This document shows positions 1-33,365 of a DNA stretch of 33,365 nt, piece by piece (within the stretch, counting starts at the first letter, position 1; each line of letters opens with the position of its first letter). Location: assembly GCA_028571455.1 (NCBI GenBank), contig JAPVVG010000109.1, forward strand, positions 1 through 33,365. Direction: 5' to 3'. The translations under genes and the position numbers were made by a program. The notes beneath the pieces were generated by a model that ran no database searches, was not told the DNA's origin, and saw only the letters and a list, made by a program, of their open reading frames with translations. The DNA comes from Desulfobacteraceae bacterium. Lineage in GTDB: Bacteria > Desulfobacterota > Desulfobacteria > Desulfobacterales > ETH-SRB1.

Positions 1-1
1 G

Positions 2-853
2 CTTGTTGAAAAGGGCCTTTCAGATAATACCATTGAATCATACAGCAGCGACCTTGCCGTATATCTCGAATTTCTCAAAAAAAATAGAATCAAAAACATT
101 TCCGGCGCAGATACTGCCGTTATATTAAAGCACCTGATCGACCTAAGGAGTTCAGGATTAGGGGCAAAATCCAGAACAAGACATCTCATTGTCTTAAGAG
201 GTTTTTACAGATTTTTAGCGCAGGAAAAAATAATTAAGCAGGATCCCTCAAGGATTATTGATCTTCCCAAAGGCGGACTGAAACTACCTGATGTTCTGTC
301 TGTAGAAGAAATAAAAAAGCTTATAAATATTTGTGACACAAAAAAGCCAAAAGGAATCAGAGATGCCGCAATGATCGAACTTCTTTATGCCGCGGGGCTG
401 AGAGTGTCTGAACTTGTGAACGTAAAACTTCAGAATGTCAACATGGAGGCCGGCTTTGTCAGGGTCTTTGGAAAGGGATCAAAGGAACGGGTTGTGCCCA
501 TAGGCCTTTATGCAAAAGAAAAAATCAATCATTATATAAAAAGTTCCAGGCCCCTGCTTTTAAAAAATATGGTCAGCCAATATCTATTTGTTGCAAGGGC
601 AGGAAAACCCATGACACGGCAGGGATTTTGGAAGCAGTTAAAAAAATATGGACAGATGGCCGGCATAAAAAAAAGGATTACGCCCCACAGCCTGAGGCAC
701 TCCTTTGCCACCCATCTTCTCGAAGGCGGCGCTGATTTAAGGGCTGTCCAGATAATGCTTGGTCATGTCGATATCTCCACAACCCAGATTTACACACACG
801 TAGCCACAAAGCGCCTTAAAGAAATTCATGAAAAATATCATCCAAGAGGATAA
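2..853 (+). CDS. xerD: Tyrosine recombinase XerD (5' truncated by window edge)
   Basis: Site-specific tyrosine recombinase of the XerC/XerD type, which resolves chromosome dimers at dif with the FtsK translocase at the septum. The frame is open from base 2, giving about 283 residues; an internal Met at 371 is not the true start. The N-terminal SAM-like DNA-binding domain is visible (NTIESYSSDLAVYLEFL), then the catalytic domain with Arg in AGLRVSEL, Lys in GKGSKERVVP, His-x-x-Arg in HSLRHSFATH, the LGHV histidine and the Tyr nucleophile in IYTHV. The family is about 295-300 residues, so only some 10-15 are missing. It converges with the HNH gene, 5 bp away, with no terminator seen between. 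XerD rather than XerC is a judgement from overall similarity; it could also be an integrase-like paralogue. Confidence 0.9.
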   Translation, partial: LVEKGLSDNTIESYSSDLAVYLEFLKKNRIKNISGADTAVILKHLIDLRSSGLGAKSRTRHLIVLRGFYRFLAQEKIIKQDPSRIIDLPKGGLKLPDVLSVEEIKKLINICDTKKPKGIRDAAMIELLYAAGLRVSELVNVKLQNVNMEAGFVRVFGKGSKERVVPIGLYAKEKINHYIKSSRPLLLKNMVSQYLFVARAGKPMTRQGFWKQLKKYGQMAGIKKRITPHSLRHSFATHLLEGGADLRAVQIMLGHVDISTTQIYTHVATKRLKEIHEKYHPRG

Positions 854-858
854 AGCTG

Positions 859-1164
859 TTAATGAATGTCATCTAAGTACTGCTCCCACTCCATTGGTAG
901 AAGCTGCTTTTTTTTGTTGTTGCAGTCCTTGCATGATGGAACCACGTTACTTTTTGTGCTTCTGCCACCACGTGCTATCGGAACAATATGGTCCATTGTA
1001 AGCTCTTTCGGAGAAACAGCTCTGTTGCAATAATAACATATACCCTTTGCACAGCGGCGTTTCCACCACTGAGATGCTCTGAGTTCTCTTGCCTTGCGGC
1101 GCTCCCTCTTTATGTCTTCCTCGTCTAAATCGTATGCAAACGGTTTCACAGGCTCTTTATCCAT
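859..1164 (-). CDS. HNH endonuclease family protein
   Basis: Small 101-residue protein of the HNH nuclease family. The N-terminal 35 residues are highly charged (Lys/Arg/Glu). The HNH zinc-bound beta-beta-alpha core occupies roughly residues 40-90: a CYYC pair, then the DHIVP motif carrying the catalytic-type His, then Asn in SNVVPSC and a second CKDC pair. Cellular substrates of such short stand-alone HNH proteins in deltaproteobacteria are unknown; a structure-specific or repair nicking role is only a guess. Its ATG lies 19 bp inside the upstream ATP-grasp gene, so the two are probably translationally coupled and cotranscribed from era. Confidence 0.8.
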   Translation of the reverse strand: MDKEPVKPFAYDLDEEDIKRERRKARELRASQWWKRRCAKGICYYCNRAVSPKELTMDHIVPIARGGRSTKSNVVPSCKDCNNKKKQLLPMEWEQYLDDIH

Positions 1165-2024
1165 CTCCTGATTTCCGCCACCAGTAATTCATAATATTTT
1201 TCAGATCCGCCAAGACCCTTTCTGCCGAAAAAATAATTTATCTCTAAAAAAAGCGGCTCTTTTATTTGGGCATCTGATGAAAATAAAATATCAATGCCGG
1301 CAAGGTTTATTTTCGTCTGCCTGCCAAAATTTTTTACCGAAAAAGCAGCCATGTCCTGCAAGTCCGGATCAACATCAAAATCTATAACAGCCCCTTGCGA
1401 CAGGTTGGAGCAAAATCCTTCTCTGTTTTTCAAAACCCGCCAGTAGGTAATTATCTTCCGATTTATGACGACTACTCTTAATGACCTGTTTTGAGATGAG
1501 ATATACTCCTGTATTAAAAAACCCGCCTGACCTGTGCTTTCATAGATAGCAGCTTTTTGTAAAACCTCCTGAAGATCTTTAACCGACTTTATTAAATAAA
1601 CATTTTCCCCTTCTCCACCCCAGTCAAACTTGAATACAAAGGGAAGATCAAACCCAAATTTTGCAAGGGTTATTTGGAAATCCTTGTCGCTCCGCTCCTC
1701 GCAATGACATTTTGAGAAGCTTGCAAAATTCGGGATAAAAAAATCTGTATTACGGAATATTACTGTTTTGGGGTGTAAAACGCCTTTTTCCTGAAACAGC
1801 TTTATCTGGCCGGTTTTGCCTGGATATTTAAACCTTGCGTCATAATTGGGGAAAACATTTGCGCAATTGTCGCGAGCCATATTATACAGGGATTTATAGC
1901 AAGCCTGAGGCAGGATAACGGCATGAGCATTCTTTATAACTGCAAGATCACCGCTATCCGGCTCCCTGCCGGCACAGATAATATTTTTATCTGCTTCAAA
2001 CCATGGATGAAACGATACAATCAT
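1146..2024 (-). CDS. ATP-grasp enzyme (RimK-like ligase family)
   Basis: A 292-residue protein with an ATP-grasp fold, a family that couples ATP hydrolysis to carboxylate-amine or carboxylate-thiol ligation through an acyl phosphate. Visible are the nucleotide-binding strand FKFDWGGEGENV (about 131-142), the IQEYI hinge, an Arg-rich RSLRVVVINRKI strand and the metal-binding C-terminal FLEINYFFG (Glu and Asn). Substrate cannot be read from the sequence. The start overlaps the era stop by one base (TGATG), implying coupling. Residues 106-115 (CHCEERSDKD) are encoded by a short dispersed genomic repeat inserted in frame in a loop before the ATP-binding domain; the rest looks intact. Confidence 0.75.
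   Translation of the reverse strand: MIVSFHPWFEADKNIICAGREPDSGDLAVIKNAHAVILPQACYKSLYNMARDNCANVFPNYDARFKYPGKTGQIKLFQEKGVLHPKTVIFRNTDFFIPNFASFSKCHCEERSDKDFQITLAKFGFDLPFVFKFDWGGEGENVYLIKSVKDLQEVLQKAAIYESTGQAGFLIQEYISSQNRSLRVVVINRKIITYWRVLKNREGFCSNLSQGAVIDFDVDPDLQDMAAFSVKNFGRQTKINLAGIDILFSSDAQIKEPLFLEINYFFGRKGLGGSEKYYELLVAEIRRWIKSL
1684..1711. repeat. Dispersed short repeat inserted in the ATP-grasp coding sequence
   Basis: The stretch beginning ttgtcgctccgctcctcgca matches a short GC-rich repeat that is very common in intergenic DNA of many bacteria (its translation contains CEERSD). Here it lies inside an open frame and adds about ten residues without a frameshift. Confidence 0.55.
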
Positions 2025-2929
2025 CAGTAACCAAAATTCCTAAGCGCCCTGGTGTCTTTACTCCAGTCTTTTTGCACATGCACAAAAAGCTTAAGAAACA
2101 CTTTGGCGCCAACCATTTTTTCTATATCTTTGCGCGCCTGTTCGCCGATCCTTTTCAGCTTACTGCCGCCTCTTCCAATTATAATCCCCTTCTGGGATGC
2201 CTTCTCGACATGAATAATAGCATTAATTGTTACAAGCGCTCCTCTTTTTTTTGTTGAAAAAGAATCTATTGTAACTGCTGTAGAATAAGGTATTTCCTGA
2301 CCTGTAAGACGGAAAACCTTTTCCCGAATCATTTCTGCAGCAATAAATCGCTGCGGCATATCGGTTAAAGTATCTTCCGGAAATAAAGGCGGACCCTCCG
2401 GCAAAAGGCTTTCCATAGAGTCAAGAAGCGCTTCAACCTGATCTCCGTGTTTCGCTGAAATAGGCACTACAGCCTCAAAAGGATGTGCTTTTGACCATTT
2501 ATCTATGACGGCAAGAAGCATGGATTTATCCACAAGGTCTATCTTGTTAAGCACAAGGATAATCCTTCTTTGCTTTTTTTGAAGCTGCTTAACAATAAAG
2601 TCTTCCGAAATTGGATCCGGATTCGACACATCGACTAACACAAGCACTATATCAACATCGCTTAAGGATGAAAGGGCTACATCCACAATTCTGACGTTTA
2701 GCTTTCCTTTTGCCCTGTGCATACCGGGTGTATCGATAAAAACAATCTGAGAAAAGGGTCTATGAACCACTCCTATTATGCGGTTACGTGTAGTCTGGGG
2801 CTTTTTTGATGTTATAGAAACTTTTTCGCCGAGCATCCGGTTTAAAAGGGTGGATTTTCCAGCATTAGGCGCGCCTACAATTGCTACAAATCCGGATTTA
2901 AAATCAGAACGCTTTTCATTTATATCCAT
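2024..2929 (-). CDS. era: GTPase Era
   Basis: Essential GTPase that binds the 3' end of 16S rRNA and assists 30S subunit maturation. The 301-residue length is normal. G1 is GAPNAGKST (about 19-27), G3 DTPG, G4 NKID and G5 SAKHG. The C-terminal KH RNA-binding domain has the GXXG loop in IIGRGGSKLKRIG. The ATG is preceded by a spacer rich in short repeats. It is first of a run era, ATP-grasp gene, HNH gene with overlapping ends. Identification is secure from the fused G domain and KH domain. Confidence 0.97.
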   Translation of the reverse strand: MDINEKRSDFKSGFVAIVGAPNAGKSTLLNRMLGEKVSITSKKPQTTRNRIIGVVHRPFSQIVFIDTPGMHRAKGKLNVRIVDVALSSLSDVDIVLVLVDVSNPDPISEDFIVKQLQKKQRRIILVLNKIDLVDKSMLLAVIDKWSKAHPFEAVVPISAKHGDQVEALLDSMESLLPEGPPLFPEDTLTDMPQRFIAAEMIREKVFRLTGQEIPYSTAVTIDSFSTKKRGALVTINAIIHVEKASQKGIIIGRGGSKLKRIGEQARKDIEKMVGAKVFLKLFVHVQKDWSKDTRALRNFGY

Positions 2930-3020
2930 CTATACTCCATAGAGGAATTCGCTATCCTTAATTGCGAATTTAGGGATTTAGGAATTGAGGAATTGATCCG
3001 CCTCCGGCGGACTATTGATT

Positions 3021-3053
3021 TTAATCCCTTAATCCCTTAATCCCTTAATCCCT
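3021..3053. repeat. 8-bp tandem repeat (TTAATCCC) covering the engB 3' end
   Basis: About four tandem copies of ttaatccc. The engB stop codon lies inside the array, so the last residues of EngB (GIKGLRD) are translated repeat. The spacer to era (2930-3020) adds a partly palindromic tccgcctccggcgga and further degenerate copies. Confidence 0.85.
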
Positions 3054-3628
3054 ATCAATTTCTCAACCGCATCCCAAATATCCTTTTTCCCACGTCCTGT
3101 TTTTGTAGAAAAGAGGATCAGGTTATCTTTATCCACATCAAGTGTTTCCGCTATAGTAATCTTCTGCTTTATCTGTTTTGTCTTTGAAAGCTTGTCCGCC
3201 TTTGTCAGTATCAGGATGGGTGGAATATCAAAACGGCTGAGCCAGGCAATAAATTCCAATTCTTCCATGCCGGGTATGCGCCGAACATCCATGATAAGCG
3301 CAACCCCTTTTAATGTCTTCCTGGTCAAAAAATATGTTTCAATCATCGGACCCCATTTTTTTTGCACGGATGCCGGGACCCTGGCATACCCGTATCCTGG
3401 GAGGTCAACAAAACAAAAGGCGCTGTTTATTAAAAAAAAATTGATAAGCTGGGTGCGGCCCGGTGTAGAACTGGTTTTTACCAGACGTTTCCGGTTTAAG
3501 AGTGTATTAATCAGTGAAGATTTACCCACATTGGAGCGCCCTGAAAAAGCTATTTCAGGAAAATCAGCTGTGGGATACTGGGATGGTTTAACAGCGCTTT
3601 TAATAAATTCAGAAGACTTTATTTTCAT
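3029..3628 (-). CDS. engB: Ribosome biogenesis GTPase EngB (YsxC/YihA)
   Basis: TrmE-Era-EngA-like GTPase required for 50S subunit assembly. The 199-residue length is normal. G1 GRSNVGKSS (about 30-38), G2 STPGRTQ, G3 DLPGYG, G4 TKADK and the G5 region FSTKTGRG are all present, and there is no KH domain, which separates it from Era. The C-terminus beyond LIGIKG derives from a tandem repeat. It is separated from era by 99 bp of repeat-rich sequence, so cotranscription is possible but not shown. Confidence 0.95.
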   Translation of the reverse strand: MKIKSSEFIKSAVKPSQYPTADFPEIAFSGRSNVGKSSLINTLLNRKRLVKTSSTPGRTQLINFFLINSAFCFVDLPGYGYARVPASVQKKWGPMIETYFLTRKTLKGVALIMDVRRIPGMEELEFIAWLSRFDIPPILILTKADKLSKTKQIKQKITIAETLDVDKDNLILFSTKTGRGKKDIWDAVEKLIGIKGLRD

Positions 3629-3930
3629 ATTAAATAAGAAGTGCCATTTTAACCACAGAGCACACAGAGATCACAGAAAAACCCCTTCTTTTTATAAAAA
3701 ATCTCAGCATGCTCTGTGATCTCAGCGGTAAGAGTTTTTTTGCATAAAGGAAGTCATCTCTTTTGTCCGTTTTGAAATCATTTTTTCTTCCTTAATATTA
3801 ATGAATTCGCAAAAAGTCGAATTCATCAGGTGTTAAGTGTTAGGTGTTAAGAGATTGATCAAGCAGATAATCACTTTAACCTAATCCTTAATCCTCTGAT
3901 CCTCTAATCCCTTACCCCTATCATTTGAGG
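3629..3930. other. Repeat-rich spacer between engB and hisG
   Basis: No gene seen. It contains an 11-bp inverted repeat GAGATCACAGA (3667-3677) / TCTGTGATCTC (3713-3723); a 9-bp palindrome ATGAATTCG (3801-3809) / CGAATTCAT (3818-3826), which resembles the end of the 240-bp element at 8214; degenerate direct repeats of gttaagtg near 3831-3850; and copies of taatcc/tcctct near 3880-3915. Confidence 0.7.
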
Positions 3931-4806
3931 TTATACAACCTTATTTAAAGGATATTCTATTATACCTTCAGCGCCGTTTTTTAACAGCTTTGGAATAAGG
4001 TCCCTTACTTTATCTAAGTTAACCACGGTCTCAACCGAAAACCATTTTGACCGGTAAAGAGGAGAAACCGTTGGAGCATTAAGGCTCGGCAGCAATGATA
4101 CAACATCTTCGAGAAGCGTTTCAGGAACATTCATTTTAAGACCGACTAATTTTCCACCTAAAAGAGCTCCTTTTAGCAAAAGAGCAATCTGTTCGAGCTT
4201 TTCTCTCTTTTCAGGGTCCTTCCAAACATTATGATTTGCTATCAGCTGGGTATTGGTCTGCATTAATTCGTGGATAATTTGAAGACCATGCGCCTTTATG
4301 GTGGCTTCGGTTTCCGTAACCTCTACAATGGCATCAGCAAGCCCGGAAACAACCTTTCCCTCGGTTGCCCCCCACGAAAATTCAACGATTACATCGATCC
4401 CACGCTCGGCAAAATATCTTCTTGTAAATTCCACCAGCTCGGTCGCTATCTTCTTTCCTTGAAGATCCTCGATTTTCTTGATCGGAGAATCATAAGGAAC
4501 CGCAAGAACCCATCGCGCAGGCCGCGCGCTAACCTTGGAATAAACAAGGTCACTTATAACATGAACATCGGAACTGTTTTCCGCTATCCAGTCCTTGCCG
4601 GTAAGCCCTGCGTCAAGAGTTCCGCTCTCAACATAACGTGACATTTCCTGGGCCCTGCATATGGCGCACTCTATTGTATCGTCGTTGATTTCCGGAAAGT
4701 AGCTTCTACCGTTGACATTAATCGTCCACCCTGAGCGCTTGAACAGCGCAATTGTAGCGTTTTGCAGACTCCCTTTGGGAATGCCTAATTTTAATTTTGT
4801 TTTCAT
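3931..4806 (-). CDS. hisG: ATP phosphoribosyltransferase, long form
   Basis: First enzyme of histidine biosynthesis: condenses ATP with PRPP to form phosphoribosyl-ATP. At 291 residues it is the long form with a C-terminal ACT-like regulatory domain (about 220-291), expected to form a histidine-inhibited hexamer without HisZ. Visible are GLTGKDW in domain I and the PRPP-binding region [20 protein letters not shown] (about 145-164). It follows hisI with a 4-bp ATGA overlap, so the pair is translationally coupled; the other his genes are not in the window. Confidence 0.95.
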
Positions 4807-5180
4807 TTTTTATATACCTCCTCAGGGTCAAACAAAGGTTTCCCAATAATCTTGATCGACCTGTGTTCAATCTTTTTAAAGAAACAGCTCTTATATCCCA
4901 TGTGACATGCAGCTCCGCCGATCTGCTCAACTTTCAAAAGAACAGTGTCATTATCACAATCAATTCTGATTTCCTTTACAATCTGCATATTTCCTGATGT
5001 TTTGCCTTTTATCCATAGTTCCTTTCGGGTACGGCTATAATAAGTGGCTTTGCCGGTGGAAAGAGTGGTCTTCCATGCTTCTTCATTCATAAAGGCGAGC
5101 ATCAGAACTTCGTTGCTTTGATAATCCTGAACTATGGCCGGCAAAAGACCGCCCAGTTTGTTGAAATCAAGTTTGATCAT
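4803..5180 (-). CDS. hisI: Phosphoribosyl-AMP cyclohydrolase
   Basis: Third step of histidine biosynthesis, opening the adenine ring of phosphoribosyl-AMP. It is a 125-residue monofunctional HisI without a fused HisE domain. The signature metal-binding region is present: DCDNDTVLL followed by [14 protein letters not shown] with the conserved Cys and His. It lies upstream of hisG in a two-gene unit, a common arrangement in Desulfobacterota. The N-terminal [16 protein letters not shown] and the [10 protein letters not shown] stretch are typical of the family. Confidence 0.95.
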
Positions 5181-5260
5181 AATATATTTTTCCTCTATAA
5201 AAAAGTCGAATTTACAAAATAACTTCGATATGAAACAATGTCAATAATATCAAAATAAAA

Positions 5261-6208
5261 TCAGCGGTTACGACCCGAATATTCTATAATAGATACTATT
5301 ATTGTAATTAAAAAGGCTTGAACCACGAGGAGTACGCCATCTATTGGCCTTGCATAGCAAAGGGTTATGGCGCTGATACCAAGTGTTGCGCATAAAAAAT
5401 ATATAAATAAAACCGCCTTTCTTTTATCGCCGAAAAGGCTATATAAACGGTGATGAATATGGTCGGTGCCGACATAATCGATCCATTCCTTCAGGCTTTT
5501 TACCTTGCCGGTCACTATCCTTTCTATGGTAATGTAAGCCATATCGTATATAAGAATCCAGAAGATCAGCACAGGCGCGGAAAAGGATACAATCCGGCTG
5601 TTATCCGCGAATAAAAATTGTAAAACAAACTGTTTTGCCAAACGCCAGCGAAGCTCGTATCCAGGCAGAGCCCGACAAGCGCTTTCAACTACGCAATGGG
5701 GAATCAAGGCCGGGGCGGCCCGATGCCCTCCAGAGAGAAGTGCAATATCCATCATTGCGTCTGCAAAATGTCGGTTTTGAAATGTTTCGAGAGGCGCTTT
5801 TTTATTTATAAACAATCCAAACCCCTTACTGTCATGACCTATTTTTTCTTTTGCCCCGAGCAAAAGGAATAAAAAGCCCATTTTAATGGCTCCCAGCCAG
5901 GAGCTTACAGTATAAGGATTTACCGCAAAATCGAACTTTATTTTTCTTAGTCCTAAGACAAGCTTCATAATATCTAAGAGATATCGTTTGTCTTTCCGCA
6001 TTTCTCTAATTGGAAAAGACCAAAGATAATCAACATAACTATAATTTTGCGCAATGGGAACGGCTTCAGAATTGGTCAAAAGGTGAATATCGGCATCTGG
6101 ATAGCCATTTCTGATAGCTCTGATACTTTTAGAGGCAAGAATAAGATCTCCTATGCCGGCAACTAATATAACCAGGATGGCGGTTTTTCTTTTTTCCATT
6201 TTAATCAT
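5261..6208 (-). pseudogene. Chimeric remnant: GT9 heptosyltransferase N-terminus joined to WecA-type C-terminus
   Basis: A 315-codon open frame that seems to be two broken genes joined in frame. Residues about 8-185 resemble the N-terminal half of family-9 (heptosyltransferase-like) glycosyltransferases: VAGIGDLILASKSIRAIR, then IRNGYPDADIHLLTNS. The C-terminal donor-binding half is absent. From about residue 215 it matches the last third of a WecA/MraY-family polyprenyl-phosphate sugar-1-phosphate transferase: hydrophobic segment APVLIFWILIYDMAYITIER, the conserved DHIHHRLY motif and two terminal membrane helices. Neither catalytic half is complete. The junction (about 185-214) matches neither family. 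A deletion between two lipopolysaccharide or O-antigen genes is the simplest reading; a functional fusion is unlikely. A MITE lies immediately upstream. Confidence 0.65.
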
Positions 6209-6252
6209 TTACCATCAACAACCCGACCAGGGCTTTTGATAATACTCATTAC

Positions 6253-6399
6253 ATAGTGTCCATCCAGAAATGAGGATTTTTGTTCAAGATCAAGGCATGC
6301 GAAAAAAATAACCGCAGGCATATATTTGATATTCCGAGGATTATTTTTTGAGCATAACGCAAATATTGGGCAAAAAAACCATTTATGGATGGACACTAT
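6253..6399. mobile_element. 147-bp MITE with 20-bp terminal inverted repeats and TA flanks
   Basis: The left end atagtgtccatccagaaatg (6253-6272) and right end (6380-6399) are inverted copies with one mismatch in 20. Both ends read TA-GTGTCC, consistent with TA target duplication as made by IS630/Tc1-mariner-type transposases. The AT-rich interior encodes no transposase; an open frame across it (6205-6396, minus) is an artefact of the element. It presumably moved in trans. Confidence 0.75.
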
Positions 6400-6417
6400 C
6401 TAAAGCATGATAGGAAA

Positions 6418-7044
6418 CTATAGTATCCTGGATAATCTTTTCACTTCATTTACAAAATACTCTTTAACTTCTTGCCAGTCACAAGCAGCAATCATGTTTG
6501 GCATAGGTTCCTTTTCAGCATCTTCAAAATAGCACAGGCTTCGAAGAATGTGATTTGTGTTAAATTGAACTCCAACGTATTTTACTGAAAGTTCTGGAAT
6601 AAGGGCATCTACTGGTTTAAATTCCCGGGCAACGAAAAACAGGTCGATAAAATCCTTTATGGAACCTCGCTGGGAAATCGCAACCATTTTCATCAAAGCG
6701 ATATCACGTACAGAAGCCACGTTGAGACCATTCCACTCTATCAGGGGATCCAACAACCTGTATGGATATTTAAAAAAACTTATGCGTACGCTGTCAAGAT
6801 TGCCGACAATAGTTCCCTTTCCTATTTGATCAAGCCGAAGATTGCCTGCCGTCCTCAGATGATCGACCATCGCCATTTCTTCCACTTCTGATTCACTAAA
6901 GAAATCAAGGTCTATAGAAGTCCGGTGACCCAGATGCAAGGCAAGAGCGGTCCCCCCTGCAAGATAATAAGGACTCAACCATGGAAGGTTTTTGAGCTTT
7001 TCAATTAGTCTGTTGGTATCAGGTGAGATGGTTTCTGAAAACAA
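6418..7044 (-). CDS. AbiEii-type nucleotidyltransferase toxin family protein
   Basis: A 208-residue protein of the nucleotidyltransferase AbiEii/AbiGii toxin family (DUF1814). The DNA-polymerase-beta-like core is seen as YYLAGGTALALHLGHRTSID followed by LDFF (about 26-49), the glycine loop plus Asp pair that binds NTP and metal. A second conserved region, RDIALMKMVAISQRGSIKDF, followed by IDLFFV, is also present. In AbiE systems this enzyme is the toxin of an abortive-infection type IV toxin-antitoxin pair. The partner here is not AbiEi but the DUF6922-like gene just upstream, overlapping by 40 bp, so they are surely cotranscribed. Confidence 0.85.
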   Translation of the reverse strand: MFSETISPDTNRLIEKLKNLPWLSPYYLAGGTALALHLGHRTSIDLDFFSESEVEEMAMVDHLRTAGNLRLDQIGKGTIVGNLDSVRISFFKYPYRLLDPLIEWNGLNVASVRDIALMKMVAISQRGSIKDFIDLFFVAREFKPVDALIPELSVKYVGVQFNTNHILRSLCYFEDAEKEPMPNMIAACDWQEVKEYFVNEVKRLSRIL

Positions 7045-7325
7045 AATACCTCTCTTCTCGAAATATTTAGTAATATTGTCCAGAGGTTTACCGTTTTAGG
7101 AGAAAGCCTGCGACTTGATTTTACAACACTTCTAATGGCTTCATCGCCAACGATTCCCCTCAAAAACCGGATGTCCTTCCACTGCCCATACTCCAATACA
7201 CGCTCGATTGTATGTTCCGGCCAATCAAGAAGTTCGCGACCTGTAAATTGAGTGTCCCAGAAATAGGCGCTGAAATGATCCGGCAAAAGACTTTGAGATT
7301 TCACTATTAATTTACCATTATTCAT
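7005..7325 (-). CDS. DUF6922-like partner of the AbiEii nucleotidyltransferase (putative antitoxin)
   Basis: A 106-residue protein recognised by its N-terminal LLPDHFSAYFWDTQFTGREL and a following WPEHTIERVLEYGQW segment. Such short proteins typically sit directly upstream of AbiEii/DUF1814 genes and are presumed antitoxins. Residues 35-70 could form helices suited to DNA binding. The 40-bp overlap with the downstream toxin is longer than usual and suggests strict coupling. The C-terminal VFCFQKPSHLIPTD is encoded in the overlap. The function is inferred from context. Confidence 0.65.
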   Translation of the reverse strand: MNNGKLIVKSQSLLPDHFSAYFWDTQFTGRELLDWPEHTIERVLEYGQWKDIRFLRGIVGDEAIRSVVKSSRRLSPKTVNLWTILLNISRREVFCFQKPSHLIPTD

Positions 7326-7668
7326 AAATTATTTCTATTATAATTAAGACGTTATTGTCAATTGATTTATAGATAGGATTCGGGAAACAACAAGAACCGC
7401 TATGCCGGTATTAATCTGATTTATAGAGAAGAGACATTCTTAAAGAAAATCAGCCGGTAATTAACCCTGAAAGGACTATCTATTCTTCAGAAAAACAATA
7501 AATCTGCCTGCATCGCAAAACCGGCTTCTCACATTGCATGCAATTTTTTTCAAAAGCTGGGATTCCGCAATATCGGAAAAAAATAAGGGGGCAAAACGAA
7601 AAGTTTTTGATGATCTTCGAAATTGAGCGCGAAGAAGATGGTCGATGAATTTGAGGAATGGGCTGAGC
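7326..7668. other. Gene-poor stretch between two toxin loci
   Basis: No convincing gene. A minus-strand open frame (7476-7712) overlaps mazF and lacks any recognisable motif. On the plus strand a fragment reading CNFFQKLGFRNIGKK (about 7540-7580) resembles the C-terminal end of GNAT acetyltransferases but is surrounded by stops; it may be a gene relic. AT-rich sequence at 7326-7370 may hold the promoter of the DUF6922/AbiEii pair. Confidence 0.4.
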
Positions 7669-8010
7669 CTAATCCGTATCAATGACGGCTTTAATCGCTG
7701 TTTTGATCTCATCTAATACTTTAGCTGACACTAAGCCGGTTTTCCTTAAAAACCGTTTTGTAGATACAGACCTGATCTGAAATGTATCAATGGCAGATGG
7801 TTTTGTGAGTTTATTTTCGCTGTCTGGTTCTATTTTTACCATCCATATGGCGTTATGAAAACGATCCTTCCATTCTGTTATAGGCACAATCACTTTTAGA
7901 GGTAGAATTCCGATTGCATCATCATTAATAATAACGGCAGGCTGCTGCTTCTTGATTTCGGCTCCGATAGTGGGGCTTAAGTTTATTTCCCATATTTCTC
8001 CATGTTTCAT
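7669..8010 (-). CDS. mazF: MazF/PemK-family mRNA interferase toxin
   Basis: A 113-residue member of the MazF/PemK/CcdB-fold toxins, endoribonucleases that cut mRNA at short sequence motifs. The typical N-terminus is present (HGEIWEINLSPTIGAEIKKQ, followed by QPAVIINDD), with the Glu-Ile-Trp strand, the PAVII core strand and VIVPITEW (about 41-48); the conserved C-terminal helix follows KTGLVSAKVLDEIKTAI. Its ATG overlaps the stop of an upstream antitoxin-like frame by ATGA. That antitoxin appears truncated, so either the toxin is weak or silent, or a second antitoxin exists elsewhere. Confidence 0.85.
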   Translation of the reverse strand: MKHGEIWEINLSPTIGAEIKKQQPAVIINDDAIGILPLKVIVPITEWKDRFHNAIWMVKIEPDSENKLTKPSAIDTFQIRSVSTKRFLRKTGLVSAKVLDEIKTAIKAVIDTD

Positions 8011-8162
8011 AGGAAATCCTCAGCATCTATATCGGTAAAGGCAGTGAGTTCTTTGTTTTGTGTATAGTCAGGGAGAAGCTCCTGCGCTTTTTGGGCCATT
8101 AAGCTTTTTCTGCGCTTTATTTTTAACTCCTTAATGAACCGGCTAAGAGCTTCAAGAAGAGG
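8007..8162 (-). pseudogene. Truncated antitoxin gene upstream of mazF
   Basis: The frame ending ATGA at the mazF start encodes ALSRFIKELKIKRRKSLMA, then QKAQELLPDYTQ and a C-terminal ELTAFTDIDAEDFL, the acidic tail typical of MazF-partner antitoxins. It is open only back to an in-frame TAG at 8163-8165, and the sole ATG (8097-8099) would give 30 residues, lacking a DNA-binding head. A plus-one frame just upstream (to about 8210) reads DLISFARIIRRCEFVLASS and could be the lost N-terminal part displaced by a frameshift. The 240-bp inverted-repeat element begins at 8214 and may have caused the loss. Confidence 0.6.
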
Positions 8163-8213
8163 CTAAAACAAATTCACACCTGCGAATTATTCTGGCAAAA
8201 GATATTAAATCTT

Positions 8214-8453
8214 GATGAACTCGTAAAAAGTCGTCACTCCGGTGAAAACCGGAGTTCAGATGGTCTGTCCGCCAACGCACTCTGACGGACTTGAAAGGAC
8301 TGGATAGCGCTAACGGTTAGCGCTGACGGTTAGCGCTTACGCTTCACTACGTGTCACTTCGTGTCACTACGTGTCCGGCTGAAGTTTATCCCGCACTTGA
8401 TGCGGGGCCGGAATGACGAAAAACGGTATTTTCCGACTTTTTACGAATTCATC
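8214..8453. mobile_element. 240-bp inverted-repeat element (MITE-like)
   Basis: The ends gatgaactcgtaaaaagtcg (8214-8233) and its inverse (8434-8453) differ at one of 20 positions. The interior has further inverted segments (gtgaaaaccggagt near the left; ggccggaatgacg near the right), two copies of a taacggttagcgc-like motif and three 10-bp tandem units of the type cactacgtgt (8345-8375). No open reading frame of note. A solo end-like sequence of the same family occurs at 3801-3826, indicating a dispersed family. Confidence 0.7.
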
Positions 8454-8716
8454 AATATTGTTCAAGCTTTTTATATAAAAGAAAATCCACATCACCTGTG
8501 CGGGATAATTCTTGCTTAAAAAATCGATTTTTGGTAACTACTCAGGTTCAAAGTTCCGGGGTTCAAGGTTCCGGGGTTCAAGGTTGCTCGCTTCGCTCAC
8601 AATCGGTCGACTATGAGGCTGTCCGAAAACACGCCAAAGTTGTCATTTCGAGTCCGCCAGAGCCCTTTGGCGGACGAAGAAATCTTATTGTATTGAAAAT
8701 ACGTCGATTTTAGATT
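8454..8716. other. Spacer upstream of the PBP1A gene with direct repeats and a hairpin
   Basis: Contains tandem 15-bp units of the type ggttcaaggttccgg at about 8540-8585 and a perfect 8-bp hairpin GTCCGCCA (8652-8659) / TGGCGGAC (8668-8675), not followed by a T-run. An open frame 8498-8713 runs through these repeats and is not credible. No clear promoter found. Confidence 0.6.
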
Positions 8717-11122
8717 ATGACCAAACTTAAAACCACCTCACAGATACTAAAAAAACGCGCCAGACAAAAGCAGGGAAGCTATTTCTCAAAAATTGTCAGA
8801 TTTCTTTTCTGGTCAATACTTTTTCTTATAATATCCGGAGGGTTTTCAATTGTTGGCATTTATTTCTACCTGTGTGAGGATCTCCCTCAAATATCTTCTC
8901 TGGCGGATTACCGTCCTCCGGTAATCACAACGGTCTTTTCCGACGACAACTCAAAGATTGCCGAATTTTATAAAGAACGCAGAATTGTGGTTCCTTTGTC
9001 TGATATCCCGCAAGTGATGATTGACGCGTTTATCGCGGCAGAGGATGCAAGATTCTTAAAACACAAAGGAATAGATTTTTTTAGCATTATCAGAGCTTTT
9101 TTAAAAAATATCGAAGCAGGAACCATTGTCCAGGGCGGCAGCACTATTACACAACAGGTTACAAAGTCCTTTTTTTTAACACCGGAAAGAAGTTATAGCC
9201 GCAAAATAAAAGAGGCTACTCTGGCATATAGAATCGACAAAACATTTACTAAAGAAGAAATCCTTTTTTTGTATTTAAATCAAATTTACTTAGGGCATGG
9301 GGCATATGGAGTGGAAGCGGCTTCCGAGAACTATTTCGGAAAACCGATCAGAGAACTTAACCTTGCAGAATGCTCTATTTTGGCAGGATTACCCCAGGCT
9401 CCCAGCCGATATTCCCCTTTCAGATATCCTGAAAGGGCAAAACAGCGCCAGATATATGTTTTAAATCGAATGGTTGCCGAAGGCTATATAACCAATATTC
9501 AAGCCACGGAAGCCATAAATGCAAAGCTTGATATAAAGCCAAGGCGCAACTGGTTTATTCAAGAAGCTCCTTTTTATACAGAACATATAAGACGTTATAT
9601 TGAAAAAAAATATGGACCTGACATCTTATACAAGGAGGGGCTAAAAATTTATACAGCCGTCAATCTTGATATGCAAAAAACAGCCAGGGCTGAAATAGAA
9701 AAAGGCTTAAAAGCCCTTGACAAACGTCAGGGTTACCGGGGACCTTTAAAGCATATTGCTATGGAAGAAATTGAAGCCTTTTCACAAGAGATTCAAAATG
9801 AGCTGGATAAAGAGCCTGTCACAGAAGGAAAAATCGTCACCGGCGTTATAATCTCGATTGACAACATTAATAATACCGCAACCGTTCGCATAGGAAATGC
9901 CCGGGGTATAATAAAAATTGCCGATATGCGCTGGGCAAGAAAACCAGCCCCCAATGTCCCCTACTATGAATGCAGAATCGAACATCCAGGAGATGCACTT
10001 AAAACAGGGGATATTATTCTTGCCAAAATTAAAGGTAAACCAGCAGATTCGGATATATTGGAGCTTGCCCTTGAGCAGAAACCGGATGTTCAAGCTGCCT
10101 TATTGTGTATTGAAAATGAAACAGGTCTTGTAAAGGCAATGATAGGGGGGCTGGATTTCCGGGAAAGCCAGTTTAACAGAGCCACGCAATCTAGACGGCA
10201 GCCCGGTTCGGCTTTTAAGCCGATAATATATGCGGCGGCGCTTGACAAGGGATATACGCCTGCAAGCATGATAATTGATTCCCCCATTGTTTTCCAGGAC
10301 ACTGAGCGTGACTTCACCTGGAAACCTAAGAACTACGGAGAAAAATTTTACGGCCCTACCCTTTTCCGCAATGCTCTTGCAAAATCGCGCAATGTTGTGA
10401 CTATTAAGATTTTAATGGGTATAGGTATCGACTATGCCATAGATTACGCTAAAAAACTTGGTATCACGTCAAAATTGAGCAGAGATCTTTCGATAGCCCT
10501 TGGTTCTTCAGGCGTGTCCCTGCTTGAAATGGTCGGGGCTTACTCTGTTTTTGCCAATTCCGGCTATCTTGTGGAACCTGTCTTTATTATGAAAATTGTC
10601 GACCGGGATGGGAATATTATGGAAGAAATAAAGCCTGAAAAGAAAAAGGCGATAGATGAAAGCACGGCCTATATCATGACAAGCCTTCTTGAAAGTGTGG
10701 TCAAACATGGAACCGGCCGCAGGGTTCGGGCGTTAAACAGGCCGGTTGCAGGTAAAACCGGCACAACTAATAATCTGCATGACGCCTGGTTTGTGGGATA
10801 TACGCCACGCTATATTACAGGAACCTGGGTGGGTTTTGATGATGAAAATTGCCTTGGAAAGGCGGAAACAGGCTCCAGGGCCGCAAGCCCTATATGGCTT
10901 GACTTCATGAAGAAAATACTTAAAAATAAACCTGTCAGGGTTTTTCAGGCGCCGGAAGGTGTTGTGTTTTCAAAAATCGATGCTGAAACAGGTCTGCTGC
11001 CTGGTGTTGAGTCTAAAAAGACAATTTTTGAATGCTTCAAGGAAGGAACGGTTCCAACAGAATATACAAAAAAACCGGATTCTATAACAGGGCCGGAACA
11101 GTTTTATAAATCAGACATGTAA
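8717..11122 (+). CDS. mrcA: Penicillin-binding protein 1A (bifunctional transglycosylase/transpeptidase)
   Basis: Class A PBP of 801 residues that polymerises lipid II and cross-links peptidoglycan in the periplasm. A cytoplasmic basic N-terminus is followed by one membrane anchor (about 27-50). The GT51 domain has catalytic Glu109 in AAEDARF, GGSTITQQ (140-147) and the motifs KEEILFLYLNQIYLG and LAECSILAGLPQAPS. A PBP1A-type OB-like insert (about 365-450) precedes the transpeptidase with Ser498 and Lys501 in PGSAFKP, Ser557-Arg-Asn and Lys680-Thr-Gly. All catalytic residues are intact. It stands alone on + between two minus-strand blocks. No strong Shine-Dalgarno is visible before the ATG. 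Confidence 0.96.
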   Translation: MTKLKTTSQILKKRARQKQGSYFSKIVRFLFWSILFLIISGGFSIVGIYFYLCEDLPQISSLADYRPPVITTVFSDDNSKIAEFYKERRIVVPLSDIPQVMIDAFIAAEDARFLKHKGIDFFSIIRAFLKNIEAGTIVQGGSTITQQVTKSFFLTPERSYSRKIKEATLAYRIDKTFTKEEILFLYLNQIYLGHGAYGVEAASENYFGKPIRELNLAECSILAGLPQAPSRYSPFRYPERAKQRQIYVLNRMVAEGYITNIQATEAINAKLDIKPRRNWFIQEAPFYTEHIRRYIEKKYGPDILYKEGLKIYTAVNLDMQKTARAEIEKGLKALDKRQGYRGPLKHIAMEEIEAFSQEIQNELDKEPVTEGKIVTGVIISIDNINNTATVRIGNARGIIKIADMRWARKPAPNVPYYECRIEHPGDALKTGDIILAKIKGKPADSDILELALEQKPDVQAALLCIENETGLVKAMIGGLDFRESQFNRATQSRRQPGSAFKPIIYAAALDKGYTPASMIIDSPIVFQDTERDFTWKPKNYGEKFYGPTLFRNALAKSRNVVTIKILMGIGIDYAIDYAKKLGITSKLSRDLSIALGSSGVSLLEMVGAYSVFANSGYLVEPVFIMKIVDRDGNIMEEIKPEKKKAIDESTAYIMTSLLESVVKHGTGRRVRALNRPVAGKTGTTNNLHDAWFVGYTPRYITGTWVGFDDENCLGKAETGSRAASPIWLDFMKKILKNKPVRVFQAPEGVVFSKIDAETGLLPGVESKKTIFECFKEGTVPTEYTKKPDSITGPEQFYKSDM

Positions 11123-11124
11123 AA

Positions 11125-11314
11125 GGATTGATGATTGCCTGCCCGCCATCGCTCTCGCTGTAACCAGATATGCGAAATTCAAGAGTTTGTACTCAGGCGA
11201 GGCAGGCGGGTCGATTTATGATTGTCGATTGAAAAGATAGAGCACTTCGGTTCCTCAGCATAAACTCAGCGATTCCATCAATCAACAATCAACAATCATA
11301 AATCATCAATCCAA
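11125..11314. repeat. Long imperfect palindrome of iterated ATTGATGATT motifs
   Basis: The left arm begins ggattgatgatt (11125-11136) and the right arm ends aatcatcaatcc, an exact inverse. Between them are more degenerate copies (gatttatgattgtcgattg; aatcaacaatcaacaatc) and an inverted gcctgcccgcc / ggcgaggcaggcggg pair. The same motif family recurs at 14704-14731. The rest of the PBP-rnc spacer up to 11373 shows nothing else. Confidence 0.75.
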
Positions 11315-11373
11315 AGGGGTCAGGATTAGGTTGAAAGTGGTTGCCTGTCTGAGGATAACAACTTAAACAGCTT

Positions 11374-12348
11374 CTACTCAATTTCCATCATGTCTTCTGC
11401 AAGCGTTATATCGGGGATAATCTCTATTAATTTAATGTGAAATTTTGTTTTAAGAATTTCGATATTCCTGTTTTTTAAGCCCCTCATTTTGGAAATATTT
11501 TTCGGGTTCACCCTTATTGAAATCATATCATGTAAATCCTTTTTCGATTCCAGTATAGATACGGCCTTATCAAGAAATATCTCAGAATATACAAGGCCAC
11601 CAAAAGCAGGATGATACGGCCCTGCCAGAATTGTCGATCCTTTTGTTAAAAGTTCAAGCGCTCTTCTCGCAGCATCCTGCTCGGCAACCTTTTTACTTTT
11701 GCCAATACCCTCCACTACAAATTCGTAAACCTTAAGTTGCACTCTGAATGTCTTGTCATGATCCGGGCCGCTTGCACTTATGACCCTGTAAACAGGCGCC
11801 GCATTATGAGTTTCCTGAACAAGTTCCTGGATCCGGCTTTTGTAATCACGGTCCGCTGCCGGGGCTGAAACAAGATGAAAGAGGGACGAAAAATGGGCGC
11901 TTATAATTTTAAATGCCGCATCAAACCCGCCATCCAGATATACAGCGGCAATGATGGCTTCAAACGTATCAGCTAAAATTGATTTCTTTTCCTTGCCGTT
12001 TGTCTGAATCTCTCCCTTGCCTAATTTAATATATCGACCGAGCTCTATTTTATGTGCAATGGTTGCAAGCTGAGATTCATTAACAAGGATAGAGCGCATT
12101 CTGGACAGGTCACCCTCATTCATATCCGGATATTGCTGCATTAGGATATGCCCGATAACAAGGTCTAATACAGCATCTCCCAAAAATTCAAGCCGTTCGT
12201 TATCCTTCATGTCTGTGTCAAGCTGTTCATTGGCAAATGAACTGTGGCAGAGAGCCTCCTCAAGGATATTGATATTATTAAATTTATATAGCAAGTTTTG
12301 TTCAAATTCAGAAAGATCTATTTGGTCCATTTCATTAACTTTAGGCAC
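11374..12348 (-). CDS. rnc: Ribonuclease III with a C-terminal extension
   Basis: Double-strand-specific RNase that processes rRNA precursors and many mRNAs. The endonuclease domain shows NERLEFLGDAVL (50-61) and ADTFEAIIAAVYLDGG (126-141) with the catalytic acidic residues; a dsRBD spans about 165-235 (YKSRIQELVQE, then GIGKSKKVAEQDAARRALEL). At 324 residues it exceeds the usual roughly 230 by an unassigned tail (about 240-324) rich in Ile, Lys and Glu. The start is uncertain: GTG at 12348 lies inside a 19-bp tandem duplication, and the next in-frame ATG is at 12330; neither has a good Shine-Dalgarno. It follows the PHP gene closely. Confidence 0.92.
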   Translation of the reverse strand: MPKVNEMDQIDLSEFEQNLLYKFNNINILEEALCHSSFANEQLDTDMKDNERLEFLGDAVLDLVIGHILMQQYPDMNEGDLSRMRSILVNESQLATIAHKIELGRYIKLGKGEIQTNGKEKKSILADTFEAIIAAVYLDGGFDAAFKIISAHFSSLFHLVSAPAADRDYKSRIQELVQETHNAAPVYRVISASGPDHDKTFRVQLKVYEFVVEGIGKSKKVAEQDAARRALELLTKGSTILAGPYHPAFGGLVYSEIFLDKAVSILESKKDLHDMISIRVNPKNISKMRGLKNRNIEILKTKFHIKLIEIIPDITLAEDMMEIE

Positions 12349-12375
12349 TTTAGCTCACTTTAGGCACTTTAGCTC
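12338..12375. repeat. 19-bp tandem duplication at the PHP/rnc junction
   Basis: Two exact adjacent copies of actttaggcactttagctc (12338-12356 and 12357-12375). It covers the PHP gene stop and the GTG start proposed for rnc, so the duplication has altered the spacing between the two genes. Confidence 0.9.
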
Positions 12376-13240
12376 ACTTTATTAATTTCTCATAAAGTTC
12401 ATAAGGTACAAAAAGATCGCCTTTGCCTGATCCCATTTTTATATCAGGTTTAATAGAGCCGTGAAAATCGGTCCCGCCGGTCATTAATAGGCTATAACGG
12501 TTTGCAACCTTAGCATAATAGGCGGTTAAATCGGGTGGGTGTTCAGGATAATAGGTCTCTATGCCCTTGAGGCCTATTTCCTTTAAATTTGCAATCAAAT
12601 GTTCAAATCGATTTTTATCTTTAATGTGCAAAAGAACTGGATGAGCTAATACTGGAATGCCTCCGGCGCCAAGTATAACCTCAATTGCCCGCTTGCAGCC
12701 AAGGCGATATTTGTCAACATATGCCGGCCTTCCTGTGCCAAGGTATTTATCAAATGCTTCATTAATCGATTTCACAAAACCTCTTTTCACCATAATCTGG
12801 GCAATATGAGGTCTTCCAAGCTGGCCTTCGCCAAATTCGTTCGCAACATCTTTTAAGGAAATATCTATTCCCAGATTATTAAGACGCTTAACGATTTTAG
12901 GATTCCGATTTTTTCTGGCATCCTGGAGCTGATCAAGTGCCTGGTTCAAAACCGGGTCGTCAAGCCTGATAGAATAGCCCAGCATATGGAAACTTCCGGT
13001 ACAGGGAAAAGACGGATCAAAGGACGCGCTAATTTCCACACCGGTTAAAAACTTAAGTGAAGTGGGTATGCCAAAGGCGAGCGCCTCTTTTGAGCCGTCG
13101 ATAGTGTCGTGATCGGTAATTGCGATAGCGCCTAAGTTAAGACTATGGGCAAGGGAAATGATTTCTGGCGGAGAAAGTGTTCCGTCAGAAGCTGTAGAAT
13201 GGATGTGAAGGTCTATCCTCACATGCTCTTTATAATCCAA
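12374..13240 (-). CDS. PHP-domain phosphoesterase (RNase AM / TrpH-like)
   Basis: A 288-residue protein of the polymerase-and-histidinol-phosphatase superfamily, metal-dependent phosphoesterases. The first metal motif DLHIHSTASDG (about 10-20) and the second ITDHDTIDG (about 40-48) are clear; further ligands are in PVLAHPVLL and the C-terminal GTDFHG. The family includes the YciV/TrpH enzymes that act on 3',5'-nucleoside bisphosphates and 5' ends of short RNAs; this exact activity is inferred. Its start overlaps dksA by 11 bp. Confidence 0.88.
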   Translation of the reverse strand: MDYKEHVRIDLHIHSTASDGTLSPPEIISLAHSLNLGAIAITDHDTIDGSKEALAFGIPTSLKFLTGVEISASFDPSFPCTGSFHMLGYSIRLDDPVLNQALDQLQDARKNRNPKIVKRLNNLGIDISLKDVANEFGEGQLGRPHIAQIMVKRGFVKSINEAFDKYLGTGRPAYVDKYRLGCKRAIEVILGAGGIPVLAHPVLLHIKDKNRFEHLIANLKEIGLKGIETYYPEHPPDLTAYYAKVANRYSLLMTGGTDFHGSIKPDIKMGSGKGDLFVPYELYEKLIK

Positions 13241-13592
13241 GGGCTTTTTCTAAAGCCTCCTCTTTGGTTTTGCATTCAATGCACTGCGTGGTGACAGGTC
13301 TGGCTTTAAGACGGTTAATAGAAATATCTTCTCCGCACTTTTCACAAATTCCAAAGGTGTCATTATCAATACGCTCAAGGGCTTTTTTAATCTTTTTTAT
13401 CAGCTTGTTTTCCCTGTCTCTTATACGAAGCATAAAATTGCGGTCTGACTCTAAGGATGCCCGGTCTGTTGGATCCGGGAAATTCTCTTTCGGAGCGGTC
13501 ATGCCGGAGACGGTATCATCCGCACGGCTCAAAAGCTCTTCCAGCCGCTTGGTAAGAAGTTCTTTAAAATATTGTACATCCTTCTTTTTCAT
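13230..13592 (-). CDS. dksA: DksA/TraR-family RNA polymerase-binding protein
   Basis: A 120-residue protein that, by family, binds the RNA polymerase secondary channel and works with ppGpp. An N-terminal coiled-coil region (about 1-80, rich in Lys/Glu) contains DRASLESDRN. The four-cysteine zinc finger is ICEKCG...TTQCIECK (about 87-113), with 20 residues between the Cys pairs. It is shorter than E. coli DksA (151) but similar to deltaproteobacterial homologues. The upstream spacer (13593-13722) is very AT-rich with near-palindromic atatattaaatatat, a plausible promoter region. Confidence 0.9.
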   Translation of the reverse strand: MKKKDVQYFKELLTKRLEELLSRADDTVSGMTAPKENFPDPTDRASLESDRNFMLRIRDRENKLIKKIKKALERIDNDTFGICEKCGEDISINRLKARPVTTQCIECKTKEEALEKALGL

Positions 13593-13722
13593 GCTTAACC
13601 CTTAATATATTAAATATATTTATTTAAAAAAAATTAATTAAACATAATTTAATATATTAGTAAAGGCAAAATTTGATGGTTTCGTAAAATTGAGCAAAAG
13701 TGGGCGTTTTGCAAAGGTCTCG

Positions 13723-14661
13723 CTAAGCAACCTCTTGGAGAAACCTTTCAAGTGTCTTCATGTTGTTTACATTATAGATTTTGCAAGGATAATCTTCAGG
13801 TAAAATCTTTTTTAACAAACCGGTAAGCACCTTTCCCGGGCCGATCTCTGCAAAAATTTCCACCTTTTCATCCATTAGCCTGCACATTGAATCATACCAT
13901 CTGACAGGGTTGCAAAACTGTTTTGCCACAACAGCCTTAATCTCATCAGAATTCATTGCAAAATCTGCGGTAACATTATGTATTATGGGTATCTCAGGCG
14001 TAGTAAAGGAAGCGGTTTTAAGAAATTCCTTGAATTCATCTTCAGCTCCTCTTATCAATTCGCTATGCCATGCCCCGCTTACCTTTAATGGAATTGTCCT
14101 TGCTCCCTGTGAAGAGGCAAGCAACGAAACCTTCTCAACCTGAGCAGGAGCGCCGGTTGTAACGATTTGATATGCGGTGTTGTGATTTGCCACAGCCACA
14201 ACCCCCTCTGCCTGAACCTCTTTAACAAGTTTATCAACATCATCTATTGAAAGTCCTATTATTGCATGCATAGCCCCTTTATGCCTGGTAGATTCCCTGT
14301 GCATCAACTCTCCCCGCTTTAAAACAAGGCTGAATACATCCTCTTTTAAAACAGCCCCTGATCCATATAGCGCGCTGAATTCGCCAAGACTGTGACCCGC
14401 CGTAATATTAGGTTTTACGCCCTCTTTTTCCACTGCGGCAAGACAGGCAAGGTTCACGGCGGTTACAGCAGGTTGCAGGTTGACGGTCATGGTAAGATCT
14501 TCTATGGGGCCTTTAAAGCAGAGTCTTGATAGATTTATCTTCGTGATCTCCTCTGCCATGTCAAAAAGTTCCCGCACAAAATCGTATTCCTTATAAAGTT
14601 CAAGACCCATGCCGATTGACTGGGACCCCTGGCCAGGGAAAAGAAATGCTGCTTTCTTCAC
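13723..14661 (-). CDS. fabD: Malonyl-CoA:ACP transacylase
   Basis: Loads malonyl groups from CoA onto acyl carrier protein for fatty-acid synthesis. The 312-residue length fits FabD. FPGQGSQSIGMG (about 8-19) forms the oxyanion-hole region, the nucleophile Ser lies in GHSLGEF and a catalytic His in SGAWHSELI. The start is GTG, chosen because GGAGG lies six bases upstream. Other fab genes are not adjacent. It lies in a minus-strand series after hemA with a repeat-filled 222-bp spacer. Confidence 0.95.
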   Translation of the reverse strand: MKKAAFLFPGQGSQSIGMGLELYKEYDFVRELFDMAEEITKINLSRLCFKGPIEDLTMTVNLQPAVTAVNLACLAAVEKEGVKPNITAGHSLGEFSALYGSGAVLKEDVFSLVLKRGELMHRESTRHKGAMHAIIGLSIDDVDKLVKEVQAEGVVAVANHNTAYQIVTTGAPAQVEKVSLLASSQGARTIPLKVSGAWHSELIRGAEDEFKEFLKTASFTTPEIPIIHNVTADFAMNSDEIKAVVAKQFCNPVRWYDSMCRLMDEKVEIFAEIGPGKVLTGLLKKILPEDYPCKIYNVNNMKTLERFLQEVA

Positions 14662-14883
14662 TCTAATCCTCCGTAATTAGTCGAGTGCTGACCTCTGACT
14701 TCTGGCATCTGACCTCTTTTGATTGATGATTTATGATTGTTGATTTGCCTGGTTCCTATGCTCCAGCGTGGGAACGAGAAACCTCTGCCCCCCGACTTCA
14801 GTTTCTTTTGTTTTTCATTCGACGTTCGATGTTGGATGTTCGATGTTGGACGTTCATCTTTTAATCCTGACCTCCGCCCTCTG
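14662..14883. repeat. Repeat-filled hemA-fabD spacer
   Basis: Holds gattgatgatttatgattg (about 14708-14726, same family as 11125-11314), an inverted pair in ggttcctatgctccagcg (tgggaac follows), and iterated gttcgatgttggatgttc units (about 14820-14852). Open frames across it on both strands are repeat artefacts. Confidence 0.7.
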
Positions 14884-16152
14884 TCACTCATCCAGCTTGA
14901 ACAGCTTTCTGGTAGTATCAAGGTATATGGATTTGTTCCCATGACAACCATTGTTCTTTAAAAAAAGGGTCGGATCATGCAAAATTTTGTTTATCAACGC
15001 ATCCGTCATCCTGTAGATAGCCTGACAATCGGCATCTGTCAGGTGATTTAAATTTTGCAGCGTTTTCTTTACCTCCGTTTTTGCAATGGCATCTATTTTA
15101 TTCCTTAATGCAATAATTGTAGGCACAGCATTCAGGCTTTCATACCATTGCCTAAACCGGATTACAGCCTCATCAACGATTCTTTCCCCCTTGCGGGCCT
15201 CTTTATTACGATCCCCGATATTTTCATCAATAACCCCTTTTAAATCATCAATATCATAAACATAGGAATTGGTAAGATCGTTGATTTCAGGGTCAATATC
15301 ACGTGGGACCGCGATATCGATAAAAAAAATGGGACGGTTTCGCCTGCTGCGCATGACCCCCTTGACATGGTTGCGCTTGACAATAAAATCAGGCGAGCCT
15401 GTTGAACTTATTACAATGTCCACAGATTTTAAATAATCTGTAATCTCCTCAAACCGTATTGCCTTGCCATTGAAATTTTTTGCCAGCTCAACGCCCCGTT
15501 CAAAGGTTCTGTTTGCAACAACAATATCACCCACCCTGTTTCTAAGTAAATGCTCAACTGCGAGCTCCGCCATTTCACCCGCTCCGATAAGGAGCACTTT
15601 TTTGCCTTCAAGGCTGCCGAATATTTTCCGTGCAAGCTCGATTGCCGCATAACTTATTGATACTGCATGATCACCTATTCCTGTTTCAGTTCGAACACGT
15701 TTTGCCACAAAAAAGGTTCTGTGCAACAACCTGTTAAGAATAACGCCTGATGCCTTTTTCGAGATGGCTGTCAGATACGCCTCCTTTATCTGCCCTAAAA
15801 TCTGAGGCTCTCCGACCATCATCGAATCCAGGCTTGACGCAACCCTGAAAATGTGGCGCACCGCCTCATCGCTCTCATGGATGTAAAGAGCATTTTCAAA
15901 ACTGGCAACAGGAATGTTCTTAAATTCTGAAATAAACATCTTGGCGGCTTTCAAAGCATCTGAACGATTGTCTGTCGCTAATAAAATTTCCATGCGATTA
16001 CACGTGGAAAAAAGTACTGCCTCAATAACTGCCGGATCCTTTTGAAAAGCTTCCAGAGCGGCGGCAGTCTCATCTTTAGAGAAAGCAAGACACTCCCTGA
16101 GTTCAACAGGGGCTGTTTTATGGTTCAATCCAACTAATATAATATCAAGCAT
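14884..16152 (-). CDS. hemA: Glutamyl-tRNA reductase
   Basis: First committed enzyme of C5-pathway tetrapyrrole synthesis, reducing glutamyl-tRNA to glutamate-1-semialdehyde. The 422-residue length is standard. Visible are LVGLNHKTAPVELRE (about 6-20), the catalytic Cys51 in FSTCNRMEIL, the catalytic-domain motif MMVGEPQILGQIKEAY, the NADPH-binding GAGEMAELA and a C-terminal dimerisation helix region. It follows ccsB and sirC in the same direction, a heme/siroheme and cytochrome c maturation cluster typical of Desulfobacterota. Confidence 0.97.
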   Translation of the reverse strand: MLDIILVGLNHKTAPVELRECLAFSKDETAAALEAFQKDPAVIEAVLFSTCNRMEILLATDNRSDALKAAKMFISEFKNIPVASFENALYIHESDEAVRHIFRVASSLDSMMVGEPQILGQIKEAYLTAISKKASGVILNRLLHRTFFVAKRVRTETGIGDHAVSISYAAIELARKIFGSLEGKKVLLIGAGEMAELAVEHLLRNRVGDIVVANRTFERGVELAKNFNGKAIRFEEITDYLKSVDIVISSTGSPDFIVKRNHVKGVMRSRRNRPIFFIDIAVPRDIDPEINDLTNSYVYDIDDLKGVIDENIGDRNKEARKGERIVDEAVIRFRQWYESLNAVPTIIALRNKIDAIAKTEVKKTLQNLNHLTDADCQAIYRMTDALINKILHDPTLFLKNNGCHGNKSIYLDTTRKLFKLDE

Positions 16153-16383
16153 AGCTGTTTATGTAATCGTTCACGGTTCACAGTTAACGGTTTACAGTTT
16201 TTTTAATAAATATAGTAACGGTTCACGGAACGTTGAAATTAGAAAATAGAAATTAGAAATTTGGCCTTCATGCTTTTGTACTGTTCTTTCCAATTTCCAA
16301 TTTCCAATTTCTATTTTAATCTCTCCCAAATTTCTAATTTCCAATTTCAAGTTTCAAGCCCCGCCACGGCGGGGCTAAGGGCT
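16153..16383. repeat. Imperfect palindrome of iterated motifs between ccsB and hemA
   Basis: The left half has gttcacggttcacag, then aacggttcacggaacgttg and gaaattagaaaatagaaatt; the right half has complementary ccaatttccaatttccaa and tttctaatttccaatttc. No gene. The acggttcacggaacgtt segment recurs at about 18808-18828. Confidence 0.75.
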
Positions 16384-17205
16384 TTACAGCCTGGTAAACA
16401 CCTCATGATGTCCTTTTAAAAAGAAATTTACCCCCAAAAAGGTAAACAATAAAACCGCAAACCCGATAATGGCCATTATTGCCGAACGCCGGCCACGCCA
16501 TCCAACGGCCAGACGCTCATGGAGCAGCACCGCATATAATATCCATGTAATGACTGACCAGACCTCCTTTGGATCCCAGCTCCATAATTTACCCCAGACC
16601 GATTTTGCATAAACAAAACCCGCTGCAAGACCGATACTAAGAAAGGTAAATCCAACAACAATACAGGCATATCCGGTATAATCAAGCAGCTCCAATGAGG
16701 GGAGGCGTTTAAAAAAAAAGCCGTGGCGCTTTGTTTTGATGGCGCGCTCCTGCATAAGATATAAAATGCCAAGCCCGCATGCCAGGGCAAAGGATGCCTC
16801 GCCGATAAAGATTGTAAAGATATGAAGCACCAGCCAAAAACTGTTAAAAATATTCTTGGCCTGCGCAGATTCCGCCGGCAATTGGGAAGCAATAAGCATT
16901 ACAATAGCTGCCAGCGGCGCAGCATATATGCCAAGAATCTTAAGGTTGAATTTATACTGGAATATAATAAAAACACCGACAACAGTCCACCCTGCTATAG
17001 TAACGGTTTCGCGAAGATTATGAACAGGAATGGTCCCTGTTTGAATAAACCAATAGACGATTGCGGCTGAATGCCACAAAAAACCGGTAATCAGCAGATA
17101 GTGTCCTATTTGATGCAGATATTTTTTTTGAATAAAAAGATATAACAGGTATCCTGCCGTGCTAACTGAATAAAATAACACAGTAATATAAATCACAATA
17201 TCCAT
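16384..17205 (-). CDS. ccsB: Cytochrome c biogenesis protein CcsB/CcsA family (HemX-like membrane protein)
   Basis: Polytopic membrane protein (about eight helices in 273 residues) of the CcsA/CcmC/HemX superfamily, which handles heme during System II cytochrome c assembly. The conserved tryptophan-rich periplasmic motif WGKLWSWDPKEVWSVITW (about 203-220) is present, followed by a membrane His (LLHERLAVGW) and the terminal GVNFFLKGHHEVF. Its place between sirC and hemA matches the gene called ccsB or hemX in related genomes. Whether it transports heme or regulates HemA cannot be decided here. Confidence 0.88.
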   Translation of the reverse strand: MDIVIYITVLFYSVSTAGYLLYLFIQKKYLHQIGHYLLITGFLWHSAAIVYWFIQTGTIPVHNLRETVTIAGWTVVGVFIIFQYKFNLKILGIYAAPLAAIVMLIASQLPAESAQAKNIFNSFWLVLHIFTIFIGEASFALACGLGILYLMQERAIKTKRHGFFFKRLPSLELLDYTGYACIVVGFTFLSIGLAAGFVYAKSVWGKLWSWDPKEVWSVITWILYAVLLHERLAVGWRGRRSAIMAIIGFAVLLFTFLGVNFFLKGHHEVFTRL

Positions 17206-17291
17206 CTATCGCACCTTAAATTGGTCGAGTGGGAAAATGGTCGAGTGGTTGTCCCAACTCGACTACTCGACCACTCGACCACTCGACTAAA
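17206..17291. repeat. Palindromic iterations of GGTCGAGTGG between sirC and ccsB
   Basis: ggtcgagtgg occurs twice on the left (17222-17250) and its complement ccactcgacc/actcgact at least four times on the right (17255-17289). It ends a few bases before the sirC stop codon. Not a CRISPR: no constant-length spacers. Confidence 0.85.
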
Positions 17292-17966
17292 CTATCTGTC
17301 TGTTTTCATCAATGATTCGAAATCATACCCTTTGCCGAAAATTTCAAAAAGCAGTGAGTTTATATCTTCCTTTTTATTGTTTTTTATCATTTCTATGAGA
17401 CCGCTGCTTATCAGTTGTTCAAAAAGATGTTTATGAGCCTCAGGCTGATGCTTTTTTCGTAAAAGTTTTTTTCGTATAGCCCCCATCAAACGCAAAAACT
17501 CTGCATATTCCTCTCCGAACTGCTTTTCAAGCTCTTTCCGAAGTTTTTTTGCAAAAGCAGGGCTTTTCCCTGAAGTAGAGATGGAAATCACAAGGTCCCC
17601 TCTGTTCACGATAGACGGGAGTATGAAATTGCAGACTTTAGGGCGATCCGCAATATTGCACAGCATATTTAGTTTTTCTGCATCACCACTGATTTGACGG
17701 TTTAATTCTTCGTCATCGGTTGCGCCAATGACAAGAAAAGTCCCGTCAAGATCGGAAGTCTGATAAGGTCGTTTTTTCAATGTTATCACACTGTTATCGG
17801 CCAACTCCAGAAGCTTTTCAGAAGCAACAGGGCTGACAACTATAATGGTTGCGCCACAATCGAGAAGCGTTATAACCTTACGCGTGCCGACAGAGCCGCC
17901 GCCCACAACCAGGCATTTTCTGTTCAAAATATCAAGATTTACCGGATAATATCTCATAAAAACCAA
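17292..17966 (-). CDS. sirC: Precorrin-2 dehydrogenase / sirohydrochlorin ferrochelatase (SirC/Met8-type)
   Basis: Oxidises precorrin-2 to sirohydrochlorin for siroheme (and, in sulfate reducers, alternative heme) synthesis. The 224 residues match the CysG N-terminal part without the methyltransferase domain. The NAD-binding motif CLVVGGGSVGTRKVITLL (about 18-35) and the domain-II signature NRGDLVISISTSGKSPAFAK are present. The true start may be the second Met (MRYYPV, 17957), as YYPVNLDI is the usual beginning. First gene of sirC-ccsB-hemA. Confidence 0.92.
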   Translation of the reverse strand: MVFMRYYPVNLDILNRKCLVVGGGSVGTRKVITLLDCGATIIVVSPVASEKLLELADNSVITLKKRPYQTSDLDGTFLVIGATDDEELNRQISGDAEKLNMLCNIADRPKVCNFILPSIVNRGDLVISISTSGKSPAFAKKLRKELEKQFGEEYAEFLRLMGAIRKKLLRKKHQPEAHKHLFEQLISSGLIEMIKNNKKEDINSLLFEIFGKGYDFESLMKTDR

Positions 17967-17998
17967 CCTGTTATAGAAAAAATTAACCTATCAAAAGA

Positions 17999-18790
17999 TC
18001 AGGCATCAATAGTTATCTTCATCAAATCCTCAGCTAAAATCAGCGGTCCGGACCAGGTTTTGCGGCACTGGTTTTCAATATCCACCTGATCGCATTCAGG
18101 ATAAAAGTGGGTCAGAACCAGTTTGCGAACATTTGCCTGCGTGGCGATTTCGCCAGCCAGAGAGGGTGTCAGATGTCCCCTTACCTTTAATTCATCTGGA
18201 AGGGCAGATTCACAAATAAGAAGATCTGCATTTTTTGCCAGGATAACAAGGTTGTCGGAAAAATCAGTATCACCTGAATAGACAACCGATTTTCCCTTTA
18301 AGCCGGTTATCCGATAGGCTATGCTTTCATCAGTGTGCTCAACCGGAATCGACTCCACAATAAAATCGCCAAAATCAAGAGAATCTTTTCCTTTGTTATC
18401 CATCTCAACAACATTAAGCAGCCCCGGCTTAAGCTCTATCCATTCTCCGTAAGCAATTTTAAGCCTGTCGTAAAACCCTGCAAAGCCCTTTCCCGCAATG
18501 ATTGTAAGAGGTTTTTGCCGGCGCTCAATATCAGGGTACTTGGTGGCAAACAAAAAGCAAGCCAGCTCTCCTGTATGATCGGGATGTAAGTGGCTGAAAA
18601 AAATAAAGGAAATATCGAAAATTTTTGTGCCGGCTTCAAGAAGCCTCCTCATTGTACCGGCTCCGGAATCAAACAGCAGCTTTTTTCCGTCTGTTTCCAT
18701 CAAAACAGAGCATGAACTTCGCTTGAGAGAAGGCACGCATGTGCCTGAACCCAGTATGGTCACAGAGATGTCATTGCTGGTGGTTGCCAT
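17999..18790 (-). CDS. MBL-fold metallohydrolase, RNase Z-like
   Basis: A 263-residue metallo-beta-lactamase-fold protein. The di-metal motif FFSHLHPDHTGEL (about 63-75) provides His-x-His-x-Asp-His; later ligands are in VVYSGDTDFSDN and VLTHFYPE. The beginning (VTILGSGTCVPSLKRSSCSV) is the RNase Z/ElaC-like type. It lacks an obvious long exosite arm for tRNA, so it may be a phosphodiesterase or hydrolase rather than tRNA 3'-processing RNase Z. It lies between the DHH phosphoesterase and sirC genes. Confidence 0.85.
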   Translation of the reverse strand: MATTSNDISVTILGSGTCVPSLKRSSCSVLMETDGKKLLFDSGAGTMRRLLEAGTKIFDISFIFFSHLHPDHTGELACFLFATKYPDIERRQKPLTIIAGKGFAGFYDRLKIAYGEWIELKPGLLNVVEMDNKGKDSLDFGDFIVESIPVEHTDESIAYRITGLKGKSVVYSGDTDFSDNLVILAKNADLLICESALPDELKVRGHLTPSLAGEIATQANVRKLVLTHFYPECDQVDIENQCRKTWSGPLILAEDLMKITIDA

Positions 18791-18807
18791 TATCGCCTAA
18801 TCCCTTT

Positions 18808-18872
18808 TTTGTAAGCGTTCACGGAACGTTTCATCTCTCCCAAATTTCAAGTTTCAAGTTTCAAGCCGTGAA
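18808..18872. repeat. Repeat cluster at the DHH gene 3' end
   Basis: gcgttcacggaacgttt, then three tttcaag units, then the inverse ccgtgaacgg. The DHH reading frame ends inside the cluster, so its C-terminal VAVHGLKLET is translated repeat. Confidence 0.8.
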
Positions 18873-19854
18873 CGGCTACCCTTTTTTCAATCTGATTTGT
18901 GATCCACCTGAGCAATATTTTATCATCCTTATATTTTACATGTTCTTCTAAATCAGGAATTGGAATTTCGGCACGAGCCATGTTTTTATGACCGCCCGCA
19001 GAACCGATATGTCCAAAGCTCTGTTTGGCGACCTCACCTGCATTCCTGCGAAGGCCGTCATTTCTGAAAACAACGATCAGTTTTTTATTACATATGCCGG
19101 AAATAATGCTCCACCTGACAGAATTTACCTTCATGAAAAAATCGGCAATAATCACGCATACATCCGGATTTACCACCGGGCCAAGATGCACATATACCGT
19201 GTTTTTACGCCTGCGCATGTTCTCAAGAGCGATTTTGAAATACTTAAGGAAATCAAGACGCATTTCTGTCTGCTCGATTTTTTGCGCAAGGTGAACGTTG
19301 GCATGGTGAAAAAGAAACTGGAATGCCCGGACATCTTCAAATGAAGTCTGCCTGACAAAGTTGTCTGTATCTGTCTTTATGGCAAAAAACAGGCCGGTAG
19401 CCAGCTTGGAAGAGGGTTTTATTCTGGCTGCTCGCAGGTATTCGGTCAAAATACTGGCAGCAGCGCCATATTGCGGACGGATGTCCATAAAAGAGGCATG
19501 TGCGCCTGTTTCAGGATGATGATCTATTATTACATCAGGATTAATCCCTGAAAAAGACTCATTATGTTCCGGCTGGGAATCAAGTATGACAAAACGGTTG
19601 AACCCGGCTTTATCAATCTTTGATATATGTGTTAGATTGACTCCCAAAAGCCGGATCATGGCTAAGTTGTCCGGACGTTTGATTGTATTGATATTTGAAA
19701 TATCTACACTTGCCACTTTGCGCCACAGCAGTCTTTTAACTGCCATGGCACAGGCAATCGAATCCGGATCAGCATTAATTACGACAAGAACATGATCATC
19801 GCTGGAAAACTGATCATAGAAACAGCGCAATTTTTCAGAAGCAGTAAGACTCAT
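18847..19854 (-). CDS. DHH-family phosphoesterase (NrnA/RecJ-like)
   Basis: A 335-residue DHH/DHHA1 protein. Metal-binding motifs are INADPDSIACAMAVKRLL (about 25-42), DSQPEH and DHHPETG; the DHHA1 substrate domain ends with GSAGGHKNMARAEIP. Family members degrade nanoRNA, pAp or cyclic dinucleotides; the sequence does not tell which. It lies 45 bp after clpB in the same direction. The last ten residues come from an intergenic repeat that has invaded the frame. Confidence 0.85.
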   Translation of the reverse strand: MSLTASEKLRCFYDQFSSDDHVLVVINADPDSIACAMAVKRLLWRKVASVDISNINTIKRPDNLAMIRLLGVNLTHISKIDKAGFNRFVILDSQPEHNESFSGINPDVIIDHHPETGAHASFMDIRPQYGAAASILTEYLRAARIKPSSKLATGLFFAIKTDTDNFVRQTSFEDVRAFQFLFHHANVHLAQKIEQTEMRLDFLKYFKIALENMRRRKNTVYVHLGPVVNPDVCVIIADFFMKVNSVRWSIISGICNKKLIVVFRNDGLRRNAGEVAKQSFGHIGSAGGHKNMARAEIPIPDLEEHVKYKDDKILLRWITNQIEKRVAVHGLKLET

Positions 19855-19899
19855 ATAAATATACTACGATGAGTTACGGCAGATTTCAATAAAAAACTG

Positions 19900-22488
19900 T
19901 TATATACTCCTGAAAACAATGCAATCCCCTTCGGCTTTTGCACTAACACTGCTTCCCTCCAAAATATTTCCTTTTAAAATTTCCATGGCCAGGGGATTTT
20001 CAATATACTTTTGTATAGCCCGCTTTAATGGCCGCGCGCCGTATATTGGATCATAACCTTTATCAGCAAGAAATGACATTGCGCTATCTGAAATAATAAG
20101 ATTAATATTCTTTTCAGAAAGTCTTGCGCTGAGTCTTTTTATCTGAATCCCCACTATTTCACGAGTTTGTTCCGGTGTAAGGTTGTGGAAAATTATTATG
20201 TCATCTATTCTGTTTAAAAATTCAGGCTTAAAATTTGCGTGAAGCGCCTCTGTCACCCTTGATTCCATCTCTTCACGTCTTGAGACGTCAAGCTCCTGAA
20301 TCCACTGGCTGCCGACATTTGAAGTCATGACAATTATGGTATTTTTAAAATCGACCGTTCTTCCGTGGCCGTCTGTCATTCGCCCGTCATCTAAGATCTG
20401 GAGCAGAACATTAAAAACTTCGGGATGAGCCTTTTCGATTTCGTCAAACAGCAACACGGAATAGGGCCTCCTTCGCACGGCCTCAGTTAAATAGCCGCCT
20501 TCTTCGTATCCCACGTAGCCGGGAGGAGCGCCGATAAGCCTTGAGACAGAATATTTTTCCATATATTCCGACATATCGATTCGTACCATTGCCTGTTCAC
20601 TGTCGAAAATAAATCCTGCAAGGGCCTTGGCAAGTTCTGTCTTGCCTACACCTGTGGGGCCCATGAATATAAATGACCCAATTGGCCGGTTTTGATCCTG
20701 TAATCCGGAACGTGCCCGGCGGACAGCATTTGAAACAGCTTCAACAGCCTGCTTTTGCCCGATAACCCTTTTCCCGATACGATCCTCCATATGTACAAGC
20801 TTTTCCTTTTCACCCTCAAGCATCTTGCTGACCGGAATTCCTGTCCACCTGTATATTACCCCGGCAATATCTTCAGCATCAACTTCTTCCTTGAGCATTT
20901 TGCTGTCTTTCTGAAGGTCAGATAGTTTTACCCTTGCCTCATCTAAGCGTTTTCTCAGATCAGCCGCCTTTCCGTATCTGATTTCAGCAACCTTTGCCAG
21001 ATCTCCATCCCTTTCTGCCTGCTGCTCTTCAACGCCTAACTGCTCGATCTTTTCCTTGATCTCTCTTATTGTTTTAATGGCTGCTTTTTCATTATGCCAG
21101 TGGTCTTTCATTTTATCGAGCTCACCCTGCATGATCTCCAGCTCCTTTTCAAGCTTTACAAGCCTCTCCTTTGATGCTGGATCAGACTCCTTTTTCAAGG
21201 CTTCACGCTCGATTTCAGACTGGGTTATTTTATGCTGAATCTCATCTATTTCCGCAGGCATGCTATCTATTTCCATCCTGAGCTTTGAAGCGCATTCATC
21301 CATCAGATCAATCGCCTTGTCAGGAAGAAAGCGATCTGAAATATAACGGCTTGAAAGGGTTGCGGCAGCTACAATGGCTGAATCCTTAATCCGCACGCCG
21401 TGGTGCACCTCGTACTTTTCCTTTAAACCGCGAAGAATAGAAATCGTATCCTCCACGCTTGGCTCACGCACCATTACAGGTTGAAACCGCCTTTCAAGCG
21501 CGGCGTCCTTTTCAATATATTTCCTGTATTCTTTCAATGTGGTAGCGCCCACGCAGCGCAATGTTCCCCTGGCAAGAGCGGGCTTTAACATATTTGAGGC
21601 ATCCATCGATCCTTCGCTTGCGCCTGCCCCAACTAAGGTATGAAGCTCATCTATGAAAAGGATTACCTCCCCCTCTGCGCGCTCCACCTCTTTTAAAACC
21701 GCTTTCAGGCGATCCTCAAATTCGCCCCTGTACTTGGCGCCCGCAATCAGCGCTCCCATATCGAGAGCAACTACCCGCCGATTTTTCAGACTCTCGGACA
21801 CATCCCCTTCAACTATGCGTTGGGCAAGACCTTCAACAATCGCTGTCTTTCCGACCCCAGGTTCGCCTATAAGAACAGGATTATTCTTGGTGCGTCTCGA
21901 AAGCACCTGAGCAATACGCCTGATTTCGTCATCACGGCCAATAACCGGATCAAGCTTCCCAAGGCGGGCAAGATCGGTCAGGTCTCGGCTGAATCTGTCA
22001 AGGGCCTGGTATTTTTCTTCAGGATTAGGATCGGTTATCCTTTGCGATCCGCGAATATCCATAAGAACCTTTAGGATAGATTCCCTTTTTATCCCGCAGC
22101 GGCCTAAAATCTCTGCCGCCTTACAATCCTTTTTATCTGAAATCGCCAGGAACATATGCTCAATACTTACATATTGATCCTTCATCTTAGCTGCTTCAAC
22201 AAAAGCCGCCTCAAGCACATCATTAGTTATCTGAGAAATATGAACGTCACCCATTCCGCTTCCGCTTATCTTTGGAAGTTTATCAATAACAAGCGCCAGC
22301 TCCTGGGCAACACTGTTTGGAGAAACGCCAAGCTTGCGGAGCATTGCCGCTGCTATCCCTTCCTCCTCTGCCAACATCGCGCTCATTAAATGTTCAGGCT
22401 CAATCTGCTGGTTATTATGCTGTGAGGCCAGGGCATGGGCATTTTGAATAAGCTCCTGTGATTTTATGGTAAATTTATCAAAACGCAT
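19900..22488 (-). CDS. clpB: ATP-dependent disaggregase ClpB
   Basis: Hexameric AAA+ chaperone that extracts proteins from aggregates together with DnaK. The 862-residue length is normal. The N-terminal Clp repeat domain (about 1-145) is followed by NBD1 with Walker [10 protein letters not shown] and Walker [10 protein letters not shown], the middle coiled coil (about 400-530, Glu/Lys-rich) that distinguishes ClpB from ClpA/ClpC, and NBD2 with GPTGVGKTE and VLLFDEIEK. The ATG has a strong AGGAGG four bases upstream. No CIRCE element and no convincing sigma-32 promoter were found; hairpins occur in the leader. Confidence 0.97.
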
Positions 22489-22507
22489 AATGCCTCCTGC
22501 TTAGTGC

Positions 22508-22552
22508 CTGAACGAAAAGACCGTTCAGACACAATTTTGAATTTGAAATTGT
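22508..22552 (-). promoter_or_regulatory. Two hairpins in the clpB leader
   Basis: CTGAACG (22508-22514) pairs with CGTTCAG (22522-22528) across a 7-nt loop; next to it CACAATTT pairs with AAATTGTG (ending 22552). Both lie 20-65 bases upstream of the clpB start and could be mRNA structures or operator sites. The rest of 22489-22698 is AT-rich with nothing else recognised. Confidence 0.4.
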
Positions 22553-22698
22553 GAATTTTAAATTTCATAACTTCACTAAAAATAAACACTTGGCATTTGA
22601 TGTCAAATTACGATCAGATATATATCCATAACCTGATTTAAATTGATTTTTTCGGCAATGTGTGTGATTTTACATTGCAGCTTCTTTTTGTTAAAAAA

Positions 22699-22821
22699 AT
22701 GGCAAAACTAACACCAGGCCAACGAGAAGAAATTATCAGACGACGTGGGACAAAGTCTGATAAGACTGGGAAAACAACATCCAATAAAAATAATATCATT
22801 AAGAGTCAAAGGCAGACCTGA
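22699..22821 (+). CDS. Short open frame, 40 residues, ending in a repeat (gene remnant)
   Basis: Begins MAKLTPGQREEIIRRRGTKS and continues with a Lys/Asn-rich stretch. The opening resembles the first helix of small helix-turn-helix proteins, but the frame runs into a half copy of the island's REP palindrome, which supplies its last residues and stop. Probably a remnant of a once longer gene; no partner seen. Confidence 0.3.
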   Translation: MAKLTPGQREEIIRRRGTKSDKTGKTTSNKNNIIKSQRQT

Positions 22822-22829
22822 CCCCTTTT
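22805..22829 (+). repeat. Half copy of the island REP palindrome
   Basis: gtcaaaggcagacctgaccc followed by ctttt corresponds to the right arm of the palindromes at 27233, 30996 and 33153. It is the leftmost trace of this family and marks the left part of the accessory island. Confidence 0.75.
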
Positions 22830-22945
22830 ATTCATTGGGCAACAGCCCGTCAAGCTTTGGCACCTTTATCCTTCTTTTTTTTCACCTGTTGACCTAAAAC
22901 AAAAACCCTATATCTTTAATTTGTGTTAGGTAATAAAACACTATC

Positions 22946-22974
22946 TTGACATAAAATCAAACATGTGCTAAATC
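22946..22974 (+). promoter_or_regulatory. Putative sigma-70 promoter of the Panacea toxin-antitoxin operon
   Basis: TTGACA (22946-22951), 17-bp spacer, TAAATC (22969-22974). Just upstream lies a small inverted repeat GTGTT (22923-22927) / AACAC (22937-22941) that could be an operator for the HTH antitoxin (inference). Confidence 0.55.
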
Positions 22975-22998
22975 CATAATAAAATGGAGGTTATAATC

Positions 22999-23787
22999 AT
23001 GGATAGGTTTTATAAAAATCTAGGAGTAAGGATTAAAAAGATAAGAGAAAAAATAGACTTATCTCAAGAAGCATTGGCTAGAAAGTTGGGAATAAGCAGA
23101 GTCGCTATTTCACAAATAGAAACCGGGAATAGAAAAATTAGTGCGGAAGAGATAGTTAAGCTTGCTAAAACATTTAATATTCCTACGGATGTTCTGTTAG
23201 ATGTTAAAAAAGATATTGAGGTTATATTTGAAAAAGCCATGAAGAAATCGGGGAAAAAACAAGAACTTAGAATTAGTGTTCCTCAACGGAATCTGCAAAA
23301 ATTCAAGGAGATATTAATTTATATTCTTGAGAAAGTTGGGTCTAAACCGAATGTAGGAGAAACAGTTCTGTATAAACTTCTTTATTTCATAGATTTTAAT
23401 TTTTATGAGAAGTATGAAGAGCAATTAATAGGAGCAACCTATATAAAAAACCATCATGGACCAACACCTAAAGAATTCATAAAGGTTGTAAAGGAAATGG
23501 AGGGTAAAGAATTAGTAAAGGTGACGGATAAATATTTTCAATATCCTCAGACTAAATATTTGCCTTTAAGAAAATCCGATCTTACTCAGTTCAAAGCACA
23601 CGAAAAAGAAATCATTGATGATGTTTTAAATAATTTGTCAAATATGAATGCTTCTGAGATCAGCGAGTACTCCCACAACGATGTTCCCTGGCAAACTACC
23701 GAGGATGGAGAAATCATTGAATATGAAGCAGTATTTTATCGAACTTTGCCTTATTCAGTGAGGAATTATAGTGAAGAAAGTCTTTAA
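22999..23787 (+). CDS. Panacea (DUF4065/SocA-like) antitoxin with N-terminal XRE HTH
   Basis: Putative antitoxin of a PanAT toxin-antitoxin pair, about 262 residues. An XRE-type helix-turn-helix occupies about 5-60 (IDLSQEALARKLGISRVAIS, QIETGNRK). The Panacea domain spans about 100-240: ETVLYKLLYFIDFNFYEKYE, IGATYIKNHHGPTPKEF and a C-terminal SEYSHNDVPWQ. Panacea domains are known to neutralise many unrelated toxins. An ATG at 22984 is possible, but the second ATG (22999) is preferred: GGAGG lies 8 bases before it. A sigma-70-like promoter lies just upstream. AT-rich coding sequence unlike the backbone suggests transfer. Confidence 0.85.
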   Translation: MDRFYKNLGVRIKKIREKIDLSQEALARKLGISRVAISQIETGNRKISAEEIVKLAKTFNIPTDVLLDVKKDIEVIFEKAMKKSGKKQELRISVPQRNLQKFKEILIYILEKVGSKPNVGETVLYKLLYFIDFNFYEKYEEQLIGATYIKNHHGPTPKEFIKVVKEMEGKELVKVTDKYFQYPQTKYLPLRKSDLTQFKAHEKEIIDDVLNNLSNMNASEISEYSHNDVPWQTTEDGEIIEYEAVFYRTLPYSVRNYSEESL

Positions 23788-24142
23788 GGAAATACGGAAA
23801 CTTACTGAATTTGAAAAAGATTTCAAGAAACTGGCAAAAAGATTTAAAACTCTTGATGATGATATCGAAACTTTTATTAATAAACAGCTCAAACTTACTC
23901 ATAAACTGGGAATTGACAATAAAGGAGTTGTTCCTATCTCCGGGTTGGGAATTGAAATTCCTAAGATATATAAAGCAAAAAAATTTGCTTGCAAAGCTCT
24001 AAAAGGGCGTGGAGGAATGAGTGGCATAAGAATCATATATGCATATTATGAAAAAGAAGATGTTATTGAATTTATAGAGATTTATTTTAAAGGCGATAAG
24101 GCAGACGAGGACAAAAAACGAATTATAAAAAATTATAGCTAA
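23771..24142 (+). CDS. RelE/ParE-superfamily-like toxin paired with the Panacea antitoxin
   Basis: A 123-residue basic protein starting at GTG, with AGGA six bases upstream, overlapping the antitoxin by 17 bp. N-terminal helices (LTEFEKDFKKLAKRFKTLDD) precede strands KIYKAKKFACKAL and RIIYAYYEKEDVIEFIEIYF, the pattern of RelE/HigB-like toxins, with GGMSGIRII as the central basic strand. Such toxins cut mRNA on the ribosome; the exact target here is unknown. Antitoxin-first order with overlap fits a type II system autoregulated by the HTH of the first gene. Confidence 0.75.
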   Translation: MKKVFKEIRKLTEFEKDFKKLAKRFKTLDDDIETFINKQLKLTHKLGIDNKGVVPISGLGIEIPKIYKAKKFACKALKGRGGMSGIRIIYAYYEKEDVIEFIEIYFKGDKADEDKKRIIKNYS

Positions 24143-24258
24143 AAGAGAAGACTAAAATGGGAAAGAAAATAACGACTTTTATTGAGTTATTCTTAATAAA
24201 TATAGAATCTGCTCAATATATAAGTTATGTTTGAATAATTTAAAAATAGGAGGAGTCA

Positions 24259-24663
24259 ATGGATATCAACGTCCCATACATGCCGTCGGTTAAAAACCTG
24301 CACGTTATTCTTGATAAAGTACAACACGCCGCAGTTCCAGATGCCTTTGGATATGATTTCTTATGTGATCTTGGGTTTTCTAGTTCGAATGATAGGTCTG
24401 TTGTCAAGATGTTGAAGTATCTTGGCTTTTTAGACACTTCCGGCAGACCACAAACAAGCTATCGAGAATTTGTGAATCCCTCAAAGACAAAAGTGATTTT
24501 AGCCGAAAGACTTCGTGCTGCATATGACGATCTCTATGTAAGCAATAAAAAGGCTCACGAGATGACAGTTGAGCAACTAAAGGGATGGTTTAAAAGCAAA
24601 ACAGGGAAAGGTGATGCGGTTGCAATAAAGATTGCAACAACATTTAAAACTTTGGCTGATTAA
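24259..24663 (+). CDS. DUF5343-like protein
   Basis: A 134-residue soluble protein with excellent Shine-Dalgarno (GGAGGAG). The opening NVPYMPSVKNLHVILDKVQH and the FLCDLGFSSSNDRSVVKMLK, YLGFLD stretch (about 33-57) resemble DUF5343, a winged-helix-like family of unknown function often found in accessory and defence regions. The remainder (about 75-134) is helical with a Lys-rich KGWFKSKTGKG. No enzymatic motif. It stands alone between the Panacea pair and the REP cluster; a DNA-binding regulator is one option. Confidence 0.55.
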   Translation: MDINVPYMPSVKNLHVILDKVQHAAVPDAFGYDFLCDLGFSSSNDRSVVKMLKYLGFLDTSGRPQTSYREFVNPSKTKVILAERLRAAYDDLYVSNKKAHEMTVEQLKGWFKSKTGKGDAVAIKIATTFKTLAD

Positions 24664-24670
24664 AAAAAAT

Positions 24671-24769
24671 GGGGTCAAGTCTGCCTTTGACCCTTAATAA
24701 TTTTGAGCAAGGGTCAACCGTAGACTTGACCCCATTTTTTGAGCAAGGGTCAACCGTAGACTTGACCCC
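24671..24769. repeat. REP palindrome copy 1 (63 bp) plus a duplicated right half
   Basis: Full copy 24671-24733, starting ggggtcaagtctgcctttga and ending agacttgacccc, with its right half repeated directly at 24739-24769. Four mismatches in the stem (gcct against accg side) distinguish copies 1 and 2 from copies 3 and 4. The loop reads aataattttgagcaa, the inverse orientation of copies 3-5. Open frames here are artefacts. Confidence 0.9.
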
Positions 24770-24842
24770 ATTTTCACGTTTTATAATTGCTTGGGTTAGA
24801 TGGTGATATGCCTGATAGGGAATAATGAAGAAAAGTAACATA

Positions 24843-24883
24843 TTTTTTGCACAATAACGTAATGTGTGTTACTGTGCAAAAAA
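24843..24883. repeat. Strong hairpin between REP copies 1 and 2
   Basis: TTTTTTGCACA (24843-24853) is the exact inverse of TGTGCAAAAAA (24873-24883), and the pairing extends through TAAC/GTTA with one mismatch, leaving a 9-nt loop. Not shaped like a rho-independent terminator (A-run, not T-run, follows on +). It could be a small palindromic element or protein-binding site. Confidence 0.7.
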
Positions 24884-24908
24884 CACTTTAACATTAAGAA
24901 AAAAAAAT

Positions 24909-24971
24909 GGGGTCAAGTCTGCCTTTGACCCTTAATAATTTTGAGCAAGGGTCAACCGTAGACTTGACCCC
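24909..24971. repeat. REP palindrome copy 2 (63 bp)
   Basis: Same sequence and orientation as copy 1, including the four stem mismatches, so one copy is a recent duplicate of the other. Flanked by A-runs on the left and attttc on the right. Confidence 0.92.
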
Positions 24972-25269
24972 ATTTTCATTTTACAAAAGTAGATCCCCTA
25001 TTCTTTTTTGGAATTGGGAAATCTTGGGAGGAGAGGGGGGGGAATCTTGAGGACGTTGTTGACTATGTTGAATAACTTTCCATGTAGAATAGGAGGGGAA
25101 TAATTTGGGATGTCCGTGACATTTCAACATTCTATCAGGAGCAAGACCTTCGGGGACATAATTAACTGTGTTGCATAATTGTAAGGCCAATAGAAACAAT
25201 TCTACGAATTTAACAATGTCCACTCTGGCTTCCCAAAGGTCTCGAGGCTGGACAACGTATACTCAATTG
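24972..25269. other. Unassigned sequence upstream of the deaminase gene
   Basis: Minus-strand open frame from about 25260 to 24981 (80 residues from a GTG at 25223) includes LFLLALQLCNTVNYVPEGL and KCHGHPKLFPSYSTWKV; I do not recognise it and it may be a remnant of a mobile element. On the plus strand this is where an AvcI-like RNA would lie if the deaminase follows the AvcID plan. No convincing promoter seen. Confidence 0.35.
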
Positions 25270-25306
25270 CGAAACCCCGTTTTTCAACGGAAGAAACGGG
25301 GTTTCG
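25270..25306 (+). promoter_or_regulatory. 13-bp perfect hairpin in the deaminase leader (candidate regulatory RNA element)
   Basis: CGAAACCCCGTTT (25270-25282) pairs exactly with AAACGGGGTTTCG (25294-25306) across an 11-nt loop (ttcaacggaag). It lies 47 bases upstream of the deaminase ATG and has no T-run, so it is not a classical terminator. In AvcID systems a structured RNA from this position inhibits the deaminase; that role here is inference. Confidence 0.5.
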
Positions 25307-25353
25307 CCGCCGTGTATGGCACGAAAACGTCTAATTTAAAATGGAGTTAGCTC

Positions 25354-27177
25354 ATGAAAAGACAAGACGAATTCTTGATACTAGGATTTACAGGTGCCTT
25401 TTCTAGCGGATGCACAACTGCGTCACAGTTCTTCTTAAATGGTTTGAGTCGAGCCAAGAAAGACTTCATTGCCGCTAAGTCAAAGACCAACTCAGACATT
25501 GCAAACTTCTACAAACAAAGAAGAAACGAGATTGACCGTAAGGAAGCCAAGAAAGAAAGGACTAAGAAAATACTGAAACTCGCCAGGAAAAGGCAGATTA
25601 TCAACGCATTAGAGAAAGTCGAAGACGTACCGTTTTTCTACATTTCAATGACGGACATAATGCACAGTTTGGTGATAGAATACTGCGTTACAAACGGGAC
25701 GAAGCTATCACCTGTTCCTGATCGTTTTAAAGATGTCGTGGATTTAGTTTTGCAGTGGTGCAAAGATGAGGGACTGGATAGCGAGAGCCTTATCCAAATA
25801 GGGAATGCGTTAAGGGTGCGTGATATTGATAAAGGCAATGATGAAAAGGTGTTTGTTTACTTGAAAAAACTAAAATCATTTCGAAAGAGAATGAATGACT
25901 TATACAGGGACAACTCATTTAACTTGTTTGACACGATGCAAACAGTGGGAAATAACCTTCGGAAGTGCGGAAAACCATTTGTTGATGAAAAGGAACCATT
26001 CGGGGATCCTACATACTTGGACATTCTTTCAGAAAGAGCCGGTGAGGTCCTCAAATTCCATAGAAAGTGGAAGAAACGCCAAAATTCCCCTGATCATAGA
26101 ACGTACTATTTAATCGAGTGTCTAAGGAATCCGTCTGAGGTGGACTATTTCCGAAAGCGATTCCATGAATTCTACTTGTTTTCTGTCTACGCGGACGAAG
26201 GCACGAGGCATGAGAGGGCAAGAAAGAATTACAAATTGTCTGAAGATGAGTGCGTTGCAATAGACAATGTGGATCAGGGCGGTGATTACCTTGGCGAGCC
26301 ATACAAGCAAAACGTCAAACGTTGTGTGTACCTAGCCGACATCGCTCTCACAAACTGCAAGGAGTTTCACGATTTGCACGAGGAACTCCTCAGGTACTAT
26401 GTCCTGATAAAACATCCAGGCTGCATAAAACCAACTCACACGGAACGGAACATGAATTTGGCTTATTCGATGAGTCTAAACTCTACGTGTATATGTCGAC
26501 AGGTAGGTGCTGTCATAATAAACAAGAGCTTCGTGGTTGGTGCAGGATGGAATGATACAGGCGGAGGGCGTCTCGGTTGCGTTTATCGACTGCGAAGGGA
26601 CGTTGTTGATACGAAGAACGAGGAGTTCCCTATATGTTCAGAAAGGGACCATGGACTGTTTCAGGAAATTATTGTTGGCCCAGATCGGAATCTTGATCAC
26701 AGCTTTTGTTACAAAGACGAGATTGGCGAGTTGAAAAAGGAGATTGCGAGGAGGAAGGGGACTATAAGTGACGGTTGTAAGGAAGTGCTTGAGGATGTTG
26801 AAACACGCTCATTGCAATATTGCAGGGCATTGCATGCCGAAGAAAATGCAATACTTCAGACAGCCAAGATTGGCGGCAGACGGCTTCACGGTTCGACCTT
26901 GTATACGACCACCTTTCCTTGTGAGCTGTGTGCTAAGAAGATCTTACAGGTAGATATCAAGAGGGTCGTATACTGTGAGCCCTATCCCAAAAGTGTGTCT
27001 ATGGACGTATTTTTTAAAGAGACAATGGCAAAAGTCGAAATCGTCCCTTTCGAAGGGGTTAAGTCACCTAGCTTCTTCAGACTGTTCAAACCTCCTTTCG
27101 ATATAAAGGATTTGCAGCAACTTGAAGCGATCGAAACGGGACTTGGCGCAAAGGCTGGTCATGGACAAGGCAGTTAA
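25354..27177 (+). CDS. AvcD-type anti-phage dCTP/dCMP deaminase with N-terminal P-loop domain
   Basis: A 607-residue two-domain protein. Residues 10-24 (LGFTGAFSSGCTTAS) form a P-loop-like turn in which the Walker A lysine is replaced by Cys20; the domain continues to about 350 with long charged helices. The C-terminal zinc cytidine/deoxycytidylate deaminase domain (about 362-570) has RQVGAVIINKSF, His494-Ala-Glu496 in HAEENAI and the zinc ligands Cys523 and Cys526 in PCELC; an insert with Cys residues (about 405-490) separates the halves. Proteins with this architecture deplete deoxycytidine nucleotides on phage infection. The ATG has GGAG seven bases upstream. Located between REP palindromes, with a strong hairpin before it. 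Confidence 0.85.
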   Translation: MKRQDEFLILGFTGAFSSGCTTASQFFLNGLSRAKKDFIAAKSKTNSDIANFYKQRRNEIDRKEAKKERTKKILKLARKRQIINALEKVEDVPFFYISMTDIMHSLVIEYCVTNGTKLSPVPDRFKDVVDLVLQWCKDEGLDSESLIQIGNALRVRDIDKGNDEKVFVYLKKLKSFRKRMNDLYRDNSFNLFDTMQTVGNNLRKCGKPFVDEKEPFGDPTYLDILSERAGEVLKFHRKWKKRQNSPDHRTYYLIECLRNPSEVDYFRKRFHEFYLFSVYADEGTRHERARKNYKLSEDECVAIDNVDQGGDYLGEPYKQNVKRCVYLADIALTNCKEFHDLHEELLRYYVLIKHPGCIKPTHTERNMNLAYSMSLNSTCICRQVGAVIINKSFVVGAGWNDTGGGRLGCVYRLRRDVVDTKNEEFPICSERDHGLFQEIIVGPDRNLDHSFCYKDEIGELKKEIARRKGTISDGCKEVLEDVETRSLQYCRALHAEENAILQTAKIGGRRLHGSTLYTTTFPCELCAKKILQVDIKRVVYCEPYPKSVSMDVFFKETMAKVEIVPFEGVKSPSFFRLFKPPFDIKDLQQLEAIETGLGAKAGHGQGS

Positions 27178-27209
27178 TGGAGCGCACCTGGGGGACGTCC
27201 TTGACGAAT

Positions 27210-27295
27210 GGGGTCAAGTCTGCCTTTGGAATGGGGTCAAGTCTGCCTTTGACCCTTGCTCAAAATTATTAAGGGTCAAAGGCAGACTTGACCCC
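27210..27295. repeat. REP palindrome copy 3 with a partial left duplicate
   Basis: Partial copy 27210-27228 then full copy 27233-27295. The 25-bp arms are perfectly complementary around a 13-nt loop (gctcaaaattatt). Flanks gacgaat on the left and attct on the right match those of copy 4 and extend similarity to about 18 bp of left flank. Lies between the deaminase stop and the start of the GHKL-SIR2 cassette. Confidence 0.92.
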
Positions 27296-27347
27296 ATTCT
27301 CTCGGCTATTAAGCCGTCTAATCTATGTTAGCCACAGGAATTTCACG

Positions 27348-29039
27348 ATGATGCATGCTAATTTTAAGGACACTTGGCCGCCATCTTTCACACTTGATCA
27401 AGAAAAGATCCTCAACCTCTTGACTGGCGACCACTTCTATTCCAATCCGAGTGCAGCGTTGAGAGAGGCAGTGCTAAATGCGATCGATGCTGTAAACAGG
27501 CGGCGAAGGGTAGAACCTGCGTTTTTGCCCGAGATTACCGTGACCTTCAACCGCGATGATTTGACTCTAACGGTGACCGACAACGGTGTGGGAATGAGCC
27601 GTCTTGATGTTAGTGCGCTATTCACAAAAGTTGGTGCGTCAGCTGCTACAGCTGAGGTTAATAAGGAGTCGGTTGGCGAGTTTGGAATTGGTGTCATCAG
27701 TTACTTCATGGCAGCAGACGCCTTTACGCTTCAAACCAATGACGGCAAAGGCGAGCCTGTCGGTTTGTTGTTCAACAGAGAAATGCTGGCCGGCGGCGGT
27801 GCTTCTGAAGTGCCCCCTACACAGGAATCTCAGGGCACAGTGGTTACAATCCAGATACGAGACTCCGAAACCTTTGAACTTCTCCTCGACAAATTCCCTT
27901 ACTGGTGTCGTGATGTTGAAGGGCTATCTGCCCGGGTTTTGCCGGAAGACCGAAATTTGGGTCAAGGCGGTTCAAACCGAGCGCACAACAGTGTGGTGGT
28001 AGAACTTCCTAAATGGGTGGAGCGGGCTCACTTGGCCCCTGTGACCGATCCTACCGGCTGGGATGCAATGACCGGCGTTTCGACCGTTGCGGTCCTCTAT
28101 CGAGGAGTCTTCGTTCAGGAATTTGACGTTAAGAAGGCGTGGGGTATCGAAGGATCGATCGATGTAGACCCTAAGCACTTCAAGCCTCGGCTCAACCGTG
28201 AAGGCTTCGTTGAGGGTGCGTTTCAGGCTGAAGTGGAAAGCTTTCTCCAAACGTGCCATCCCACCATTTTGGTGAGCATGGCGGCCCGCCTTACTGCCGC
28301 GGTAAAAGCGGGAACCCTTACAAAGTGGACTGAAAAGCGATGGGCGAGCCTTTGGCTTTCGGTCCCTCGTGATAAGCCATATGTTGCCGCTGTGGAAGCA
28401 TGGGATGCAGTTTTCAGGTATCTCCCGGCTTTCGAGCGCGCGGTTGGTAATAAATGGGAAGGTATCTCACTTGACCAAATGAAGACCCTTGGAGGAGAGA
28501 TATATCTGGCACCGCTAACGGAAGAAAAGCCCAACGATGTGGTATTGGCGGCCCTACGTTTTCTTCGGAATACAGGCCATAACGTTATCCGCGGCATTAG
28601 CAAAGATCGGTCATGGATGAGGTTCGCGCCTGCTACGTTCGGAACCACTGCGGACCTAATCTCAAAGGTGTTTTCCAGCGAACTGCCGCCCCTGATACCC
28701 ATTGCTCCGAAGGCGGAGAAGATTCTCGCAGAAATCACACGGATCGCTCCACTCTTTACTGGACCACCACCGGTGGACCTCGTGAACATAGGAAAAGATA
28801 GTCCGCCTGCATTGAGGCTGAAGAGTCGCTTGATTATTAATACAGATCATCCTGCAGGCGAGGCAATAGTAAAGGATGCCCTAAGCGAGAATGGCGGACC
28901 ACTATCACTAATTACGATCACTGCGCGTCACGCATACCAACAGCTTACAGAGGTCGCTGCAGCGGTTCGGCAAATTACCGCCGAGCCGGAGGTCCTCAGC
29001 CCCATTCGACGTCGGTATATTCGGAGCTATTTGTCATGA
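27348..29039 (+). CDS. GHKL (HSP90-like) ATPase, partner of SIR2
   Basis: About 563 residues starting at 27348; a longer frame from 27288 begins inside a REP palindrome and is rejected. The GHKL ATP-binding fold is clear: N box REAVLNAIDAVN with Glu40, Asn44, Asp47; G1 box TDNGVGMS (77-84); ALFTKVGAS lid; G2 box GEFGIGVISYF (110-120). The remainder follows the HSP90/MutL-like transducer pattern, without the C-terminal dimerisation motif of bacterial HtpG, and the sequence is far from HtpG. It overlaps the SIR2 gene by ATGA. Probably a sensor or activator ATPase in an NAD-depleting defence pair (inference from context). GC-richer than the Panacea genes. Confidence 0.85.
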   Translation: MMHANFKDTWPPSFTLDQEKILNLLTGDHFYSNPSAALREAVLNAIDAVNRRRRVEPAFLPEITVTFNRDDLTLTVTDNGVGMSRLDVSALFTKVGASAATAEVNKESVGEFGIGVISYFMAADAFTLQTNDGKGEPVGLLFNREMLAGGGASEVPPTQESQGTVVTIQIRDSETFELLLDKFPYWCRDVEGLSARVLPEDRNLGQGGSNRAHNSVVVELPKWVERAHLAPVTDPTGWDAMTGVSTVAVLYRGVFVQEFDVKKAWGIEGSIDVDPKHFKPRLNREGFVEGAFQAEVESFLQTCHPTILVSMAARLTAAVKAGTLTKWTEKRWASLWLSVPRDKPYVAAVEAWDAVFRYLPAFERAVGNKWEGISLDQMKTLGGEIYLAPLTEEKPNDVVLAALRFLRNTGHNVIRGISKDRSWMRFAPATFGTTADLISKVFSSELPPLIPIAPKAEKILAEITRIAPLFTGPPPVDLVNIGKDSPPALRLKSRLIINTDHPAGEAIVKDALSENGGPLSLITITARHAYQQLTEVAAAVRQITAEPEVLSPIRRRYIRSYLS

Positions 29040-30304
29040 AGGTCTTACTTTTTTCTGGTGCCGGTACATCCATGGAGTTGGGCGTGCCAGGAATGATTGG
29101 CATGGGGGAAGAGTTTCTGGATCATGTGAAACAGTGGGACATAGAGCCAGATCTGGTTCAAAAGATCATGGAAGGTTCGCTAGACGTAGAACATCTTATT
29201 GAGGCTCTTGATCGTATATGCACCGCCCGACCGTCTTTAGAAACGATTGGCCAAGACACGGTACCCCTTGAGAGAGTGAATAAGATACGCGCTGAGGTCG
29301 AGTGGTTTGTTCAGCATGCGGCGGAACGTGTAGTGGGCAAGGATGCCCAGCTAATGTGGGGTTCGGTACTGCGGGCCACTACTTCTGTGGATCTCACACT
29401 AGTGACCACAAACTACGACCGAGCAATTGAACTAGCTTCCAACGCTGAACAAGTACGCCTTGATGACGGTTTTGGCCAATTTGACCAAGGTGAAACAGCC
29501 ACCTGGGTCGGGTTTGATCCGAAGGCAAGCCATCTGCAGCTCGTAAAATTGCATGGGTCGACTGATTGGTACGCTGAAGGCCAGTTAGCCAGCCCTACCA
29601 AGCTTAGGCATCCGATGCCTCTCTTTGGGCGCGCAGCATTGCACTTGGCTAGTGGCCAAAAGCTCGGGTCAGCTCTTGTTCTACCATCGAGGGAGAAGCT
29701 ACTCACGCATGACCCATACCCACGTCTCTCGCAGACCTTTCTCAACGCGGCTGATTCTTGCGACATGGCCATTTTTGTTGGGTCATCATTGCGTGATCAC
29801 CATATCCGCAGTGCCGCTAAGACGACCTCGAATCGAGTACCTGTATTCATCGTTAACCCAGATGGAGACGTCTATGGGATAGATAATGCCCACCCTTTCA
29901 AGCAATTTGCCAGCACCTTTCTAATTGCTACCTTACCGAACGCTTTAATGTCACCTAATCCGATCGCCGCCTTAGAGGCGTCAGTCATAGTCAAATCCAA
30001 CGAAGACAAGGGAATCCTGGTCCCATTAAGACAGGCACTTGATACTGATGCCCCAGCTGACCTCCGATGTCGAGCGCTCGAAGAATTGGATGATATGGAA
30101 GTTACACTTGACGCGTACATATTGCGTCAATTCATAGCCGATGCTGATCCAAAAATTGCACGATATTCCTTAGGTCTCCTCTCACTCTCGGCTGATAGAG
30201 ATACTCTTATTGAGGAGATTAACGCTTTGCCTAATGCCAATGAGAATGCGTTCAGCGATGATCTGCTACTATTGCGCGACATGGTCAAGAAACGGTTAAA
30301 TTGA
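29036..30304 (+). CDS. SIR2-like NAD-hydrolase domain protein
   Basis: A 422-residue protein with a SIR2/sirtuin-fold N-terminal domain: LLFSGAGTSMELGVPG (4-19) binds NAD; TTNYDRAIE (124-132), the catalytic-type His173 in KLHGSTDW, VGSSLRD (248-254) and VNPDGD complete the set. There are no zinc-finger cysteines as in deacetylases, matching the defence SIR2 group that degrades NAD during infection. The C-terminal 90-100 residues (ALEELDDMEVTLDAYILRQF onward) look like short helical HEAT-like repeats. Translationally coupled to the GHKL gene and followed by an attC-like site. Confidence 0.85.
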   Translation: MKVLLFSGAGTSMELGVPGMIGMGEEFLDHVKQWDIEPDLVQKIMEGSLDVEHLIEALDRICTARPSLETIGQDTVPLERVNKIRAEVEWFVQHAAERVVGKDAQLMWGSVLRATTSVDLTLVTTNYDRAIELASNAEQVRLDDGFGQFDQGETATWVGFDPKASHLQLVKLHGSTDWYAEGQLASPTKLRHPMPLFGRAALHLASGQKLGSALVLPSREKLLTHDPYPRLSQTFLNAADSCDMAIFVGSSLRDHHIRSAAKTTSNRVPVFIVNPDGDVYGIDNAHPFKQFASTFLIATLPNALMSPNPIAALEASVIVKSNEDKGILVPLRQALDTDAPADLRCRALEELDDMEVTLDAYILRQFIADADPKIARYSLGLLSLSADRDTLIEEINALPNANENAFSDDLLLLRDMVKKRLN

Positions 30305-30331
30305 TGCCATTATACATTTTCTGCAACGGCG

Positions 30332-30408
30332 GGCTAACAACAGCTTCAACTCGGACTGGCTTTTCCGCTTGCGCTTTAAAGCCAGCCGGTTAAGCGAAGC
30401 GTTATGGC
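30332..30408 (+). other. attC-like recombination site A
   Basis: R'' GGCTAAC (30332-30338) and R' G/TTATGG (30401-30407) bound an imperfect palindrome. GCTTC (30343-30347) pairs with GAAGC (30396-30400); CGGaCTGGCTTT (30352-30363) pairs with AAAGCCAGCCG (30378-30388), leaving one extrahelical A at 30355, the hallmark that orients attC for integrase. The next ATG begins one base after GTT. Confidence 0.82.
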
Positions 30409-30976
30409 AAAAATTATGAGATACGATGAGCACGAGATCGAAAGGCTGTATCAAGAAAACTTGTCTGCTGCCCGACAGCTACTTGCTTCCTTACCTGTGG
30501 CAGAAGGAAGAGAACCGACTACCAAAGGATTAAATGGATGGGTTTACGAGCAGACAATTTGCCATTGCTTATCACAAGAACTGAAAGCATTGGGGATATT
30601 GCCCAGCATAGCAGAGCAAGTGTCCCTCTATGGAAGGGTCAAGATTGACTTACTGGTAGGCAGAGTGGCTATTGAAATAAAGGCACTGGGCTCTTTCGGC
30701 GATGATGCTAAGAAATACAGTAGGTACCGAACCAAAGTAGAACAAAAGGGATGGGTATATTGCTATTTGACGCGCGGTGAGACGTACCGTCCCTATCGCT
30801 TGGCAACCGAAGAAGCCCTTGGAAAAGAACGAGCTTTCTTCCTGGACATACAAGGAGATTGGGAAAGATTTGTGAAAGAAGTCCTGAAAAGTTACGAAGG
30901 AAAGCCATAACAAGTCAAGCCGACCGCGGGAACGTTCGGCGGTTTTCATCAAAGCCACCGGCGCGGCGGCTTACTT
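30402..30976 (+). mobile_element. Integron-type cassette 2 carrying the PD-(D/E)XK gene
   Basis: Left boundary G/TTATGGC is exactly complementary to GCCATAAC (30904-30911) at the end of its gene. About 575 bp with one ORF that fills the cassette, its start codon overlapping the boundary sequence, a common cassette layout. Confidence 0.72.
30404..30910 (+). CDS. PD-(D/E)XK nuclease-fold protein
   Basis: A 168-residue protein in a single-gene cassette. The restriction-endonuclease-like core is suggested by YEQTICHCLSQEL (helix with Glu49), then KIDLLVGRVAIEIKALG with Asp82 and Glu91-x-Lys93, the D...ExK catalytic triad on adjacent strands. The following GWVYCYLTRGETYRPY fits the next strand. 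The target (DNA or RNA, phage or self) is unknown, and no methylase or partner gene is present in the cassette. No Shine-Dalgarno is possible from within the cassette because the ATG starts two bases after its boundary. Confidence 0.65.
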   Translation: MAKIMRYDEHEIERLYQENLSAARQLLASLPVAEGREPTTKGLNGWVYEQTICHCLSQELKALGILPSIAEQVSLYGRVKIDLLVGRVAIEIKALGSFGDDAKKYSRYRTKVEQKGWVYCYLTRGETYRPYRLATEEALGKERAFFLDIQGDWERFVKEVLKSYEGKP

Positions 30977-30983
30977 TTGGGAC
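30904..30983 (+). other. attC-like recombination site B
   Basis: R'' GCCATAAC (30904-30911); AAGCCGaCCGC (30917-30927) pairs with GCGGCGGCTT (30963-30972) with an extrahelical A at 30923; a further AGT/ACT pair lies outside. The right core reads TTTGGGAC instead of a canonical GTTRRRY, so it may be mutated. REP copy 4 begins 13 bases later. Confidence 0.68.
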
Positions 30984-30995
30984 ACTTGGACGAAT

Positions 30996-31058
30996 GGGGT
31001 CAAGTCTGCCTTTGACCCTTGCTCAAAATTATTAAGGGTCAAAGGCAGACTTGACCCC
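30996..31058. repeat. REP palindrome copy 4 (63 bp)
   Basis: Perfect 25-bp arms, loop gctcaaaattatt, flanks gacgaat / attct as for copy 3. It sits between attC site B and the partial attC before the HEPN cassette. Confidence 0.93.
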
Positions 31059-31070
31059 ATTCTTCTCAGA

Positions 31071-31137
31071 CAGACAAAAGCGGCGCTTCCCTTCGGTCGC
31101 CCCGCTTTTGTCTGCCGGTGATTCGCGCAGTTAGCTT
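31071..31137 (+). other. Partial attC-like site before the HEPN cassette
   Basis: A perfect 13-bp stem CAGACAAAAGCGG (31071-31083) / CCGCTTTTGTCTG (31102-31114) is followed by ccggtgattcgcgca and the core G/TTAGCTT (31130-31137). The matching left outer arm and R'' box are missing; REP copy 4 is found in their place. Confidence 0.6.
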
Positions 31138-32028
31138 AAGAGGATTAAATATGTATGACGAAAAAGTTGCTGGATATAAAAAAATCGCGACTCGATTTAA
31201 GAATTTCAATAAAGAGCTTCGGGATATTTGGGAAAATTATAATATAATGATTTTCTATATACCAAAACTTCATAATTTAGTTAAAAGAAAGAATCTACCT
31301 CCTCTTAGTTTTGCCCCTCTTTTTTCAGAGATTCAAAAAACAATAAAAATTGATGACACCTTAGGAGCGTTTTCGAGCTTGCGACTCAAATCAAGCCCAA
31401 GAAGTTCACTTGTTGAATCTGTTATTACTTTCGAAGATTTCTTGTCATATATTATTTATACTGTTTATAGCGATTATCCAGGAAAACTACTTTCCGTTGA
31501 TGAAGGAAATCAAATTGAATCATCAGATAGAAAATCGAAACTTCTAAATACAATCATTCATAGCGAGAATAAAGAAGAAATAATCGACAAATTAATTGAA
31601 GAAAAATCAAGATCAATATTTTATGGTAATATAGTCGATTTTTTTATTAAGGATCGTGCAAAGCTCGAATTCAGGGATCATTTCAAAGTAGAATTGAGCG
31701 ATCCAATAAAAAAAAACTTAGCTGAAATTTTAGCTAGAAGAAATATAATTGTGCATAATAATGGTAGAATTGATAGAAAATACATCAGAGAAACAAATAG
31801 CTCGGAACCTCTGGGGAAAAAAATAAAAATTGATGAACAATATTTGAAGTATTCAATTATCACGCTTCAAGGTATAGCTGCACATGCAGGTGGGCAAGTC
31901 ATAAAATCAATATACAAAAAGCCTATACTTGGAAAAATAAAATATATTATGAATAGTTACGAAAACCATCTAAAAGCTAACAAAGCTAATGCAGCCGACG
32001 CATAAAGCCGCGCGGCTGATTAGAGTCG
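31131..32028 (+). mobile_element. Integron-type cassette 3 carrying the HEPN gene
   Basis: Left boundary G/TTAGCTT is exactly complementary to AAGCTAAC (31974-31981), the R'' box at the end of the HEPN gene. 898 bp, one ORF. Confidence 0.72.
31151..32005 (+). CDS. HEPN-domain protein (putative ribonuclease)
   Basis: About 284 residues starting at 31151, where GAGGA lies six bases upstream; a GTG at 31118 would start inside the attC stem and is rejected. An all-helical protein with the HEPN signature near residues 190-205: LAEILARRNIIVHNNGRID, that is Arg197-Asn-x3-His202 (Rx4H). Such proteins are often RNases activated in anti-phage or toxin-antitoxin systems. No nucleotidyltransferase partner is present. 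The last residues (ANKANAADA) are encoded by the attC arm. Strongly AT-rich, unlike the adjacent GC-rich cassettes, showing independent origin. Confidence 0.65.
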   Translation: MYDEKVAGYKKIATRFKNFNKELRDIWENYNIMIFYIPKLHNLVKRKNLPPLSFAPLFSEIQKTIKIDDTLGAFSSLRLKSSPRSSLVESVITFEDFLSYIIYTVYSDYPGKLLSVDEGNQIESSDRKSKLLNTIIHSENKEEIIDKLIEEKSRSIFYGNIVDFFIKDRAKLEFRDHFKVELSDPIKKNLAEILARRNIIVHNNGRIDRKYIRETNSSEPLGKKIKIDEQYLKYSIITLQGIAAHAGGQVIKSIYKKPILGKIKYIMNSYENHLKANKANAADA

Positions 32029-32035
32029 TTAAGAG
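31974..32035 (+). other. attC-like recombination site C
   Basis: R'' AAGCTAAC (31974-31981); CTAATgCAGCCGaCGC pairs with GCGCGGCTGATTAG leaving two extrahelical bases (G and A) on one side; right core G/TTAAGAG from 32028. The left half lies inside the end of the HEPN frame. Confidence 0.78.
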
Positions 32036-32079
32036 GCTTGTTTTACATTTTGAAAATATAAAGACTCTGAGGATGCATT

Positions 32080-32361
32080 ATGGCAAAAGCAAAAGATACT
32101 TATAAATATTATTTCAAGGTCGGGAACAAAATCGTCTACGGCGGAATAACAAACGATTTGGAACGTAGGGAACAAGAGCACCAACAGAAAAGGTCTAAAG
32201 GTCATATTTACAAAGTAGGCCGTCGCACAACTGATGAGGCCGCCAGAGAATGGGAAAAGGATATGATTAGCAAGAGGGTAGTGAAATCACCACCCATAAG
32301 CGGTTCGCGAAAGAAAATCGAATATAAGAAAGCAGCACATACAGGAATGAAGCAAAGTTAG
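32080..32361 (+). CDS. GIY-YIG-like small protein
   Basis: A 93-residue basic protein with GAGGA six bases before the ATG. The N-terminal half resembles the GIY-YIG nuclease core: YYFKVGNKIVYGGITNDLER, with the tyrosines, the GGIT turn and the following Arg-rich helix EQEHQQKRSKGH. A conserved Glu (AREWEKDMI) could be the metal ligand. It lacks a second DNA-binding domain. First gene after attC site C, in what may be a fourth cassette whose own end was not found. A nicking role in defence or mobility is possible, not shown. Confidence 0.6.
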   Translation: MAKAKDTYKYYFKVGNKIVYGGITNDLERREQEHQQKRSKGHIYKVGRRTTDEAAREWEKDMISKRVVKSPPISGSRKKIEYKKAAHTGMKQS

Positions 32362-32405
32362 ATTGCAAATTATCAACTTGGAAAGTACATGAGGAGTCTA
32401 AATCT

Positions 32406-33041
32406 TTGAGCAGGTCTGTCTATAACGATAACGTCTTCATAAATTGCCCGTTTGATAAGCAATATGAGCCAATATTCCACGCCATTATATTCGCGATATT
32501 CGATTGTGGATTTGTCCCTCGCTGCACTCTTGAAGAGGATGACGCGAGCCAAATTAGAATAGAAAAGATTTACAGCATCATTAACGCCTGCCGGTATAGT
32601 ATCCATGACATCTCTCGAACCGAACTTGACTCTAAAAACAACCTCCCTCGCTTCAATATGCCTCTGGAATTGGGGATGTTACTTTCGGCAAAAAAATTTG
32701 GAAGTGGAAAGCATAACAAAAAGTCATGCCTTATTCTTGACAAAAAGGCCTATCGGTATCAGAAGTTCATATCAGATATCTCAGGACAGGATATAAGCGC
32801 ACACAACAATTCCACTAAAAATGCAATCAGAATAGTTCGAGACTGGCTTAGGGGTAAATCCAGGCGTACTACTCTGCCAGATGGGGACGTCATTTGGAAG
32901 CGTTACCAGAGGTTCACGAAGACCTTACCCAGAATGTGTAAAACTCTGCAATTTAATCAAAATAAACTGATATATAAGGACTATGTTCATTTGGTATACG
33001 AATGGCTTGAAGAATTAACATGGGATTCAAGTTACTTTTAA
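32406..33041 (+). CDS. TIR/deoxyribosyltransferase-like fold protein
   Basis: A 211-residue protein starting at TTG, chosen because GAGGAG lies nine bases upstream and homologous-looking sequence begins at once (NDNVFINCPFD). The pattern of an FINCPFDKQY strand-turn, then RIEKIYSIINACRYSIHDIS and RFNMPLELGMLLSAKKFG with Glu88, fits the TIR/nucleoside 2-deoxyribosyltransferase superfamily, in which the Glu of an ELG motif attacks the N-glycosidic bond (NAD or nucleosides). I know the family only as widespread hypothetical proteins. The C-terminal 90 residues are helical. Lies 44 bp after the GIY-YIG gene and may be cotranscribed. Confidence 0.5.
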   Translation: MSRSVYNDNVFINCPFDKQYEPIFHAIIFAIFDCGFVPRCTLEEDDASQIRIEKIYSIINACRYSIHDISRTELDSKNNLPRFNMPLELGMLLSAKKFGSGKHNKKSCLILDKKAYRYQKFISDISGQDISAHNNSTKNAIRIVRDWLRGKSRRTTLPDGDVIWKRYQRFTKTLPRMCKTLQFNQNKLIYKDYVHLVYEWLEELTWDSSYF

Positions 33042-33152
33042 TGAGGACCAAGGACAAAGAATGGGGGTCGGGCCACAGCAACATATTGAGATAATATATA
33101 AAACGTTAAAATCTTGCGTTAAATAAGGCCTTAAATGGCCATTTTTAGGAAA

Positions 33153-33210
33153 GGGGTCAAGTCTGCCTTTGACCCTTGCTCAAAATTATTAAGGGTCAAA
33201 GGCAGACCCC
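33153..33210. repeat. REP palindrome copy 5 (58 bp, variant right end)
   Basis: Left arm as in copies 3 and 4; the right arm ends ggcagacccc, lacking the ttga stretch. Flanks taggaaa and ttttcct differ from other copies. Upstream (33042-33152) there is no gene, only the palindrome AAATGGCCATTT near 33133-33144; downstream a small CTGC/GCAG hairpin near 33241-33254. Confidence 0.9.
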
Positions 33211-33288
33211 TTTTCCTTTTTTGCTTTTTTCTGAAGGCCATCTGCAAAGGCAGATACTATCCGAGAACAGTAGCAGGAATGGGTACTT

Positions 33289-33365
33289 ATGAATGATCGG
33301 GATATCTTTTATGACACGGCCAAGTTATCACGCCCTGAGCAGGAGATCGTGCTGCGGAAGGCGCA
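33289..33365 (+). CDS. Start of an unidentified gene (3' truncated by window edge)
   Basis: An open frame from ATG 33289 runs off the end: MNDRDIFYDTAKLSRPEQEI and five more residues. Hydrophilic, helix-prone; not recognised. A weak AGGA lies about 12 bases upstream. A second frame two codons in (ATG 33293) is also open but its composition is less protein-like. Confidence 0.4.
   Translation, partial: MNDRDIFYDTAKLSRPEQEIVLRKA

Follow-up and report, generated by a model that had tools for sequence, protein, structure and literature searches.

Integrons are bacterial devices that capture genes. As far as the available portions of the sources cited here go, clusters with at least two attC sites and no intI nearby (CALINs) are comparable in number to complete integrons (2961 versus 2760; PMC9024848), and their origin has been explained in several ways, loss of intI being one (PMC8618304). 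attI sites outside class 1 integrons are described as poorly characterised (PMC9024848, in the part available). Desulfobacterota are recognised integron hosts (PMC8618304, PMC9668308), and both a deltaproteobacterial intI clade (PMC2426708) and an attC model for Deltaproteobacteria (PMC8352920) have been described. Papers of 2025, known to us through the available text of PMC12444791, report antiphage genes carried by Vibrio integrons and by mobile integrons.

The window analysed here, a contig of 33,365 nucleotides from a Desulfobacterota-like MAG, contains an integron cassette array at 27327-32034, with G/TT cores at 27327/8, 30401/2, 31130/1, and 32028/9. This confirms the observation made in the original prediction and supports its interpretation of the units as integron cassettes. 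The array shares host group, attC folds, and cassette genes for unknown proteins with the chromosomal integrons of Deltaproteobacteria and Desulfobacterota, as these are described in the portions available; in contrast to them, the locus lacks intI, and its attI family, of which we found no mention in those portions, is defined here by comparison. With two whole attC sites, a damaged one, and no intI on the contig, the array falls within the definition of a CALIN, but it is attC alone that serves to define and count CALINs (again in the sources as available), whereas this array retains a piece of attI that points to its origin. Of the two marks of a complete integron, an intI adjoining the array is absent, and an attI at its head is present as a 28-nt remnant that has lost its outer part. 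The R'', L'', L', and R' boxes and the folded stem of an attC were sought with two covariance models, R1 (13 sites, independent, with no sequence of the window's own genome in training) and R2 (46 training sites, none taken from the window), and R2 gave two full-length matches and one partial match. The contig stops 1.3 kb beyond the third site. The features are as follows.

27206-27299, no strand: palindromic repeat, a partial copy at 27206-27228 followed by a full one at 27229-27299 that stops 3 nt short of the attI remnant
27303-27330, + strand: attI remnant, crossover between 27327 and 27328, matching G016:C58 and G002:C40
27328-30401, + strand: cassette 1, two genes, start TTAGCC, R'' GGCTAAC in its own attC, G+C 51.1%
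27351-29039, + strand: HSP90/GHKL-type ATPase gene (HATPase_c_3, 6e-10; htpG chains, up to 6e-14)
29036-30304, + strand: SIR2-like gene (SIR2_2, 1.5e-7; PADLOC SIR2, 1.1e-17)
30332-30408, + strand: attC1, R2 34.6 bits, E 5.9e-6 in the window, fold z -3.0
30402-31130, + strand: cassette 2, 3' end damaged, start TTATGGC, R'' GCCATAAC at 30904, G+C 45%
30404-30910, + strand: nuclease-like gene, 168 aa, PD-(D/E)XK motif ID..EIK seen by eye
30904-30982, + strand: left part of attC2 (R'', L'', L'), R2 17.1 bits over model positions 17-48 only, R1 16.0 bits, fold z -2.9
30992-31062, no strand: 71-nt palindromic repeat within attC2, identical to 27229-27299
31063-31137, + strand: strong hairpin (31062-31137 folds with z -4.6) and box GTTAGCTT, no R2 match
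31131-32028, + strand: cassette 3, start TTAGCTT, R'' AAGCTAAC at 31974, G+C 31.0%
31151-32005, + strand: HEPN-like gene, motif RNIIVH seen by eye (DUF3644, 0.0082; PADLOC RTasHEPN, 0.0064; both weak)
31975-32034, + strand: attC3, R2 17.2 bits, full length, fold z -3.3 for 31974-32035
32029-33365, + strand: start of a possible fourth unit, with a GIY-YIG-like gene (32080-32361) and a 211-aa ORF

The attI remnant at the head of the array is newly recognised here and goes beyond the original prediction. It is identical over 28 of 28 bases to a sequence that precedes intI by about 400 nt in a genome of the same family (G016), and it agrees in 25 of 26 bases with one that likewise lies some 400 nt upstream of intI in a genome of the same genus (G002). 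Similarity to these two genomes ceases at G/TTA: before this point 25/25 and 23/25 bases agree, respectively, and after it 6/25 and 4/25. One attI is present in three genomes, with a different first cassette behind it in each, and the breakpoint that had been anticipated in related genomes is seen exactly at 27328 in the two relatives. Other attI families of these bacteria show the same geometry, and the comparison of relatives yielded several such families with sharp crossover points. Among 389 genomes of the order, 18 contain the attI motif, at 21 places in all, and at 12 of the 21, the window among them, there is no intI on the available sequence. The G/TT core is missing from three of these 12 places (in G254, G285, and G324), those of G254 and G285 not being independent because they have downstream sequence in common, and an attC match lies downstream in only 2 of the other 11. 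Similarity to the matching chromosomal locus in five genomes of the same genus breaks off at 22.5-22.8 kb of the window. A search of that locus for attC sites found none (best match E 1.1), so that these genomes provide no empty site.

Because the attI remnant matches a place that precedes intI in relatives, and because the similarity ends at G/TTA, the array most likely derives from an integron that lost its integrase gene; we consider it quite probable that it is the remainder of a chromosomal integron from which intI and the outer part of attI have gone. The crossover at 27328, the complementary cassette ends, and the attC folds suggest that an integron integrase inserted circular cassettes at attI and between attC sites, and comparison with relatives suggests that intI and outer attI were lost later, leaving 28 nt of attI beside a palindromic repeat. 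This reading is also supported by three cassette proteins that occur in no other sampled genome and by the differing G+C of the cassettes (51, 45, and 31%); the 17-bit scores of sites 2 and 3 and the lack of a relative with cassettes 1 to 3 count against it.

The original prediction saw no integrase, which is true of the window, where the sole protein matching the integrase model, at 8-814, is below the cut-off (86 and 66 bits). It does not extend to the genome, where C130 bears an intact intI together with an attC array and where damaged intI copies adjoin attC sites, and the window itself has the attI remnant. The accompanying remark on the host was right in that the organism is Desulfobacterota-like, but not in calling it an unusual integron host: 38 of 58 genomes searched, this one included, have integron-integrase matches at E up to 1e-60, and the available parts of PMC8618304 and PMC9668308 agree. 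These integrases bear on the possibility of a misjoin at the 71-nt repeat, such that in the cell the array still has intI beside attI. The contig contains two identical full copies of the repeat, many further copies lie elsewhere in the genome, and the truncated attI starts 3 nt past one copy. G002 and G016 pair this attI with integrases that share 88% identity. Among the matches listed in the window's own assembly, which is 97.3% complete, none comes closer to these two than the integrase on C130, which is only 55-57% identical to them and has a different attI. (The anchor motif used for the attI comparison was not found in L070 and L071, the nearest named relatives of C130.) Furthermore, other genomes have the attI motif without intI and without an adjoining palindromic repeat, and a misjoin appears rather unlikely.

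The intact IntI on C130 would also be a source for off-target insertion of cassettes at a locus that never had intI, which is one of the origins proposed for CALINs in the available part of PMC8618304. Here, however, the head of the array is an attI known beside intI in relatives, not a random target, and we regard this course as very improbable. On the reading that we prefer, loss of intI from an integron, an integrase encoded at another locus, for example on C130, might still act in trans on attC1 and attC3. Since the 71-nt repeat also interrupts attC2, cassettes 2 and 3 would probably be excised only as one piece bounded by attC1 and attC3.

All three places at which attC-like sites had been proposed are the top R2 matches over 33 kb on both strands (34.6, 17.2, and 17.1 bits; next match, 10.6), as a covariance search of the array region had been expected to show; their genome-wide E values are 5e-4, 5.3, and 5.4, only the first site being significant. 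R1 placed two of the three at ranks 1 and 2 in the window, with weak scores (16.0 bits, E 0.042; 13.0 bits, E 0.25), and the remaining one at rank 6. The bulged bases seen in single-strand folds agree with the extrahelical bases described earlier for these stems; by the same fold test, the attC of this genome's intact integron gave a z of only -1.5. Site 2 is not one intact attC, its R''-L''-L' part being separated by the palindromic repeat from the box at 31130, and the hairpin and box at 31063-31137 are perhaps the right part of another attC. The window had no Rfam match at the gathering threshold and no tRNA or tmRNA.

The R'' boxes starting at 30332, 30904, and 31974 are exact complements of their own unit starts over 7, 8, and 8 bases, just as the original prediction had claimed for all three units. 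On the + strand of the 33 kb, GTTAGCTT, AAGCTAAC, and GGCTAAC occur once and GTTAGCC, GTTATGGC, and GCCATAAC twice. In nine other arrays, the four free bases matched in 11/16 pairs of adjacent sites, against 0/25 for pairs taken inside a single site and 28/702 (4.0%) for all-against-all pairs; a rougher initial extraction, with the window among its arrays, had given 12/16, 0/13, and 35/840. From the rate of 4.0%, agreement in 3/3 units of the window, whose sites were placed by the analyst, would have a chance of about 6e-5. A deaminase gene at 25354-27177 was tried as an extra cassette and rejected, there being no complement GAGCTAAC of its possible start GTTAGCTC from 22501 to the end. An unconstrained search for units with any hairpin on the + strand of 27001-33365 found four, two of the claimed units included, and is uninformative, 100 shuffles having given 2.9 on average and as many as 11; because of too many matches, in shuffles also, such box-and-hairpin scanning was replaced by covariance models. 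Although box pairs and hairpins are in this sense equally frequent in shuffled sequence, model ranks, attI homology, and the end rule converge on the same coordinates and the breakpoint at 27328 in two relatives already contradicts chance, so that a fortuitous likeness of unrelated hairpins and boxes to an array is scarcely credible.

Arrays of this kind were already known, and the leftover attI shows how orphan arrays can arise: a piece of attI heading an array indicates where that array came from, and with the motif such cases can be counted from genome to genome. We suggest, very tentatively, that the order has common and lasting attI-headed arrays whose attI and cassettes persisted after the loss of intI, in some cases through an in-frame internal deletion, and that the hairpin repeat preferentially breaks attI and attC, a preference resting on the two junctions in the window. 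If attI-headed orphan arrays are common, one working integrase could serve several of them in trans. Out of 34 repeat clusters, seven have a listed attC match no more than 1 kb away, from which we draw no conclusion on proximity because the contigs were picked for repeats or attC sites. The left edge of the short attI remnant is a many-copy repeat, a place where short-read assembly can err.

By resemblance, the cargo looks like phage-defence- or toxin-type effector genes. SIR2 apart, the four cassette genes have weak defence matches or none: PADLOC matched the ATPase to TmtA at 2.9e-4, and the nuclease-like protein had no match at E 0.01 in Pfam, PADLOC, or NCBIfam. Cassettes elsewhere in this genome include SIR2-like, TIR, AriA-like, and Shedu-like genes, a likeness to the integrons that carry antiphage genes; the difference is that in the window the link to defence is one of resemblance. 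The nuclease-like and HEPN-like proteins were found in their own genome only among 340 genomes of the order (E limit 1e-5 each), as was the SIR2-like protein among 389 genomes of the class (E limit 1e-15). Plasmids gave no relative of the SIR2-like or nuclease-like protein and one of the HEPN-like protein (38% identity, Aliarcobacter), viral contigs none of the SIR2-like or HEPN-like protein, and a PDB sequence search nothing for the SIR2-like protein; our literature search found no paper on Hsp90, SIR2, and anti-phage function together. The cassettes thus supply candidate defence genes, three of them without relatives in the sampled genomes. In the possible fourth unit, the GIY-YIG match (3e-4) is below the cut-off, and no R'' closes the start TTAAG (no CTTAAC from 32028 to the contig end). 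In cassette 1, the SIR2-like and ATPase genes overlap by 4 bases, and the ATPase gene has an alternative upstream ATG at 27348.

The stretch at 27327-32034 had been read as an integron-type cassette array, a reading that proved correct, with the middle site turning out to be broken and the origin becoming clearer: the array likely derives from an integron whose integrase was lost. Contig C109 (33,365 bases), which the window covers from end to end, belongs to a source genome of 2.93 Mb (267 contigs, 97.3% complete), and the array has the following landmarks:

27303-27330, attI remnant heading the array; crossover (G/TTA) between 27327 and 27328, where cassette 1 starts
30332-30408, attC1
30904 onward, attC2
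31975-32034, attC3

Two attC covariance models, R1 and R2, were used. R1 came from 85 candidate sites of integron loci outside Desulfobacterota, of which 19 non-redundant sites were retained; three positioned in the integrase region were removed, 16 were aligned, three poor aligners were discarded, and 13 were used. Run unfiltered on the window, R1 ranked 30917-30980 first (16.0 bits, E 0.042), 30333-30408 second (13.0 bits, E 0.25), and the third predicted site sixth. R2 was trained on 46 R1 matches from 17 sources, none from the window; one was an antisense match, and five lay on other contigs of the same genome (C158, C71, C192, C97, and C130). Its three best matches in the window are the predicted sites, at 30332-30408 (34.6 bits, E 5.9e-6), 31976-32034 (17.2 bits), and 30917-30976 (17.1 bits), followed by a fourth match of 10.6 bits. 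Genome-wide, R2 gave 23 matches on 16 contigs at E <=10; 16 on 13 contigs had E <0.02, including five training sites and, from the window, the first site only.

All three sites match the model, but the middle one is broken by a 71-nt palindromic repeat. Agreement there is limited to the L''-L' part, which is preceded by R'' across a shortened spacer; L' is followed by the repeat (identical to the copy at 27229-27299), then by a strong hairpin, and finally by the box GTTAGCTT. We read this site as two damaged sites flanking the repeat, and the junction is therefore probably not functional as an attC. The REP-like palindrome AATGGGGTCAAGTCTGCCTTTGACCC, which adjoins the attI remnant and splits attC2, has at least 100 matches in the genome, on many contigs, and the same genome contains 11 Y1-transposase matches. 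Copies in the window are as follows:

24668-24974, REP-like palindrome
27206-27299, REP-like palindrome
30992-31062, REP-like palindrome
33149-33207, REP-like palindrome

Re-reading of the window bore out the positions and sequences of the G/TT boundaries and boxes. The original prediction had also held that the cassette ends match exactly, and 3/3 do so in the window, against 28 of 702 all-against-all comparisons elsewhere. In nine other arrays (four of the same genome and five of named genomes, excluding the window, the C130 array, and the weak matches L165:9202, L081:352, and L083:1), the four free bases of a site's last box were all shared with the first box of the next site in 11 of 16 neighbouring pairs, whereas box pairs inside a single site gave 0 of 25. 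The worth of this test hangs on site placement, because an unguided search found boxed units as frequently in shuffled sequence as in the window.

The sequence preceding cassette 1 recurs approximately 400 nt upstream of an integrase in two relatives, with 28/28 bases in common on contig C58 of G016 (same family) and 25/26 on contig C40 of G002 (same genus). Comparing 25 bases on each side of G/TTA, the breakpoint comparison invited by the prediction, showed that similarity breaks at the start of cassette 1: the window and G016 have 25 identical bases preceding the breakpoint and 6 following it; the corresponding counts are 23 and 4 for the window and G002, 19 and 7 for the window and the more distant G014 (C114), and 23 and 9 for G016 and G002. 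The same pattern is seen in four pairs from other attI families (22-25 before, 5-13 after). Several distinct attI families lie upstream of intI in genomes G000-G016, all within a single bacterial family; in each of them the left side is conserved and the sequence changes abruptly at G/TT. Across all attI families, 10 of 15 arrays have a first cassette whose start exactly matches the R'' of a model-placed attC; those that do not are G281, G012, G010:C16 (6/7 bases), G061:C27, and G003:C92.

Among 389 genomes of the order, 18 carry a 27-nt attI motif (<=3 mismatches), at 21 places in all; the reversed-motif control gave none among the matches listed. Upstream of the motif lies a full-length integron integrase at four places, a damaged one at three (G012:C366, G010:C16, G007:C40), and a contig end within 500 bases at two (G361:C345, G010:C117). 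At the other 12, including the window, no integron integrase was found upstream (E <=1e-4; 1.6 to 27 kb per place), the one match being a XerD-like protein that lies at the window's opposite end. Three of these 12 (G254, G285, G324) lack the G/TT core, and G254 and G285 have downstream sequence in common. Likeness to the G016 attI region extends upstream for 24 bases in the window and, at the eleven remaining places, for between 24 and 367, a spread that separate losses of the intI side would be expected to leave. R2, scanned over 18 of the 21 stretches, gave 13 matches at E <=1, of which, by our reading, 12 are downstream in motif orientation and one (L264) is not. Among the intI-less places a downstream attC match is present only at the window, G073:C309, and G061:C27; at some of the others the sequence stops shortly past the motif. 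Three intI copies lack the middle, yet a single open frame joins the N-terminus to a piece of the C-terminus: L021, ~1064-1249 (G000:C41, 61 residues), L258 (G007:C40, 116), and L254 (G010:C16, 97).

The host had been described as not a usual chromosomal-integron host, which does not hold: PMC8618304 and PMC9668308 name Desulfobacterota among integron phyla. CALINs (attC clusters lacking an integron integrase) and their possible origins are set out in PMC8618304, and the array's kind is already known because both are described. The integron system itself being known, the orphan attI offers a direct handle on the origin of such arrays; the open-licence passages and listings covered contained neither an attI remnant as proof of CALIN origin nor an orphan-attI count, which leaves novelty unproven. 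Papers from 2025 on defence in integrons are referenced in PMC12444791.

The earlier remark that no integrase is visible is true of the array, which has none adjoining, but not of the genome, which carries an intact intI on C130 and damaged copies on C41, C153, and C165. Three proteins exceed the cut-off of the integron-integrase model: one on C130 (441.6 bits) and, on C191 and on C219, the longer protein of each. The closest named relatives of the C130 IntI (87% identity) are from MAGs labelled Desulfobacterales and Deltaproteobacteria, and the next (65-70%) from MAGs under other phylum labels. These relatives are the basis for calling the genome Desulfobacterota-like, an informal label. The C130 array runs in this order:

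crossover, GTTCGAC
TIR gene (PADLOC TIR-TM, 211 bits)
attC (R1 22.4 bits, E 0.0023)
AriA-like ATPase gene (127 bits)

The second cassette of the intact integron (L016, 3876-6001, minus strand) encodes an AriA-like ATPase and a 306-aa partner with no PADLOC or Pfam match, perhaps a PARIS-type pair within one cassette. C192 has six R2 matches of >=19 bits, and its ORFs include a Shedu-like gene (105 bits). Among ten ORFs in other arrays, eight lack a Pfam match at E 0.001.

In the window, cassette 1 carries the genes for an ATPase of HSP90 type and for a SIR2-like protein. The other cassette proteins we take, from motifs read by eye, to be nuclease-like and HEPN-like; profile matches were weak for the latter and absent for the former. 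A defence role for the cassette genes is plausible. To the left of the array lie further genes:

22984-24663, consecutively, HTH/Panacea antitoxin-like gene, 123-aa ORF, and DUF5343 gene (PADLOC PDC-M34A, 156 bits); possibly a toxin-antitoxin or defence group
25354-27177, immediately left of the array, gene like antiphage dCTP deaminases (PADLOC, 343 bits; NF041025, 300 bits, under the cut-off of 400)
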